Of a stretch of DNA of 64,000 nt, positions 1-64,000 are shown piece after piece. The position numbers and the translations under genes were made by a program. This stretch comes from Neotamlana laminarinivorans (GTDB taxonomy: Bacteria > Bacteroidota > Bacteroidia > Flavobacteriales > Flavobacteriaceae): assembly GCF_020523925.1 (NCBI RefSeq), contig NZ_JAJAPW010000003.1:1-64000 (forward strand), in the 5' to 3' direction. The notes beneath the pieces were generated by a model. The model saw only the letters and a list, made by a program, of their open reading frames with translations, searched no databases and was not told where the DNA came from. Each line of letters begins with the position of its first letter. Position 1 is the first letter of the stretch.

Positions 1-486
1 TTTCACGTTTTATTTGTTGGGCTTTTAACGCTTCAATTTTTGCTTTCGCAATAGAGTCTTGTTGCTGTTTATATTTTAGGTTTTGAATACGAATTTGTTC
101 TAATTTTATTTCTTCAGCTTTAGCTATATTAATGGAGTCTAGAATTTGCTTTTGTTTTTCCGTTTCACGTTTTATTTGTTGGGCTTTTAACGCTTCAATT
201 TTTGCTTTCGCAATAGAGTCTTGTTGCTGTTTATATTTTAGGTTTTGAATACGAATTTGTTCTAATTTTATTTCTTCAGCTTTAGCTATGTTAATGGAGT
301 CTAGAATTTGCTTTTGTTTTTCCGTTTCATGTTTTATTTTTTGGGCTTTTAACGCTTCAATTTTTGCTTTCGCAATAGAGTCTTGTTGTTGCTTATATTT
401 TAAATTCTGAATACGAATTTGTTGTAGTCTTTTTTCTTCAGCTTTAGCTTTTGTAATAGAATCTTGAATTTTCTTTAGTTGGGCTG
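1..486. repeat. 162-bp in-frame tandem repeat array
   Basis: Units start at 1, 163 and 325, with a period of exactly 162 bp (54 codons). Units 1 and 2 differ at a single visible base (A/G in GCTATATTAATGG versus GCTATGTTAATGG). The unit starting at 325 has many substitutions but keeps the period. The array reaches the window edge and may continue. Confidence 0.93.
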
Positions 487-931
487 TATTAGGTTGTTGT
501 TTTTGATCTTCTGTTGCTTTAGCTTTTTTATTTTGTGCTTCAAGTATTAATAAAGAGTCTTGTTTAATTTTTTCTAAAACTTGTAGGTCTTTATAGCTTT
601 TACCGCGAGATTTTATAGCTTTTAGTTTTTGAGTTTCTTCGTAGTCAAAATATAAATCCATCATGGCTTCGTTTACTAATAAAAAACGGTCTTTAACGTA
701 GCCTTCAGTGTTGTTATATTTTACTTTATAAGTGTAGTTTCCTATAAACTGAGTAACAATGCAGGGGTCGAACTCTTTAAACTCGGCAATGGCCTCTGTG
801 TTATTAGAATTTTTAAATAATTTGCCATTATCTACAAATTCTGTTTTTATCGTTACATTTTGAGCGAATACAATTGAAATAGTGAAAAAAAATAGTAGGG
901 AAAAAATAGCTGGTTTATAAAGTTTGCTCAT
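1..931 (-). CDS. Secreted SH3-like/coiled-coil protein with 54-residue tandem repeats (partial)
   Basis: This reading frame starts at an ATG (929-931, complement) and stays open to the left edge, so about 310 N-terminal residues are visible and the C-terminus is missing. Residues 1 to about 24 form a signal peptide ending near FAQN. Residues about 25-80 resemble a bacterial SH3-like module (pattern VKYNNTEGYVKDRFLL). From about residue 100 the protein is rich in Lys, Gln, Glu and Ala and is probably a long coiled coil, built on heptad-like units such as DSIAKAKIEALKAQ. The last visible part is an array of 54-residue repeats encoded by 162-bp DNA repeats at 1-162, 163-324 and a diverged copy from 325. 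I infer an envelope or periplasmic structural role. The family is not recognised beyond the SH3-like start. Confidence 0.7.
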   Translation of the reverse strand, partial: MSKLYKPAIFSLLFFFTISIVFAQNVTIKTEFVDNGKLFKNSNNTEAIAEFKEFDPCIVTQFIGNYTYKVKYNNTEGYVKDRFLLVNEAMMDLYFDYEETQKLKAIKSRGKSYKDLQVLEKIKQDSLLILEAQNKKAKATEDQKQQPNTAQLKKIQDSITKAKAEEKRLQQIRIQNLKYKQQQDSIAKAKIEALKAQKIKHETEKQKQILDSINIAKAEEIKLEQIRIQNLKYKQQQDSIAKAKIEALKAQQIKRETEKQKQILDSINIAKAEEIKLEQIRIQNLKYKQQQDSIAKAKIEALKAQQIKRE

Positions 932-976
932 TTTTCTTTTAATCTTTTTGGGGATTAGGATCTAAATTTAATAAAA

Positions 977-1000
977 AAAACCGCTTTTAAGCGGTTTTCT
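977..1000 (-). terminator. Intrinsic terminator of the LEA-like lipoprotein gene
   Basis: An inverted repeat AACCGCTT/AAGCGGTT with a short loop is followed, on the minus strand, by a run of eight T. It lies just downstream of the stop of the lipoprotein gene at 1030. Confidence 0.85.
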
Positions 1001-1029
1001 AAATTTATTGATGAGTGTTTCTAAATGAA

Positions 1030-1446
1030 TTAATCTTTAGTTAACTCATTTGCTTTTTCTTTTACAGCATCACTAGCTTTATTAATTGATTCTTTAGAAG
1101 ATTCTATGGCTTTGTTGGTAGCTTCTTTTGTGCTTTCAGCTGCGCCTTCAATGGCTTCTCCTGTTTTGTTTGCTGCTTCTTTAGCAGAGTCTACAGCGCC
1201 ATCAATTGCATCACCAGCTTTTTCTCCTGCTTCTTTAGCAGAATCTTTAGCGTTTTCTAATGCTTCACCTGCAGAATCTACAGCATTATCTACAGTTTCG
1301 CCTGCTTTTTCTAAAGCGCCTTCAGTAGCATCGGCAGCATCATCCATTGCTTGTTCTACATCGTTTCCAGCTTTTGTGTCTCTACAAGAAGTAAAGGTTA
1401 AACTTAAAGCTAAAATTAAAACTGTACTTAAAAGTAATTTTTTCAT
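1030..1446 (-). CDS. Small lipoprotein with LEA/apolipoprotein-like amphipathic repeats
   Basis: The 138-residue product begins with a type II signal peptide (MKKLLLSTVLILALSLTFTSC; lipobox FTSC), so it should be lipidated at Cys21 and anchored in the envelope. The mature part is almost entirely Ala, Lys, Glu, Asp and Ser in an 11-residue-like pattern (for example AVDSAKEAANKTGEAIEGAA). It resembles group-3 LEA proteins and YtxH/CsbD-type stress proteins, which form amphipathic helices. A terminator follows directly, so it is probably monocistronic. A membrane- or desiccation-protective role is inferred from composition only; no catalytic motif is visible. Confidence 0.8.
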   Translation of the reverse strand: MKKLLLSTVLILALSLTFTSCRDTKAGNDVEQAMDDAADATEGALEKAGETVDNAVDSAGEALENAKDSAKEAGEKAGDAIDGAVDSAKEAANKTGEAIEGAAESTKEATNKAIESSKESINKASDAVKEKANELTKD

Positions 1447-1505
1447 TGGTTTTGTTGTTTTGTATTAAAGTTTATTTAATAGCATTTTGCTATTTATGTT
1501 TAAAC

Positions 1506-2741
1506 TTATATACGTAGGAAGTTTAGTATTTGGATTACTGCTCCGCTATTTTCTTTAACATATAGAGCGTTTTTTTTACCGCTTTCAAAACAAAAAGTTT
1601 TATCTGTTATTAACTTAAACAAAGTTTTGTTAAATTCTGTTTGGTTGGCTATGGTAAACATGCCACCATTTTTAATTAAGGCGAAAGCTTCCGGAAAATT
1701 TTTGTAGTTATTTCCAATTACAATAGGAATACCAAAAACAGCAGGTTCTAAAGTGTTATGTAGGCCAGTATTTCCTATAGCTCCGCCTACATAAGCTATA
1801 TTAGCATAGTTGTATATTTTTGATAGAATACCAATTGTATCTACAATAAATACTTTAGCGTCTTTAAGTATTGAGTTTTCTTTTTCAGAAAAAAGTGCCG
1901 TTTCGCATTTTAAACTGTCTTTTAAATTTAAAATTTGTGTTTTCTTAATATTATGTGGGGCAATAATATATTTAACATCTAACTCTGGGTTGTTATTTAT
2001 AAAATTGGAAAGAAAACGTTCGCCTTCAGGCCATGTACTTCCGGCAACAATACAAATCTTATTGTTTTTAAAAGTTTCAATATATGGTAATGCGTTATTT
2101 TGTTTTAATTGGTTTGAAACTCTATCAAACCTGGTGTCTCCAGATACAGTAGTGTTAATATAATCAATGTTATTTAATAAGTTTTTTGAGTTTTCGTCTT
2201 GTGTAAAAATATGGCTAAATGCAAACAAAGCCTGTTTGAATTTTTTGCCATAAAACTTAAAATATATTTGATTTTTTCTAAAAACTGCAGATATTAAAAT
2301 AGCATTTAACTGGCGCTTTTTTAATGTGTTTAAAAAGTTTGGCCAAATATCATATTTAACAAAAACGGAGAGTTCGGGGTTTACAATATTTAGAAATTTT
2401 TTAGCATTTTTTTTTGTGTCAATAGGCAAATACACAACAATATCTGCAACTGGGCTATTTTTTCGAATTTCGTAACCAGAAGGCGAAAAAAAGCTTAAAA
2501 TAATTTTATGGTTGCAATATTTAGATCTTAAAGCTTCAAATACCGGTAAACCTTGCTCGTATTCACCTAAAGAGGCACAATGAAACCAAAGTGTTTTGTC
2601 AGTTTTAGTTATAACCTTTTCTAGTATGTTAAAGGTTGCTTTTCTTCCTAAAACCCCTTTTTTTATTTTTTTATTAAAGGGTGCAATGGCTTTTAGAATT
2701 ACTTTGGCTAATTGTATGGCTATGTTATATAAAAAATTCAA
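1506..2741 (-). CDS. waaA: 3-deoxy-D-manno-octulosonic acid (KDO) transferase
   Basis: This 411-residue glycosyltransferase adds KDO from CMP-KDO to lipid A precursor at the inner face of the cytoplasmic membrane. A short N-terminal membrane-binding segment (residues about 3-20) is followed by the WaaA N-domain. The motif HCASLGEYEQG carries Glu60, which aligns with the general base of the family. The C-terminal nucleotide-sugar domain contains YVGGAIGNTGLHNTLEPAVFGIPIVIG, typical of the GT-B fold. Length is normal for the family. It is divergent from the aminotransferase-galE pair at 2890, which may also serve surface polysaccharide synthesis. Confidence 0.93.
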   Translation of the reverse strand: MNFLYNIAIQLAKVILKAIAPFNKKIKKGVLGRKATFNILEKVITKTDKTLWFHCASLGEYEQGLPVFEALRSKYCNHKIILSFFSPSGYEIRKNSPVADIVVYLPIDTKKNAKKFLNIVNPELSVFVKYDIWPNFLNTLKKRQLNAILISAVFRKNQIYFKFYGKKFKQALFAFSHIFTQDENSKNLLNNIDYINTTVSGDTRFDRVSNQLKQNNALPYIETFKNNKICIVAGSTWPEGERFLSNFINNNPELDVKYIIAPHNIKKTQILNLKDSLKCETALFSEKENSILKDAKVFIVDTIGILSKIYNYANIAYVGGAIGNTGLHNTLEPAVFGIPIVIGNNYKNFPEAFALIKNGGMFTIANQTEFNKTLFKLITDKTFCFESGKKNALYVKENSGAVIQILNFLRI

Positions 2742-2785
2742 AATTTAATTTTATGCTAAAATACATTTCTTTTGAATTAAAATTA

Positions 2786-2815
2786 TTGGTAACAAAGGTG
2801 AATTTCGTAATTTCG
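2786..2815 (+). promoter_or_regulatory. Flavobacterial-type promoter for aminotransferase-galE
   Basis: TTG at 2786-2788 and TAATTTCG at 2808-2815 are separated by 19 nt. They match the Bacteroidota primary sigma consensus (TTG, about 19-21 nt, TAnnTTTG) with one change in the -7 box. The expected transcription start is near 2822. Confidence 0.55.
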
Positions 2816-2889
2816 TAACCAACAACACTAAGTAAGGTGTGCGAATAAGTCTGTCTTATTAATTTACTCAAGACTTTAATTATTTATAG

Positions 2890-4017
2890 ATGAAAAAAAT
2901 ACAAATGGTAGACCTAAAAGGTCAATACAACGATATAAAAACTATAGTAAACGATTCAATACAAGAAGTTTTAGAAAATTCAGCATTCATAAACGGCCCA
3001 AAAGTTCATGAGTTTCAAAAAGAATTAGAAAATTATTTAGGTGTAAAACACGTTATTCCGTGTGCTAATGGTACTGATGCTTTACAAATTGCTATGATGG
3101 GTTTAGGGCTAAAGCCTGGAGATGAGGTTATAACAGCCGATTTTACTTTTGCAGCAACTGTTGAGGTTATTGCACTATTGCAATTAACTCCCGTTTTAGT
3201 TGATGTTAATGCAGACGATTTTAATATAAATATAGAAGCAATAAAAAAAGCAATTACACCCAAAACTAAAGCTATAGTGCCTGTACATTTGTTCGGTCAA
3301 TGTGCTAATATGGATGCTGTAATGGAAATTGCAAATGAGCATAATTTATTTGTTATTGAAGATAATGCCCAAGCTATTGGAGCAAATTACACGAATAAAA
3401 ATGGAGAAACCGTTAAAGCAGGAACTATTGGTCATGTTGGCGCGACATCATTTTTTCCATCAAAAAATTTAGGTTGTTATGGTGATGGAGGTGCTATTTT
3501 TACTAACAATGATGATTTGGCTCACACCATTCGAGGTATAGTAAATCATGGTATGTACAAACGTTATCATCACGATGTGGTAGGCGTTAATTCTAGATTA
3601 GATAGTATTCAAGCTGCAGTGTTAAATGCTAAATTGCCAAATTTAGATAAATACAATGAAGCAAGACAAAATGCAGCTAGCAAGTATGATGAAGCATTTA
3701 GTGGCAATGAAGTAGTTGTAACACCTTATCGTAACGAACAAGACCACGTATTCCATCAATACACTTTAAAAATCACAAATGGTAAACGTGACGCTTTAGT
3801 AAAACATTTAAATGATAATAGTATACCTTGTGGGGTTTATTACCCAATTCCATTGCATAAACAAAAGGCTTATACAGATGAAAGATATGTGGAGTCAGAA
3901 TTTAAAGTAACTAATCAACTTGTTGAAGAAGTAATTTCTTTACCTATGCATACAGAGTTAGATGATGAACAAATTGCACATATAACATCAACTATAATAA
4001 ACTTTTTAAATGAATAA
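2890..4017 (+). CDS. DegT/DnrJ/EryC1/StrS-family sugar aminotransferase
   Basis: The 375-residue product is a PLP-dependent aminotransferase of the sugar-amine family, converting a nucleotide-linked keto-sugar to an amino-sugar. Features seen are NGTDAL near residue 60, the substrate and PLP loop EDNAQAIGA (157-165), and SFFPSKNLGCYGDGG, where Lys192 is the expected Schiff-base lysine. The length is standard. Its stop overlaps the galE start by 8 nt, so the two are translationally coupled and probably act in making nucleotide sugars for surface polysaccharide. The exact substrate cannot be read from the sequence; relatives act on UDP-4-keto or 3-keto hexoses. Confidence 0.88.
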   Translation: MKKIQMVDLKGQYNDIKTIVNDSIQEVLENSAFINGPKVHEFQKELENYLGVKHVIPCANGTDALQIAMMGLGLKPGDEVITADFTFAATVEVIALLQLTPVLVDVNADDFNINIEAIKKAITPKTKAIVPVHLFGQCANMDAVMEIANEHNLFVIEDNAQAIGANYTNKNGETVKAGTIGHVGATSFFPSKNLGCYGDGGAIFTNNDDLAHTIRGIVNHGMYKRYHHDVVGVNSRLDSIQAAVLNAKLPNLDKYNEARQNAASKYDEAFSGNEVVVTPYRNEQDHVFHQYTLKITNGKRDALVKHLNDNSIPCGVYYPIPLHKQKAYTDERYVESEFKVTNQLVEEVISLPMHTELDDEQIAHITSTIINFLNE

Positions 4018-5032
4018 AATTTTAGTAACAGGCGGATTAGGCTTTATTGGGTCTCATACCGTAGTGGAATTACAAAATGAAGGATTTGAAGTTGTAATTA
4101 TTGATGATTTATCAAATTCTTCTGAAAAAGTTTTAGATGGTATTACAGCCATTACAGGCAAAAAACCAGTTTTTGAAAAACTTGATTTAAAAGAAAAAAG
4201 CGCTGTTGAAGCTTTTTTTACAAAACATAACGATGTAAAAGGAGTTATCCATTTTGCAGCAAATAAAGCTGTAGGTGAAAGTGTAAAAGAACCCTTAATG
4301 TATTATGAAAATAATGTAGGAGCGTTAGTTTACATTTTAAAAGAATTAAAGAAATTACCCGCAGCTAATTTTATTTTTAGCTCGTCTTGTACAGTTTATG
4401 GGCAAGCAGATAAATTACCAATTACAGAAAATGCAGAAGTAAAACAAGCAGAATCTCCTTACGGTAATACAAAACAAATTGGCGAAGAAATAATTCAAGA
4501 CACCTGTAATGCCGTACCTAGTCTTAAAGCCATTGCATTAAGGTATTTTAATCCTATAGGGGCACACGAATCGGCCAATATAGGAGAATTACCTTTGGGT
4601 GTTCCTCAAAATTTAGTGCCATTTATAACGCAAACTGCGGTTGGTTTAAGAGAGCAATTGTCGGTTTTTGGAGATGATTATCCAACACCAGACGGAACTT
4701 GCATACGCGACTATATTCACGTGGTAGATTTAGCTAAAGCTCATGTTGTTGCTCTACAACGATTACTGGATGGTAGTAATAAATCACAGTATGAAACGTT
4801 TAACTTAGGAACAGGAAAAGGAAGCTCTGTACTTGAAGTCGTAAAGTCTTTTGAAAAAGTTTCGGGAGAAAAATTAAACTATAAAATAGTAGATAGAAGA
4901 GCTGGTGATGTTATTTCTGCTTATGCGGATACCATGAAAGCTAAAAATGAATTAGGTTGGGAAACTAAATTAAGTTTAGATGAAGCCATGGCTTCGGCAT
5001 GGAAATGGGAAAAAAAAGTAAGAGGAAAATAA
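4010..5032 (+). CDS. galE: UDP-glucose 4-epimerase
   Basis: This 340-residue extended short-chain dehydrogenase interconverts UDP-glucose and UDP-galactose (or the N-acetyl forms). The N-terminal NAD motif is VTGGLGFIGSH (residues 6-16). The catalytic set is Ser124-126 in SSSCTVYG and Tyr151/Lys155 in YGNTK. The C-terminal nucleotide-sugar part includes IRDYIHVVDLAKAHV and YNLGTG-like FNLGTGKGSSV, characteristic of GalE. It overlaps the upstream aminotransferase gene and ends at a bidirectional terminator. Confidence 0.93.
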   Translation: MNKILVTGGLGFIGSHTVVELQNEGFEVVIIDDLSNSSEKVLDGITAITGKKPVFEKLDLKEKSAVEAFFTKHNDVKGVIHFAANKAVGESVKEPLMYYENNVGALVYILKELKKLPAANFIFSSSCTVYGQADKLPITENAEVKQAESPYGNTKQIGEEIIQDTCNAVPSLKAIALRYFNPIGAHESANIGELPLGVPQNLVPFITQTAVGLREQLSVFGDDYPTPDGTCIRDYIHVVDLAKAHVVALQRLLDGSNKSQYETFNLGTGKGSSVLEVVKSFEKVSGEKLNYKIVDRRAGDVISAYADTMKAKNELGWETKLSLDEAMASAWKWEKKVRGK

Positions 5033-5050
5033 ACTTTTATTACATATTTT

Positions 5051-5090
5051 AAAAAGAAAGAGGTTGCTATTCGGCAACCTCTTTCTTTTT
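5051..5090. terminator. Bidirectional terminator between galE and lspA
   Basis: A 17-bp stem (arms 5051-5067 and 5074-5090, with AAAGAGGTTGC against GCAACCTCTTT at its core) is flanked by A and T runs, so it can act on both strands. The last codons and stop of lspA (stop at 5067-5069) lie inside the hairpin. Confidence 0.85.
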
Positions 5091-5579
5091 AAAACTTTTA
5101 AATACTAATATTATCATACCGGTTGTAACAGATAAATCAGCCATATTAAATATGCCTGTTTTAAAAACACCGCCTAAATCTATAAATAAAAAATCGGTTA
5201 CAGATCCAAAAGCAATTCTATCAAAAATGTTAGCAACCCCTCCTCCAATTATACTAGCAAAAGCAAATAGAGACCAAGTATCTAAGCTTTTGTCTTTAAT
5301 AATATAACGAAGTACAATTGCTAAAACAATAATGGGTAAGATTAGAAGTAAAATTAACCTTAAAGTTGGGTGTAAATCGCTGCCCATACCTAAAAAGGCA
5401 CCCTTGTTTTCAACATTCATTAGCCAAAAAATATCACCAATTATAGAAATGCGTTCACTTGGGCGTGTTTCGGTTTGTCCAATTACGTTTGCACGAACAA
5501 TTATTTTAGAAATTTGGTCTACAGCAATTGTTAAAACAGTTACTACAGCTATAAAAATAGAACGTTTAGATAACTTCAT
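5067..5579 (-). CDS. lspA: Lipoprotein signal peptidase (signal peptidase II)
   Basis: The 170-residue integral membrane aspartyl peptidase removes signal peptides from diacylglyceryl-modified prolipoproteins. Four hydrophobic segments are visible. The family motifs are IIGGGVANIFDRI and VTDFLFIDL, each containing one of the two catalytic aspartates. It lies 3 nt downstream of fabD on the same strand and is likely co-transcribed. The C-terminal KKKEVAE codons form one arm of the terminator hairpin. Lipoproteins in this window (for example at 1030, 18402 and 42468) would be substrates. Confidence 0.94.
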   Translation of the reverse strand: MKLSKRSIFIAVVTVLTIAVDQISKIIVRANVIGQTETRPSERISIIGDIFWLMNVENKGAFLGMGSDLHPTLRLILLLILPIIVLAIVLRYIIKDKSLDTWSLFAFASIIGGGVANIFDRIAFGSVTDFLFIDLGGVFKTGIFNMADLSVTTGMIILVFKSFKKKEVAE

Positions 5580-5582
5580 TTT

Positions 5583-6476
5583 TTAACTTATACTTTCTAA
5601 AACAGCTGAAGTTACAGCCATTGGTCTATTTATTTTTTTAACTAAACCTTGTAGTACTTTACCAGGTCCTACTTCTGTAAATAATGTTGCACCATCGGCG
5701 ATCATTTGCTGTACAGATTGTGTCCATTTTACAGGATCGGTAAGCTGGGAAATTAAATTGGCTTTTATTTCATTTTCATTAAGAACAGCCTTAGCTGTTA
5801 CGTTTTGATAAATTGGGCAAATAGGTTTGCTAAAGTTAGTTGTTTCAATTTTAGCAGCAAGCTCTTCGCGAGCAGGTTCCATTAATGGAGAATGAAAAGC
5901 ACCACCTACCTTTAAAATTAACGCACGACGTGCGCCCTTTTCGGTTAAGGTTTCACAAGCCTTATTTATAGCTTCCATTTCTCCAGAAATAACTAATTGT
6001 CCAGGACAGTTATAGTTAGCTGCTACTACCACACCATTAGTGTTAGCACAAATATCTTCTACAATTTTATCTTCAAGTCCTAAAACTGCAGCCATTGTTC
6101 CTGGTACATTATCACAAGCTTTTTGCATAGCCTGAGCTCTTGTAGAAACTAAGTTTAATCCATCTTCAAAATTTAAAACGCCATTGGCTACTAAGGCTGA
6201 ATATTCACCAAGTGAGTGGCCGGCAACCATATCTGGTTTGAAACTATCTCCTAATGTTTTTGCTAATATAACAGAATGTAAAAAAATAGAAGGTTGAGCT
6301 ACTTTAGTTGCTTTAAAATCTTCATCGGTTCCTTCAAACATAATATCTGTAATGTTGAAACCTAAGATGCTATTTGCTTGTTCAAATAATTCTTGAGCTA
6401 AAGGAGAATTTTCGTAAAGGTCTAAACCCATACCTGAAAATTGAGCACCTTGTCCTGGAAAAATAAATGCGTTCAT
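5583..6476 (-). CDS. fabD: Malonyl-CoA:ACP transacylase
   Basis: The 297-residue cytosolic enzyme transfers malonyl groups from CoA to acyl carrier protein to feed fatty acid synthesis. It shows the N-terminal FPGQGAQFSGMG, the nucleophile motif GHSLGEYSAL with Ser88, and the His motif GGAFHSPLM, all canonical. Length is normal. It is followed after 3 nt by lspA. The upstream FAD protein gene ends 34 nt away on the same strand, so a three-gene transcript is possible. Confidence 0.95.
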   Translation of the reverse strand: MNAFIFPGQGAQFSGMGLDLYENSPLAQELFEQANSILGFNITDIMFEGTDEDFKATKVAQPSIFLHSVILAKTLGDSFKPDMVAGHSLGEYSALVANGVLNFEDGLNLVSTRAQAMQKACDNVPGTMAAVLGLEDKIVEDICANTNGVVVAANYNCPGQLVISGEMEAINKACETLTEKGARRALILKVGGAFHSPLMEPAREELAAKIETTNFSKPICPIYQNVTAKAVLNENEIKANLISQLTDPVKWTQSVQQMIADGATLFTEVGPGKVLQGLVKKINRPMAVTSAVLESIS

Positions 6477-6510
6477 ATTTAAAATTTAGTTTTGCAAAAG
6501 TAATAATAAA

Positions 6511-8073
6511 TTATAACTTAAGATTGTTTGTGGCAGCTTCGGCACATCGTTCGCCATCCATGGCAGCAGAAATAATACCTCCTGCGTAACCAGCGCCTTC
6601 ACCACAAGGAAATAAATTAGAAATTTCAGGATGTTGTAATTTATCTGTTCTAGGAATAGAAACAGGTGATGAGGTTCTAGATTCCACACCAATAATATTG
6701 GCTTCTTTGGTATAATAGCCATTCATTTTTTGTCCAAAAGCCATAAACCCTTTTCGCAAACGAGAACCAATTAGTTTTGGTAATAGTGAATGTAGTGGGG
6801 CACTATTTAAACCAGGTTGGTAAGAAGAATCGTTTAAGGTGTTTGATATATTGCCTTCAACAAAATCTGTTAATCGCTGTGCAGGAGCTACTTGGCTTCT
6901 TCCACCTGATGTAAATGCTAATTTTTCTAAATTTTTCTGATATTCTAAACCTTTTAAAGCTCCAAATTGTTCGTATTTAGGTAAATCTTTATGTGCATCA
7001 ATTTCTACAACTATACCAGAATTGGCATATAAATTATTTCGTTTAGATGGTGACATACCGTTAACAACAACCTCGCCATTTGCTGTAGCAGCTGGTACTA
7101 TAAATCCGCCTGGGCACATACAAAAACTATATACACCACGACCATTTACCTGTTGAACTAAGCTATACGATGCTGCAGGTAATAATTCGTGTCGGTTGCC
7201 AGAGCAATGGTATTGTATAGAATCTATAATGTGTTGTGGGTGTTCAACACGAACGCCCATGGCAAACGATTTAGCTTCAATAGTAATTTCTTTTTTGTAA
7301 AGTAAGTAAAAAATATCTCGAGCTGAATGGCCTGTTGCTAAAATTACTTTTTCGACTGGTGTTTCTTCTGTTTCATTTAAAATTATAGCGTTTATAGCAT
7401 TATTGTGAATTTTAAAATCTGTAACACGTGTGTTAAAATGAATTTCTCCACCATAATTTAAAATAGTTTCACGAATATTTTGAACCACTTTAGGTAGTTT
7501 GTTGGTACCAATATGTGGATGAGCATCTACGAGTATTTGGTCTGTTGCGCCATGATAAACTAAGTTTTCAAAAATTCTGCGAACATCACCGCGTTTTAAA
7601 CTGCGTGTATAGAGTTTGCCATCACTATAGGTTCCTGCTCCGCCTTCACCAAAACAATAGTTAGAGTTTTCGTTTACTTCGTGATGTTGATTTATGGCTC
7701 TTAAATCTCTGCGACGATCTTTTACATTTTTTCCACGTTCTAAAACTATTGGTTTAAACCCCAGTTCTATACAACGCAGTGCTGCATACATTCCGGCAGG
7801 ACCAAAACCAATGATGTGAACTGGTTTGGCTTTTGAAACATCTTTGTAATTAAAGTTGTACTCTGAATTTTTGGGAATAGGTTCGTTAATAAAAACGGCA
7901 ACCTTATAATTAAGTATTATTTTAGGTTTACGGGCATCTATTGATTTTCGTAAAACTTTAATACCTGCAATTTCATCTTGATTTATTCCTAATTTTATTG
8001 CTGATTTTATAATCAGAATATTACTGATTTCTTCTTCTTTTAAGGAAATACGAAGCTGAATTTCTTTTACCAT
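6511..8073 (-). CDS. FAD-dependent dehydrogenase-like protein (COG2509 type)
   Basis: The 520-residue protein belongs to the conserved but poorly characterised FAD-dependent oxidoreductases. An N-terminal domain of about 85 residues (VKEIQLRISLKEEEISN...) precedes the dinucleotide-binding motif HIIGFGPAGMYAALRCIELG and the following VLERG at about residues 92-118. A second conserved block, EGAGYAGGIISAAMDGERCAEA, sits at the C-terminus and resembles the FAD-binding end of GR2-type flavoproteins. Cysteines in FCMCPGGFIVPA are characteristic of this group. Substrate and physiological role are unknown. The length matches relatives. Confidence 0.85.
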   Translation of the reverse strand: MVKEIQLRISLKEEEISNILIIKSAIKLGINQDEIAGIKVLRKSIDARKPKIILNYKVAVFINEPIPKNSEYNFNYKDVSKAKPVHIIGFGPAGMYAALRCIELGFKPIVLERGKNVKDRRRDLRAINQHHEVNENSNYCFGEGGAGTYSDGKLYTRSLKRGDVRRIFENLVYHGATDQILVDAHPHIGTNKLPKVVQNIRETILNYGGEIHFNTRVTDFKIHNNAINAIILNETEETPVEKVILATGHSARDIFYLLYKKEITIEAKSFAMGVRVEHPQHIIDSIQYHCSGNRHELLPAASYSLVQQVNGRGVYSFCMCPGGFIVPAATANGEVVVNGMSPSKRNNLYANSGIVVEIDAHKDLPKYEQFGALKGLEYQKNLEKLAFTSGGRSQVAPAQRLTDFVEGNISNTLNDSSYQPGLNSAPLHSLLPKLIGSRLRKGFMAFGQKMNGYYTKEANIIGVESRTSSPVSIPRTDKLQHPEISNLFPCGEGAGYAGGIISAAMDGERCAEAATNNLKL

Positions 8074-8115
8074 AGAGCAAAATTAGATAAAATTACTTTT
8101 GTAAAGGTGTTACAT

Positions 8116-9021
8116 CTATTTTCTTTCGTAAGTAATAAACGAAAATTCATAATCATGATTTTTATCTTTTTTATGAAAAATGTTTTCCGTTTCCTTCCAT
8201 ATTGCATCATCTATTTCGGGGAAAAAAGTGTCTGCTTCAAAACTATGGTGTACTCTGGTTAGTTCAATTTTATCGGCTAATGTCATGGCTTGCTTATAAA
8301 TTTCTCCACCGCCAATAATAAAGGGCTGTGAATCTGTTTTAGCAGCATCAATAGCATCTTCTAAATTATTTACAATTATAACGCCGTTTGGGGCATTATA
8401 ATTTTTTTGTCTGGTTATAACCACATGTGTTCTATTTGGCAAGGGTTTGGGGAAACTTTCAAAAGTTTTTCTGCCCATTATAATATAATGTCCATTAGTT
8501 AGTGCTTTAAAACGCTTTAAGTCGTCACTTAAGTGCCATATTAGTTGGTTTCCTTTTCCAATAGCATTGTTTTCGGCAGCGGCAACAATTATGGTTAGAT
8601 TAGCATTATTAGTAATTGTTTTTTTATACACTTCAGATTGTGCAACTAGAGCTTCCTCTTTAATTAAACCTTGTTTTAGTTTATTAATTCGTTCTTGTTG
8701 TTTATTTATCAGTTTATCTAATTGCGCTTTTTCCCAATTTTTCCCCATAAATTTGTGTATGATAAATACACTAAAAATGTGATAAATAAGCAGGAAGAGC
8801 CAAATTAAAATTGCAAACAAAAACCATTCTTTTCCAAAAAAAGTAATGTCTTTACCAATTCCTAATGCTGTGTTAGCAATAATTAAAAATACGGCACCAA
8901 TTAAAAAAATAATAAAATGGATATAAAGTCTTTTTTTTTGCTTTATTCTTTTTTGTGCATTTTCAATAAGTTCTAATTGGTCTTTATCTATCTGTGGTTT
9001 AGTTTTCTTTTTTCCAAACAT
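8116..9021 (-). CDS. folA: Membrane-anchored dihydrofolate reductase (2TM domain-DHFR fusion)
   Basis: Residues about 143-300 are a complete dihydrofolate reductase (TIIVAAAENNAIGKGNQLIWHLSDDLKRF; IIMGRKTFESF; VITRQ; FIIGGGEIY), which reduces dihydrofolate to tetrahydrofolate with NADPH. Ahead of it, in the same open frame, are a basic N-terminus, two membrane helices (about 33-55 and 65-90) of the 2TM-domain type and a charged helical linker (about 95-135). No in-frame ATG precedes the DHFR domain in the linker, so DHFR should be made as a membrane-tethered fusion. Free DHFRs are normally about 160-190 residues. thyA, its metabolic partner, lies upstream at 9639. Confidence 0.9.
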   Translation of the reverse strand: MFGKKKTKPQIDKDQLELIENAQKRIKQKKRLYIHFIIFLIGAVFLIIANTALGIGKDITFFGKEWFLFAILIWLFLLIYHIFSVFIIHKFMGKNWEKAQLDKLINKQQERINKLKQGLIKEEALVAQSEVYKKTITNNANLTIIVAAAENNAIGKGNQLIWHLSDDLKRFKALTNGHYIIMGRKTFESFPKPLPNRTHVVITRQKNYNAPNGVIIVNNLEDAIDAAKTDSQPFIIGGGEIYKQAMTLADKIELTRVHHSFEADTFFPEIDDAIWKETENIFHKKDKNHDYEFSFITYERK

Positions 9022-9283
9022 ATGTTAAAATTATAATGTAAAGTTAATGGTTTTTTCGGGTTATGTTTTAATTAAATTAAATAGCAAACTATTTGTAAAT
9101 CAATTAAAAATGAAATTAATAGCAATAATAAAATTGGTTTACCATAAAAAAATGTAAAAAATGCAAGAAATTACTAGTTTGTTTTTGTTAATTTAATAAT
9201 TCTGTGTCATTTAGTTTTAAAAAAAGTTTTTCAAAAAAAATCTTTTATAAATTTGTAAGATAAAATGCTAAAAATATAAAATT
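9022..9283. other. A/T-rich intergenic region with candidate promoter
   Basis: This is a divergent, A/T-rich gap between the DHFR fusion and the CBM48 gene. TAAATTTG at 9248-9255 fits the -7 box TAnnTTTG for the plus-strand gene, but no clear TTG -33 box sits 19-21 nt upstream. Nothing else is evident. Confidence 0.45.
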
Positions 9284-9586
9284 ATGTCTATTAAAAAACA
9301 GTATTTAAAATCTAAGCCTATTTGCAAGGTTACTTTTGCGATTAAGCCAGAAGATGAAGCTACACAAGTTTCCGTTGTTGGTAGTTTTAATGAATGGAAT
9401 TCTGAAGCTAATCCATTAAAGAAATTAAAAGACGGAACTTTTAAAGGAACAGTAGATTTAGAGAAAGATAAATCGTATGAGTTTAAGTATTTAATTGATG
9501 AGACAGTTTATACAAATGAAGCAGAGGCAGATGCTTTGGCTTGGAATGATTTTGCAGGAGCAGAAAATAGCGTTTTAAACGTTTAA
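9284..9586 (+). CDS. Small CBM48/AMPK-type glycogen-binding domain protein
   Basis: This 100-residue protein consists almost wholly of one early-set/CBM48-like domain: VTFAIKPEDEATQVSVVGSFNEWN (residues about 16-39), then LKKLKDGTFKGTVDLEKDKSYEFKYLIDE. The pattern VVGSFNEWN followed by an aromatic-rich YEFKYLID is typical of AMPK beta glycogen-binding modules and isoamylase N-domains. No catalytic domain or signal peptide is present, so it is probably a cytosolic binding or adaptor protein. Stand-alone copies are common in Flavobacteriaceae. The partner is unknown. Confidence 0.85.
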   Translation: MSIKKQYLKSKPICKVTFAIKPEDEATQVSVVGSFNEWNSEANPLKKLKDGTFKGTVDLEKDKSYEFKYLIDETVYTNEAEADALAWNDFAGAENSVLNV

Positions 9587-9600
9587 ATATATAAAAATAA

Positions 9601-9629
9601 AAAGCACTTTATACATTTTAAAGTGCTTT
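9601..9629 (-). terminator. Intrinsic terminator of thyA
   Basis: AAAGCACTTTA pairs with TAAAGTGCTTT. On the minus strand the stem is followed by a T-rich run (TTTATTTTTAT), 10 nt after the thyA stop. On the plus strand no T-run follows, so it should work mainly for thyA. Confidence 0.7.
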
Positions 9630-9638
9630 AAAAAAATA

Positions 9639-10463
9639 CTAGATAGCAACCTTACCTTTTATATGTGGGTGAGGGTTGTAATCTTTAAGTGTAAAATCTT
9701 CAAATTTGAACTCAAAAATATCTTTAATATTTGGGTTTAAAATCATTTTTGGAAGAGTTCTAGGTGTTCTGGTTAATTGTAGTTCTAATTGCTCAAAATG
9801 ATTGCTATAAATATGAGCATCACCAAAGGTGTGTATAAAATCTCCTGCTTCATAACCGCAAACTTGAGCCATCATCATTGTGAATAAGGCATATGAAGCT
9901 ATATTAAAAGGTACACCTAAAAATATATCGGCACTTCGTTGATATAATTGGCACGATAATTTTCCATTGGCTACGTAAAATTGAAAAAAGGCATGACAAG
10001 GAGGTAAAGCAGCTTTTCCATTTGCAACATTTTCGCTAAAGCTTTTAGATGTATCTGGCAAAACCGAAGGGTTCCATGCAGAGACTAGCATTCTACGACT
10101 ATTAGGGTTGTTTTTTAAAGTTTCAATTACCTCTTTAATTTGATCTATTTCATCGCTATTCCAATTTCGCCATTGGTGGCCATAAACAGGTCCTAAATCA
10201 CCATTTTCATCTGCCCATTCATTCCAAATACGCACACCATTTTCCGTTAAATAGTTAATATTGGTATCGCCTTTTAAAAACCATAGAAGTTCGTAAATAA
10301 TAGATTTTAAGTGAAGCTTTTTTGTTGTAACCATAGGGAAGCCTTCGCTTAAATCGAAACGCATTTGGTACCCAAAAACACTTTTAGTTCCTGTTCCTGT
10401 TCTATCACCTTTTTCATTCCCGTTTTCTAAAACGTGTTTTACTAAGTCGTGGTATTGTTTCAT
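9639..10463 (-). CDS. thyA: Thymidylate synthase
   Basis: The 274-residue enzyme methylates dUMP to dTMP using methylenetetrahydrofolate, producing dihydrofolate for DHFR. Seen are [18 protein letters not shown] near the N-terminus, the catalytic motif [12 protein letters not shown] with Cys156, the dUMP-binding [18 protein letters not shown], and the C-terminal [10 protein letters not shown]. Length is slightly above the 264 of E. coli. The DHFR fusion lies downstream in the same direction, though separated by a terminator and the CBM48 gene. Confidence 0.97.
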
Positions 10464-10536
10464 ACAATTATTGTGTCACTAAAGTGAGTGTCTTATTTTT
10501 ATTAAACTGAGGTGTTATTTTATAGGTAAAAATATA

Positions 10537-10567
10537 AAAAAGCATCAAAATTTTTTTTGATGCTTTT
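10537..10567 (-). terminator. Intrinsic terminator of the nucleoside transporter gene
   Basis: AAAAGCATCAAAA pairs with TTTTGATGCTTTT, followed on the minus strand by further T and A residues. It lies 29 nt after the transporter stop. Confidence 0.8.
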
Positions 10568-10595
10568 ACTATGTTATTATAAAGTTATTAACGTC

Positions 10596-12116
10596 TTAGC
10601 CTATAATCATACCAGCAATAGTGGCCGAAATTAACGATGCAATAGTACCGCCTATTAAGGCTTTCATACCAAATTGTGATAGTACTTTACGTTGACCAGG
10701 AGCAAGAGATCCAATGCCACCAATTTGTATACCAATGGATGCAAAATTTGCAAAACCACAAAGCATATAAGTAGCCATAATAATAGATTTTTCGTAGGTT
10801 AAATGGATAGAGTTTCCAGCATTTTTTAAATCAGCTAATTGTATATAGCCAACAAATTCGCTAGCTGCTAATTTTATACCCAAGAGCTGTCCCATTAGTG
10901 CCATATCTTCTTTAGCTACACCGATTAACCACATTAATGGTGAGAATATATAACCTAGAATAAATTCTAACGATAAACTTTCATAACTTGTGTTTTCAAC
11001 AATCCATGAATTTAATCCAAGGAAATATCCTACTTTTTCAAACCCGAAATTTATCATGGCAATAAAAGCAACAAAAACAAGAAGCATAGCACCAACATTT
11101 ACTGCAAGCTTTAAGCCTTCGGTGGTACCGTTCGCAATGGCATCTAATATGTTTGAACCAATTTTTTCTTGTGATACATTAACATCTGTGTTTACATCTT
11201 CAGTTTGAGGAAATAAAATTTTTGAAATAACAATAGCTCCAGGAGCAGCCATAACTGATGCTGCAAGTAAGTGTTTAGCATAAAATAAACGTAATTCTGC
11301 ATCGTCGCCACCTAGAAAACCAATGTAAGCTGCTAAAACGGCTCCTGCCACGGTAGCCATACCACCAATCATTACCAAAAGCATTTCCGATTTATTCATT
11401 TTTTCTAAATAAGCCTTTATTAGTAAAGGAGCTTCGGTTTGGCCTAGAAAAATATTTCCAGCTACGCTTAAGCTTTCTGCTCCAGAAATTTTTAAAACCT
11501 TTGATAGTAAATGAGCCATTATTTTAACAACACGTTGTATAATGCCAAGGTAAAATAAAACAGAAGTTAAGGCTGAAAAGAAAATGATAGTAGGTAAAAC
11601 TTGAAAGGCAAATATATACCCAAAGGTGTCCATATCTACAACCAAACCTTCAAATAAAAACTTGCTGCCCGCCCTTGTAAACTCTAATACTTGTACAAAA
11701 AGGCTTCCAATAAATTCGAATATGCTTTTTACAAAATCTACTTTTAAAACTCCAACTGCTATTACTAATTGAAATGCTAAACCAAGCCCAACAATTTTCC
11801 AGTTAATAGCTTTTTTATTGCTACTAAATAAAAATGCTACAAAAACTAAGGTTACCATCCCTAAAACTCCACGCCATAAACTTTTAAATGTAAAACCTTG
11901 GCTAGGAATTATTTTTGCAGGTTCTGAAGGTGTTGAGTTTTGAAGATTTGTTACTGTTTCAGGTATAACTTCAGTTGAAGTTTGTAAAGAATCTTTAATT
12001 GCTGTTGCAGCAGTCTCAACGGAGTCGAGAATTGGTGTCGTATCTAAATCTTGTGAAAAAGTAAATGTTGTAAATAGAAAAAATACAGGAATTAGGTACA
12101 AAAACGGCTTACTCAT
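10596..12116 (-). CDS. Concentrative nucleoside transporter (CNT/NupC family) with periplasmic N-terminal extension
   Basis: The 506-residue product has a signal-like N-terminus (residues 1-22) and a roughly 50-residue Ser/Thr/Pro/Glu-rich stretch. A CNT core of about 8-10 membrane segments follows from about residue 75. Family motifs include GNIFLGQTEAPLLIKAYL (Gln-Thr-Glu nucleoside/cation site) and YMLCGFANFASIGIQIGG. CNT proteins couple nucleoside uptake to Na+ or H+. The extension before the first core helix is longer than in E. coli NupC (400 residues) and resembles other Bacteroidota members. It is followed by its own terminator. Specific nucleosides cannot be predicted. Confidence 0.9.
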   Translation of the reverse strand: MSKPFLYLIPVFFLFTTFTFSQDLDTTPILDSVETAATAIKDSLQTSTEVIPETVTNLQNSTPSEPAKIIPSQGFTFKSLWRGVLGMVTLVFVAFLFSSNKKAINWKIVGLGLAFQLVIAVGVLKVDFVKSIFEFIGSLFVQVLEFTRAGSKFLFEGLVVDMDTFGYIFAFQVLPTIIFFSALTSVLFYLGIIQRVVKIMAHLLSKVLKISGAESLSVAGNIFLGQTEAPLLIKAYLEKMNKSEMLLVMIGGMATVAGAVLAAYIGFLGGDDAELRLFYAKHLLAASVMAAPGAIVISKILFPQTEDVNTDVNVSQEKIGSNILDAIANGTTEGLKLAVNVGAMLLVFVAFIAMINFGFEKVGYFLGLNSWIVENTSYESLSLEFILGYIFSPLMWLIGVAKEDMALMGQLLGIKLAASEFVGYIQLADLKNAGNSIHLTYEKSIIMATYMLCGFANFASIGIQIGGIGSLAPGQRKVLSQFGMKALIGGTIASLISATIAGMIIG

Positions 12117-12130
12117 ATTTTAATTTTATG

Positions 12131-12751
12131 TTATTCTCGTTTTGAAATTTCGTCGCGAATATGTGCTGCTTTTTCGTAGTCTTCGTTAGCAACCGCTTCA
12201 TCTAATAGTTTATGAAGCTCTTCAATTGTTTTAGATGCGAAATTATCTTTAGGTTTGTTAGGCTCTAGCTCGTTTGATACTAAATCGTCCATCAAAATAC
12301 TATCTTGATCTTCGTTATCATCTTCTTTCTTGGGGTTTACTTTAAGGTAAATTCCTGCCTTATCAAGAATATTTTTGTAGGTAAAAATAGGCGCTTGAAA
12401 GCGTAAAGCTAGTGCTATGGCATCACTAGTTCTAGCATCTATAATTTCTTCAATTTTATCGCGTTCACAAATTAAGCTTGAGTAAAAAACACCATCAACA
12501 AGCTTGTGTATTATAACTTGCTTAACAATAATATCGAAACGATCTGCAAAATTTTTAAATAAATCGTGAGTTAACGGTCTAGGAGGGCTTATTTCTTTTT
12601 CTAGAGCAATGGCTATAGATTGAGCTTCAAAAGCGCCTATTACAATGGGGAGTTTGCGATCTCCGTCTACTTCATTTAAAATTAAGGCATAAGCACCATT
12701 TTGGGTTTGGCTGTATGATATACCTTTTATATTTAATCTTACTAAACTCAT
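12131..12751 (-). CDS. Bifunctional nuclease family protein with C-terminal UVR motif
   Basis: Of 206 residues, about 1-140 form the DUF151/bifunctional nuclease domain (GAYALILNEVDGDRKLPIVIGAFEAQSIAIALEKEISPPRPLTHDL; DARTSDAIALALRFQAPIFT). A charged linker (EDDNEDQDS) leads to a UVR motif at about 172-206 (TIEELHKLLDEAVANEDYEKAAHIRDEISKRE), a helical hairpin known from UvrB/UvrC and ClpC/McsA partners. The domain pair is usual in Bacteroidota. Members are reported to have nuclease activity, but the physiological role is uncertain. It sits 15 nt upstream of the nucleoside transporter start, so they are likely an operon. Confidence 0.9.
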   Translation of the reverse strand: MSLVRLNIKGISYSQTQNGAYALILNEVDGDRKLPIVIGAFEAQSIAIALEKEISPPRPLTHDLFKNFADRFDIIVKQVIIHKLVDGVFYSSLICERDKIEEIIDARTSDAIALALRFQAPIFTYKNILDKAGIYLKVNPKKEDDNEDQDSILMDDLVSNELEPNKPKDNFASKTIEELHKLLDEAVANEDYEKAAHIRDEISKRE

Positions 12752-12769
12752 AATTTATTAAAAAGCAAA

Positions 12770-12840
12770 GAACTGTTTAAATTAGGACTTTACCAACTGC
12801 TAAAGGCAGATTTATGATAAACTGCTAATTTAAACAGTTC
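12770..12840. repeat. 16-bp perfect inverted repeat with nested hairpin
   Basis: GAACTGTTTAAATTAG at 12770-12785 is exactly complementary to 12825-12840. The 39-nt loop holds a second small hairpin CTGC-TAAAG-GCAG (12797-12809). It lies between the stop of etfA and the start of the nuclease gene. It could be an etfA terminator or a dispersed palindromic element; the T-run on the minus strand is weak. Confidence 0.75.
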
Positions 12841-12872
12841 ATTTGAAAGCAATAAATTTAAATAAATAAAAT

Positions 12873-13832
12873 TTATTGTTGTGCTTTAAAGGCTTTTAAT
12901 TTTTCAATTAAAGCAGGAACTACTTCAAAAGCGTCGCCAACAACACCGTAATCTGCAGCTTTAAAGAAAGGTGCTTCAGGATCTGTATTTATTACAACTT
13001 TTACTTTAGAAGCATTTATTCCAGCTAAATGCTGTATGGCTCCCGATATTCCAATTGCAATATAAAGGTTAGATGCTACAGGTTTACCGGTTTGTCCAAC
13101 GTGCTCGCTGTGTGGACGCCAACCTAAATCTGAAACAGGTTTAGAGCATGCTGTTGCAGCTCCTAAAACTTCAGCTAAATCTTCAACCATTCCCCAGTTT
13201 TCAGGGCCTTTTAACCCACGTCCGCCAGAAACAACTATTTCGGCATCGGCAATACTTACTTTGTCTGATGCTTTATCAACAGATTCTACAGTGATTTTTA
13301 AATCGGGAATTGAAGGCGAAAATTCTTCCGTGGAAGCGCTACTGCTGGTTTCAACTAAACCAAATGAATTATTTGATACTCCCACAATTTTTACATCTGA
13401 AGTGATTTCTGTAATTTCAAATGCTTTATTTGTAAAAGCTGTTCGTTTTACTTTAAACGGACTTGTACTTTCTGGTTTTGCTATAACATTTGATGCATAA
13501 CCTGCATTTAAACCAACCGATAATAAAGGAGCTAAATACTTGCTGTCTGCAGAAGAACTTACTACAATAACGGTTGCATTTTCTTTTTCTGCTGCTTGCT
13601 TAATAACTTGTGCATAGGCATTTGCATTAAACGTTTTTAATGTATCATTATTTACTTGTAAAACTTTGTCTACACCATAAGTTCCAAGAGCAGCAGTATT
13701 GTTAGCGTTAATAGCAATTGCTGTAACTGTGGTTCCTAAGTCGGTTGCTATTGCTTTTGCGTAACTAGCAACCTCAAAAGCTGCCTTTTTAAAGACACCT
13801 TGATCTGATTCTGTATATACTAAAACTGACAT
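12873..13832 (-). CDS. etfA: Electron transfer flavoprotein subunit alpha
   Basis: The 319-residue alpha subunit of ETF carries FAD and passes electrons from acyl-CoA dehydrogenases towards the quinone pool. The C-terminal FAD domain is clear: VSGGRGLKGPENWGMVEDLAEVLGAATACSKPVSDLGWRPHSEHVGQTGKPVASNLYIAIGISGAIQHLAGI. This includes the Ser-Arg-like and HxxQTGK contacts of the family. The N-terminal half is the ETF alpha/beta domain. etfB is 105 nt upstream on the same strand, the standard pair. Confidence 0.96.
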   Translation of the reverse strand: MSVLVYTESDQGVFKKAAFEVASYAKAIATDLGTTVTAIAINANNTAALGTYGVDKVLQVNNDTLKTFNANAYAQVIKQAAEKENATVIVVSSSADSKYLAPLLSVGLNAGYASNVIAKPESTSPFKVKRTAFTNKAFEITEITSDVKIVGVSNNSFGLVETSSSASTEEFSPSIPDLKITVESVDKASDKVSIADAEIVVSGGRGLKGPENWGMVEDLAEVLGAATACSKPVSDLGWRPHSEHVGQTGKPVASNLYIAIGISGAIQHLAGINASKVKVVINTDPEAPFFKAADYGVVGDAFEVVPALIEKLKAFKAQQ

Positions 13833-13937
13833 ATTTTTCTTTTTTTTTTATTCCCGATAAAACGGAAATCTGATTTATTTTTTACTTCTAAATTCTCAAA
13901 AGATCCTGAAATTAATTCAGGAAGATTTAATTACAAA

Positions 13938-14684
13938 TTAAATTACTTTTGCTTCGTTATGAAGTAAGTTTACCAACTCATCTAAATTATCTGGTGCAAC
14001 CAGAGTTACTGCACCTTTTGGGGCAGGTTTTTCAAATGTAACAGAGTTTGTTTGAGCTGTTGCATCAATAGGTTCGGCAACGGTTAAAGGTTTTTTGCGC
14101 GCCATCATTATACCACGCATATTAGGTATGCGTAAATCGCTTTCTTCAACTAAGCCTTTTTGCCCTCCAATAACTAGGGGTAGAGTTGTAGAAACGGTTT
14201 CTTTTCCTCCATCTATTTCGCGTGTTGCTTTAGCAGTTGTTCCCTCAATTTCTAAACCAATACAATTGTTTACAAAATTGGCCTCTGTTAAACCAGCAAT
14301 CATGCCTGGTACCATTCCTCCATTATAATCTATAGATTCTCTACCAGCAATTATTAAATCGTAACCTCCCGTTTTTACAACGTTAGCTAATTGTTTAGCA
14401 ACAGTAAAACTATCTAGGGCAGCTGTATTAACTCTAATAGCGTCATCGGCCCCTATTGCAAGGGCTTTACGTAAAGTAGGTTCTGTTTCAGGACCGCCAA
14501 CATTTACAACCGTAACGCTAGCGCCTTGTTTTTCTTTTAACCACATGGCTCTGGTTAGGCCAAATTCATCATTTGGATTAATAACAAATTGTACGCCGTT
14601 GGTATCGAATTTGCTATTACTATCTGTAAAGTTTATTTTTGAAGTCGTATCGGGTACATGACTTATACAAACTAATATTTTCAT
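13938..14684 (-). CDS. etfB: Electron transfer flavoprotein subunit beta
   Basis: This 248-residue ETF beta subunit pairs with EtfA to form the FAD/AMP-containing heterodimer that accepts electrons in fatty acid and amino acid oxidation. The signature block is ALAIGADDAIRVNT followed by IIAGRESIDYNGGMVPGMIAGL and the late LRIPNMRGIMMARKKPL. The last matches the beta recognition loop region used by partner dehydrogenases. It is the first gene of etfBA and diverges from pdhB across a 157-bp gap that contains a 12-nt palindrome. Confidence 0.96.
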   Translation of the reverse strand: MKILVCISHVPDTTSKINFTDSNSKFDTNGVQFVINPNDEFGLTRAMWLKEKQGASVTVVNVGGPETEPTLRKALAIGADDAIRVNTAALDSFTVAKQLANVVKTGGYDLIIAGRESIDYNGGMVPGMIAGLTEANFVNNCIGLEIEGTTAKATREIDGGKETVSTTLPLVIGGQKGLVEESDLRIPNMRGIMMARKKPLTVAEPIDATAQTNSVTFEKPAPKGAVTLVAPDNLDELVNLLHNEAKVI

Positions 14685-14753
14685 AAAATTTAGTATTTAA
14701 AGGTCTTATTTTTTATTGTCGCTACGAAGTTAATTATTTATTTTGAAAAATAC

Positions 14754-14765
14754 TATGCATGCATA
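14754..14765. promoter_or_regulatory. 12-nt palindrome in the etfB/pdhB divergent region
   Basis: TATGCATGCATA is a perfect palindrome about 70 nt upstream of etfB and 77 nt upstream of pdhB. Its form and position fit a dimeric repressor operator, but no regulator gene is adjacent and this is inference. Confidence 0.3.
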
Positions 14766-14784
14766 ATAAAATTTAGTTAATTTC

Positions 14785-14818
14785 TTGTTAGTGAGTTTCC
14801 CATTTATTGTTATTTTTG
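14785..14818 (+). promoter_or_regulatory. Candidate promoter of pdhB
   Basis: TTG at 14785-14787 and TATTTTTG at 14811-14818 (23-nt spacer) fit TTG...TAnnTTTG. The spacer is longer than in other promoters of this window. The start codon is 24 nt beyond the -7 box. Confidence 0.5.
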
Positions 14819-14841
14819 TGATTCGATAAAAATATATATTA

Positions 14842-15819
14842 ATGAAGACAATTCAATTTAGAGAAGCTATTGCCGAAGCCATGAGCGAAGAAATGCGTCG
14901 CGATGAAAGCATTTATTTAATGGGTGAAGAGGTTGCTGAATATAATGGAGCTTACAAGGCATCAAAAGGAATGTTGGATGAGTTTGGTCCAAAACGTGTA
15001 ATAGATACACCAATTGCAGAGCTTGGTTTTGCAGGTATTGCTATTGGTTCTACTATGACAGGAAATAGACCTATTGTTGAGTATATGACGTTTAACTTCT
15101 CTTTAGTTGGTATTGATCAAATTATAAATAATGCTGCTAAAATTAGGCAAATGTCTGGTGGGCAGTTTAATTGCCCTATTGTATTTCGTGGTCCAACAGC
15201 CTCAGCAGGACAATTAGGAGCAACACATTCACAAGCTTTTGAAAACTGGTTTGCAAACACTCCAGGTTTAAAAGTTGTGGTACCATCTAATCCATACGAT
15301 GCAAAAGGATTACTGAAAGCTTCTATACGCGATAACGATCCAGTTATATTTATGGAAAGTGAGCAAATGTATGGTGATAAAGGTGAAGTTCCAGAAGGTG
15401 AATACATTATTCCGTTAGGGGTTGCCGATGTAAAACGTGAAGGTACAGATGTTACAATAGTATCATTTGGTAAAATTATAAAAGAAGCATACAAAGCAGC
15501 CGATGAATTAGAAAAAGAAGGTATATCTTGTGAAATTATCGATTTACGTACAGTACGCCCAATGGATAGAAAGGCGATTTTAGATTCTGTAAAGAAAACC
15601 AATCGCTTAGTAATTTTAGAAGAGGCATGGCCATTTGGTAATGTTGCTACCGAAATTACATATTTAGTCCAAGATCAAGCTTTTGATTACTTAGACGCCC
15701 CAGTTGTTAAAATAAATACAGCAGATACACCTGCGCCTTATTCTCCAGTTTTACTTGAAGAGTGGTTACCTAATAGTAACGATGTTGTAAAAGCTGTAAA
15801 AAAGGTTTTATATAAATAA
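14842..15819 (+). CDS. pdhB: Pyruvate dehydrogenase E1 component subunit beta
   Basis: The 325-residue beta subunit of a thiamine-diphosphate 2-oxo acid dehydrogenase E1 forms alpha2-beta2 with a PdhA encoded elsewhere and decarboxylates pyruvate for acetyl-CoA synthesis. Features include FREAIAEAMSEEMRRDESIYLMGEEVAEYNGAYKASKGM, TPIAELGFAGIAIGS, and the C-terminal transketolase domain IIDLRTVRPMDRKAILDSVKKTNRLVILEEAWPFG. Transport or regulation genes are not adjacent. A terminator follows directly. Branched-chain 2-oxo acid E1 beta is related, but the sequence is closest in form to PdhB. Confidence 0.92.
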   Translation: MKTIQFREAIAEAMSEEMRRDESIYLMGEEVAEYNGAYKASKGMLDEFGPKRVIDTPIAELGFAGIAIGSTMTGNRPIVEYMTFNFSLVGIDQIINNAAKIRQMSGGQFNCPIVFRGPTASAGQLGATHSQAFENWFANTPGLKVVVPSNPYDAKGLLKASIRDNDPVIFMESEQMYGDKGEVPEGEYIIPLGVADVKREGTDVTIVSFGKIIKEAYKAADELEKEGISCEIIDLRTVRPMDRKAILDSVKKTNRLVILEEAWPFGNVATEITYLVQDQAFDYLDAPVVKINTADTPAPYSPVLLEEWLPNSNDVVKAVKKVLYK

Positions 15820-15841
15820 ATTATATTTTTTTACGTTATAT

Positions 15842-15877
15842 AAACTTCATCGGCAGTATTGTTGATGAAGTTTTTTT
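15842..15877 (+). terminator. Terminator of pdhB abutting the next start codon
   Basis: AAACTTCATC (15842-15851) pairs with GATGAAGTTT (15864-15873), followed by seven T. The T-run ends only about 5 nt before the ATG at 15883. Confidence 0.85.
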
Positions 15878-15882
15878 ATATT

Positions 15883-18390
15883 ATGAAGCTTAAACTACTT
15901 ATTGCCCTTATATTTTTCGGAATTTTTTCTGCCCAATCTCAAACTAAAGTTAGCGGATATGTGTTTGATGAGTTTGATCAACCCGTATCTTTTGCCAATG
16001 TTATTTTTAAAGGTTCTACCCAAGGAACTATTACAGACGAAAATGGGAAGTTTTATCTAGAGTCTAGCGAAACCTGGGATGCTTTAATAGTGTCTTTTAT
16101 TGGTTACGAAACATTAAATATTTCTTTAGATAAAAAAGTGAATTACGATTTAAAATTTATTTTAAAAGAAGAAACAAGTCAACTAGATCAAGTTGTAATT
16201 TTTACCGGAAAACAATCTAAGAAAAATAATCCAGCAATTGATTTGCTTCGAAAAATTTGGGAACATAAACGTAGCAATGGCTTAAAACAATTTAAACAAT
16301 ACGAGTACGAAAAGTATGAAAAAGTAGAGTTTGATATTAATTCTGTAGATAGTGCCTTAATGAAAAGTAAGTTGTTTAAAGGTATGGAATTTGTTTTTGA
16401 CCATGTTGATACATCCAACGTAACAGGTAAAGCTTATTTGCCAATGTTTATTAATGAAGCGGTTTCTAAAGTTTATGGAGATAATATACTTAATAAAACA
16501 AAAGAAGTTTTAGAAGGAAATAAAAACTCTGGTTTTAGCGATAATCAAATTATTATCGATTTCGTAAACGATTTATATAACGATTTTAGTGTTTATGATA
16601 ATTACCTTAAGTTTTTCGACAAAAGTTTTGTAAGTCCCCTTTCAAGAACTGGAATAAACACTTACAATTACGTGTTAACAGACAGTTCTTTTATTGACGA
16701 TAAATGGTGCTACAATATAGTTTACTACCCTCGTCGTAAAAACGAATTAACCTTTAAAGGCGATTTTTGGGTAGCAGATACTACTTATGCTATAAAAGAA
16801 ATTAACCTTCAAGCTTCAAAAAGTGCTAATATTAACTGGGTTAAAGATATTTATATAGAACAAGAGTTCGAAGTACTAACCGATTCCCTTTTTCTTGTTA
16901 AGCGCGATTATATGATGAGTGACTTCTCTTTTAGTAAAAAAGATGAAGCTCAAGGTATTTATGGCAAACGAACCACTATTTACAATAATTATAAATTTGA
17001 TATTGAAAAAGATAAAAAATTCTACGATAGAGAAGTTTATAACTATAATAAAGATGTATATAATCGTGATGATGAGTTTTGGCAAAACAATCGTTTAGAA
17101 GATTTGAATAAAGACGAAAAAGGGGTTTACAAAATGCTAGACACCTTAAAGACTGTAAAAAAATTTCAAAGACTTTACAATTTGGGAAGCATTTTAGCTT
17201 CTGGTTATATAGAGTTTAACACACTCCCGCTAGATTACGGACCAATTTTTTCAACCTTCGGCTTTAACGAAGTTGAGGGTTTACGATTACGAACAGGTGG
17301 TCGTACTTATTTTGGACCAAATGATTTGTGGCGTTTAGAAGGTTTTACTGCATATGGTTTTCGTGACGATAAGTTTAAATACGGAATTTCAGGTAAATGG
17401 CTCCTCGATAAAAAAAGTCGCCTAATTATTTCTGGAGGAAACCGGCGTGATGTAGAACAAATAGGAGCAAGTTTAACAACAAGTACCGATGTATTAGGCA
17501 GAAGTTTGGCTTCATCATCAGTGGTTGGTACAAGTACTAACGACAAGTTAACGTCTATAAATTTAACAAGTCTAGCTATTGAGGCCGAACCATGGAGAAA
17601 TGTAATTTTCAGACTTTCAGGAAATTACAGAACCTTAGAGTCGGCATCACCAACCTTTAGTTTAGATTATAATACTCCCGATGGTATAGCATCAGAAATT
17701 AAGCAATACGAAAGTTCATTATCTGTATCGTACTATCCAAAGCGAAAAATGACTGGTTTTGGAGTTGAGCGAAGAATAGCAAATGACGATTTTCCTAGTT
17801 TATTTGCTCAAGTTTCCAGAGGAGATAAAAGCGTTTTTGATAGTGATTTTGATTATACTAAGGTTCAACTATCATATATACAGCCATGGCAAATAGGAGG
17901 CTTTGGGCGTTTAACCACAACTATTGAAGCTGGTAAAACATTTGGAGAAGTACCACTTGGGTTATTAAGTGTTATTCCGGGTAATCAATCATATTTTTCA
18001 ATTTATAACACATTTTCTCAATTAGATTTTTACGAATTTGTTACTGATACTTATGCTTCATTTCATTTTGAACATAATTTTAATGGACGCTTATTCTCTA
18101 GAATACCATTTTTACGTAAATTAAACTTAAGAGAAATTGTTAGTGTTCGTGGAGCATGGGGTGATTTATCTGAAGAAAATATAACCTTAAGTAATGTGCC
18201 ATCTAACCCAAATAATATTCAGCTTATTGCACCAAGAAACGAGCCTTATTATGAATATAGTTTAGGTGTTGGTAATATTTTTAAAGTGTTTAGAATTGAT
18301 TTTAATTTTAGAGGAAACTATAAAGATGATATGGCTTACCCTGAAGCTAGAAAGTTTGGAGTAACCGGAAGTTTTGGGTTTAACTTTTAA
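15883..18390 (+). CDS. DUF5686/carboxypeptidase-regulatory-like domain outer-membrane protein
   Basis: With the start at the ATG of MKLKLLIALIFFGIFSAQSQ, the protein has a signal peptide, a CarboxypepD_reg-like beta-sandwich at about residues 20-105 (VSGYVFDEFDQPVSFANVIFKGSTQGTITDENGKFYL), and a long DUF5686 region that probably ends in a beta-barrel (alternating strands, terminal Phe in GSFGFNF). An upstream ATG at 15865 would start inside the pdhB terminator and lacks a signal peptide. DUF5686 proteins are widespread in Bacteroidota and of unknown function; the N-domain is shared with TonB receptors. Length about 835. Confidence 0.88.
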   Translation: MKLKLLIALIFFGIFSAQSQTKVSGYVFDEFDQPVSFANVIFKGSTQGTITDENGKFYLESSETWDALIVSFIGYETLNISLDKKVNYDLKFILKEETSQLDQVVIFTGKQSKKNNPAIDLLRKIWEHKRSNGLKQFKQYEYEKYEKVEFDINSVDSALMKSKLFKGMEFVFDHVDTSNVTGKAYLPMFINEAVSKVYGDNILNKTKEVLEGNKNSGFSDNQIIIDFVNDLYNDFSVYDNYLKFFDKSFVSPLSRTGINTYNYVLTDSSFIDDKWCYNIVYYPRRKNELTFKGDFWVADTTYAIKEINLQASKSANINWVKDIYIEQEFEVLTDSLFLVKRDYMMSDFSFSKKDEAQGIYGKRTTIYNNYKFDIEKDKKFYDREVYNYNKDVYNRDDEFWQNNRLEDLNKDEKGVYKMLDTLKTVKKFQRLYNLGSILASGYIEFNTLPLDYGPIFSTFGFNEVEGLRLRTGGRTYFGPNDLWRLEGFTAYGFRDDKFKYGISGKWLLDKKSRLIISGGNRRDVEQIGASLTTSTDVLGRSLASSSVVGTSTNDKLTSINLTSLAIEAEPWRNVIFRLSGNYRTLESASPTFSLDYNTPDGIASEIKQYESSLSVSYYPKRKMTGFGVERRIANDDFPSLFAQVSRGDKSVFDSDFDYTKVQLSYIQPWQIGGFGRLTTTIEAGKTFGEVPLGLLSVIPGNQSYFSIYNTFSQLDFYEFVTDTYASFHFEHNFNGRLFSRIPFLRKLNLREIVSVRGAWGDLSEENITLSNVPSNPNNIQLIAPRNEPYYEYSLGVGNIFKVFRIDFNFRGNYKDDMAYPEARKFGVTGSFGFNF

Positions 18391-18401
18391 TGTTAAAAGG
18401 T

Positions 18402-19031
18402 TTAATTAATAGTCTTAATAAATATTAAGTTGTTGCTACTAGCCATTTTATTTGGGTTGCAGCCTAGTTTTCCTTCTGGAATGGGAATGCCTAATACTTT
18501 ATAATGTTCTATCCAACCGTTGTGAAATTTATTAGTTTTTGGGTCTTTAAACGTCATAGGTTCTAGCCCAAAAATACTATCAGTTTTAAAGACTTCGTAA
18601 ACATATTCCGAGCAGTAAAATCCTTCATCTTCTAAAATATAAGTAGTGTTATACGGGTTGCCTACCCAAGTTTTTGCTTGCTTAATGGCTTTATTTATAT
18701 CGTCTTTTTTTAATGATTTAATTCTATATAAATCTACGTTATAATATTCTTTATTATCTGATTTAATAAATTCATTCAAGAGTTCTTTAACTACACCTTT
18801 ATTGTAATCGGCATGGTAAACATAAGTGGTTTTGTTAGCAACCTCACAAATACCCATGTGGGTATAATTATTTTTGGCTTGAGTTTGCGTAACCTCATTT
18901 ATAGCACTAGATAGTTTGCTTGTTGTTGCACCGCGAAAAACAATATCGCCAGTTTTGATGTTTTTATTTGTTTTACAGCTAGAGCCAAGTAAGGCAAGGC
19001 CAATATAAATTAAGCAGTTTCGTAAATTCAA
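18402..19031 (-). CDS. YiiX-like permuted NlpC/P60 cysteine hydrolase, lipoprotein
   Basis: The 209-residue product carries a lipobox (LLGSSC, Cys19), so it is probably anchored in the envelope. The body resembles YiiX/YebB permuted papain-like hydrolases: the early DIVFRG start, the catalytic His in YTHMGICEV, and the catalytic Cys in GFYCSEYVYEVF near residue 135. Such enzymes cut amide or ester bonds in cell wall or lipid-linked substrates; the substrate here is unknown. It lies 31 nt downstream of the M1 peptidase gene on the same strand and may be co-transcribed. Confidence 0.82.
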   Translation of the reverse strand: MNLRNCLIYIGLALLGSSCKTNKNIKTGDIVFRGATTSKLSSAINEVTQTQAKNNYTHMGICEVANKTTYVYHADYNKGVVKELLNEFIKSDNKEYYNVDLYRIKSLKKDDINKAIKQAKTWVGNPYNTTYILEDEGFYCSEYVYEVFKTDSIFGLEPMTFKDPKTNKFHNGWIEHYKVLGIPIPEGKLGCNPNKMASSNNLIFIKTIN

Positions 19032-19062
19032 CAGTTTTTATTTAGTATTAGTGTTTTCTCTG

Positions 19063-21291
19063 TTAATTGTTTTTAGATTTAAAAGCATCAAAATTAGAAG
19101 GTTTTTCTTCTTTAGGAAAACTGTTGTTATAGTCGTCTGTATCAGCAAGTTCAAATCTTGGATCTAAATTTACTTTACTAACTTCTTTATTTTTAATAAA
19201 AGTATGTTGAATTTCGTATTCATTTCTGCGCCAAACCTCTGCAGGAAGTTTATCTGTTTCTGTTGTTCCATCGGTAAAAGTCCATTCAACAATTACCGGC
19301 ATAACTAGTCCGCCACGATTTTTTACTGTAATTTCATAAATGTTTTTGCCAGAAAGTTGTTTTCTAACTTCATCTTCGTTTAAACGAGATAAAAACTGCC
19401 CGTAGGCTTTGTCTGGAGTCTCAATCATATTTACATATTCTGGACCGTTACTAAAATCTTTTGTTTCAGTGTTAGGGTTTATTTCGCTAGCTGTAATTTT
19501 ACTTTTTGATGTCCTATTTTTATCTTCGATATTTGTATTTTCTTCGTAAACTTTAAACCACTTTACATTGCTTAATTCCATGTCTACATGGTCTGTAGTA
19601 AAAAACCAGCCTCTTATAAACCAATCTAAATCGGTAGCAGTTGCATCTTCAAGAGTTCTAAATAAATCGCTTGGGTTTGGGTGCTTGTATTTCCAACGGT
19701 TAGCATATTCTTTAAAAGCTTCGTCAAAAAGTTCTTTGCCAATTATGGTGTTTCTTAGCATTTGTAGACCAACGGTAGGTTTTTGATAAAAATTTCTTCC
19801 AAATTGATTGAATAATTCGTTGTCCGAAGCTGTCATTATTGGTCGTAAAATATTTTTATCTCCATCCATAAATGCTACAATGCTTTTTGGTGTAGTGTGA
19901 TTAAAATTAGGATAGCGTTCAGCTAGTGTTCTTTGGTGTAAAAAGGTGTTTAATCCTTCGTCCATCCACATCCATTTGCGCTCATCCGAGCTTACAATCA
20001 TAGGAAACCAATTGTGTCCAACTTCATGAATAATTGTGCTTAGCATACCTTGTTTAGCACGTTCGCTAATGTTGCCATTTTTGTCTGGTCTTCCGCCATT
20101 AAAACTTATCATTGGAAACTCCATTCCAATATTAGAGGTATTTACAGATATACAAACAGGGTAGGGGTAATCAAAAGTAGCATCAGAATATACCTCAATA
20201 GCATTTTTTATGGCTATTGTAGAGTTGTCTTTCCATACAGGAAGTCCTTCTTTTGGGTAAAGCGACATAATTAAAACATTATTGGTTTCAAGCTTTACGG
20301 CTTGCGCATCCCATAAAAACTTTCTGGAAGAAGCAAATGCAAAATCGCGAACATTTTTTGCTTTAAATTTCCATGTTTTTTGTTTTTTAGATTTTGTTTT
20401 TTCGTTTTCTATGGCTTCATCCTTAGTGATAATCATCATAGGTTTATCAAAAGTTTTTTTTGCTTTTTCCAAACGCTTTAATTGTGTTTTAGATAAAACA
20501 GACTCACTGTTTTCTAAGGTTCCTGTGGCAGCAATTATATGGTCTGCAGGCACTGTAATTTCAACATTGTAATCACCAAACTCTAGGGCAAATTCTCCTA
20601 GTTTTTGAAATTGTTGATTTTGCCAACCTTCAGTATCGCTGTAAACAGCCATTCTAGGGAACCAATGGGCAATTAAATAGGTTGTATTATCGTCTTCAGG
20701 AAAATATTCGTAGCCTTCACGAGAAAGGCGATACATACTTCTATCTGTAATTGGATAAGACCATTTAATAGCTATTGTGGTAGATGTGCCAGATTTTAAT
20801 ACGGTACTTAATTTTACCTTCATCATAGTATTATTAACAATACTTTTTAATGGGTTTCCATTTCCATCTTTAATTTCTTTTATAGTGTAACCCGCAGGGA
20901 AATCTATAGCACGGGTTAAAAGTTGCATTTTTTGAGTAGTAATAGAATCTTTAACTCTATTGTTAATCGAGCCAAAATCTTCATTTCCTTTTTTATTTAC
21001 ATTTTGCTCTAATTGTATCCATACATAGCTTAAATCATCTGGTGAATTATTAAAATAAGTAATGGTTTCTTCACCAGTTAAAATATTGGTGGTTTCGTTA
21101 ATACTGGCTTTTATTTGGTAATTAGCACGCTGTTGCCAATAAGCATTTCCGGGAGCGCCGCTAGCTGTTCTGTAAGAGTTTGGCGGAGCAATAATATTAT
21201 CTATAGGCTCAAATTTACCTTTCCAAGGTTGGGTTTGTGCAAAAGTTTGTAATGTAAAAGCTAAAAGGATTAAAAACAGAAAATTACGCAT
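19063..21291 (-). CDS. M1-family metallopeptidase (aminopeptidase-like), secreted
   Basis: The start is taken at MRNFLFLILLAFTLQTFAQTQ, which gives a proper signal peptide; an upstream ATG nine codons earlier would spoil it. The 742-residue protein has an N-terminal beta domain, the GMEFPM substrate motif and the zinc site HEVGHNWFP with the downstream Glu in MDEGLN (residues about 420-445). The C-terminal third is Bacteroidota-type. It presumably trims peptides in the periplasm or at the surface. The YiiX-like gene follows on the same strand. Confidence 0.92.
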   Translation of the reverse strand: MRNFLFLILLAFTLQTFAQTQPWKGKFEPIDNIIAPPNSYRTASGAPGNAYWQQRANYQIKASINETTNILTGEETITYFNNSPDDLSYVWIQLEQNVNKKGNEDFGSINNRVKDSITTQKMQLLTRAIDFPAGYTIKEIKDGNGNPLKSIVNNTMMKVKLSTVLKSGTSTTIAIKWSYPITDRSMYRLSREGYEYFPEDDNTTYLIAHWFPRMAVYSDTEGWQNQQFQKLGEFALEFGDYNVEITVPADHIIAATGTLENSESVLSKTQLKRLEKAKKTFDKPMMIITKDEAIENEKTKSKKQKTWKFKAKNVRDFAFASSRKFLWDAQAVKLETNNVLIMSLYPKEGLPVWKDNSTIAIKNAIEVYSDATFDYPYPVCISVNTSNIGMEFPMISFNGGRPDKNGNISERAKQGMLSTIIHEVGHNWFPMIVSSDERKWMWMDEGLNTFLHQRTLAERYPNFNHTTPKSIVAFMDGDKNILRPIMTASDNELFNQFGRNFYQKPTVGLQMLRNTIIGKELFDEAFKEYANRWKYKHPNPSDLFRTLEDATATDLDWFIRGWFFTTDHVDMELSNVKWFKVYEENTNIEDKNRTSKSKITASEINPNTETKDFSNGPEYVNMIETPDKAYGQFLSRLNEDEVRKQLSGKNIYEITVKNRGGLVMPVIVEWTFTDGTTETDKLPAEVWRRNEYEIQHTFIKNKEVSKVNLDPRFELADTDDYNNSFPKEEKPSNFDAFKSKNN

Positions 21292-21415
21292 TGTGTAAGA
21301 GGTTAAAATAGTAGGCAATATAATAAATTGTAAGCCATTTTTAAGATAAACTTTATTATTATCTTTAAACTACATCGATATAGTGATAAAATAACATACA
21401 TTAAACAGCCTTTTG

Positions 21416-21446
21416 TTGTTAAATGTTAAAGCAATTTTTACATTTG
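21416..21446 (+). promoter_or_regulatory. Promoter of the soluble pyrophosphatase gene
   Basis: TTG at 21416-21418, a 20-nt spacer, and TACATTTG at 21439-21446 match the Bacteroidota promoter consensus closely. The start codon lies 58 nt beyond the -7 box. Confidence 0.7.
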
Positions 21447-21503
21447 TGCAAGAAACCAAGCTAAATAAAAAAAACAAATCTATAACAATATATTCTTTAA
21501 GTT

Positions 21504-22031
21504 ATGAGTAAAAAAAAATCAATAACTTTTGATGTTTTAATTGAAATACCAAAAGGAAGCCGAAATAAGTATGAATACGATTTTACATTACATAAAATAC
21601 GTTTCGATAGAACATTATTTTCTTCAATGATGTATCCTGGAGATTATGGGTTTATTCCAGAAACTTTAGCATTAGATCAAGATCCTTTAGATATTTTAGT
21701 ATTGTCTACAGAGCCATCTTATCCAATGGTGGTTATGGAAGTTCGACCTATAGGAGTGTTTCATATGACTGACGAAAAAGGTCCAGATGAAAAAATTATT
21801 TGTGTTCCAGTATCAGATCCTGTTTGGAACAAACGAACAGATATTGTTGATTTAAATCCGCACAGACTTAAAGAGATAGAGCACTTCTTTCAAGTTTATA
21901 AAGATTTAGAAAAGAAAAAAGTAGATGTTGGTGGTTGGGGAAATGCAGAAGAAGCAGTTAAAATTTATCATGAGTGTGTGCAACGTTACGAAGATAGTGA
22001 GCACAAGAAAAAACGTACTTTTACTATTTAG
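21504..22031 (+). CDS. ppa: Soluble inorganic pyrophosphatase (family I)
   Basis: The 175-residue cytosolic enzyme hydrolyses pyrophosphate to phosphate, pulling biosynthetic reactions forward. It has the family I metal site DQDPLDILVLS (residues about 70-80), the earlier DYGFIPETLA, and the Lys/Arg/Tyr set in EIPKGSRNKYEYD near the N-terminus. Length is typical of bacterial hexameric enzymes. A terminator follows, then the membrane-bound pyrophosphatase gene, so two alternative fates of PPi are encoded side by side. Confidence 0.95.
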   Translation: MSKKKSITFDVLIEIPKGSRNKYEYDFTLHKIRFDRTLFSSMMYPGDYGFIPETLALDQDPLDILVLSTEPSYPMVVMEVRPIGVFHMTDEKGPDEKIICVPVSDPVWNKRTDIVDLNPHRLKEIEHFFQVYKDLEKKKVDVGGWGNAEEAVKIYHECVQRYEDSEHKKKRTFTI

Positions 22032-22072
22032 TTTAATAAAACTAAAAGCATAAATATATAATAAAATTAGTG

Positions 22073-22099
22073 AGCCATCTTTTTTAAGATGGCTTTTTT
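22073..22099 (+). terminator. Terminator after ppa
   Basis: AGCCATCTT pairs with AAGATGGCT across a TTTT loop and is followed by six T. Confidence 0.9.
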
Positions 22100-22334
22100 A
22101 TGCTTAAAATTTTGGTTTTATAATTTTCTCTTATTAAAACGAAATCTAGTATTTGCAAACTCGATAATAGAAGATGGTAATACCTGATTTTCGTCATTAA
22201 AATATTGAATTATTAGTTTAAGTAAATTAAAAATGATAAATTTTTAACTAATCACCTTTTTTTTTATAAATTTTATTTTTCTATTTTAGAGGTTCAAACA
22301 AAAATTAATTGTTTAATTAAAACCAACTAACCAC
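22100..22334 (+). other. Intergenic leader before hppA
   Basis: This is A/T-rich sequence. TATTTTAG at 22282-22289 is a poor -7 box candidate without a TTG upstream. No conserved structure was recognised. Confidence 0.3.
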
Positions 22335-24710
22335 ATGGAAAATATTCTAAAATTCTTACCACTTTTTGGAGTAATAGCCCTTGCTTTTGTATTTATTAAA
22401 AGCGCTTGGGTATCAAAACAAGATCAAGGCACAGACAAAATGAAACGCATAGCTAAAAACATTGCCGATGGTGCTATGTCTTTTCTTAAAGCCGAATATA
22501 AAATACTTTCAATTTTTGTTTTAGCAGTGGCTGTTCTTTTATTCTTTAAAGGAAATAATGAAGTAGGCTCAAATGGTATGGTAGCAGTATCATTTATAGT
22601 GGGTGCAATTTGTTCTGCATTGGCAGGTTTCATAGGTATGAAGGTGGCAACAAAAGCCAATGTTCGCACTACAAGTGCAGCCAGAACTTCCTTGGGTAAA
22701 GCATTAGAGGTTGCTTTTGCTGGTGGTGCTGTAATGGGGCTTGGAGTTGTAGGGCTTGGAGTTTTAGGTTTAAGCGGTCTATTTATTATTTACAGCGAAA
22801 TGGGCTGGGGCTTAAACGAAGTATTAAATGTTTTATCAGGATTTTCACTTGGAGCATCATCTATTGCGCTTTTTGCTCGTGTTGGTGGTGGTATTTACAC
22901 AAAAGCAGCCGATGTTGGAGCCGATTTGGTAGGTAAAGTTGAAGCTGGAATACCAGAAGATCATCCTTTAAACCCTGCCACAATTGCAGATAATGTTGGG
23001 GATAATGTTGGTGATGTTGCAGGTATGGGGGCCGATTTATTCGAGTCTTATGTGGGCTCAATAATTGGTACAATGGTTTTAGGTGCTTTTATAATTACAC
23101 CAGGTGTAGCCAATGGCATTGGAGCTGTGTACTTGCCATTAGTTTTGGCGGCTGTTGGAATTATAATGTCTATTATTGGAACCTTTTTTGTTAAAGTTAA
23201 AGATGGTGGTAATCCGCAAACAGCTTTAAATATTGGAGAATTTGGATCTGCAGGTTTAATGTTAATAGCTTCTTATTTTATAATAAATAGTTTTATTCCC
23301 GAAAGTACTGAAGGGTTGGAGCACGGAGCAACAGGTGTTTTTATTGCTGTACTCGCAGGCTTAGTAGCAGGCTTAGCAGTTGGTAAAGTCACCGAATATT
23401 ATACAGGAACTGGAAAAAAACCAGTAAATTCTATTGTAAAACAATCTGAAACAGGTTCTGCAACAAATATAATAGCAGGCTTAGGTATTGGTATGATGTC
23501 TACAGCTATTCCAATTATTTTAATTGCAGCTGCTATTTTAGTGTCACATCATTTTGCAGGCTTATATGGCATTGCCATTGCTGCTGTAGGTATGCTAGCC
23601 AACACAGGAATTCAGTTGGCTGTTGATGCCTACGGACCAATATCAGATAATGCAGGGGGCATTGCAGAAATGGCAGAATTACCAAGTGAAGTTCGTGAGC
23701 GTACCGATAAATTAGATGCTGTAGGAAATACCACAGCTGCTATTGGTAAAGGGTTTGCTATAGCATCGGCAGCTTTAACTGCTCTAGCACTTTTTGCAGC
23801 TTTCATGAAAACAGCAGGAATTACTTCTATTGATGTCTCTAAACCAAATATTATGGCAGGATTACTTGTTGGAGGTATGCTGCCATTTGTGTTTTCAGCG
23901 TTGTCTATGAATGCGGTTGGGCGTGCAGCCATGGCCATGATTGAGGAAGTACGTCGCCAATTCAGAGATATTCCACAGTTAAAAGCTGCGTTAGAAGTTA
24001 TGCGTAAATACGATTCAGATATGTCGAAAGCTTCAGAAGCAGATAGAAAAATTTTCGATGCGGCCGATGGTGTAGCAGAATATGATAAATGTGTTGCTAT
24101 TTCTACACAAGCTTCTATTAAAGAAATGATCTTTCCTGGTTTATTAGCTATAGCCGTTCCTGTAGCCATTGGTTTTGTAGGTGGAGCCGAAATGTTGGGT
24201 GGCACACTTGCGGGAGTAACTACTTGCGGTGTATTAATGGCTATTTTTCAGTCTAATGCAGGAGGCGCTTGGGATAATGCAAAAAAAACTATTGAAGAGC
24301 AAGGAAGAAAAGGCACAGATGCACACAAGGCAGCGGTTGTGGGTGATACCGTAGGCGATCCTTTCAAAGATACCTCTGGGCCTTCATTAAATATTTTATT
24401 AAAATTAATGTCTGTGGTGGCTCTTGTAATTGCGCCTAGTTTGGTTTCGAATGATGATGTTTCTGCCTATGCAATTAGTAGTGATGAAGTAAAAAAAGAA
24501 ATTAAAGTCGAAATGACTAAAAATACAGAAGATTCTGTAAAGGCCATCGTAACTACTGTTATTAATAAAAATGGAACAGAAACTATAAGTTACCAAACTT
24601 TTAAAGGAACAGAAGCAGAAGTAAAAGCAAAGGTTGAAGCTTTAAATAAAGCTGATAAGCAAGACGGTGTTTCGGTTAGTAAGAAGATAAAAAAAGAAGT
24701 TGAAAAATAG
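22335..24710 (+). CDS. hppA: Membrane-bound Na+-translocating, K+-dependent pyrophosphatase
   Basis: The 791-residue integral membrane protein couples PPi hydrolysis to ion pumping. Substrate-site motifs are seen: [64 protein letters not shown] and [22 protein letters not shown]. From known subfamily markers, Glu in DLFESY argues for Na+ transport, and Ala in [10 protein letters not shown] (Lys in K+-independent forms) for K+ dependence. About 84 hydrophilic residues follow the last membrane helix ([12 protein letters not shown]... to [13 protein letters not shown]), a tail absent from most family members. It sits downstream of ppa with its own terminator. Confidence 0.95.
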
Positions 24711-24731
24711 TTTTAATTATAATTTTTTGAA

Positions 24732-24758
24732 AACCACGCTTTTTAGTGTGGTTTTTTT
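24732..24758 (+). terminator. Terminator after hppA
   Basis: AACCACGCT pairs with AGTGTGGTT (one G-T pair) across TTTT, followed by T-rich sequence. Confidence 0.88.
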
Positions 24759-24785
24759 ATTTTTATATCGTTATTAATATGCAAA

Positions 24786-25787
24786 ATGTTTAAAAAAGAC
24801 CCGCTTCAAATTATAGCTTTTCAAACCTATGGAACTTCAAATAGGCTGTATTTAAGAGGTCGAGCTCTTGAAGATGAAAGTATTAACTTAGAACAAAGAG
24901 GTGCATTTAAACTTATTTTTAATGCGTGGAAACGCTTTGAAACTGACGAAATAAAGCATGCTAAAATTAGGGTAAAGGTAGGAGAGAATACTATGTTTTA
25001 CACAAAAACTAATCATCGAGGTTATTTTATTATCGATGAAAAGGTAGATAATTTAATGGCTTATGCTAATAGTGAAGGTTGGGTGTCTTTGGAGTTTTCG
25101 TATGATGTGGCAAATCTTCGACGCGTAATACAAATGAATAACAAATTTCCTGGCGAAATGTTAATTCCTTGCAAAGATGCTTCATTTGGAGTTATTAGTG
25201 ATATTGATGATACCATTCTACATACAGGATTAGTTTCTATATTAAAATGGCGAGTTGTTTTTAATACGTTTTTAACTTCAGCAGGAAAGCGAATACCACG
25301 AGATGGGGCTCCAGAATTTTATCATTTATTGCATAGAGGTAAATCTGGTAAAGCAGCAAATCCTATATTTTATGTAAGTCATAGTCCATGGAATTTATAT
25401 AGGTATTTAAAATACTTTTTAAGTAAAAATAACTTTCCAAAAGGACCTATTGTATTGCGGAATTTTCCGAAACCATTTAGTAAAAAAAAGAAAGATTATT
25501 TACCGCAAAAGCAAAAGGAAATAATAAATCTTTTAGAAACCTATACTCATTTACAATTTATTTTAATTGGAGATATTGGCGAGCATGATCCATACATATA
25601 CAGGCAGTTGGCTGGAGATTATCCTAACCGTATTTTGGCTATTTATTTAATGAATGTTGAGCATAAAGGCAAAATGAAAAAAGTAAAGCATTTATTTAGT
25701 GAGTATAAAGATGTTCCTGTATTGTTAGTAGAAACTACAGAGCAAGCCATTAATCATGCTAAAAAACATGGTTTTGTAAAGGCTTAG
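24786..25787 (+). CDS. App1-type phosphatidate phosphatase domain protein (DUF2183)
   Basis: The 333-residue protein has an N-terminal beta-rich region (about 1-125) and a C-terminal HAD-like App1 catalytic domain. The nucleophile motif is VISDIDDTILHTG (about residues 137-149), followed by FYVSHSPWNLYRYLKYFL and ILIGDIGEHDPYIY, all hallmarks of the yeast App1/DUF2183 family. App1 in yeast is a phosphatidate phosphatase; the bacterial substrate is unknown. No signal peptide is visible, so it is likely cytosolic. Its stop is 3 bp from the stop of the convergent kinase gene. Confidence 0.87.
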   Translation: MFKKDPLQIIAFQTYGTSNRLYLRGRALEDESINLEQRGAFKLIFNAWKRFETDEIKHAKIRVKVGENTMFYTKTNHRGYFIIDEKVDNLMAYANSEGWVSLEFSYDVANLRRVIQMNNKFPGEMLIPCKDASFGVISDIDDTILHTGLVSILKWRVVFNTFLTSAGKRIPRDGAPEFYHLLHRGKSGKAANPIFYVSHSPWNLYRYLKYFLSKNNFPKGPIVLRNFPKPFSKKKKDYLPQKQKEIINLLETYTHLQFILIGDIGEHDPYIYRQLAGDYPNRILAIYLMNVEHKGKMKKVKHLFSEYKDVPVLLVETTEQAINHAKKHGFVKA

Positions 25788-25789
25788 GT

Positions 25790-26404
25790 TTAAAATAAGC
25801 CGTTTATTTCTGCGTCTATACGATTAATAACACTACCTAAATCTTCTGGGTTTGCAACAAAATCAAGATTATCTACATCAATAATTAAAAGCTTGCCTTT
25901 GTCGTAGCCATGAATCCAAGCTTCATATCTTTCGTTAAGTCTGCTTAAATAATCAATACTAATAGAGTTTTCGTAATCGCGACCACGTTTGTGTATTTGC
26001 GAAACAAGGTTAGATATTGAGCTGCGTAAATAAATTAATAAATCTGGGCCTTGAACTAACGATTCCATAAGCTCAAAAAGCGATCTGTAGTTTTCAAAAT
26101 CTCTATTTGTCATTAAGCCCATAGCATGCAAGTTTGGTGCAAAAATATGAGCATCCTCATAAATAGTTCTGTCTTGAATAATATCTTTACCGCTTTGGCG
26201 AATTTGTAAAACTTGACGGAATCTGCTGTTTAAAAAATATACTTGCAAGTTAAAACTCCAACGTTCCATTTGGTTATAAAAATCATCTAAATAAGGATTG
26301 TCTACCACATCTTCCAATTGTGGTTCCCACTTAAAATGTTTAGCTAGTAGTTTGGTAAGCGTTGTTTTTCCTGCGCCAATATTTCCGGCAATTGCAATGT
26401 GCAT
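25790..26404 (-). CDS. Deoxynucleoside kinase
   Basis: The 204-residue salvage enzyme phosphorylates deoxynucleosides. Visible are the P-loop IAGNIGAGKTTL (residues 5-16), the substrate-binding Glu in LEDVVDNPYLDDFY, the Asp-Arg motif QDRTIYEDAHIF, and the Arg-rich lid IHKRGRDYEN. The order matches the dCK/dGK family of bacteria and eukaryotes; base specificity (dA/dG type in many bacteria) cannot be fixed here. It is 7 nt from the upstream hypothetical gene, so probably its partner in an operon. The nucleoside transporter at 10596 could supply substrates. Confidence 0.92.
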   Translation of the reverse strand: MHIAIAGNIGAGKTTLTKLLAKHFKWEPQLEDVVDNPYLDDFYNQMERWSFNLQVYFLNSRFRQVLQIRQSGKDIIQDRTIYEDAHIFAPNLHAMGLMTNRDFENYRSLFELMESLVQGPDLLIYLRSSISNLVSQIHKRGRDYENSISIDYLSRLNERYEAWIHGYDKGKLLIIDVDNLDFVANPEDLGSVINRIDAEINGLF

Positions 26405-26411
26405 AGTAAGA

Positions 26412-27185
26412 TTAAATTTTTAATTGGAATTCTTGCAAGCTATTAAGGGTGTAAATATACAAGGTTTCGTTGGTTACAAAAAACTGTTTTATATTTAAAT
26501 TTGGAGTTGTTATCGGTGTGGGATTATTACTATTTTCTTTTAAGTAAAATAGGCCATTTTTTGTTTTTAAAATAACACTTTCGTTATTTATGGCCATTGC
26601 AGTGTAACCTTGGTTTTTAATTTTTTTTACTAAACTACCAAAGTATGTATAAACATATAAATAATGCTTTGTTAAAAGCCAACAATAATTATAATTACTT
26701 TTTAAATCAAGTATTTCGCCTGTAACAGGTGCTGTTTGTGCTTTTGTTGTGTTGGTTTTATAATTAAATAATTCAAGCTTTTGTAATTCTTGATTAAATA
26801 TCCAAATTGAATTATCAAACCCCATAGAAGCATACGATACCATTTTATAAGGGTGTATGTTGTTAAAGTCTATTTTATAAATTTCTGCAAGCCTATTGTC
26901 TAAAATAATTACCGTATTAAAATCTTTATAAAATAAATTAATTTTTAAAGGATTAAAGGAGTTTGCAGATTGTAAGTCTCCTAATTGTATGTTGTTGTAT
27001 GATAGGATATTGTCTTTGCTTTTCTTATAAAAAACATTGTCTTTACTAAAAAAAATAGTGCCAAAATTATCTATTCCAAAAATAGAATCTGCGTCAAAAG
27101 GTGTTTGCTTAATTATTTTAGAATTAATATTCTGAGCAAAAACTGAAAAAGAAAAGAGAATAAGAATGTAAAAACAGTGTTTCAT
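26412..27185 (-). CDS. Secreted beta-propeller-like protein of unknown function
   Basis: The 257-residue product starts with a signal peptide (MKHCFYILILFSFSVFAQ). The remainder is rich in short beta-strand patterns with repeated aromatic-Leu/Ile motifs (IWIFNQELQKLELFNY; CWLLTKHYLYVYTYFG; LFYLKENSNN), suggesting blades of a small propeller. I do not recognise a named family. It lies 7 nt upstream of the deoxynucleoside kinase on the same strand, an arrangement I believe is common in flavobacteria, but the functional link is unclear. Confidence 0.65.
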   Translation of the reverse strand: MKHCFYILILFSFSVFAQNINSKIIKQTPFDADSIFGIDNFGTIFFSKDNVFYKKSKDNILSYNNIQLGDLQSANSFNPLKINLFYKDFNTVIILDNRLAEIYKIDFNNIHPYKMVSYASMGFDNSIWIFNQELQKLELFNYKTNTTKAQTAPVTGEILDLKSNYNYCWLLTKHYLYVYTYFGSLVKKIKNQGYTAMAINNESVILKTKNGLFYLKENSNNPTPITTPNLNIKQFFVTNETLYIYTLNSLQEFQLKI

Positions 27186-27347
27186 GATAAAGGTTTGTAA
27201 AGTACAAAATGATATAAACTTTTAAAATTTAAGTTTATTAATTTTTTAAGAATCATTTAACGTTTTAAGGTTAAACTAAAATCAAGAACAAAAGTCTAAC
27301 AAAGCAAACACATATTTAAATTTACGCCGTAATTAACACGCGATTTT

Positions 27348-28217
27348 ATGAAACTTAATTTACAAAAAACACTAATTGCCAGTTTAGCGCTACTGGTTTC
27401 TTTATGCTCTTGGGCACAAACCGATTTTCAAGGTGTGGCGCATTACATGTCTAAAACTTCAATAAATACCGAAAATTTTGGTCGTCCGGATATGAGTGAG
27501 GAACAAAAAAAGCGTATTGCAGAGCGCATGAAGAGTATGTTTGAAAAAACATACACACTTACATTCAATCAAACAGAGTCATTATACAAAGAAGATGAAA
27601 CGCTTGAGGCTCCTGGGCAAGACCAAGGTCGTAGAGGTTTTGGAGCAATGATGAGTAGTAGTTTTACAGGTGGTCCAGAATATAAAAATGTAAAAACAAA
27701 CCAATTATTACAAGAACAAGAGTTTTTTGGGAAACAGTTTTTAGTAAAAGATACATTACCAAAATACGAATGGCAAATGACGGGTGAAACCAAACAAATT
27801 GGTCAATACACATGTTTTAAGGCAACAGCTACAATTAAGTCTACAGCTGTAGGGTTTGAAGATTTTAGACCGCCAAGAAGAGAAGAAGGAGAAGAAGCTA
27901 AAGAAGAAGAAACAAAACCTAAAGAACCTAAAAGTGTCGATATAGTTGCTTGGTATACAATGCAAATACCAGTAAATCAAGGTCCTGCAGATTATTGGGG
28001 TTTGCCGGGTTTAATACTAGAAGTTAATGCAGGTAAAACAACCATTTTATGTACTAAAATTGTAGTAAACCCAGAAGAGAAAACTACGATTAAAGAACCT
28101 AAAAAAGGTAAAGAAGTTAGTAAAGAAGAATATAACGAAATTGTTAAAAAGAAAACTGAAGAAATGCGTAACAATTTTAGAAACCGAAGAAACGGACCTG
28201 GAGGAAACAGACGTTAA
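27348..28217 (+). CDS. GLPGLI family protein
   Basis: The 289-residue secreted protein has a signal peptide (residues about 1-23, ending CSWAQ) and the family-defining motif DYWGLPGLILEVN near residue 215. A charged Glu/Lys-rich insert (EEGEEAKEEETKPKEPK) lies just before the motif, and a basic Arg/Asn-rich C-terminus (RNNFRNRRNGPGGNRR) follows. GLPGLI proteins are Bacteroidota-specific and of unknown function. They are typically encoded next to a TonB-receptor-like protein, as here (28 nt to the next gene), so the two probably work together at the cell envelope. Confidence 0.92.
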   Translation: MKLNLQKTLIASLALLVSLCSWAQTDFQGVAHYMSKTSINTENFGRPDMSEEQKKRIAERMKSMFEKTYTLTFNQTESLYKEDETLEAPGQDQGRRGFGAMMSSSFTGGPEYKNVKTNQLLQEQEFFGKQFLVKDTLPKYEWQMTGETKQIGQYTCFKATATIKSTAVGFEDFRPPRREEGEEAKEEETKPKEPKSVDIVAWYTMQIPVNQGPADYWGLPGLILEVNAGKTTILCTKIVVNPEEKTTIKEPKKGKEVSKEEYNEIVKKKTEEMRNNFRNRRNGPGGNRR

Positions 28218-28244
28218 TTTGCCCAATTTTAATTATAATTTTTT

Positions 28245-31016
28245 ATGAAGTTAAAAATTACGCTCTTGCTTGTTTTGTTAACAAGCTTAGCAACTTATGC
28301 CCAAATTAAACTAGAAGGTGTTGTAACAGATAGTATTGGTAACCCTTTAGAATTGGCAAATATTGTAGCTATAAACCAAACAACAAATGTGCTTGACGGG
28401 TATAGTATTACTACAGAAAAAGGGTTTTATAGGATTACTTTAAAAGAAAATACAGCCTATAAATTACAGGTAACTTATATTGGTATGAAACCAGGTGAAA
28501 AGTTTATTGAAACTAAAACAGATAATGTTACTGAAAACTTTATTTTACAATACGATAACGCTTTAGACGCGGTTGAAATAGTGTATGAAATGCCTGTTAC
28601 AGTTAAAGGAGATACCATTATTTACAATGCCGATTCTTTTAAAAATGGGTCGGAAAGAAAACTTGAAGACGTAATAGATAAGCTTCCTGGAGTAGAAATT
28701 AATGATGATGGCCAGATAGAAGTAGAAGGTACCGTAGTGCAAAAGCTAACTGTTAACGGAAAAGATTTTTTTGATGGAGATTCTAAACTCGCAACAGAAA
28801 ATATACCATCTAATGCCGTAGATAAAATTGAAGTACTGCGCAATTTTTCAGAAAACTCACAATTAAAAGGTGTTGAAAATAATAGCGATAATTACGCCAT
28901 AAATGTAAAACTTAAAGAAGGTAAAGAAAACTTTTGGTTTGGAGATGTAACCGTTGGTGGCGGGGTGGCGCCTTCGCCAAACGACGCTTTGTATTTAGTG
29001 CAACCTAAACTGTTTTATTACAACCCTAAGTATAGTATTAATGTAATTGGCGACCTAAATAATATTGGTGAACCAGCATTAACTAACAGAGAAGTGAGAA
29101 ATTTTGGTGGTGGTTTTAGGGCGCCAAGTCGTGATAGCGGTACAAATTTAAGTTTAGGCGATAACGGCTTAAGTGGTTTAACAAGTGTTGCAAACTCACA
29201 AAAAGTAGATGCTAAATTAGCGGCAACAAACTTTAGTTATGCGCCAAGTAGTGTTTTAGATTTAAGCGGATTTGTAATTTTTAATAGTACCAAATTAAAT
29301 ACACGACAAGAAAGTTACATTCGTTATACCGATCCTGAATTGGGTATTCCAGATGAAGAAACCATTAACACAGGACGAGAAGCTTCAGATCAAGGTTTGG
29401 TTAAATTAAGCGCTATGTATAAGCCTAATGCAAATAACCAAATAGAATATGATGTTTTAGGAAGTCTTTCAAAAGATTCGGAAGAGCAAGTAGAAGTATC
29501 TTCAATTATAGGTGAAACAAATCAATTAGATGAAGTAACGCCATTTAGTTTAAAACAAAACTTTAAATATTTTTATACGTTAAACGAAAATAACATTTTT
29601 GCACTCGAAGCTTTACATGTTTTAAAAGATGAAGATCCGTTTTATAATGCCTATTTACAAAACGATCCAACAAATAATGATGACGATGATGATGGTGATG
29701 ATGATACAGAAGAAGATGCTTATGATGAAACAGCACAACAATTAGGGTTAGATCGTAGTTTAGATTTTTATAACCTAGGGCAAAATCAATATGTAAAATC
29801 AAATCAGTTTGATGCTAAACTAGATTATTACAATATTTTAAACTCAAAAAGTAACATAAGTTTTACTTTAGGAACTATTTTTAGCAGACAAGATTATAAC
29901 TCTAATATTTTTCAGTTTTTAGAAGATGGTGAAACGCTTGATGCCACACCAACAATTGTTGATACCGATGGTAATTTGTTATTAGCAGAAAACGATACAC
30001 AATATAACTTTAGCGATATTTATTTAGGAACACGTTATAATTTAAAGTTAGGAAAATTTACATTTCGTCCAGGTATATCTCTGCATGCATACGGTAATCA
30101 AAACATTCAATTTGGTGAAACTTACGAAGATAACTTCTTCCGTGTTTTACCAGAATTTGAAACACGTGTACAGTTTAAAAAATCGGAGAGCCTTCAGTTT
30201 AACTATAAAATGAGTAACCAATTTACAGATGTTACAAATATTGCACGAGGCCTAGTTTTAAATAGTTTCGACAACTTATCTTATGGTAATGCTACATTAC
30301 AAAATGGTTTATCGCATAATTTAACCTTGCGTTATCGTAGTTTTAATTTGTTTAATTATACTAATGTTTTTGCAGTGGTTAATTACACAAAAAATATAGA
30401 CCAAATAAGGTCGTTAACAAATTTTGAAAATGTAATTACAACAAGTACTTATTTTAATTCGCAATTTGCAGACGAATCGCTTACAGCTTACGGTCGCTGG
30501 CAACGTACGTTTGGGAAAATTAGAACAGGCATAAATGCTAATTATAGTTATAGTTTGCAAAATCAATTTATTGAAAATGTGCAATCTGTAAATAAAACAT
30601 TTAGCCAAACATATAGACCAGAAATACGTACTAATTTTAATTCGGCTCCAAATGTAAGTTTACGTTATAGCTATTCAATAAGCAATACAGAACAAGGAAC
30701 AAGAACAACAAAAATTATAAGAAACGCACCATCAATAAATTTTGATGCTTATATATGGAAAAAAGTAACGTTTGTAACCGATTATTCATATACTAACCAA
30801 GACGTTGATGGTGAGTCGGAGTCATATCAAACTTGGGATGCCAGTTTAGCTTATAGAAATAACGAAGATTCACATTGGGAGTTCGAGGTAAAAGCTAGTA
30901 ACTTACTTAATATTGATGCAAACATTAATAATAATGTAGGTACTTATTCCGTAACAAATTCTTCAACATATATTTTGCCAAGGTTTGTAACTTTTAGAGT
31001 AATTTATAGTTTGTAA
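28245..31016 (+). CDS. TonB-dependent receptor-like outer membrane protein
   Basis: The 923-residue protein has a signal peptide (to about residue 20) and a CarboxypepD_reg-like domain (about 22-105: IKLEGVVTDSIGNPLELANIVAI). A plug-like region follows (ERKLEDVIDKLPGVEINDDGQIEVEGTVVQKLTVNGKDFFDGD), then a long beta-barrel rich in alternating polar and aromatic residues. The plug pattern is that of the OMP_b-brl_3 group found with GLPGLI proteins. An unusual acidic stretch (DDDDDGDDDTEEDAYDE, about residues 477-495) sits in an extracellular-type loop. It is co-transcribed with the GLPGLI gene and followed by a terminator. Ligand unknown. Confidence 0.88.
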   Translation: MKLKITLLLVLLTSLATYAQIKLEGVVTDSIGNPLELANIVAINQTTNVLDGYSITTEKGFYRITLKENTAYKLQVTYIGMKPGEKFIETKTDNVTENFILQYDNALDAVEIVYEMPVTVKGDTIIYNADSFKNGSERKLEDVIDKLPGVEINDDGQIEVEGTVVQKLTVNGKDFFDGDSKLATENIPSNAVDKIEVLRNFSENSQLKGVENNSDNYAINVKLKEGKENFWFGDVTVGGGVAPSPNDALYLVQPKLFYYNPKYSINVIGDLNNIGEPALTNREVRNFGGGFRAPSRDSGTNLSLGDNGLSGLTSVANSQKVDAKLAATNFSYAPSSVLDLSGFVIFNSTKLNTRQESYIRYTDPELGIPDEETINTGREASDQGLVKLSAMYKPNANNQIEYDVLGSLSKDSEEQVEVSSIIGETNQLDEVTPFSLKQNFKYFYTLNENNIFALEALHVLKDEDPFYNAYLQNDPTNNDDDDDGDDDTEEDAYDETAQQLGLDRSLDFYNLGQNQYVKSNQFDAKLDYYNILNSKSNISFTLGTIFSRQDYNSNIFQFLEDGETLDATPTIVDTDGNLLLAENDTQYNFSDIYLGTRYNLKLGKFTFRPGISLHAYGNQNIQFGETYEDNFFRVLPEFETRVQFKKSESLQFNYKMSNQFTDVTNIARGLVLNSFDNLSYGNATLQNGLSHNLTLRYRSFNLFNYTNVFAVVNYTKNIDQIRSLTNFENVITTSTYFNSQFADESLTAYGRWQRTFGKIRTGINANYSYSLQNQFIENVQSVNKTFSQTYRPEIRTNFNSAPNVSLRYSYSISNTEQGTRTTKIIRNAPSINFDAYIWKKVTFVTDYSYTNQDVDGESESYQTWDASLAYRNNEDSHWEFEVKASNLLNIDANINNNVGTYSVTNSSTYILPRFVTFRVIYSL

Positions 31017-31062
31017 AGTCTATTTTGCTAAGAGCCAGTTTTTGTTTCTCATAATAAGTATT

Positions 31063-31100
31063 AAATGAAAGTGTTTATAATTAAACACTTTCATTTTTAT
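31063..31100 (+). terminator. Strong terminator after the TonB-like gene
   Basis: A 15-bp perfect stem (31063-31077 with 31082-31096, AAATGAAAGTGTTTA arm) with loop TAAT is followed by T-rich sequence. Confidence 0.9.
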
Positions 31101-31124
31101 TTTAAAAAGAAGTGAAATTTTATT

Positions 31125-31154
31125 TTGTAGATACAAAGAACCGTAATATATTTG
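31125..31154 (+). promoter_or_regulatory. Promoter of tRNA-Tyr
   Basis: TTG (31125-31127), a 19-nt spacer and TATATTTG (31147-31154) match the Bacteroidota consensus. The tRNA 5' end is 12 nt beyond the -7 box. Confidence 0.8.
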
Positions 31155-31165
31155 CGCTCGGTTTT

Positions 31166-31247
<82 letters not shown>

Positions 31248-31257
31248 CAAAAAATAA

Positions 31258-31287
31258 AAAGTCTGCACTAAGGTGCGGACTTTTTTT
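31258..31287 (+). terminator. Terminator of tRNA-Tyr
   Basis: AAGTCTGCAC pairs with GTGCGGACTT (one T-G pair) across TAAG, followed by a T-run. Confidence 0.88.
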
Positions 31288-31403
31288 GTTTAACAGTAAG
31301 CTGTTGTTTGTTTCGCTTTAAATAATGCTTAATTTGTAAGAGAATTTTTTTTGCAAGCGAAGGTTTTAACATTATAAAATAAGGTAGTACCGTATAGAAA
31401 TAC

Positions 31404-31433
31404 AAAAGGTAGACTTTTTAAAGTCTACCTTTA
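31404..31433 (-). terminator. Terminator of the PID-CTERM gene
   Basis: AAAGGTAGACTTT pairs with AAAGTCTACCTTT; on the minus strand a short T stretch follows. It lies 24 nt after the stop at 31457. Confidence 0.7.
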
Positions 31434-31456
31434 TTTGTTATTTTTCGAATAAGCTT

Positions 31457-31690
31457 CTACTGCTTACGGTTTCTTAATTTTTTCACTCCGAAAAAAGTAG
31501 CACCTAAAAGTAGTGCTGCAAGTCCACCATCTATAGGAACAGAATCATTATCCGAATATCCAGGAGGAGGAGGCAGTGGTCCGGGAGTCGGTGTTTGTTG
31601 TAAACTTGAATTAGTTGCGTTAATTTCGCCAGAAATAACAAGAATAATTAATAGAACAACTGTTCTAGCAATTTTTAAAGATGACTTCAT
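31457..31690 (-). CDS. PID-CTERM sorting-signal small protein
   Basis: The 77-residue product has an N-terminal signal peptide (residues about 1-25), a short low-complexity Pro/Gly linker (PTPGPLPPPPGY), and the C-terminal signal VPIDGGLAALLLGATFFGVKKLRNRK. The last is a Pro-Ile-Asp motif, a hydrophobic segment and a basic end. This tripartite tail is the PID-CTERM sorting domain of Bacteroidota, proposed to be processed by an exosortase-like system. There is almost no mature domain, so it is either a minimal surface peptide or a reporter of the sorting system. No sortase gene is nearby. Confidence 0.85.
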   Translation of the reverse strand: MKSSLKIARTVVLLIILVISGEINATNSSLQQTPTPGPLPPPPGYSDNDSVPIDGGLAALLLGATFFGVKKLRNRKQ

Positions 31691-31791
31691 ATTTTACTTA
31701 TTGATTAGCTAGACTAAAATAAAAATTTAGGTCTGTAATAACGCCCTTTTATGATAACTAGCTATTATTCTCGTTCAACTGTAAATAAGGT

Positions 31792-33045
31792 TTAAATCTC
31801 AAAAGCCTCTTTCACCTTATCAACATAATCTAACTTTTCCCAAGTAAATAATTCAACATCTAGGGTAATGCTTTCTCCGTTTGGTTGAGAAAACGTTTTA
31901 CTTACTGTTTCGTTTTTACGTCCCATGTGTCCGTATGCAGCAGTTTCGCTGTACATAGGTGAGCGTAGTTTCAAGCGTTCTTCAATAGCGAATGGTCGCA
32001 TATCAAAAATTTCACTTACTTTTTGTGCAATTTCACCATCGGTCATGTTAAAAGGGCAAGTACCATAAGTGTCAATAAAAATTCCCATAGGTTCTACAAC
32101 TCCAATGGCATAACTTACTTGTACTAAAACTTCATTAGCAACACCAGCAGCAACTAAGTTTTTAGCAATATGTCGTGTTGCATAAGCAGCACTTCGGTCT
32201 ACTTTACTCGGGTCTTTACCAGAAAATGCACCACCACCATGAGCGCCTTTACCACCGTAAGTGTCTACAATAATTTTTCGTCCAGTTAAACCAGTATCGC
32301 CATGTGGTCCACCTATAACAAACTTGCCTGTTGGGTTAATATGGTATGTAATGTCGTTGTTAAATAAAGCCTGAGTTGCTTCTGGTAATTTCGCTACTAC
32401 ACGAGGTATTAATATTTCAATAATATCTCTTCTAATTTTAGTAAGCATTGCTTCATCTTCATCAAATTCGTCGTGTTGTGTAGAAACTACTATGGCATCA
32501 ATACGTTGCGGAATATTATCATCACTATATTCAATAGTAACTTGACTTTTACTGTCTGGTCTTAAATAAGTAATGTCTTTGTTTTCTCTTCGTAATTCGG
32601 CAAGTTCGGTTAAAATGCGGTGCGATAAATCTAGTGCCAGTGGCATAAAATTTTCGGTTTCGTTGGTGGCGTAACCAAACATCATACCTTGGTCGCCTGC
32701 ACCTTGTAATTCTTTACTACCTCGGTCTACACCTTGGTTAATTTCGTCAGATTGTTCGTGTATAGCAGATAAAACGCCACAAGAATTACCATCAAACATA
32801 TATTCTCCTTTGGTATAGCCAATTTTATTAATTGTATCTCGGGCAATTTGTTGTACATCTAAATAAGTTTTCGAGCGTACTTCTCCCGCAAGCACTACTT
32901 GCCCAGTTGTTACAAGGGTTTCGCAAGCTACTTTCGAGTCTACATCAAATGCTAAAAAATTATCAATTAAAGCATCACTAATTTGGTCTGCGACCTTATC
33001 TGGGTGGCCTTCAGAAACACTTTCTGAAGTAAATAAATAAGCCAT
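31792..33045 (-). CDS. metK: S-adenosylmethionine synthetase
   Basis: The 417-residue enzyme makes SAM from methionine and ATP. Start chosen at 33045 gives [25 protein letters not shown], the normal N-terminus. A longer frame beginning at 33111 would start inside the conserved 3' strand of the riboswitch and is rejected. Motifs seen are [13 protein letters not shown] (ATP), [15 protein letters not shown] and [19 protein letters not shown] (phosphate-binding loop). It is preceded by a SAM-II-like riboswitch (33094-33208) and a promoter at 33222-33229, so transcript or translation should fall when SAM is abundant. Confidence 0.97.
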
Positions 33046-33093
33046 AAAATATATTTTAATAGAAATAGATTTGACGGAAAACGTCAAGGTAGT

Positions 33094-33208
33094 TAACACT
33101 GCCTTTAGCATTTTTATATTTATCCTGAACTTGTTTTTGGTACTTTGTTAATACCAGTGTACATTGTTCAATATAAAAAGAGGTTGCAATCAGTCAAATC
33201 TTTCCTCT
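33094..33208 (-). promoter_or_regulatory. SAM-II-type riboswitch upstream of metK
   Basis: On the minus strand, AGAGG (33204-33208) and CCTCT (33179-33183) form P1. The loop contains GATTTGACTGATTGCAA, closely matching the conserved GATTTAACCGTATTGCAA loop of SAM-II as I recall it. The second conserved block, TGCTAAAGGCAGT (about 33098-33110), matches the 3' pseudoknot strand, and ACTG in the loop can pair with its CAGT. Between the halves is an extra stem of 10 A-U pairs (33111-33120 with 33170-33179) capped by GAAC/GTTC, unlike the short linker of classical SAM-II. Identification rests on motif memory and pairing, not on a model search. Confidence 0.8.
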
Positions 33209-33221
33209 GTTATTTGTGGCG

Positions 33222-33229
33222 CAAAAGTA
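33222..33229 (-). promoter_or_regulatory. metK promoter -7 box
   Basis: On the minus strand TACTTTTG matches TAnnTTTG. Transcription would start near 33215, just ahead of the riboswitch P1 at 33208. A clear TTG -33 box is not seen. Confidence 0.6.
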
Positions 33230-33319
33230 TAAAAATAAAAGAAAATGAAAACCATTTTTCTTTTTTTTATGAAAAAATTGAAGGTTTAAAACAAAATAAA
33301 ATTTTTTTTGTAATAAGTA

Positions 33320-33382
33320 ATGCGAAATAATACTTTAAATATCATTTCAGTAAATGTTGTTGTGATTTTTTCTCGGCGATAA
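33320..33382 (+). CDS. ilv leader peptide
   Basis: ATG at 33320 opens a 20-codon frame, MRNNTLNIISVNVVVIFSRR, ending at TAA 33380-33382. It contains Leu, three Ile and four Val codons (IIS, VNVVVI), the amino acids made by the downstream operon. A strong terminator-type hairpin follows 34 nt after the stop, and ilvD begins about 250 nt later. This is the arrangement of a translating-ribosome attenuator: stalling at Ile/Val codons would prevent termination. A weak promoter candidate (TTG 33278-33280, TTTTTTTG 33303-33310) lies just upstream. Confidence 0.72.
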   Translation: MRNNTLNIISVNVVVIFSRR

Positions 33383-33416
33383 GGAATGGTATTTTAATTA
33401 TATAACTTTAATAAAG

Positions 33417-33441
33417 CCTTCCTGAAACGGAAGGTTTTTTT
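33417..33441 (+). terminator. Attenuator terminator of the ilv operon
   Basis: CCTTCC (33417-33422) pairs with GGAAGG (33429-33434) across TGAAAC, followed by seven T. It stands between the leader peptide and ilvD, with no full gene ending just before it. Confidence 0.85.
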
Positions 33442-33689
33442 AAGTTTTTTTTTAAGTTTTTGAACGTCATAAAAAAATAGATTTAAAACATTACAAATCA
33501 ATCATTTAACTGATTTTTTTTAATTGTGAATTTAAACTATGAAAAGATAGAAAAATAGCAAGAATAGCTTAAAAAACTAATTTCGAATCTTATTATGTCT
33601 TTTTTTAGGTGAAATTTAAGATTGAAAATCAAAAACTAAATATTTGCTAAAAAATTAAGACAAAAGATAAAATTTTCTGTAAATAAACA

Positions 33690-35375
33690 ATGAAAGAATT
33701 AAATAAACACAGTAAACGATTAACACAAGACGAATCGCAACCCGCATCACAAGCCATGTTATACGCTGTTGGATTAACAGATGAAGACATGAACAAAGCC
33801 CAAGTGGGTATTGCTAGTACAGGTTACGATGGTAACCCATGTAACATGCATTTAAATAGGCTTAAAGATGAGGTTAAGCTAGAGTGTAAAATTGCTAACT
33901 TAGTCGGTTTAGGGTTTAACACAATAGGTGTTAGTGATGGTATTTCTATGGGGACATCAGGAATGAACTATTCTTTGGCCTCTCGTGATATTATTGCCGA
34001 TTCTATTGAAACTGTAATGAATGCACAAAGTTACGATGCGTTAATTTCTATTGTTGGCTGTGATAAAAATATGCCAGGAGCTGTAATATCAATGTTGCGA
34101 TTAAATCGTCCGTCTATTATGATGTATGGCGGAACTATTGCTTCTGGAAACTATAAGGGGAGAAAACTTAATATTGTCTCTGCTTTTGAAGCTTTAGGGC
34201 AAAAGGTAGCTGGTGAAATAGAAGAAGAAGAATATAGAGAAATTATTCGTCGTGCTATTCCAGGAGCAGGAGCATGTGGTGGTATGTATACTGCAAACAC
34301 TATGGCTTCGGCAATAGAGTGTATGGGCTTTGCTTTACCTTATAATTCATCTATTCCTGCAGAAAATCCTAACAAATTATCGGAAAGCGAGCGCCATGCG
34401 AGAGCAATTAAAAATTTATTAGAGCTAGATTTAAAACCTTTAGATATTATTTCTAAAAAATCTATAGAAAATGCTATTGCTTTAGTAAATGCTTTAGGCG
34501 GATCAACCAATGCAGTACTTCACTTTTTAGCTATTGCGCATGCTGCAGATATAGAATTTACTTTAGAAGATTTTCAGCGTGTAAGTGACAGAACTCCTTT
34601 AATAGCAGATTTAAAACCTAGCGGAAAATACCTGATGGAAGATGTTCACGGTATTGGTGGTACACCAGCAGTAATGAAATATCTTTTAGATAATGGTTAT
34701 CTGCACGGAGATTGCATGACAGTTACAGGAAAAACTTTAGCTGAAAATTTAAAAGATGTTGAGCCATTAGAGTTTGAAGAAGATAGTCAAGATGTTATTT
34801 TTCCAACAGATAAGGCTTTAAAATCTTCAGGAAACCTACAAATACTTTATGGAAACTTAGCTTCAGAAGGAGCTGTAGCAAAAATATCAGGAAAAGAAGG
34901 GTTGGTTTTTGAAGGAAAAGCTGTGGTTTACAATGGCGAACAAGCAGCAAATACAGGTATTTCTAATGGAGAAGTAGAGCGTGGCGATGTCGTCGTTATC
35001 CGCTATGTGGGTCCTAAAGGAGGTCCAGGTATGCCAGAAATGCTTAAGCCAACATCATTAATTATGGGAGCAGGTTTAGGTAAATCTGTAGCATTAATTA
35101 CCGATGGACGTTTCTCTGGAGGTACTCATGGTTTTGTGGTTGGTCATATTACACCAGAAGCACAAACGGGCGGTACAATAGGTTTGTTAAAAACTGGAGA
35201 CAAAATTAGAATTAGTGCAGAAGACAATTCTATTAACGTTTTAATTTCAGATGAAGAATTAGCTGAAAGAAAAGCACAATGGAAAGCTCCAGAGTTAAAA
35301 CATAAAAAAGGAATTTTATATAAGTACGCAAAATCGGTAGCATCGGCTTCAAAAGGCTGTGTAACCGACGCGTAA
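33690..35375 (+). CDS. ilvD: Dihydroxy-acid dehydratase
   Basis: The 561-residue Fe-S enzyme dehydrates dihydroxy acids to the 2-oxo acid precursors of valine and isoleucine. Cluster and metal motifs are present: [19 protein letters not shown] and [15 protein letters not shown], with one cysteine each. Also seen are [17 protein letters not shown]-like text near residue 90 and the C-terminal [28 protein letters not shown]. It is the first gene of ilvDBNC and lies behind the leader peptide and attenuator. The gap to ilvB is 56 nt and holds a small palindromic repeat. Confidence 0.97.
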
Positions 35376-35391
35376 AATAAAACGTTTTGTC

Positions 35392-35411
35392 ATTTCTGTT
35401 TAGGCAGAAAT
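35392..35411. repeat. Small palindromic intergenic element between ilvD and ilvB
   Basis: ATTTCTG (35392-35398) pairs with CAGAAAT (35405-35411), in the context GTCATTTCTG...CAGAAATCTCATGAA. It resembles the TCATTCTGAA...TTCAGAAT hairpin at 63339 and I take it as a dispersed element. Confidence 0.5.
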
Positions 35412-35431
35412 CTCATGAATAAAAATGAGCA

Positions 35432-37165
35432 ATGGATACACAAACAATAAAACAAAATAAGAGCGTGGCAAATAAAACAGAACGCATCACAGGAAGCGAA
35501 GCCGTTATAAGGTGCTTAATAGAAGAAGGTGTAGATGTACTTTACGGATATCCTGGAGGTGCAATTATGCCAGTTTACGACGAAATTTATAAATATCAAG
35601 GAAAAATACATCACGTACTTACGCGTCACGAACAAGGAGCAGCTCATGCAGCTCAAGGTTACGCGCGTATTTCTGGTAAAGTTGGTGTGGCTATGGCAAC
35701 ATCTGGACCTGGGGCTACTAATTTAGTAACCGGAATTGCAGATGCTCAAATAGATTCAACACCGTTAGTTTGTATAACAGGGCAAGTGTTTTCACACTTA
35801 TTAGGTAGTGATGCTTTTCAAGAAACCGATATTGTTGGTATTTCAACACCAGTAACAAAATGGAATTGCCAAGTTACTAAAGCTTCAGAAATACCTGAAG
35901 TTTTAGCAAAAGCTTTTTACATTGCTAAAAGTGGTCGTCCAGGGCCAGTTTTAATCGATATTACTAAAGATGCTCAAGTTTCAGAACTTGATTTTCAATA
36001 TAAAAAATGTACTGGTATTCGTAGTTATATTGCTGTGCCAAAAATAAAATCTGATGCCGTAAAAGCAGCTGCAGATTTAATAAATAATGCTAAAAAACCA
36101 ATGATTGTTTGGGGGCAAGGTGTTATTTTAGGTGAAGCCGAAAACGAACTTAAAGCGGTTATGGAAAAAGCAGGAATTCCTTCTGCTTGGACTATTTTGG
36201 GGGCTTCTGCAATACCAACATCACATCCTTTAAATATTGGTATGGTTGGTATGCATGGTAATTATGCACCTAATAAATTAACTAACGAATGCGATGTATT
36301 AATAGCCATTGGTATGCGTTTCGACGATCGTGTTACGGGTAATTTAGCAACGTATGCAAAACAGGCTAAAATTGTACATTTCGATATAGATCCTGCAGAA
36401 ATTGATAAAAATGTAAAAACCGATGTGGCTGTAATTGGCGATGCTAAAGATAGTTTAGCACAACTTTTACCACTTTTAAACGAAACAAAACATGAATCTT
36501 GGTTGCAAGAATTTAAAGACTTATATCAAATAGAGTTCGAAAAAGTTATCAAACACGATATTCATCCGGAAAAAGAAGGCTTAACAATGGGCGAGGTATT
36601 AAAACAAATTAATATCGAGTCTGAAGGTAAAGCCGCTATTGTATCAGATGTTGGTCAGCATCAAATGATTGCTTGTCGTTACGCCGATTTTAACGTTACT
36701 AAAAGTAATATTACCTCTGGTGGTTTAGGAACTATGGGGTTTGCTTTACCTGCAGCTATTGGTGCGAAAATGGCGGCGCCAGATCGTGAAGTTGTAGCCA
36801 TAATTGGCGATGGTGGTTACCAAATGAATATTCAAGAGTTAGGTACCATTTTTCAGCAACAAGTACCTGTAAAAATTGTAGTGTTAAATAATGAGTTTTT
36901 AGGAATGGTGCGCCAGTGGCAACAACTGTTTTTCGATAAGCGTTATGCTTCAACCGAAATGGTAAACCCAGATTTTGTTACTATTGCCAAAGGTTATCAT
37001 ATTGAAGCTTGCAAAGTGGTAAAACGAGAAGAATTGGCCGATGCTGTTAAGGAAATGATTGCTTCTAAAAAATCGTATTTCTTAGAAGTGTGTGTTGAGA
37101 AAGAAGATAACGTGTTTCCAATGATTCCAACCGGAGCATCCGTTTCAGATGTTCGTTTAAGCTAA
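35432..37165 (+). CDS. ilvB: Acetolactate synthase large subunit
   Basis: The 577-residue catalytic subunit condenses pyruvate with a second oxo acid using thiamine diphosphate. The N-terminal domain has GYPGGAIMPVYDEIYKYQGKIHHVLTRHEQGAAHAAQGYAR with the catalytic Glu in RHEQGA. The central FAD-binding region includes GMRFDDRVTG. The C-terminal ThDP motif is GDGGYQMNIQELGTIFQQQVPVKIVVLNNEFLGMVRQWQ. It is followed after 12 nt by the regulatory subunit gene and is part of the attenuated ilv operon. Confidence 0.97.
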   Translation: MDTQTIKQNKSVANKTERITGSEAVIRCLIEEGVDVLYGYPGGAIMPVYDEIYKYQGKIHHVLTRHEQGAAHAAQGYARISGKVGVAMATSGPGATNLVTGIADAQIDSTPLVCITGQVFSHLLGSDAFQETDIVGISTPVTKWNCQVTKASEIPEVLAKAFYIAKSGRPGPVLIDITKDAQVSELDFQYKKCTGIRSYIAVPKIKSDAVKAAADLINNAKKPMIVWGQGVILGEAENELKAVMEKAGIPSAWTILGASAIPTSHPLNIGMVGMHGNYAPNKLTNECDVLIAIGMRFDDRVTGNLATYAKQAKIVHFDIDPAEIDKNVKTDVAVIGDAKDSLAQLLPLLNETKHESWLQEFKDLYQIEFEKVIKHDIHPEKEGLTMGEVLKQINIESEGKAAIVSDVGQHQMIACRYADFNVTKSNITSGGLGTMGFALPAAIGAKMAAPDREVVAIIGDGGYQMNIQELGTIFQQQVPVKIVVLNNEFLGMVRQWQQLFFDKRYASTEMVNPDFVTIAKGYHIEACKVVKREELADAVKEMIASKKSYFLEVCVEKEDNVFPMIPTGASVSDVRLS

Positions 37166-37177
37166 AATCTTATAAAA

Positions 37178-37708
37178 ATGAGTGAAGATATAAAATCATA
37201 TACCATTTCAATATACACCGAAAATAACATTGGGTTATTAAATCGTGTTTCGGCAATTTTTCAGCGCAGACATATCAATATAGAGAGCTTAACAACTTCA
37301 CAATCTGAGATTGAAGGTGTTAATCGTTTTGTTATTGTGGTAAACATTTGCGAAAATCAGGCTAAGAAAATTGTTGGGCAATTTGAAAAACAAATAGAAG
37401 TTATTAAAGCCTATTATCATACTGAAGACGAAACTATTTTTACAGAGTCTTGTATGTTTAAAATAAAGTCTGAATTACTTTTTGAAGAACCTCAAATTCA
37501 AAATATAATTAAAGAAAGTAACACCAGAATTGTAACGGTAAACAAAGAATTTTTTGTTTTAGAAAAATCTGGACGACGTCATGAAATTGAAGCATTACGT
37601 CGCGATTTAAACGTATTTGGTATTATGCAGTTTGTGCGTTCAGGGCGCATTGCTGTAACAAAAGATGAAATGAGAATAACAGAAATGCTTGATGCATTTA
37701 ATAATTAA
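37178..37708 (+). CDS. ilvN: Acetolactate synthase small (regulatory) subunit
   Basis: The 176-residue subunit gives feedback inhibition by branched-chain amino acids and raises the activity of IlvB. An ACT domain occupies residues about 5-80 (YTISIYTENNIGLLNRVSAIFQRRHINIESLTTSQSEIEGVNRFVIVV), followed by the C-terminal ALS_ss_C-type domain. The length is like the common IlvH/IlvN of about 160-180 residues. It sits between ilvB and ilvC with short gaps, consistent with one transcript. Confidence 0.94.
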   Translation: MSEDIKSYTISIYTENNIGLLNRVSAIFQRRHINIESLTTSQSEIEGVNRFVIVVNICENQAKKIVGQFEKQIEVIKAYYHTEDETIFTESCMFKIKSELLFEEPQIQNIIKESNTRIVTVNKEFFVLEKSGRRHEIEALRRDLNVFGIMQFVRSGRIAVTKDEMRITEMLDAFNN

Positions 37709-37735
37709 TAAATAAACAACAACTAGAAAAATAAA

Positions 37736-39211
37736 ATGGGAAATTATTTTAACACACTATCATTAAGAGATAAAATCGATCAATTATCGAAGTGTAGATT
37801 TATGGACGCTTCAGAATTTGAAGATGGTGTAGAAGCATTAAAAGGAAAGAAAATTGTTATTGTTGGTTGCGGTGCACAAGGACTTAACCAAGGATTAAAC
37901 ATGAGAGATTCTGGATTAGATATTTCTTATGCCTTAAGGCCAAAAGCTATTGAAGAAAAGCGTCAGTCTTTTGTAAATGCTACAGAAAACGGGTTTACTG
38001 TTGGTACTTACGAAGAGCTAATTCCAACTGCCGATTTAGTTTTAAACTTAACTCCAGATAAGCAGCATACAAATGTTGTAAACGCTGTTATGCCTTTAAT
38101 GAAAAAAGGAGCTACATTAAGCTATTCTCATGGTTTTAATATTGTTGAAGAAGGAACTCAAATTCGTGAAGATTTAACTGTAATTATGGTTGCGCCTAAG
38201 TGTCCAGGTTCAGAGGTTCGCGAAGAATATAAAAGAGGTTTTGGTGTGCCAACATTAATTGCGGTTCACCCAGAAAACGATCCAGAAGGAAAAGGTTGGG
38301 CGCAAGCTAAAGCTTATGCAGCTGCAACTGGTGGAGATAGAGCAGGTGTTTTAGAATCGTCTTTCGTTGCCGAAGTAAAAAGTGATTTAATGGGAGAGCA
38401 AACCATTTTATGTGGTTTATTACAAACAGGATCTATCCTTTGTTTCGATAAAATGATTGAAAAAGGAATTGATGCTGGTTATGCTTCTAAATTAATTCAA
38501 TTTGGTTGGGAAACTATTACCGAAGGTTTAAAATACGGTGGTATTACAAACATGATGGATAGATTGTCGAACCCAGCTAAAATTAAAGCGTTTGAATTAT
38601 CTGAAGAATTAAAAGATATCATGCGTCCGTTATTCCAAAAACATATGGATGATATTATGGAAGGGCGTTTCTCTAGCGGAATGATGGAAGATTGGGCAAA
38701 CGGAGATGAGAAACTATTAGGATGGAGAGCTGAAACTGCTGAAACTGCATTCGAAAAAACTCCAGCTGGAGATGTTGAAATTTCTGAACAAGAATTTTAC
38801 GATAACGGTGTATTAATGGTAGCTATGGTGAAAGCAGGTGTTGAATTAGCTTTTGAAGCTATGACAGATTCTGGAATCATCGACGAGTCTGCTTATTACG
38901 AGTCGTTACACGAAACCCCACTTATTGCAAACACTATTGCAAGACGTAAATTATACGAAATGAACAGTGTTATTTCTGATACTGCAGAATACGGATGTTA
39001 TTTATTCGATCATGCTTGTAAGCCTTTATTAGCAGATTTCATGACTAAAATTGATACAGACGTGATTGGTAAGCCATTTGCAAAAGATAATGGTGAAGGT
39101 GTAGATAATGCTAAATTAATTGCTGTTAATAAAGCATTAAGAGAACACCCAGTTGAAAAAATTGGTGAATTCTTAAGAGCATCTATGACGGCTATGAAAC
39201 CAATCGTGTAA
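37736..39211 (+). CDS. ilvC: Ketol-acid reductoisomerase (class II, NADP)
   Basis: At 491 residues this is the long class II form of the E. coli type, with a duplicated C-terminal knotted domain. It isomerises and reduces acetolactate and acetohydroxybutyrate. The nucleotide motif is [28 protein letters not shown] (residues about 38-65). Metal-ligand helices include [21 protein letters not shown]. It is the last gene before a 12-bp-stem terminator, so the attenuated unit is ilvDBNC. Confidence 0.96.
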
Positions 39212-39235
39212 ATATAAAACACATATAGTTTTATC

Positions 39236-39270
39236 GAAACCTCAAGATGCATTCTTGAGGTTTCTTTTTT
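39236..39270 (+). terminator. Strong terminator after ilvC
   Basis: A 12-bp perfect stem (39236-39247 with 39253-39264, GAAACCTCAAGA arm) is followed by six T. Confidence 0.92.
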
Positions 39271-39284
39271 AATTATTATTTTCG
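39255..39284 (+). promoter_or_regulatory. Promoter of ilvA overlapping the ilvC terminator
   Basis: TTG at 39255-39257 (inside the terminator's right arm), a 19-nt spacer and TATTTTCG at 39277-39284 fit the local promoter pattern with T-to-C in the -7 box. ilvA starts 27 nt further. Confidence 0.55.
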
Positions 39285-39310
39285 CTTTAGTAGCATAAAA
39301 CGCTTTAGAT

Positions 39311-40573
39311 ATGAGTACGGAAACCACTTATTTTCCAAGTTTAGAAAACATTAAACAAGCAGCAGCCAATATTAAAAAAGTATCGGCAATTACGCCTTTA
39401 AGTCCGAGTTTAAGATATTCAAAACAGTTTCAAGCTAATATTATGCTTAAGCGCGAGGATTTACAACAAGTACGCTCGTATAAAATTCGTGGTGCTTACA
39501 ATAAAATAAGTTCATTAACCTCAGAGCAATCTAAAAATGGCGTAGTTTGTGCAAGTGCTGGTAATCATGCGCAAGGTGTGGCCTTGTCTTGTAAGTTGTT
39601 AAAAATTCATGGTACCATTTTTATGCCAGCTCCAACTCCCAAGCAAAAAGTGGAACAGGTAAAAATGTTTGGAGAAGATTTTATTGAAATTAAACTTATT
39701 GGAGATACGTTTGATGATGCTAATGCAGCAGCAACAAAAGAGTGTAACGAAAAACAAAAAACCTTTATTCATCCGTTTAACGATCCTAAGGTTATTGAAG
39801 GCCAAGGAACCATTGGGTTAGAAATTATAGAACAAGCAACACAACCAATAGATTATGTGTTTCTTGCAGTTGGAGGAGGTGGTTTAGCGTCTGGATTATC
39901 TTCAGTATTTAAAAAATTATCACCAAACACTAAAATTATAGGAGTTGAGCCTGAAGGCGCACCTTCTATGAAGACTTCTATAAAAAATAATAAAAATACC
40001 GAGTTAGATTATATAGATAAGTTTATTGATGGTGCAGCAGTAAAACGCGTTGGTGACCTAACGTTTTCTATTTGTAAAGAAAATTTGCATAACATGATAA
40101 CGGTTCCGGAAGGTAAGGTTTGCGAAACTATTTTAGAGCTTTATAATAAAGACGCTATTGTTGTTGAACCTGCTGGAGCTTTAAGTATTTCTGCACTCGA
40201 TTTTTATGCTGAAGAAATAAAAGATAAAAACGTAGTTTGTATTGTTAGCGGAAGCAATAACGATATAACCAGAACTCCAGAAATTAAAGAACGTGCTTTA
40301 CTATATGCTAATTTAAAGCATTATTTTATAGTAAAGTTTCCACAGCGTGCTGGGGCATTACGAGAATTTGTGGTAGATATTCTTGGGCCAGAAGATGATA
40401 TTACCTTTTTCGAGTATGCCAAAAAAACAAACAGAGAAAATGGTTCGGCAGTAGTTGGTATTCAATTAAAAGCTTCAAAAGATTTAGAACCACTTATTTC
40501 TAAAATGAAAAGTAGAAACTTCTATGGTGATTATTTAAACAATAAACCCGATTTATTTCAATTTTTAGTGTAA
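39311..40573 (+). CDS. ilvA: Threonine dehydratase (biosynthetic)
   Basis: The 420-residue PLP enzyme deaminates threonine to 2-oxobutyrate, the entry to isoleucine. The PLP lysine is in LQQVRSYKIRGAYNKI, and the Gly-rich phosphate loop is VGGGGLASGL. The C-terminal 85 residues (HYFIVKFPQRAGALREFVVDILGPEDDITFFEYAKK) are a single ACT-like regulatory domain, making it shorter than E. coli IlvA (514, two domains). It is separated from ilvDBNC by a terminator and appears to have its own promoter, so it may escape the attenuator. Confidence 0.95.
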   Translation: MSTETTYFPSLENIKQAAANIKKVSAITPLSPSLRYSKQFQANIMLKREDLQQVRSYKIRGAYNKISSLTSEQSKNGVVCASAGNHAQGVALSCKLLKIHGTIFMPAPTPKQKVEQVKMFGEDFIEIKLIGDTFDDANAAATKECNEKQKTFIHPFNDPKVIEGQGTIGLEIIEQATQPIDYVFLAVGGGGLASGLSSVFKKLSPNTKIIGVEPEGAPSMKTSIKNNKNTELDYIDKFIDGAAVKRVGDLTFSICKENLHNMITVPEGKVCETILELYNKDAIVVEPAGALSISALDFYAEEIKDKNVVCIVSGSNNDITRTPEIKERALLYANLKHYFIVKFPQRAGALREFVVDILGPEDDITFFEYAKKTNRENGSAVVGIQLKASKDLEPLISKMKSRNFYGDYLNNKPDLFQFLV

Positions 40574-40749
40574 TAATTAATTACAAACATTAAACATGTT
40601 TTAGCCGAAAACGTTTGCGGTTTTAAAACTTTAAGTAAATCATTTTAATCTGTTAAACTTATCCTATTTTTTAAATAACCCTTTAGTTTTTAAAGAGTTG
40701 TTTTTGTTCTTCTTCGTATATTAGTAGTAAACAATTAATCTATTTTAAT

Positions 40750-42342
40750 ATGAATATTGTAGCTACAGAAATACCAGAAGCATACAAAATTTCGTCACTG
40801 CTTCATCAAAAAACATATTTATCAAACGGAGAATTAAAAACATGGAACGGAGAAACTAGTGAGGTGTATTCTACCATTTCTTCAACCGACGATTATAAAC
40901 CAACCTTATTAGGTAGTATTCCAACTTTAGGAAAAGTGGAGGCCATGGATGCGCTGGATGCTGCATTGGGAGCTTTTAATAAAGGGCAGGGTTTATGGCC
41001 AACAATGAAAGTTGAAGATCGAATAAAATGCATGGAAAAGTTTGTTGAGCAAATGAAAACCAAGCGCGAAGAGGTTGTAAAACTTTTAATGTGGGAAATC
41101 GGTAAAAATTTACCGGATTCTGAAAAGGAATTCGATAGAACGGTAGATTATATTTACGATACCATTGAAGATTATAAACAACTCGATCGAGATTCTGCAA
41201 AATTTGAAAAACACGATGGTGTTTATGCGCATATTCGTCGTGGCCCATTAGGTACGGTGTTATGTTTAGGACCTTATAATTATCCGTTAAACGAAACATT
41301 TACCTTGTTAATTCCTGCATTAATAATGGGGAATACCGTAATATTTAAGCCAGCAAAACATGGTGTTTTACTTATACATCCACTTTTAGAAGCTTTTCAA
41401 AATAGCTTTCCTAAAGGAGTTGTAAATATTATTTATGGTCGTGGTCGTGTACTAGCATCTCCAATAATGGAATCGGGTAAAATTGATGTTTTAGCATTAA
41501 TAGGTAATAGTACATCGGCAAATGCTTTACAGTCTGCTCATCCAAAAGGAAACAGGTTGCGTATGGTTTTAGGTTTAGAAGCTAAAAATCCGGCAATAAT
41601 TTTGCCCGATGCCGATTTAGATTTAGCAGTTAACGAGTGTATAGCAGGAACGTTGTCGTTTAACGGCCAGCGCTGTACAGCATTAAAAGTAATTTATGTT
41701 CACGAATCTGTTGCTGAAGAGTTTAATAGGCGTTTTTCATATGCAGTGGATCAATTAAAATTTGGAAATCCATGGGAACCAGGAGTGAAGTTAACTCCAT
41801 TGCCAGAAAAAGATAAACCCGCTTACATTCAGGAATTAATAGACGATGCTAAACAAAACGGAGCAACTATTTTAAATGAAAAAGGAGGAGAAACTACCGA
41901 GAATTTTATTTTTCCAGCCGTGTTATATCCTGTAAATAAAAATATGCGCGTATATAAAGAAGAACAATTTGGACCTGTTGTACCTGTAATGTCGTTTAAA
42001 GACATTCAAGAACCTTTAGATGATATGGCAGAATCCGATTACGGGCAACAAGTAAGTTTGTTTGGTAAAAATGTAAATACTTTAGCACCATTAATCGATA
42101 CGCTGGTAAATTTAGTATGTCGTGTAAACTTAAATAGTTCTTGTCAACGTGGTCCAGATGTGTATCCATTTACGGGGCGTAAAGATTCAGCTTATGGTAC
42201 TTTAAGTGTGCATGATGCTTTGCGTTCATTTTCAATAAGAACCTTTGTAGCTTCAAAAGATAATAATTATAACAAAGCTATATTAAATGAGCTTTTAGAT
42301 ACAAAAGCATCAAATTTTATTAGTACAGATTACATACTTTAA
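40750..42342 (+). CDS. gapN: NADP-dependent glyceraldehyde-3-phosphate dehydrogenase (non-phosphorylating)
   Basis: The 530-residue aldehyde dehydrogenase superfamily member oxidises glyceraldehyde-3-phosphate directly to 3-phosphoglycerate, giving NADPH. Seen are [42 protein letters not shown] (cofactor domain), [11 protein letters not shown] with the general-base Glu, and the catalytic Cys in [16 protein letters not shown]. The GQRCTALK form, the [21 protein letters not shown] end and the length match GapN. No co-transcribed neighbour is evident; a terminator hairpin follows. Confidence 0.9.
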
Positions 42343-42366
42343 TCTATTTTAACATATTTAATATAC

Positions 42367-42405
42367 AAAGTGCAATATTTTTCAATGAAAAATACTGCAC
42401 TTTTT
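42367..42405 (+). terminator. Terminator after gapN
   Basis: AAAGTGCA...TATTTTTC pairs with GAAAAATA...TGCACTTT with one internal mismatch and is followed by T residues. Confidence 0.8.
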
Positions 42406-42467
42406 TATGTGTTTAAATATTTATTTTTGAAATTGTATATATTATGCTTTAAAATTAAAATTTTAAT

Positions 42468-42989
42468 ATGAAAACAATAAAATATATACTAACAGGAGTT
42501 CTTTTAATTACGTTTTTGGTGTCGTGTGGGAAAAAAGAAAAGAAACAGGAAGAAGGCTTTACTTATCAAAAAGTAAAAGACGAATCTACAGAAGTATCTA
42601 ACGAACAAGATGGTATTGTAACAATTATAATTTCCGGTAACGACCAAATGCAGTTCGATAAATCTGAAATAAAGGTGCCATCTGGTAAAACAGTAAAATT
42701 AACCTTAAGGCATAATGGTAAAATGGGAGCAAACGTCATGGGGCATAATTTTGTTTTACTTAAACAAGGTGTAAATGTTGCTGGTTTTGGCAGAAAAGCG
42801 GCATCAGCAAGAGACAATCAATTTATTCCAAAAGATTCAGAAAACGATGTAATTGCCTATACTAAGGTTATTGGTGGCGGAGAAACCACAACAATAACTT
42901 TTAAAACACCTAAAGCAGGTACCTACGATTATATTTGCAGTTTTCCAGGACATTACGCTCTCATGAAAGGTAAGTTTATAGTAGAGTAA
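42468..42989 (+). CDS. Azurin-like blue copper lipoprotein
   Basis: The 173-residue product has a lipobox (LLITFLVSC, Cys20), a charged linker, and a cupredoxin domain from about residue 48. Copper ligands are visible: His in MGHNFVLL, then Cys, His and Met in YDYICSFPGHYALMKGKF at the C-terminus. Azurins carry electrons between periplasmic redox partners. The adjacent downstream gene encodes a c-type haem protein, a plausible partner. The mature domain is about 125 residues, as in Pseudomonas azurin (128). Confidence 0.92.
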   Translation: MKTIKYILTGVLLITFLVSCGKKEKKQEEGFTYQKVKDESTEVSNEQDGIVTIIISGNDQMQFDKSEIKVPSGKTVKLTLRHNGKMGANVMGHNFVLLKQGVNVAGFGRKAASARDNQFIPKDSENDVIAYTKVIGGGETTTITFKTPKAGTYDYICSFPGHYALMKGKFIVE

Positions 42990-43079
42990 CCCTAAAAAGA
43001 AACATAAATTATAGTGTTAAGGTGATGATTGATTAAATTATTTATATATCATCATTTTTTTTGTAAAAAAGATCGAAAA

Positions 43080-45323
43080 ATGAAGAAAATAACAGTTCTG
43101 CTCCTCGTTGGGTTAGCCATGTTAAATTGTAAGGAAAAAGAATATTCAGATATTATTTACGAAAAACCTGAAATAGTTCCTGAAGCGCCATCAACTTTTA
43201 TGTCGCCAGAAGAGAGTATGGAAACATTTCACTTGCCTAAAGGTTTTAAAGTAGAGCTTGTAGCTAGTGAACCCATGATAAATGAGCCAGTTACCATTGC
43301 TTGGGATGGAGATGGCCGAATGTATGTAGCCGAAATGAATACATATATGCAAGATGTTGATGCTACTGCCGAAAATATTCCGGTGAGTAAAATTAAAATG
43401 TTAGAAGATTTAGATGGCGATGGTAAAATGGATAAAAGCACTGTTTTTATTGATAGCTTATTACTACCAAGAATGATTCTACCTTTAAAAGACGAGCTAA
43501 TAGTAAACGAAACTTACACTTACGATTTATGGAGTTATAAAGACACCGATGGCGATGGGGTTGCAGATAAAAAACAACGTGTTTATTTTAACGATAACCG
43601 ACGTGGTGGAAATTTAGAACATCAACAAAGTGGACTTATTTGGAATTTAGATAATTGGGTTTATACAACTTATAACCCTATTCGTTTTAAGTTTAAAAGT
43701 GATGGTAAGGTTGTTGTAGATTCTGTTGAGGTTATGCCACGAGGTCAATGGGGCTTAACACAAGACGATTTAGGGATAATGTATTATGCCTCGGCAGGAA
43801 GTGAAAACCCGGGTTATGGTTTTCAGCAACCTGCAATTTATGGCGATTATAATCCTAAAGGTAGATTAGCCGAAGGTTTTATGGAACCTTGGCCAATTGT
43901 TGGAACACCAGATGTACAAGGAGGAAAAAAACGTTTACGTCCAGATAATACATTAAACCATTTTACAGGTGTTGCGGGACAAGAAATTTATCGAGGGCAC
44001 AAATTACCACCATCAGTTTATGGTGATTTGTTTATACCCGAACCTGTTGGAAGACTAATTAGAAGAGCTAAAGTAAAAACCGATAGATTTGGTAAACGAG
44101 TGTTGCATAATGCTTATGATGAAGCTGAATTTATGGCATCAACCGATTTAAATTTTAGGCCAGTTCAAGCTAAAACAGGACCAGACGGAGCGCTTTATAT
44201 TGTAGATATGTATCGCGGTATTATACAAGAAGGAAATTGGACTCGAGAAGGTAGTTTTTTACGACCAGTAATTTTACGTAAAGGTTTAGATAAGAATATT
44301 GGTAAAGGTAGGATTTATAGAATTGTTCATGAAGATATTGAACCAGATAAAAAGCCTAGTTTAACTAATAAAAGCGCTTCAGAATTAGTTGAATATTTAG
44401 CGCATAAAAATGGTTGGTATCGTAATACCGCGCAAAAATTAATTATTTTAGAAGATGATAAATCTGTAATTCCTTTACTAAAGGAAATTGCTTTAGATAA
44501 TACCTCTTTTCTTGATAAATGGTTTAATTCTGATAAAGATTTAGGTATTCAGCGTGTTCATGCATTGTGGACTTTAGAAGGAATGGACGTAATAGATAAA
44601 TCGCTTTTACAAGCTAAGTTAAAAGATGAAGATAAACGCGTTAGAATAACAGCAATTCGTTTATGCGAAAACTTATTTAAAGAAGGCGATATTGAAATTT
44701 TAGATGATTTAGAAGAATTAATTTACGATCCTTCGGTAGAGGTTGTAAACCAACTAGCTTTAAGTTTAAGGTATAGTAAATTTAAAAAATCAACCGAAAT
44801 TTTATCCGTTTTAAAAGATCGTTTCGCTGCAAATGAAATAATTACACATTCGGTTACCGAAAGTTTAAAGAAAGACGACTCTAAGCTAGAGAAACTTAAA
44901 GAACAAATTAAAGGTTATAGTACAGGAACTAAAAATAGTATTCTAGCTGGTTACGATGCCTATAATCAATTATGTATTACCTGTCACGGTCCAGATTTAA
45001 TGGGAGTTCCTATTGGAAACGATGGTTTAATTGCGCCACCTTTAATTGGTAGTGCTCGTGTAAAAGGAGATAAAACAACTTTAAGTAGAATATTACTTCA
45101 TGGTTTAATTGGTCCTATTGAAGGAAAAGAATACGGTATAATGATGCCTTTAAAAGATAATAGTGACCAATGGATTGCAGATGTTTTAACTTATGTAAGA
45201 GCCATGAATGGAGAAGGTGGCGTACACCGTAAGTTTGTAAGTAATGCTAGGAAAAAAGCGGGAGATAGAGAAGATTATTGGACTATGGATGAGCTTATGA
45301 CTCTGGAAAAGCAAGGAAAGTAA
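43080..45323 (+). CDS. PVC-type haem-binding dehydrogenase-like lipoprotein with CxxCH
   Basis: The start at 43080 gives MKKITVLLLVGLAMLNC, a lipoprotein signal; the longer frame from 43029 needs a TTG start and loses it. Residues about 40-400 resemble the six-bladed propeller of membrane-bound sugar/alcohol dehydrogenase-like proteins (GFKVELVASEPMINEPVTIAWDGDGRMYVAEMNTY; DLDGDGKMDKSTVF). A HEAT-like helical region follows at about 430-600, and a cytochrome c domain with CITCH at about residue 632 ends the protein, with distal Met probably in YGIMMPL. It likely oxidises a sugar or alcohol in the envelope and passes electrons to azurin. Confidence 0.85.
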   Translation: MKKITVLLLVGLAMLNCKEKEYSDIIYEKPEIVPEAPSTFMSPEESMETFHLPKGFKVELVASEPMINEPVTIAWDGDGRMYVAEMNTYMQDVDATAENIPVSKIKMLEDLDGDGKMDKSTVFIDSLLLPRMILPLKDELIVNETYTYDLWSYKDTDGDGVADKKQRVYFNDNRRGGNLEHQQSGLIWNLDNWVYTTYNPIRFKFKSDGKVVVDSVEVMPRGQWGLTQDDLGIMYYASAGSENPGYGFQQPAIYGDYNPKGRLAEGFMEPWPIVGTPDVQGGKKRLRPDNTLNHFTGVAGQEIYRGHKLPPSVYGDLFIPEPVGRLIRRAKVKTDRFGKRVLHNAYDEAEFMASTDLNFRPVQAKTGPDGALYIVDMYRGIIQEGNWTREGSFLRPVILRKGLDKNIGKGRIYRIVHEDIEPDKKPSLTNKSASELVEYLAHKNGWYRNTAQKLIILEDDKSVIPLLKEIALDNTSFLDKWFNSDKDLGIQRVHALWTLEGMDVIDKSLLQAKLKDEDKRVRITAIRLCENLFKEGDIEILDDLEELIYDPSVEVVNQLALSLRYSKFKKSTEILSVLKDRFAANEIITHSVTESLKKDDSKLEKLKEQIKGYSTGTKNSILAGYDAYNQLCITCHGPDLMGVPIGNDGLIAPPLIGSARVKGDKTTLSRILLHGLIGPIEGKEYGIMMPLKDNSDQWIADVLTYVRAMNGEGGVHRKFVSNARKKAGDREDYWTMDELMTLEKQGK

Positions 45324-45363
45324 AAGTTTATTTCAATTTTGAAATGTTATTTTAGTTAGTAGA

Positions 45364-45398
45364 AAAACACCCAAAGCATTTTGCTTTAGGTGTTTTTT
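45364..45398. terminator. Bidirectional terminator between haem protein and TonB receptor genes
   Basis: AACACC-AAAGCA pairs with TGCTTT-GGTGTT with single-base bulges, flanked by A and T runs on both sides, between convergent genes. Confidence 0.85.
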
Positions 45399-45420
45399 GT
45401 TTTATAAAGTTAGATTTTAT

Positions 45421-48228
45421 TTAAAAAATGTAATTTAATTGTAGCATAGTGGCACGAGGTAATATTGGCACTACTACAAAACTAGCGTCTGGATTAGCTT
45501 CAATGTATTCTTGTGTTGTTCCATTGGCATTTGCTCCAAAGGTGTTTGCGCCAAAAAAGTTAGCCAATCCTTCCGAATTAAAAATGTTACTTGCTAGTAA
45601 ATTAGCCGAAAGGTTTTTATTTATTTTATAACCAATACCAGCGTTAAATGTACTGTAAGGATCTAACTGAAATGCATTGGCAACATTACCTTCGCGTTTA
45701 CCCATGTATTGCCATTTTATAAAAGACGAGAATTTATTTTTATTAAATTCGGCCGATAAATTAAATAGCAGTTTAGGGTTAAAAGCAAGTTGGTTTCCAG
45801 AATAGTCGGTGGTATTGTCGTCGCTTGTGTCTACTGTTCCGGCAGCATCATAAACGGTCCATTTGCTAGCTTTCGGGTTTTGTAAAACACCATTAAAACG
45901 AAATGCTAAAACATCAATTGGTGAATAAACACTTTCCCATTCTAATCCAATGGTTCTTGAAGTATTGTTTTGTATTGGTGTGTAAAAAATACTTCCGTTA
46001 TCGCTATCAAATTCAAAATTTGTGCTTCCAATATTTTTCAATTCACTCCAAAATAAAGTCGTTGTAAACGAGAAATCTTTAAAACTTGATTTCAGTCCAA
46101 GTTCTATTTGGGTGATATCTTGAATTTCACCTTCAGCATTTACAGGTACATTAGAAAAGTTATTGAAATAATAATTTAACTCTGGTGCTTTATGTCCTTT
46201 TGAAAGACGTCCAAACAAGGCAGCATCTTCATTTAATTTATAATTTAATCCGCCAGAATACGATAAATAATTATAAGTAAAATTGAAAGCGTTGCGATCG
46301 CCTGTTGGTTGTAAAATATTATTATCGTAAGCTGTGGTTTCATCACCATCCAAACCACCCGTTGCAGTATAAGGTTCAAACATGTCGTTACTTCCTTTGT
46401 GTTTTATGCTTTCAAAGCGTAATCCTAAATCTAAAACTAGCTTGTTAGAAATTTTCCATTGGTCGTTAGCAAAAACAGCAATTTGACTAATATTGGCCCT
46501 ACTGTTTGTAAAAAATAAACCGCCATAGTTGCTTACACCATATTCATCGGATAAGGCAATAACTGGGTCTCCAGGATTCTCTAAAGTAACTTGTAACATT
46601 CTAGGGTTGTTTTCGTAGGTTGAAAACGCAAAACTTCCTTGTGTATATACCGATGTATCGGAAAAACCAGAAGCCAAACCAAAGTTTAAATCATGATTGC
46701 TAAATTCTTTTCTAAAATTAAGTTGTTGCATAATTTCGTTAGCATCGTTGTCTTTATACCACATAGAGGTTCCCATTACGGCATCGTTTGGTAGAGAACC
46801 GCTAATGTATTGCGAACCAGTGCCGGCAAAAATTCCGCTGTTATTAATGGTTGCTAATTCGTTTCCAGTATTGGCGTCTTTAAAAACAATTTGTCCAACA
46901 GGAAATGGATTGCCATTACTTACTAAATAATACACCGTAGGATCGCTAATGGACACAAAAGCATTACTAATTGAAGTTTGCCAATTAGCATCTTTAAACG
47001 AAAATTTAATATTGTTTTTAACCGACCAATTATTGCCTAAATCTTGCAGAAAATCGAAGCCAACAGCTAAATCTTTAGCATGTGCACCTTGAGATGGATC
47101 GAAACTATTGGTGCTGTTTAAATTACGGCCGTCTGGAATATTGGCGTTAAACTCAGGCATCATTAAAGCAGTGTTATTAAAATCGAAACCAAAAGCAGGT
47201 GTTGGGTCGTTCCAATTTGTAGCTGCAACACCATTATATCGGTTGGTTTGGTCGTTTAAATATTTTCCGTAAAGCTTAAAATAGCCTTGAGAGTTTTCTT
47301 TAATAAGGTTGAATTTAAATTGCCCTCCTTTGCTAAACGTAAAATTGGTATTTCTGGCGCCTTCGTTATGTCGGTAATGTCCGCCTGCTGTAAAAAACCA
47401 ATTGTTACCAAAGCCGCTAGTTACAAAGGCATCGGTTCTGTAAACAGGGTTTCCGTCGCCTTGAATTCCAGTTTGTGCTTGTATTTCGCCCGATAAGGTC
47501 TCACTATGTTTTTTCGATATGAAGTTGTAAATGCCTCCAGGAGCATTCATTGCAGTAATAGATGCACTTCCACCTCGCAAAGCTTCTACTTTTTGAGTTG
47601 TAATATCTGCTCTGTGAAATAAATCGGATCCATAATACGAGTGTTGAACTAAACTAACAGGTAATCCATCTTCTTGCAGAGAAACATAATACCAGCCTAA
47701 ATCGTCTTCGGCTGCAGCCGAAATACCTCGAGTATAAACTCTGGTAAATACTTCGCCTGCCGAGGCATCGGCAAAAGTTCCAGGAATGGTTTGCAGTAAG
47801 TTTGCTGTGCCTTGTGGAACAATTTGTTTAAATGCGTTGGTGTTTAAAGTACTAATAGAAGTACTAGATTCAAGTTGGGATTTCGGATTAAAATTTCCAG
47901 TTATAACTACGGTGTGAAGATTAAGTAAATCGGGACTTAAAGTGTAATTTTTTGTGAAATTTTCTGAAATATTTAAATCTTCAATAATGGTTTTGTATCC
48001 TAAATGAGAAATAGTAAGGGTGTAGTTGCCGTCTGAAATATTTTCTAGTATAAATTCTCCATTAGAATCGGTCATAGTAAGGAGGTTTGTATTTGATTTT
48101 AAAAGAATAGTAACACCTTCTAAGGGTAAGTTATTAGAGTCTAAAATACGACCAGAAAATTTAGATTGAGATATTAATAAAAAGGAGTTTAACGCAAAAA
48201 TAAATGCAATTATCTTGGTACTTAACAT
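45421..48228 (-). CDS. TonB-dependent receptor
   Basis: The 935-residue outer membrane transporter has a signal peptide (to about residue 21) and a CarboxypepD_reg-like domain (about 23-105: FSGRILDSNNLPLEGVTILLKSNTNLL). A plug domain follows (about 115-235, including GTANLLQTIPGTFADASAGEVFTRVYTRGISAAAEDDLG and VEALRGGSASITAMNAPGG). A beta-barrel runs to the C-terminal aromatic (ATMLQLNYIF). It lacks a SusD partner, so it is not a classical SusCD pair. Near a sugar cluster it may import carbohydrate or metal; the ligand cannot be read from sequence. Confidence 0.93.
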   Translation of the reverse strand: MLSTKIIAFIFALNSFLLISQSKFSGRILDSNNLPLEGVTILLKSNTNLLTMTDSNGEFILENISDGNYTLTISHLGYKTIIEDLNISENFTKNYTLSPDLLNLHTVVITGNFNPKSQLESSTSISTLNTNAFKQIVPQGTANLLQTIPGTFADASAGEVFTRVYTRGISAAAEDDLGWYYVSLQEDGLPVSLVQHSYYGSDLFHRADITTQKVEALRGGSASITAMNAPGGIYNFISKKHSETLSGEIQAQTGIQGDGNPVYRTDAFVTSGFGNNWFFTAGGHYRHNEGARNTNFTFSKGGQFKFNLIKENSQGYFKLYGKYLNDQTNRYNGVAATNWNDPTPAFGFDFNNTALMMPEFNANIPDGRNLNSTNSFDPSQGAHAKDLAVGFDFLQDLGNNWSVKNNIKFSFKDANWQTSISNAFVSISDPTVYYLVSNGNPFPVGQIVFKDANTGNELATINNSGIFAGTGSQYISGSLPNDAVMGTSMWYKDNDANEIMQQLNFRKEFSNHDLNFGLASGFSDTSVYTQGSFAFSTYENNPRMLQVTLENPGDPVIALSDEYGVSNYGGLFFTNSRANISQIAVFANDQWKISNKLVLDLGLRFESIKHKGSNDMFEPYTATGGLDGDETTAYDNNILQPTGDRNAFNFTYNYLSYSGGLNYKLNEDAALFGRLSKGHKAPELNYYFNNFSNVPVNAEGEIQDITQIELGLKSSFKDFSFTTTLFWSELKNIGSTNFEFDSDNGSIFYTPIQNNTSRTIGLEWESVYSPIDVLAFRFNGVLQNPKASKWTVYDAAGTVDTSDDNTTDYSGNQLAFNPKLLFNLSAEFNKNKFSSFIKWQYMGKREGNVANAFQLDPYSTFNAGIGYKINKNLSANLLASNIFNSEGLANFFGANTFGANANGTTQEYIEANPDASFVVVPILPRATMLQLNYIF

Positions 48229-48372
48229 AAAAATAGAATATAGTTGGTTTTAGTATTTTCCAAAAGTAAAAAATAAAATCACTTATATCTGTACAGTTTT
48301 TTACAATGAAATTTTTTAAACATTAATGTTTAGAAAATAACTAATTTGCTAGCTGAATTAATATTAATAGAA

Positions 48373-48753
48373 ATGAAAGCCAACAACCTAAATACAAAGC
48401 AAAAAGTAATAAATGTTTTATTTTTTATAGTTTTTGTAATATTTGCTTTGTTACAAATAAACGACCCCGATCCTGTGTTATGGGTTTTAATTTATGGCTT
48501 TGTTTCCATATTGTTTCTTGGTGCAAACTTTTATAGTTACTCAAAATGGTTTATATGGTTAGTTGTTGTTTGTCTTTTAGTTTATGGTAGTTTTTACTTT
48601 TCTAGTGTTTTAGATTGGTTGCAAACCGAAAATAAAAATGAAATTTTTGGCGAAATGGTTTATGAAAAGCCTTATTTGGAAGGGTCTAGAGAATTTTTAG
48701 GTGTGTTTATTGCTGCTTTAGCATTATTAGTTTTACTAAAACAAAGTAAATAG
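48373..48753 (+). CDS. TMEM220-family small membrane protein
   Basis: From the ATG at 48373 the product is 126 residues with four hydrophobic segments (FFIVFVIFALLQI; VLWVLIYGFVSILFLGANFY; FIWLVVVCLLVYGSFYF; FLGVFIAALALLVLL). The motif LLQINDPDPVLWVLIYG is the hallmark of transmembrane family 220. A TTG nine codons upstream is a less likely start. Function is unknown in bacteria and eukaryotes. It precedes the AraC regulator gene by 92 nt. Confidence 0.85.
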   Translation: MKANNLNTKQKVINVLFFIVFVIFALLQINDPDPVLWVLIYGFVSILFLGANFYSYSKWFIWLVVVCLLVYGSFYFSSVLDWLQTENKNEIFGEMVYEKPYLEGSREFLGVFIAALALLVLLKQSK

Positions 48754-48845
48754 GTTTTTTATTGAATTGATGATTGGTGTAATGTTAAGATTTTGTTTCT
48801 TAATTTTTAAATAACTAATTTGCACTAAATGTTTAAAATATTTCA

Positions 48846-49877
48846 GTGGAAATTAAAACGCAATGTATACAGCCTTATGAAGCCGATGGTATAGTTTACC
48901 ATGCTGATACTTGTTTACCTTTAATTGATGCTGCTAAGCGAAAAAAAATAACATTTAAAGCACTTTCAAGATTAAGTTATCCCGGAGATGAATTAGATGA
49001 AAACACTATTGGTTTAAATAGTGTTGGCTATTGGGATGCTAACGAGCCGCAGGATTGGGGTTTAGATTGGCACAGAAATGAAGGTATTGAATTTCATTTT
49101 CTTGAATCGGGTACAATGCCTTACGCTCAAGAAGGTAAAGAAGTAATTTTAGAGCCTAATTACTTAACCATTACACGACCGTGGGAAGCTCATAAAGTTG
49201 GGAACCCGCATATTGGAATGGGTAAATTTTATTGGGTAATTATAGATTTAGGTGTACGTCGTCCGCATCAAGAATGGGTTTGGCCAGATTGGATAACGCT
49301 TACGTCTTCAGATTTAGCGCGGTTAACAACTATACTTAGAAAAAATAAAAAGTCTATTTTAAAAACGAATTCAAGTATTCGTGATTGCTTTTTAAGAATC
49401 CAAAAAACTGTTAATTCCGATGTGAATGGTAGCAGTGCTTCTCGCTTGCGGTTATTAATTAATCATCTATTAATTCTGCTTCTCGATGTAATGAATGCAG
49501 AAAAAATAGAACTTGACGAATCGCTTACCGATAGTTCTAGAAGTGTGAAATTCTTTCTAAAAGAACTCGATAAAAACCTTTCAGAAAACTGGACGATAGA
49601 AGATATGGCACAATCTGCTGGTGTTGGAGTTACGCGTTTTACCTTTCATTGTAAACAGCTTACCAATTTAACACCTATGCGTTATTTAACCATGAAGCGT
49701 TTAGGGTTGTCAAAACAGCTTTTAATAGAAAATGCAGAGTTATCTATAGCCGAAGTGTCTTATATGAGTGGTTTTGCTACAAGCCAGTACTTTGCTACTG
49801 TGTTTAAAAAATACGAAAAGTGTTCGCCTAACGAATACCGCTTAAAACATAGTTTAAACAATCTTCAGGTTTCTTAA
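48846..49877 (+). CDS. AraC-family transcriptional regulator
   Basis: The 343-residue protein (GTG start; the nearest upstream ATG is in another frame) has an N-terminal cupin-like sensing domain (YLTITRPWEAHKVGNPHIGMGKFYWVIIDLG around residues 105-135). The C-terminal double helix-turn-helix runs from about 240 to 335 (ENWTIEDMAQSAGVGVTRFTFHCKQLTNLTPMRYLTMKRLGLSKQLLIENAELSIAEVSYMSGFATSQYFATVFKKYEKCSPNEYR). It most likely binds a sugar-derived ligand and activates the downstream MFS/oxidoreductase/epimerase/ThuA genes or the nearby receptor. Confidence 0.92.
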   Translation: MEIKTQCIQPYEADGIVYHADTCLPLIDAAKRKKITFKALSRLSYPGDELDENTIGLNSVGYWDANEPQDWGLDWHRNEGIEFHFLESGTMPYAQEGKEVILEPNYLTITRPWEAHKVGNPHIGMGKFYWVIIDLGVRRPHQEWVWPDWITLTSSDLARLTTILRKNKKSILKTNSSIRDCFLRIQKTVNSDVNGSSASRLRLLINHLLILLLDVMNAEKIELDESLTDSSRSVKFFLKELDKNLSENWTIEDMAQSAGVGVTRFTFHCKQLTNLTPMRYLTMKRLGLSKQLLIENAELSIAEVSYMSGFATSQYFATVFKKYEKCSPNEYRLKHSLNNLQVS

Positions 49878-50040
49878 TTAAACAATGTTTAATTTTTTTC
49901 AATGAATTAAAACGCACAGTCTTTTAGTTTTAATTATTTAATTTCACAGGAGTATCTTTTTTCTTTATTAAAATATTGGCAACACCACACCAATAAAAGA
50001 ATTATAGAGATATAAATTATACCAACTTAATTAAATAATT

Positions 50041-51207
50041 ATGAAAAAAATTAACAAAAGCCGACTCTTTTTGGCAAGTTGTTTAGCTTTAATTACTACA
50101 GCAATGACGTTTGCTATTCGTGCCAGATTAGAAACTGTATTTGGGCCAGAAGGTGTTGGACTTACACTTGAACAAATAGGATATGCCTTTACTCCGGCCT
50201 TTTTTGGCTTTACTCTAGCCATGGTTTTTGGAGGCTCATTAGTAGATTTTTTAGGTATTAAAAAAATAACTTGGATGGCGTTTATAGCACATTCCATAGG
50301 TATTGTATGGACTATAATGGCAGGTTCTATGACTTCCTTATTTCTAGCAACATTATTTGTGGGTATAGGAAATGGTATGGTTGAAGCGGCATTAAACCCG
50401 TTAATAGCATCGATGTATTCCACAGAAAAAACAAAAATGTTAAACCGTTTTCATGTTTGGTTTCCTGGAGGTATTGTAATTGGTTCGATTGTAGGTTGGC
50501 TAGTTATGGATGTTTTAGGTTTAAACTGGCAAATTATGGTTGCAACATTATTTATTCCGGTAATTATTTATGGAGTAATGTTTTTAGGACAAAGTTTTCC
50601 AGTAACAGAGCGTGTGCAAATGGGAATTACTAATAAACAAATGTTTTCAAGTTTAGGAAAACCGCTGTTTATTTTTATGGTGTTTTGTATGTTTTTAACA
50701 GCCGCATCAGAGTTAGGAACTACGCAACGCATTGAATCACTCTTAAAAGAATCGGTAGCAGTGCCTTTATTAGTACTGGCTTTTATCAATGGTATCATGG
50801 CTTTAGGACGTTTGTTTGCGGGTCCGGTAGCACACAAATTAAAACCATCGGGCATGTTGTTGTACTCGGCAATATTTACATTTATAGGCTTGTGGTTGTT
50901 AACGATAACCAGTGGCGGAATGACCTTTGTAGCTGCAGCAGTATTTGCTATTGGAGTTACCTTCTTTTGGCCAACCATGATAAGTTTTGTGGCAGAATAT
51001 TTACCAGAAACCGGAGCGCTTGGGCTATCTATTATGGGTGGTGCTGGTATGTTTTCGGTATCTTTAGTTTTGCCAGTTATGGGAAGTTTAATGGATAATG
51101 CTAGTGCGGGAGAAGCCTTGCGAACCATGTCTATTTTACCAGCAATTTTAATTGTGGCCTTTTTGGGGTTGAATATTTATATGAATAAAAGAAAACAAAA
51201 AGCATAA
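50041..51207 (+). CDS. MFS transporter, probable sugar importer
   Basis: The 388-residue polytopic protein has about 12 hydrophobic segments in two halves, with a Gly-rich start (ALITTAMTFAIRARLETVFGPEGVGLTLEQIGYAFTPAFFGFTLAMVFGGSLVDFLGIKK) typical of the major facilitator superfamily. It begins a compact run of four genes: 8 nt to the Gfo/Idh/MocA gene, then the isomerase and ThuA genes. This suggests import of a sugar or sugar derivative that those enzymes modify. The exact substrate is unknown. Confidence 0.9.
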   Translation: MKKINKSRLFLASCLALITTAMTFAIRARLETVFGPEGVGLTLEQIGYAFTPAFFGFTLAMVFGGSLVDFLGIKKITWMAFIAHSIGIVWTIMAGSMTSLFLATLFVGIGNGMVEAALNPLIASMYSTEKTKMLNRFHVWFPGGIVIGSIVGWLVMDVLGLNWQIMVATLFIPVIIYGVMFLGQSFPVTERVQMGITNKQMFSSLGKPLFIFMVFCMFLTAASELGTTQRIESLLKESVAVPLLVLAFINGIMALGRLFAGPVAHKLKPSGMLLYSAIFTFIGLWLLTITSGGMTFVAAAVFAIGVTFFWPTMISFVAEYLPETGALGLSIMGGAGMFSVSLVLPVMGSLMDNASAGEALRTMSILPAILIVAFLGLNIYMNKRKQKA

Positions 51208-51214
51208 AGTTAAC

Positions 51215-52363
51215 ATGAATAGAAAATTAAGAATGGGAATGATTGGCGGAGGAACAGGCTCATTTATTGGCGATGTTCACCGAAAAGCTTCCGGAATTGA
51301 TGGCATGATCGAGTTAGTTTGTGGTGCATTTAGTAGTACGGCCGAAAAATCGATTAGCTCAGGGAAAGCGTTGTTTCTTCCTGAAGATAGATGCTATGGT
51401 ACTTTTGAAGAAATGATTTTAAAGGAAAAAGAACTTCCTGAAGGCGAGCGAATGGATTTTGTGTCTATTGTAACGCCAAATCATATGCATTTTCCACCAG
51501 CTAAAATGGCTTTAGAAAATGGTTTTCATGTGGTAAGCGATAAACCAATAACGCTTACTTTAGATGAAGCCATTGAGCTAGAAAAAATAGTAAAAAAAAC
51601 GGGAAAGCTTTTTGCATTAACACATAATTACACTGGTCACCCAATGGTGAAGCAAGCGAAAGCTTTGGTCGATCATGGTGATATTGGTAATATTAGAAAA
51701 GTGCAAGTACAGTATTTACAAGGTTGGCTATCTACAGCTGTTGAACAAACAGGGCAGAAGCAAGCCTCTTGGCGTGTAGACCCGAAACGATCGGGTATTG
51801 GTGGCGCATTAGGCGATATTGGTACGCATGCCGAAAATTTAGTGGAATATATTACCGGACTTAAAATTGATGAATTAGCTGCCGATTTAGGTGTTTTTGG
51901 TGAAGGGAGAACACTCGATGATGATGGCAATGTATTACTCCGTATGGAAAATGGCGCAAAAGGAACGATGTCTTTTTCGCAAATTGCTTTGGGTGAAGAA
52001 AATAACCTAGCGATTAAAGTGTATGGCGATAAAGGAAGTTTGGAATGGCATCAAGAAAACCCAAACCAATTAATTACACATTGGTTGGAAGAACCTGTGA
52101 AAATTTACACGCCAAACGGTAATAATTTATACAATGAAGCTTTAAATGTTTCACGAATTCCTGCTGGACATCCAGAAGGTTATTTAGAAGCGTTTGCAAC
52201 CATTTACAAAAATTTTGCTACGCATTTAATGGCTGTTTTAAATGGTGAAACTATTGAAAAGCCCGATTATCCAACGGCTAAAGATGGCGTTCGCGGTATG
52301 CAATTTATTTATGCTGCCGTAGCAAGTGATAAGAATAATGCTGCTTGGGAAAAAGTAGATTGA
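51215..52363 (+). CDS. Gfo/Idh/MocA-family oxidoreductase
   Basis: The 382-residue NAD(P)-dependent sugar dehydrogenase-type protein has an N-terminal Rossmann domain (RMGMIGGGTGSFIGDVHRKAS, residues about 6-26). The family motif appears as SDKPITLTLDEAIEL (Lys of the E/DKP motif), with GGALGDIGTHAENLVEYITG, which supplies the catalytic His region, in the C-terminal domain. Such enzymes oxidise or reduce sugar hydroxyls, for example in 3-keto-glycoside pathways. It is followed by an intergenic palindromic repeat (52392-52514) and then the isomerase gene. Confidence 0.92.
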   Translation: MNRKLRMGMIGGGTGSFIGDVHRKASGIDGMIELVCGAFSSTAEKSISSGKALFLPEDRCYGTFEEMILKEKELPEGERMDFVSIVTPNHMHFPPAKMALENGFHVVSDKPITLTLDEAIELEKIVKKTGKLFALTHNYTGHPMVKQAKALVDHGDIGNIRKVQVQYLQGWLSTAVEQTGQKQASWRVDPKRSGIGGALGDIGTHAENLVEYITGLKIDELAADLGVFGEGRTLDDDGNVLLRMENGAKGTMSFSQIALGEENNLAIKVYGDKGSLEWHQENPNQLITHWLEEPVKIYTPNGNNLYNEALNVSRIPAGHPEGYLEAFATIYKNFATHLMAVLNGETIEKPDYPTAKDGVRGMQFIYAAVASDKNNAAWEKVD

Positions 52364-52391
52364 TATAAACAAATAGTTGGCAGATGTGCCC

Positions 52392-52514
52392 GCGTTAGGG
52401 ATTGAAGCGGCATCCTTTTTTATGTCAGTTCGAGTGTTTTGTGAAGCATGAGCAAAATGTATCGAGAACAAATAAAAAAGATATAGCGCAAAGCCCGACC
52501 CCTGTGGTAACGCC
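52392..52514. repeat. Dispersed palindromic element, copy A
   Basis: The element begins GCGTTAGGGATTGAAGCGGC and ends with TAACGCC, so its ends are inverted repeats (GCGTTA/TAACGC). It is nearly identical to copy B at 58079-58203. Internal T and A runs (CATCCTTTTTT and AAAAAAGATATAGCG) can also pair, so the whole unit can fold as one long hairpin. It lies between the Gfo/Idh/MocA and isomerase genes. Confidence 0.9.
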
Positions 52515-52534
52515 AAAATAAAAAATATAAAAAA

Positions 52535-53587
52535 ATGAATACAATAAAAGGACCTGCTGTTTTTTTAGCACAATTTGCAGGAAGCGAAGCACCGTTTAAT
52601 AGTTTAGATGGCATGTGTAAATGGGCTTCGGATTTAGGATACAAAGGCATACAAATTCCTACTTGGGAAGCCAGTTTAATTGATATTGAAAAAGCTGCCG
52701 AAAGCCAGACGTATTGCGATGAATTGAAAGGGAAAGTACAGTCATACGGACTGGAAATAACCGAATTATCTACGCATTTACAAGGGCAGTTGGTAGCTGT
52801 GCATCCAGCATACGATACGATGTTTGACGGTTTTGCGCCAAAGCATGTGCAAGGAAATCCTAAAGCTAGAACCGAATGGGCGATAGATTTTGTAAAAAAA
52901 TGTGGAACGGCTAGCGGACGATTAGGGTTAAAATCGCACGCTAGTTTTTCTGGAGCTTTATTGTGGCAAACAGTGTATCCTTGGCCACAACGCCCTGCGG
53001 GATTAGTCGAGTTGGGTTTTAAAGAATTAGCTAACCGATGGTTGCCTATTTTAAATCATTTTGATGAACATGGGGTTGATGTGTGTTACGAATTACATCC
53101 GGGTGAAGATTTACACGATGGCATTACCTTCGAACGTTTTTTAGAAGCTACCAACAACCATACTAGAGCTAATATTTTATACGACCCAAGTCATTTTGTG
53201 CTACAACAACTCGATTATTTAACGTTTATAGATTATTACCACGAGCGTATTAAAGCGTTTCATGTTAAGGATGCTGAGTTTAATCCTAGTGGAAAACAAG
53301 GTGTTTATGGCGGTTATGCCGATTGGAAAGATCGTGCAGGACGTTTTAGAAGTTTAGGCGACGGGCAAGTAGATTTTAAAAGCATTTTCACTAAACTAAC
53401 AAAGTATAATTGTGATGTTTGGGCAGTTATGGAATGGGAGTGTTGTATAAAATCGTCGGAACAAGGAGCCAGAGAAGGTGCGCCATTTATTCAAAAACAT
53501 ATTATTGAAGCAGCAACTCGTAGTTTTGATGATTTTTCAGGTGGTGATATTGATGAAGATTATTTAAAGCGTGTTTTAGGGATTTAA
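52535..53587 (+). CDS. Sugar phosphate isomerase/epimerase (xylose isomerase-like TIM barrel)
   Basis: The 350-residue protein has the AP-endonuclease-2/xylose isomerase TIM-barrel layout. Expected metal ligands fall in CYELHPGEDLHDG (Glu and His, around residue 190), NILYDPSHFVLQQLDYL (Asp, His), FHVKDAEFNP (His) and AVMEWECCIK (Glu). Members convert keto-sugars or hydrolyse/epimerise sugar derivatives. It lies between the Gfo/Idh/MocA and ThuA genes, a combination seen in clusters for 3-keto-glycoside or trehalose-type metabolism. The precise reaction is not determinable here. Confidence 0.9.
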   Translation: MNTIKGPAVFLAQFAGSEAPFNSLDGMCKWASDLGYKGIQIPTWEASLIDIEKAAESQTYCDELKGKVQSYGLEITELSTHLQGQLVAVHPAYDTMFDGFAPKHVQGNPKARTEWAIDFVKKCGTASGRLGLKSHASFSGALLWQTVYPWPQRPAGLVELGFKELANRWLPILNHFDEHGVDVCYELHPGEDLHDGITFERFLEATNNHTRANILYDPSHFVLQQLDYLTFIDYYHERIKAFHVKDAEFNPSGKQGVYGGYADWKDRAGRFRSLGDGQVDFKSIFTKLTKYNCDVWAVMEWECCIKSSEQGAREGAPFIQKHIIEAATRSFDDFSGGDIDEDYLKRVLGI

Positions 53588-53599
53588 GAAAGTAACTTT

Positions 53600-54577
53600 A
53601 TGATTAAAAGAATTGTTTTTATACTGTTTGTAGTATCTGTTTTTGCAAATGGTTATAGTATTAATGATAAAAGAAAAAAAATTAAAGTTCTAATTGTAGA
53701 TGGGCAAAACAACCATAATGTTTGGCCGAAATCTACCATTATGATGAAGCAATATTTAGAAGAAACAGGTTTGTTTCAAGTCGATATTGCTAGGACTAAA
53801 TACTTATATAATAGTAAGCGGTTTTCCGATTGGTTAGCGTTAGCTGATGTTGAGAAAGGAGTTGAAGGTAAGCCTAAAACTGATCCGGATTTTTGTCCGA
53901 AATTCAAAAAATACGATGTGGTAATTTCAAATTTTGGATATAACGCAGCCTCGTGGTCGGAAAAAACACAACAAAAATTTGAAAAATATATGAAAAAAGG
54001 TGGTGGTTTTGTTAGTGTGCATGCCGCCGATAATAGTTTTCCAGAATGGACTGCCTACAACGAAATGATTGGTATTGGTGGCTGGGGAGGCAGAACCGAA
54101 AAACATGGTCCTTATTTGTATGTCGATAAAAACAACGACCTAAAAAGAGATTATACCGAAGGTAAAGGCGGAAGACACGGTAAACGCGAAGCTTTTTTAG
54201 TTACCAATTATAATGCAACGCATGCCATAACCCAAGGTTTGCCAAAAGCATGGATGCATGCTAACGACGAGTGTTACGCTTTTATGCGTGGGCCAGCTAA
54301 AAATATTACCGTTTTGTCTATGGCGGCCTCAAGGCTAAAAAAACCAGAACTAGAACAAAAAGAACCTGTAGTAATGACTGTTAATTATGGTAAAGGAAGA
54401 ATTTATCATACCACATTGGGGCACGATGTAGAAGCCTTTGAGTGCGTTGGTTTTATAACCTTACTTAAACGCGGTACCGAATGGGCGGCAACGGGAAGTG
54501 TTTCTCAAACCGAAATACCAAAAGATTTTCCATCAGAAACAGAGGTCTCTAGAAGAAAATTCGAACTTAAAAAATAA
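53600..54577 (+). CDS. ThuA domain protein, secreted
   Basis: The 325-residue product has a signal peptide (MIKRIVFILFVVSVFANG) followed by a ThuA-like domain with a class I glutamine-amidotransferase-like fold. Characteristic strings are KVLIVDGQNNHNVWPKST, GGGFVSVHAADNSFPEW, DECYAFMRGPAKNITVL and GKGRIYHTTLGHDVEAF. ThuA proteins occur in trehalose and related sugar utilisation gene sets; their reaction is poorly defined. It is the last gene of the AraC-associated cluster and is followed by a terminator. Confidence 0.92.
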   Translation: MIKRIVFILFVVSVFANGYSINDKRKKIKVLIVDGQNNHNVWPKSTIMMKQYLEETGLFQVDIARTKYLYNSKRFSDWLALADVEKGVEGKPKTDPDFCPKFKKYDVVISNFGYNAASWSEKTQQKFEKYMKKGGGFVSVHAADNSFPEWTAYNEMIGIGGWGGRTEKHGPYLYVDKNNDLKRDYTEGKGGRHGKREAFLVTNYNATHAITQGLPKAWMHANDECYAFMRGPAKNITVLSMAASRLKKPELEQKEPVVMTVNYGKGRIYHTTLGHDVEAFECVGFITLLKRGTEWAATGSVSQTEIPKDFPSETEVSRRKFELKK

Positions 54578-54601
54578 AATTATTAGTTTTTGAATTGATT
54601 T

Positions 54602-54646
54602 AAGCCTCTAAAAGTAAAAGAGTTAGTTTTTTTAGGGGCTTTTTCT
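54602..54646 (+). terminator. Terminator after the ThuA gene
   Basis: AAGCCTCTAAAA (54602-54613) pairs with TTTTAGGGGCTT (54630-54641, one T-G pair), followed by T residues. Confidence 0.85.
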
Positions 54647-54769
54647 TTGAAAATAGAAAATTATTTGTCTAAAAATCAGAAAAAAATTTAACGTTAATTG
54701 TTAGTTTTTAAGAATTTGTTAATTCATGATTAATTAAATTTAAAATCTGCTTATTTTTAAATTATTTAG

Positions 54770-54799
54770 TTGCGCAATTCATATTTAGTTGTACATTTG
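54770..54799 (+). promoter_or_regulatory. Promoter of the arginine operon
   Basis: TTG at 54770-54772, a 19-nt spacer and TACATTTG at 54792-54799 match the Bacteroidota consensus fully and have the same spacing as the tRNA-Tyr promoter. Transcription should begin near 54806, leaving a leader of about 280 nt before the first gene. Confidence 0.8.
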
Positions 54800-54805
54800 C
54801 GACTC

Positions 54806-55086
54806 ATATTAACGAAAGGGGCATACGCCGACGATTTAGAGTTAATAGTAAAGATAGTTTATTCAGTGAAAACAGGAAACAACATATCTCTTATCTCTTT
54901 TGTTCTAGTAAATTTTACTAGAGCGGTTGTTGTGCGTTTTCCACATACACGCCCCTAGGGGCTATTCTGTTTAAGAAAGCATTCGCTGCTTTCAATTTTC
55001 GTTATTATTTATAGTAAAATTTTAAAAGTTAAAAGCTTTTATTTTCATTAACGTGCATTTTGCACCAGGTTTAATTATTACTGAAA
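54806..55086 (+). promoter_or_regulatory. Long structured leader RNA of the arginine operon with candidate Arg-containing leader peptide
   Basis: No ATG occurs in this stretch, but a GTG at 54866 opens a 30-codon frame ending at TAG 54956-54958 whose last part reads TRAVVVRFPHTRP, with three Arg codons. Inverted repeats overlap it: a 9-bp pair around 54904-54922 (TCTAGTAAA/TTTACTAGA), GGAAA..CAACA (54875-54885) with TGTTG..TTTCC (54929-54942), and GCCCCTAGGGGC at the stop. GGGGC at 54818-54822 could compete for GCCCC. A hairpin GAAAGC/GCTTTC (54975-54993) follows, with only a weak T-run. I infer arginine-responsive attenuation; a metabolite-binding RNA is an alternative. Confidence 0.5.
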
Positions 55087-55680
55087 ATGGAAACCGTATT
55101 GGACGTTGAAAAAAATATTATTATTGAAGAAGCCAAAGCCTATTGTGAGTTACAAGGCTTGCAGGTTGTATTCACGCACGACATTACTCATGCGCAGCTG
55201 CAAATTATTTCAGAAAGAACTAAAAATCAAGCAGCTATGTATCATGCTAACGTGGGTATGTTGTTAGATCGTTTAAAAAATGGTTGCTACCTTATAGTCA
55301 AAGATGGTGAAATTTTTGGTCATATCTTTGCGCACAAACACGTAGTTGGTAAATTTTCGGTTTACGAACGTTCTTCGCTTTGGGTTCACGAGAAATATCG
55401 TAATAATAATCTGGGTTTGTTGTTAATGGATTTATTAACAAAGCATTTTAATAAAAACTTTCTTATTTCAATTGCTCAAGGCGCAACAGTGCATCATAAT
55501 AATGAGTTGTTAGGAATGAAATATATAACTTTAAAAGATTTGTCTCCAGTTTTAATTGAGGTTTTAGAAAAGTTAGGAAAATTAAGAGATGAGCTTAAAT
55601 ATAAGTATTATGTTAATGCTTATTTTGAGTCTAAAATTGGTCAGTTTAATAAAATTCTTAAAACTAAAATAGTAGAGTAA
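55087..55680 (+). CDS. GNAT-family acyltransferase at the head of the arginine operon
   Basis: The 197-residue cytosolic protein has a GNAT core. The acyl-CoA binding region is around HEKYRNNNLGLLLMDLLTKHF (residues about 98-118), preceded by the strand block YLIVKDGEIFGHIFAHKHVVGKFSVYERSSLWV. As the first gene of an operon with argG, argC, argD, argF' and argB, it is the best candidate for the first step, N-acylation (acetyl or succinyl) of glutamate. No canonical ArgA or ArgJ is present in the window. A comparable GNAT gene heads arg clusters in other Bacteroidota. The acyl donor is not fixed by sequence. Confidence 0.8.
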   Translation: METVLDVEKNIIIEEAKAYCELQGLQVVFTHDITHAQLQIISERTKNQAAMYHANVGMLLDRLKNGCYLIVKDGEIFGHIFAHKHVVGKFSVYERSSLWVHEKYRNNNLGLLLMDLLTKHFNKNFLISIAQGATVHHNNELLGMKYITLKDLSPVLIEVLEKLGKLRDELKYKYYVNAYFESKIGQFNKILKTKIVE

Positions 55681-55766
55681 AAAGTGTATTCAGCTTTTAA
55701 AAATTCATTTAGTAAAATAAATTATTCAGATATTATAAATATCAAAAAAACAATAAAAATAAACAC

Positions 55767-56942
55767 ATGAAAAAATTAGTAATAGCCTACAGTGGTGGTT
55801 TAGATACATCGTATTGTGCCGTAAGTCTATCAAAAGAATACGAAGTACATGCCGTTAGTGTTAATACTGGTGGTTTTACAACAGAAGAAGTTAATAAAAT
55901 TGAAGAAAACGCCTATAAAATGGGGGTTGCCACTTATAAAAATATTGATGCTGTACCAACATTTTATAACAAAGTGGTTAAGTATTTAATATTTGGTAAT
56001 GTGTTAAAAAATAATACTTATCCATTATCGGTAAGTGCAGAGCGAATTATTCAAGCTATCGAAATTATAGAATACGCAAAAAGTATAGATGCAGAATATA
56101 TTGCTCACGGTAGTACTGGAGCAGGAAACGATCAAGTGCGTTTCGATATGATTTTTCAAACTTTAGCGCCAGGTATAAAAATTATTACACCTATTAGAGA
56201 TAAAAAATTATCTAGACAAGAAGAAATTGAGTACTTAAAGGTAAATGGAATTGATATGTCTTGGGAAAAAGCCCAATACTCTGTTAATAAAGGGCTTTGG
56301 GGAACTAGTGTTGGTGGCGCAGAGACCTTAAATTCGGAAAAACCATTGCCAAGTGAAGCTTATCCGTCGCAATTACAAAAAGAAGGTGAAGAAAAAGTGA
56401 CTTTAACTTTTGAGAAAGGTGAATTTGTGGCTTTAAATGGTGAAGCAAACGCCCCCGAAGTAAATATTGAAAAATTAAATACTATAGCTTCAGCTTTTGC
56501 TATTGGTAGAGATATTCACGTAGGCGATACTATTGTAGGTATAAAAGGTCGCGTTGGTTTTGAAGCTGCTGCAGCTTTAATTACTGTAAAAGCACACCAT
56601 TTATTAGAAAAACATACGCTTACAAAATGGCAATTACAACATAAAGATTATTTGTCTAATTTTTATGGTATGCATTTACACGAAGGACAATATTTAGATC
56701 CTGTTATGCGAGATATGGAAGCTTTTTTACAAAGTAGCCAAGACAAGGTTTCAGGGGATGTAACGGTAACATTAAAGCCTTACCATTTTACATTAGATGG
56801 TATTAAATCTAAACACGATTTAATGAGTGCCAAATTTGGAAGCTACGGCGAAGAAAATAAAGGTTGGACTGCCGATGAAGCTAAAGGTTTTATTAAAATA
56901 GTTGGTAACCAAAATAAAATTTACCAACAGGTAAACTCGTAA
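55767..56942 (+). CDS. argG: Argininosuccinate synthase
   Basis: The 391-residue enzyme joins citrulline and aspartate with ATP. The N-terminal PP-loop is AYSGGLDTSYCAVSL (residues about 8-22). HGSTGAGNDQVRFDMIFQTLAPGIKIITPIRD carries the nucleotide/citrulline contacts, and LSREEI appears as LSRQEEIEYLKVNGI. It is the second gene of the operon; the gap to argC holds a small hairpin repeat. Confidence 0.96.
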   Translation: MKKLVIAYSGGLDTSYCAVSLSKEYEVHAVSVNTGGFTTEEVNKIEENAYKMGVATYKNIDAVPTFYNKVVKYLIFGNVLKNNTYPLSVSAERIIQAIEIIEYAKSIDAEYIAHGSTGAGNDQVRFDMIFQTLAPGIKIITPIRDKKLSRQEEIEYLKVNGIDMSWEKAQYSVNKGLWGTSVGGAETLNSEKPLPSEAYPSQLQKEGEEKVTLTFEKGEFVALNGEANAPEVNIEKLNTIASAFAIGRDIHVGDTIVGIKGRVGFEAAAALITVKAHHLLEKHTLTKWQLQHKDYLSNFYGMHLHEGQYLDPVMRDMEAFLQSSQDKVSGDVTVTLKPYHFTLDGIKSKHDLMSAKFGSYGEENKGWTADEAKGFIKIVGNQNKIYQQVNS

Positions 56943-56966
56943 TTTTTTTATCATGCAGAATATGTC

Positions 56967-56988
56967 AGACTGAGCGCAGTCGAAGTCT
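56967..56988. repeat. Covarying hairpin repeat, copy 1
   Basis: AGACT (56967-56971) and AGTCT (56984-56988) flank the 12-nt loop GAGCGCAGTCGA. Copies 2 (61458) and 3 (63279) have the same loop pattern but different paired stems. Confidence 0.8.
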
Positions 56989-57026
56989 CATGTTGGTATT
57001 TATAAAGAAAGAAAAGTTAATTTACA

Positions 57027-58010
57027 ATGAAAAATATAAAAGTAGGAATTATTGGTGGCGCCGGTTATACAGCTGGTGAATTAATAAGATTATTGGTAAA
57101 TCACCCGAATGCCGAAATAGATTTTGTTTACAGCACCAGTAATGCTGGAAACCAAATAAGTAAAATTCATCAAGATTTAGTTGGAAGTTTAAACCGCGTG
57201 TTTACCGATACTGTAAATACGAATGTAGATGTATTGTTTTTATGTTTAGGTCATGGCAATTCGGTTAAGTTTTTATCGAATTATACATTTTCTAAAAACA
57301 CTAAAATTATTGATTTAGGTAACGATTTTAGATTAGAAGCCGATAAGGTTTTTGAAGGTAAAACCTTTGTTTACGGTTTACCAGAATTAAATAAAACGGC
57401 TATTGAAGGTGCTAACTATATTGCCAATCCAGGTTGTTTTGCGACAGCGATTCAATTAGGTTTATTGCCACTTGCTGATGCGAATTTATTACAAAACGAT
57501 GTGCATATTAATGCTGTAACAGGCGCAACTGGCGCAGGAACTTCGTTGTCTGCAACGACGCATTATACGTGGCGCGATAATAACTTTTCGTATTACAAAC
57601 CATTTACACATCAGCATTTAGGAGAAATTAATCAGTCGGTTAAGCAATTGCAAGATAATTTTGCTTCAGAAATTAATTTTATGCCTAACCGTGGTAATTT
57701 TTCTAGAGGTATTTTTGCAACACTCTATACAAAGTTTGAAGGATCGGTTGATGATGCTAAAAACTTGTATCAAAATTTTTATGATAATGCTAAGTTTACT
57801 TTTGTAAGTGACGATTTTTTACACTTAAAACAAGTTGTAAATACCAATAAATGTTTGGTGCATTTACATAAACATGAAGGTAAATTATTAATAACAAGTA
57901 TTATTGATAATTTATTAAAAGGTGCATCTGGACAAGCCTTACAAAACATGAATTTAATGTTTGGTTTAGAAGAAACAACAGGTTTGGGATTAAAAGGAAC
58001 GTATTTTTAG
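57027..58010 (+). CDS. argC: N-acyl-gamma-glutamyl-phosphate reductase
   Basis: The 327-residue enzyme reduces N-acetyl- (or succinyl-) glutamyl phosphate to the semialdehyde. The Rossmann motif is VGIIGGAGYTAGELIRLLVNHP, and the active-site Cys is in NPGCFATAIQLGLLPL. GTSLSATTHYTWRDNNFSYYKPFTHQHLGEI belongs to the catalytic domain. Length is slightly short of the common 335-345. It is followed by a long palindromic element (58079-58203) before proC. Confidence 0.95.
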   Translation: MKNIKVGIIGGAGYTAGELIRLLVNHPNAEIDFVYSTSNAGNQISKIHQDLVGSLNRVFTDTVNTNVDVLFLCLGHGNSVKFLSNYTFSKNTKIIDLGNDFRLEADKVFEGKTFVYGLPELNKTAIEGANYIANPGCFATAIQLGLLPLADANLLQNDVHINAVTGATGAGTSLSATTHYTWRDNNFSYYKPFTHQHLGEINQSVKQLQDNFASEINFMPNRGNFSRGIFATLYTKFEGSVDDAKNLYQNFYDNAKFTFVSDDFLHLKQVVNTNKCLVHLHKHEGKLLITSIIDNLLKGASGQALQNMNLMFGLEETTGLGLKGTYF

Positions 58011-58078
58011 GTATGTTGTTATGCTGAAGAAGCTTGTGCTGAACTTGTTTCTGTGTTTTAGTGTCACATAACAGTGGT

Positions 58079-58203
58079 GCGTTAGCGATTGCAGCGGCAT
58101 CCTTTTTTATGTCAGTTCGAGTGTTTTGTGAAGTATGAGCAAAATGTATCGAGAACCAATAAAAAAGATATAGCGGAAAGCGCGACCCCTTGTGGGTAAC
58201 GCC
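58079..58203. repeat. Dispersed palindromic element, copy B
   Basis: Begins GCGTTAGCGATTGCAGCGGC and ends GTAACGCC, with a central part nearly identical to copy A at 52392-52514 (GTTCGAGTG and TATCGAGAAC are shared). Differences are mostly single bases plus two one-base insertions near the right end. It lies between argC and proC. Confidence 0.9.
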
Positions 58204-58224
58204 ATAAAATAAATTTTAAAAATT

Positions 58225-59019
58225 ATGAAAATAGCCATTATTGGAACGGGTAATTTAGGGAGTTCAATTGCCAAAGGACTAATTAAAAATAAATCGTTTA
58301 CATCACTTTATTTAAGTGATAAAAATACGGCGGCGGTTCAAGCTTTTTATAAGGAAGATTATGTAACTATTACTAGCGATAATGCTGAGGCTGTTAAAAA
58401 ATCGGATGTTGTAATTTTTGCATTACAACCAAGGCATATTGAAGGTGTGATGGAAAGTGTTGCCAAGTGTATTAAAAAGCATCATGTAATCATGTCGGTT
58501 GCTGCTGGATTTGAAATTTTTAAAATTGAAAGCCTTATTGGAGCCGATAAAAATATCATCCGCGTTATGCCAAATACAGCGATTTCTATTGGGAAATCTA
58601 TGACCTGTTTAGCAGCGAATAATAAAGGAGAGGAAAAAATTGAATTAGCTAAAAAAATATTTAACCAATTAGGTGCAACCATGGTAATTCCTGAAGAGCA
58701 AATACAGGCAGCAACTGTAATTTGTGCGAGTGGTATTGCTTTCTGGATGCGACTTATTCGTGCTACAACCCAAGGTGCTATTCAGTTAGGTTTTGAGGCC
58801 GATGAAGCTCACGAACTTGCGGTGCAAACCTGTTTTGGATCGGCGAGTTTATTGCTGGAATCTGGCAAGCACCCAGAACAAGAAATAGATAGGGTTACAA
58901 CACCAAGTGGTTGTACTATTGAGGGCTTAAACGCTATGGAACATCAAGGTTTAAGTTCGGCTTTAATACAAGGTATTGTGGCTTCTTTCGAAAAAATTAA
59001 TCATTTAAAACAAAGCTAA
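58225..59019 (+). CDS. proC: Pyrroline-5-carboxylate reductase
   Basis: The 264-residue enzyme reduces P5C to proline with NAD(P)H. The N-terminal dinucleotide motif is IAIIGTGNLGSSIAKGLI, NIIRVMPNTAISIGKSMTCL is the conserved core, and the C-terminal signature is ESGKHPEQEIDRVTTPSGCTIEGLNAMEHQG. The length is typical. Its stop is immediately followed by argD (1 nt), so they are coupled. Ornithine-derived or glutamate-derived P5C links it to the arg and pro genes around it. Confidence 0.95.
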   Translation: MKIAIIGTGNLGSSIAKGLIKNKSFTSLYLSDKNTAAVQAFYKEDYVTITSDNAEAVKKSDVVIFALQPRHIEGVMESVAKCIKKHHVIMSVAAGFEIFKIESLIGADKNIIRVMPNTAISIGKSMTCLAANNKGEEKIELAKKIFNQLGATMVIPEEQIQAATVICASGIAFWMRLIRATTQGAIQLGFEADEAHELAVQTCFGSASLLLESGKHPEQEIDRVTTPSGCTIEGLNAMEHQGLSSALIQGIVASFEKINHLKQS

Positions 59020-59020
59020 A

Positions 59021-60145
59021 ATGCCATTATTTGATGTGTATCCGTTATACAACGTAACGCCAGTGTCTGGAAAAGGCGCTTATGTTTACGACGATAACGG
59101 AACAGAATATTTAGATTTATACGGTGGTCATGCAGTAATTTCTATTGGTCATGCACACCCTAATTATACAAAAGCTATTACAGAGCAGGTTAATAAACTT
59201 GGGTTTTATTCTAACGCGATTAAAAACCCATTGCAGGTTGAATTAGCTAATAAAACTGAAGCCTTATCTGGTTGCGAAGGTTACAACTTGTTTTTATGTA
59301 ATTCTGGAGCCGAAGCAAACGAAAATGCTTTAAAATTGGCTTCGTTTAAAACAGGAAAAGAGCGTGTTGTTGCTTTTAAAAATGGATTTCACGGACGTAC
59401 ATCGGCGGCGGTTGCTGCTACCGATAATAAAAATATTATTGCGCCAATTAATGCACAACAGAAGGTAACTATTTTAGAGCTTAACGATATTTTAGGCGTA
59501 AAAGCAGAACTTGAAAAAGGTGATGTTTGCGCAGTAATTATCGAGTTTATTCAAGGTGTTGGTGGTTTAGATCAAGCTACTGCAGATTTTTACGAGCAAG
59601 TATTTGCTTTGTGTAAAGCCAATAATACCATGTTTATTGCCGATGAGGTTCAATCGGGCTACGGGCGTTCTGGTAAATTCTTTGCATTTCAGTATTACAA
59701 TGTTACTCCAGATATTATTTCGATAGCTAAAGGTATGGGTAACGGTTTCCCGATTGGAGGCGTTTTAATTCACCCAGATATTGAAGCAAAATACGGTATG
59801 TTAGGTACTACTTTTGGCGGAAATCACTTGGCTTGCGCTGCAGGTTTATCGGTTTTAAATACTATTGAAGAAGAAGCGTTAATTACTAATGTAAATGAGA
59901 TTTCTGAGTATTTTATTTCGGAAGCTAAAGCCATTCCACAGATAAAGAATATTAAAGGTCGCGGTTTAATGCTTGGTTTAGAATTCGATTTTGAAGTAGG
60001 CGAATTAAGAAAAAAGTTAATTTACGAATACCATATTTTTACTGGTGGTGCTTCAAATAAAAAATTACTTCGAATTTTGCCGCCTTTAAATATAACTAAG
60101 GCACAAATAGATGTCTTTTTTAAAGCTTTAAAAGAAGTGCTTTAA
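59021..60145 (+). CDS. argD: Acetylornithine/succinylornithine aminotransferase
   Basis: The 374-residue class III PLP aminotransferase converts the N-acyl-glutamate semialdehyde to N-acylornithine. Motifs are CNSGAEANENALKLA, FHGRTSAAVAAT, the DEVQSGYGRSGKFFA block and the Schiff-base Lys in SIAKGMGNGFPIGGVL. The length is shorter than the usual 390-400. It starts 1 nt after proC and is followed by proA. Acetyl versus succinyl preference cannot be told from sequence. Confidence 0.93.
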   Translation: MPLFDVYPLYNVTPVSGKGAYVYDDNGTEYLDLYGGHAVISIGHAHPNYTKAITEQVNKLGFYSNAIKNPLQVELANKTEALSGCEGYNLFLCNSGAEANENALKLASFKTGKERVVAFKNGFHGRTSAAVAATDNKNIIAPINAQQKVTILELNDILGVKAELEKGDVCAVIIEFIQGVGGLDQATADFYEQVFALCKANNTMFIADEVQSGYGRSGKFFAFQYYNVTPDIISIAKGMGNGFPIGGVLIHPDIEAKYGMLGTTFGGNHLACAAGLSVLNTIEEEALITNVNEISEYFISEAKAIPQIKNIKGRGLMLGLEFDFEVGELRKKLIYEYHIFTGGASNKKLLRILPPLNITKAQIDVFFKALKEVL

Positions 60146-60202
60146 AGTTTAACAAAACATTATAAAGACCTAGTCGCTATTACATTTAAAAAATAGTACA
60201 CT

Positions 60203-61423
60203 ATGGCAAACTATAAAAAAGAAAACACAATGAACACCTTACTATCTATTGAAAAAAGAAACGCCGTTTTATTACGAATGGCAGAACTTTTAGAAGAAGA
60301 AAGGCAAGAAATTATTAACATTAATAAAACCGATTGTGAAGCTTACAAAGGCGACGATATTTCAATGTTCGATCGTTTAAAAGTGAATGATGCCAAGGTT
60401 GATGAGATGATCAAATCTGCGAAGCATTTAGCATCGCAAGACGACCCAGTTGGGGTTGAGCGCTTTAGCTTTAAGCACGAAAACGGCATGCAAATTTATA
60501 ATAAAACAGCATCGTTTGGTACGGTTTTAATTATTTACGAATCGCGTCCAGATGTTACGGTTGAAGCTGCTGGAATTGCATTTAAATCTGGAAACAAAAT
60601 TTTACTTAAAGGCGGTAAAGAATCCTTACGCTCTAACTTAAAAATTGTTGAGTTATGGCACCAAGCTTTAGAAGAAAATGAAGCGTCAACCGATTGGGTA
60701 GAATATCTTCAGTTTAACAGAACTGAAACCCAAGCCTTTTTAGAAAACCCAACGCAACAACTCGATTTAATTGTGCCTCGTGGTGGCGAACGTTTAATTG
60801 CATTTACAAAGGAACACGCACGTTGCCCTGTTATTGTTAGTGGTCGTGGTAATAATTTTGTGTATGTTCATAAGGAAGCCGATTTAGATATAGCTATTGA
60901 TGTTATCCTTAACGGAAAATCTAAAATTTCGGCATGTAACGCAGTCGATAAAGTTTTAATTGATGAAAACCTGCCTAATAAAAACGAATTTGTAGCGCAA
61001 TTAATTTCAAAATTAAACGATTCAAAAATTAAAGTTTTAGGGGATAATACTGTTGCTAAAGCTAATAATTTAGAAGAAATTACTTCGGATGATATTTGGC
61101 ATGAAGAATTTTTAGATTATAAAATTTTAATAGGTGAAATTGCTAATAACGAAGCAACTATTGCCATGATAAACAAATATTCTGGCGGGCATTCTTCATC
61201 TATAATTACAAAAAACGAAAGTGAAGCTAAAACCTTTATGGAAAATGTTGATACAGCAGCGGTTTATCATAATGCTTCAACACGATTTACCGATGGCGGA
61301 CAATTAGGTTTAGGTGGCGAATTAGCTATTAGTACAGATAAATTACACCAACGCGGACCAATTGGTTTACAACATTTAGTAACCAATAAATGGTACGTTC
61401 ACGGAACTGGACAAACACGTTAA
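60203..61423 (+). CDS. proA: Glutamate-5-semialdehyde dehydrogenase (gamma-glutamyl phosphate reductase)
   Basis: The 406-residue aldehyde-dehydrogenase-like enzyme reduces gamma-glutamyl phosphate for proline synthesis. It shows IYESRPDVTVEAAGIAFKSGNKILLKGGKESLRSN, the catalytic Cys region in GKSKISACNAVDKVLI, and the end RGPIGLQHLVTNKWYVHGTGQ. Two ATGs are possible: 60203 (used here) and 60230 (MNTLLSIEKRNAVL), which matches other ProA starts and has an A-rich upstream; either is plausible. It precedes proB. Confidence 0.95.
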   Translation: MANYKKENTMNTLLSIEKRNAVLLRMAELLEEERQEIININKTDCEAYKGDDISMFDRLKVNDAKVDEMIKSAKHLASQDDPVGVERFSFKHENGMQIYNKTASFGTVLIIYESRPDVTVEAAGIAFKSGNKILLKGGKESLRSNLKIVELWHQALEENEASTDWVEYLQFNRTETQAFLENPTQQLDLIVPRGGERLIAFTKEHARCPVIVSGRGNNFVYVHKEADLDIAIDVILNGKSKISACNAVDKVLIDENLPNKNEFVAQLISKLNDSKIKVLGDNTVAKANNLEEITSDDIWHEEFLDYKILIGEIANNEATIAMINKYSGGHSSSIITKNESEAKTFMENVDTAAVYHNASTRFTDGGQLGLGGELAISTDKLHQRGPIGLQHLVTNKWYVHGTGQTR

Positions 61424-61457
61424 ATTAAAAGGAGTAACTGTAATACGAAGTATATCA

Positions 61458-61477
61458 CACTGAGCGCCGTAGAAGTG
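61458..61477. repeat. Covarying hairpin repeat, copy 2
   Basis: CACT (61458-61461) and AGTG (61474-61477) flank the loop GAGCGCCGTAGA. The loop is as in copies 1 and 3, with a different stem. Confidence 0.75.
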
Positions 61478-61495
61478 CAATACGTAAACGTAAAA

Positions 61496-62260
61496 ATGGG
61501 AAAAAAGAAACGCATTTTACTAAAAATAGGGTCTAACACGCTTACCAAAGAAACCGATAATTTATCGCGTGGAAAAATTGAAGATTTAGCAAATCAAATT
61601 GCAACACTTCAAAAAGATTACGAATTTGTAATTGTAAGTTCTGGGGCTATTGCTGTAGCAAAGCAATTTGTAAAGTTAGAAAGTAAACAAGAAGATGTTT
61701 TTGTAAAACAGGCGTTAGCTTCTATCGGTCAGCCGCATTTAATTCGTATTTATCAAGAAATATTTAGAGAATATGGCTTACTAACGTCGCAATGCTTACT
61801 GTCCTATTCCGATTTCGAAAAACAAGAAAGCAAAGTAAATATTGTAAACACCATTAATGTGTTGGTAAACAATAATTACATTCCTATTATAAATGAAAAT
61901 GATACAGTTGCTACCGACGAAATTAAATTTGGCGATAACGATAAATTAGGTGCTTTAACAGCCTCGTTAATTGAAGCCGATTTGTTTATAATCGCAACAA
62001 ATACAAACGGCATTTATACAAAAGCTTCTATGGAAAACGGAACGCCAGAAACTATTGCTTTGGTTAATGATTTTGAAGATTTAAAAAACGAAGTTGTAAA
62101 TTCTAAATCATCACATGGTAGTGGTGGTATGCAATCTAAAATAGAAGCGGCATCGGTTGCTAAACAATCAAATATAGAAACTTGGATTGTAAATGGACTT
62201 GAAGATAATTTTATAAAAAATGCCATTGAAAATAAAGTGCCATTTACAAAAGTAAAATAA
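61496..62260 (+). CDS. proB: Glutamate 5-kinase
   Basis: The start at 61496 (MGKKKRILLKIGSNTLTKE) follows an A-rich region; a GTG at 61475 would begin in the hairpin repeat and is less likely. The 254-residue enzyme phosphorylates glutamate in proline synthesis. The amino acid kinase fold shows KIGSNTL, VIVSSGAIAVAKQF, PIINENDTVATDEIKFGDNDKLGALTASLIEADLFI and SHGSGGMQSKIEAA. The C-terminal PUA domain of E. coli ProB (367 residues) is absent, as in many short ProB proteins. Confidence 0.94.
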   Translation: MGKKKRILLKIGSNTLTKETDNLSRGKIEDLANQIATLQKDYEFVIVSSGAIAVAKQFVKLESKQEDVFVKQALASIGQPHLIRIYQEIFREYGLLTSQCLLSYSDFEKQESKVNIVNTINVLVNNNYIPIINENDTVATDEIKFGDNDKLGALTASLIEADLFIIATNTNGIYTKASMENGTPETIALVNDFEDLKNEVVNSKSSHGSGGMQSKIEAASVAKQSNIETWIVNGLEDNFIKNAIENKVPFTKVK

Positions 62261-62319
62261 AGAAATATGCAGCCTGCAAGATCGTTAAAGTCTTGTAGGT
62301 TTTTAATTAAACACAAAAA

Positions 62320-63258
62320 ATGAAACATTACACGTCAATAAACGATATCGATAACATCGATTCTTGGATTGAAGAAGCCAAAGCGCTCAAGCTAATGCCG
62401 TTAAAACATATAGATTTAGGAAAAAACAAAACCTTAGGTTTGTTGTTCTTTAATTCTAGTTTACGCACGCGCTTAAGTACGCAAAAGGCAGCTTTAAATT
62501 TAGGAATGAATCCTATTGTAATGAATGTTTCTGGAGATGCTTGGGGTTTAGAGTTTGAAGACGGTACGGTTATGAACGGCAACACCGCCGAACATATTAA
62601 GGAAGCTGCAGCGGTAGTATCTCAATATTGCGATATTATTGCCGTAAGAGCATTTCCAACTTTAACCGATAAAGTAAAAGACGAAAGCGAACAAGTTTTA
62701 GAGGCCTTTAAAAAGTACGCTTCGGTGCCCATTGTAAACATGGAAAGTGCCACAGGACATCCGCTGCAAGCTTTAACCGATGCGATAACTATTTCTGAGT
62801 TTTCTAAAAAAAAGAAGCCAAAAGTGGTTTTAAGTTGGGCACCACATATAAAAGCATTGCCGCACGCTGTAGCAAATAGTTTTACTCAAGCGATGCAAAA
62901 AATGGATGTAGATTTCGTGATAACTAATCCTGAAGGCTATAATTTAAGTCCAGAAATAACTAAAGACACGCCAATAATTCATAACCAAGAAGAAGCATTT
63001 AAAGATGCCGATTTTGTATATGTAAAAAACTGGAGTTCGTTTGAAGATTATGGTAAAGTCACCAATACCGATGCTAATTGGATGATTACTAAAGAAAAAT
63101 TAGGCGATGCTAAATTTATGCACTGCTTACCAGTAAGGCGAAATGTAATTGTAGAAGATGCCGTGTTAGATTCTGAAAATTCAATTGTAATTCAACAAGC
63201 TAATAATAGAACATTTGCAGCGCAATTAGCTCTTAAGAAAATATTACAAAACTTATAG
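62320..63258 (+). CDS. argF': N-acetyl/N-succinylornithine carbamoyltransferase
   Basis: The 312-residue transcarbamylase belongs to the ArgF' group found in Bacteroides and Xanthomonas, which carbamoylate N-acylornithine. It has the carbamoyl phosphate motif FFNSSLRTRLSTQKAALNLG, METATGHPLQ-like NMESATGHPLQALTD, and HCLPVRRNVIV near the C-terminus. The loop MNGNTAEHIKEA places Ala at residue 90. As I recall, Bacteroides (succinyl form) has Pro and Xanthomonas (acetyl form) has Glu there, so the preferred acyl group is unclear. It lies between proB and argB. Confidence 0.88.
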   Translation: MKHYTSINDIDNIDSWIEEAKALKLMPLKHIDLGKNKTLGLLFFNSSLRTRLSTQKAALNLGMNPIVMNVSGDAWGLEFEDGTVMNGNTAEHIKEAAAVVSQYCDIIAVRAFPTLTDKVKDESEQVLEAFKKYASVPIVNMESATGHPLQALTDAITISEFSKKKKPKVVLSWAPHIKALPHAVANSFTQAMQKMDVDFVITNPEGYNLSPEITKDTPIIHNQEEAFKDADFVYVKNWSSFEDYGKVTNTDANWMITKEKLGDAKFMHCLPVRRNVIVEDAVLDSENSIVIQQANNRTFAAQLALKKILQNL

Positions 63259-63278
63259 TTTTGTTATCCTGAACTGTC

Positions 63279-63300
63279 ACGTTGAGCGTAGTAGAAACGT
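63279..63300. repeat. Covarying hairpin repeat, copy 3
   Basis: ACGTT (63279-63283) and AACGT (63296-63300) flank the loop GAGCGTAGTAGA, between argF' and argB. Confidence 0.78.
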
Positions 63301-63338
63301 TGTTTTGGGATATTATTTAAAGTAAATAAATTTTTGTC

Positions 63339-63359
63339 ATTCTGAACTTGTTTCAGAAT
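63339..63359. repeat. ATTCTGAA/TTCAGAAT palindromic element
   Basis: ATTCTGAA, loop CTTGT, then TTCAGAAT, in context GTCATTCTGAACTTG. A partial relative (GCTGAACTTGTTTCTG) lies near 58038, and a similar hairpin at 35392. Confidence 0.7.
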
Positions 63360-63403
63360 CCAATGAAACAATAATTAAGAACTAAATATCAAGTTCAGCT
63401 TAA

Positions 63404-64000
63404 ATGGAAACAATAAAAATAGTAAAAGTAGGAGGCAACGTTATAGATAACGAAGCGGCATTAGAGAAATTTTTATCGCAATTTGCTTCGCTTGAAGGGC
63501 TAAAAGTTTTGGTTCATGGCGGCGGAAAATTAGCAACAAAACTAGCTCAAGATATGCAGGTTCCAGTAAATATGGTAGACGGACGTCGCATTACAGATTC
63601 AGCTACTTTAGATATTATTTCTATGGTTTATGCAGGTAAAATAAACAAAAACATTATAGCAAAGTTGCAAGCTTACAATTGTAACGCTATTGGTTTTTCG
63701 GGTGCCGATGGAAACACTATTGTTTCTGTAAAGCGTCCTGTTAAAAAAATAGATTATGGTTATGTTGGCGATGTAAAAAAAGTGAATACCAAAGCCATGC
63801 AAGTGTTAATAGATAATGATATTACACCGGTGTTTTGTGCTATTTCACACGACCAAAACGGACAATTGCTAAACACCAATGCCGATACAATAGCTTCGGA
63901 AGTTGCTATAGCATTATCAAGACATTATAAAACCGAATTAATTTATTGTTTCGAAAAAAACGGCGTGTTATTGGATGTTGATGACGATAATTCTGTAATC
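63404..64000 (+). CDS. argB: Acetylglutamate kinase (3' end cut by window edge)
   Basis: ATG at 63404 opens a frame with 199 codons before the window ends; about 60 residues are missing. The amino acid kinase motifs KVGGNVID, VLVHGGGKLATKLAQDM and the later NADTIASEVAIALS are those of N-acetylglutamate kinase, which phosphorylates N-acylglutamate, the second step of arginine synthesis. It is the ninth gene of the operon; argE and argH probably follow outside the window. Confidence 0.93.
   Translation, partial: METIKIVKVGGNVIDNEAALEKFLSQFASLEGLKVLVHGGGKLATKLAQDMQVPVNMVDGRRITDSATLDIISMVYAGKINKNIIAKLQAYNCNAIGFSGADGNTIVSVKRPVKKIDYGYVGDVKKVNTKAMQVLIDNDITPVFCAISHDQNGQLLNTNADTIASEVAIALSRHYKTELIYCFEKNGVLLDVDDDNSVI

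Follow-up and report, generated by a model that had tools for sequence, protein, structure and literature searches.

The window, a stretch of 64,000 nucleotides from Neotamlana laminarinivorans (family Flavobacteriaceae), contains on its forward strand an arginine operon with the gene order GNAT-argG-argC-proC-argD and onwards, in which the first gene encodes a GNAT-family acetyltransferase (55087..55680; Pfam PF00583) and is followed by argG, encoding argininosuccinate synthase (55767..56942; Pfam PF00764 and PF20979). Ahead of the operon, on the same strand, lies a promoter recognised by its sequence as the Bacteroidetes type, TTG-N19-TACATTTG (54770..54799, with TTG at 54770-54772 and TACATTTG at 54792-54799), at the place given for it in a first-pass annotation of this DNA, and transcription would be expected to start near 54804-54806. 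A TAnnTTTG-like -7 motif was present in all five aligned relatives, and in the relatives' alignment the sequence 5' of the promoter has diverged in congeners and other genera while the leader is conserved. As had been noted, there is no ATG from approximately 54803 to the GNAT start at 55087, and the GTG-started frame described within this leader was confirmed at 54866..54958 (forward strand) from the open frame and from homology. It comprises 30 codons, encoding VKTGNNISLISFVLVNFTRAVVVRFPHTRP before the stop and ending in VRFPHTRP, and includes three Arg codons (54920-54922, 54935-54937 and 54950-54952). Two matches to the Flavo-1 RNA (RF01705) were found in the window, at 52384-52504 and at 58066-58191, the latter within the arg operon in the argC/proC gap, along with a SAM-II riboswitch match on the reverse strand (33095-33213) scoring barely above the gathering score. 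No Rfam match above the gathering score was obtained for the leader region of the window or for nine relatives, and a search of the window region at E-values up to 10 returned only matches with E >= 1.2, none of them credible.

From the presumed transcription start to the start codon, the leader is near-identical in four genomes of the genus (the window and three congeners), and approximately 85 nt are almost unchanged in two further genera. A BLASTN search of 397 genomes of the family returned 14 full-length leaders and 5 loci sharing the first 58 nt only, all 19 of these strong loci lying upstream of GNAT-argG where enough sequence was present; at the 5 partial loci, the 5' element is followed by an ATG leader ending in RRFRRP or RFRRP plus 2-3 residues. 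This 5' element, UAACGAAAGG-[GGC N4 GCC]-GACGAUUUAGAG (54810..54841, forward strand), was defined from the BLASTN and pattern-scan loci and consists of a 3-bp GC mini-hairpin with a constant GGC/GCC stem and a freely variable 4-nt loop, often UACG or UUCG, set in a near-invariant frame. Scanning 84,980 genomes with the pattern AAGGGGCN5CCGACGATNTAGAG gave 97 places, 80 of which were retrieved: 78 were the element, with GNAT and argG as the downstream genes wherever the sequence sufficed, and two were chance matches (L092 and L113). The element is present at all 19 strong BLASTN loci and at the 78 scanned loci, a constancy partly imposed by the pattern used in the scan, and was found only ahead of the GNAT-argG operon. 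The sole new place in an order-level pattern search, L047, was a chance match within a bshB-like gene, and a reading of the element as an Arg-rich peptide gene (frame ...ERGSRRRFRV...) was rejected on finding an in-frame TAA in several homologues.

The leaders following the element were assigned to type A, that of the window (GTG start, VKTGNNISLISFVLV...VVRFPHTRP-stop), type B (ATG start, MKTANFIYSEVKVQSLN...RRFRRPLGV-stop) and type C (ATG start, METSVKTGNHISIISS...VVRFPVRRP-stop). In type C, the codon aligned to the window's GTG is an internal Val four codons past the ATG, so the frame read in the first-pass annotation is right and the GTG at 54866 is a plausible start. The GNAT gene separating the leader from argG exists in two types, approximately 33% identical, one at L066, L114, L117 and L118 and the other at L068, L072, L083, L102 and L126; type C leaders occur with either, so leader and GNAT gene do not strictly travel together. 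Because argG is preceded by two GNAT types, the window's GNAT was unsuitable as a family-wide probe and was dropped.

Among the 43 distinct homologues of types A and C, 40 have the frame open as far as codon 30; of the other two frames, one is closed in all 43 and one in 37, counts that are not independent since the compared sequences are related. At L102 the frame is shortened in phase by 12 nt, stopping four codons early and retaining VVRFPQNRP at its end, while at L120 and L125 it is broken. Near the end of the peptide only R24 (34/37), R29 and P30 (both 37/37) stand out: two homologues have Cys in place of R24, Lys mostly replaces R19, and F25 and P26 are substituted in some homologues. 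The pN/pS of the window clade, 0.83-0.99 (approximately 0.9), was not below its column-shuffled null (null fraction 0.37 to 0.68), and selection at the amino-acid level was therefore not demonstrable in this clade; over codons 22-30 it was 0.83, again not below the null, and the purifying selection expected of an arrest peptide of the SpeFL or TnaC type was not found there. Such a pattern fits a leader that is read as codons, with the non-Arg residues free to change, but is no proof of translation. When 299 Flavobacteriaceae genomes were scanned for exact copies of the codons of this peptide, matches came only from the genus itself, the criterion being too strict.

Beyond the window's relatives, the regions upstream of argG in 40 further genera contain leader frames that mostly end in RRP-stop, with endings such as PVRPFSRRRRP, MRRYFPRRP and VRRRFPRRP. 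Three to six Arg were counted among the last 12 codons of 37 of the 39 scored leaders, a count biased upwards by picking the most Arg-rich frame at each locus, while the common RRP-stop ending is independent of that choice. The penultimate Arg codon has a constant CG with a variable wobble position. Tandem Arg-rich leader ORFs were seen at L148, L151, L152, L155, L156 and L158, between approximately 340 and 70 nt ahead of GNAT; the first resembles MKNLKNKIRCTTPGLPVRNRRRCF-stop and begins a few nucleotides past a TAnnTTTG-like motif, so that it is perhaps nearly leaderless, and the second ends in RRP or in RRP plus a short tail. Family-wide, the stop codon lies inside a hairpin, CGCCC-GUAA-GGGUG, which in one case has been wholesale replaced by GCGCAC/GUGCGC. 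After a short spacer there is a second hairpin, with a tip matching AGGUGNGUCC with at most one mismatch in 39 of the 40 genera and with 36 distinct arm pairs among 68 distinct sequences; its arms pair over a mean of 5.9 bp, compared with 3.05 when the 3' arms were redealt among the sequences (maximum 3.9 in 1000 trials). Eight pairs were doubly changed in the model-fitted alignment, a number reached by 0 of 500 shuffles, although an alignment fitted to a structure leans towards it. The AGGUG within the AGGUGNGUCC tip (L145-L184) is complementary to the 16S anti-Shine-Dalgarno sequence, and the tip is lost in the window at 54975-54993. Pairing of AGGUG with the 5' arm of the stop hairpin was considered and rejected, as L168 has its stop hairpin replaced and its tip unchanged.

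A covariance model, R1, combining the stop-codon hairpin with the covarying second hairpin and its near-invariant AGGUGNGUCC tip matched in 55 of 90 genera and in 54 of the 60 bearing argG; in these 54 it occurs once per genome, in the same orientation as argG and 593-893 nt ahead of it. The window, along with two members of its clade, is among the six that were not matched. On the window, R1 gave a weak score of 9.9 bits (E 1.1) at 54938-55006, the best in the 64 kb and in the right place, and on other relatives in the clade the E-values ranged from 0.0007 upwards, all such values being rough. Outside Flavobacteriaceae, R1 gave marginal scores only, with no argG or GNAT near any marginal locus that was fetched. 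Judged by sequence comparison, the window ORF is a divergent member of the Flavobacteriaceae Arg leader peptides that precede GNAT-argG, and the window copy is a derived sub-type: it has the added 5' element, uses a GTG start, contains fewer Arg codons and no longer has the AGGUG tip.

In the window, the 284-nt leader folds to -65.6 kcal/mol, compared with -50.9 kcal/mol for dinucleotide shuffles (z -3.2; 0/200). Of its hairpins, the first lies inside the ORF (54902..54924, forward strand), with GTTCTAGTA paired to TACTAGAGC and perfect 9-nt arms at 54904-54912 and 54914-54922, as first described; it is variable in sequence, and covariation supports it, with 97% of cells paired over 32 rows and five of nine pairs changed on both sides. 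The inverted repeat GCCCCTAGGGGC (54951-54962) does span the stop codon, as reported, but forms a 4-bp stem, GCCC/GGGC, because a 2-nt loop is impossible; the resulting hairpin, GCCC-CUAG-GGGC (54951..54962, forward strand), is made from the stop codon together with the final Arg and Pro codons, is paired in 90% of cells in the clade and has two of five pairs doubly changed. At the position of the family's AGGUGNGUCC hairpin, with its tip lost, is a 3' hairpin, GAAAGCA-UUCGC-UGCUUUC (54975..54993, forward strand), supported by covariation and lying where R1 weakly aligns, in which 92% of cells are paired and three of seven pairs are doubly changed. Finally, UUUCGUUA (54997..55004, forward strand) is complementary to 54810-54817 and could close a domain of approximately 190 nt; 97% of cells are paired and the pair probability is approximately 1 in most folds, but the helix lacks covariation support because it is nearly invariant. 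The competing GGGGC/GCCCC/GGGGC segments proposed in the first-pass annotation stand as complementarity, the 5' GGGGC being complementary to GCCCC in 159 of 160 cells without covariation, but as a mutually exclusive switch they are weakly supported: in the folding ensembles the 5' pairing has a probability of 0.23 in the window and approximately 0 in most of seven relatives, so that the 5' partner is not energetically favoured. The relatives retain the stems as well as the reading frame, the reverse of the loss that the first-pass annotation had set as a refutation of its reading.

The lack of a classical strong T-run terminator was also confirmed, yet stop hairpins with U-rich sequence after them are far more frequent than chance would give. 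Of 38 genera, 20 show a terminator-like arrangement, nearly always this combination of stop hairpin and U-rich sequence, where 1.6 would be expected; a terminator-like hairpin is also present in 14 of 31 members of the window clade (1.8 expected). The stop hairpin is thus terminator-like in about half of the sequences, but the U-tract after it is interrupted, and the output may for this reason be weak intrinsic termination, Rho or decay. In predicted folds, a simulated ribosome at R29 or at the stop codon abolishes the stop hairpin, while one at R24 does not.

These features, a conserved short ORF between promoter and first gene, enrichment in Arg codons across the family and a hairpin predicted to depend on ribosome position, are those of an attenuator, and we consider it fairly likely that the leader is a cis-acting regulator of the arginine operon in which Arg codons read by the ribosome are coupled to RNA hairpins, with the stop-codon hairpin probably the switch of a translation-coupled arginine control. 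Under this model, a shortage of charged tRNA-Arg would stall the ribosome at the final Arg codons; because these make up the 5' arm of the stop hairpin, that hairpin could not form and expression of GNAT-argG-argC-proC-argD and the following genes would continue. When arginine is plentiful, the ribosome would finish and leave, the GC-rich stop hairpin, which a U-rich stretch follows, would form, and expression would fall. We infer that arginine is the signal and stalling the sensor, and likewise which way the control runs and what the output step is, whether termination, Rho access, RNA decay or an effect on translation; as the hairpin would be prevented even by a ribosome that has reached the stop codon, the direction would depend on the timing of its release. 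The near-invariant 5' element and the AGGUGNGUCC hairpin are left unexplained by a leader-peptide model, which counts against it, as do the pN/pS of the window clade, the substitutions at R24 and R19, the two broken frames and the interrupted U-rich stretches in place of a canonical strong U-run terminator. Of the two options originally offered for this leader, an Arg-containing peptide or a structured RNA, both the peptide and the stems are borne out by homologous frames and covarying hairpins in relatives. As could not be seen from a single sequence, this copy derives from an element that occurs across the family and elsewhere has many more Arg codons.

The foremost variant of this explanation is that translation of the leader gates the access of Rho or RNase, with the stop hairpin merely a barrier or stabiliser, as for Salmonella speF orf34, a precedent involving two Arg codons, Rho and RNase G (PMC6386406). 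The missing strong U-run agrees with it, as does a C- and A-rich unstructured stretch past the second hairpin in several genera, but the excess of stop hairpins followed by U-rich sequence does not, and we regard it as possible though doubtful. A bolder proposal, which we think unlikely, is that an unlisted family-wide RNA element replaces ArgR in Flavobacteriaceae, with the Arg-Pro-stop codons forming the switch hairpin and the next hairpin presenting a Shine-Dalgarno-like AGGUG in its AGGUGNGUCC tip, perhaps capturing the ribosome where Shine-Dalgarno pairing is seldom used. The frame could instead be incidental in the window clade, with the 5' element, stems and possible closing helix making up a riboswitch or protein-binding leader. 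The 85-nt 5' part being near-invariant even at synonymous sites, the covarying hairpins and possible closing helix, the pN/pS near 1 and the strong fold z-score would all suit such a domain, but a frame held open to codon 30, shortened in phase at L102 and homologous to Arg-rich leaders across the family, together with the lack of an Rfam match, makes it improbable; nor is a ligand-binding RNA supported as the main idea, given that the family-wide constants are the Arg codons and the stop-codon hairpin. Arrest of the ribosome at the stop codon by RFPxxRP with free arginine or ornithine bound, the arrested ribosome then remodelling the RNA as for SpeFL, TnaC or the fungal arginine attenuator peptide, would account for RP-stop and R24 persisting where few Arg codons are left, in a P-stop and R-P context similar to that of arrest peptides, but is quite improbable given no purifying selection on residues other than R and P, substitutions at F25 and P26, and runs of Arg in sister lineages like those of codon-based attenuators.

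Arginine operons are the textbook case of a DNA-binding repressor, ArgR. The ArgR C-terminal domain (PF02863) was absent from all 40 genomes searched (the window's own and 39 relatives) and present in 8 of 14 controls, leaving room for RNA-based control. If the translation-coupled model is true, a compact element uniting sensor codons, stop codon and hairpin would show how the family regulates arginine without ArgR, and a comparative series of many-Arg, tandem and Arg-depleted leaders, the window's being Arg-depleted, is at hand. The fungal arg-2/CPA1 arginine attenuator peptide, which is eukaryotic and stalls at the stop codon under high arginine, is alike by description, being a peptide encoded upstream of a gene for arginine biosynthesis and controlling it. 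A partial survey of the literature found no bacterial arg operon of the biosynthetic kind described as preceded by an arginine leader, which is weak evidence of novelty. Leader-peptide clues and attenuation upstream of amino acid operons have been described in Flavobacterium psychrophilum, of the same family and with the same kind of proposed control, with no arginine leader named in the parts of the main text consulted (PMC9723704). In Salmonella, speF orf34 contains two consecutive Arg codons, and its translation state steers RNA fold, decay and downstream expression (PMC6386406); the likeness is a leader ORF with Arg codons whose translation state matters, while speF encodes an inducible ornithine decarboxylase for polyamine synthesis rather than part of an arginine-making operon, and no sequence relation was seen. 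The his, trp, leu and thr attenuators share with the present leader a short peptide rich in codons for the product, upstream of the pathway operon, and alternative or ribosome-sensitive hairpins. Here, by contrast, the amino acid is arginine, the stop codon lies within a hairpin of the last Arg-Pro codons, a canonical terminator hairpin with a U-run is lacking, there is an extra AGGUGNGUCC hairpin, and the host belongs to a family of the Bacteroidota.
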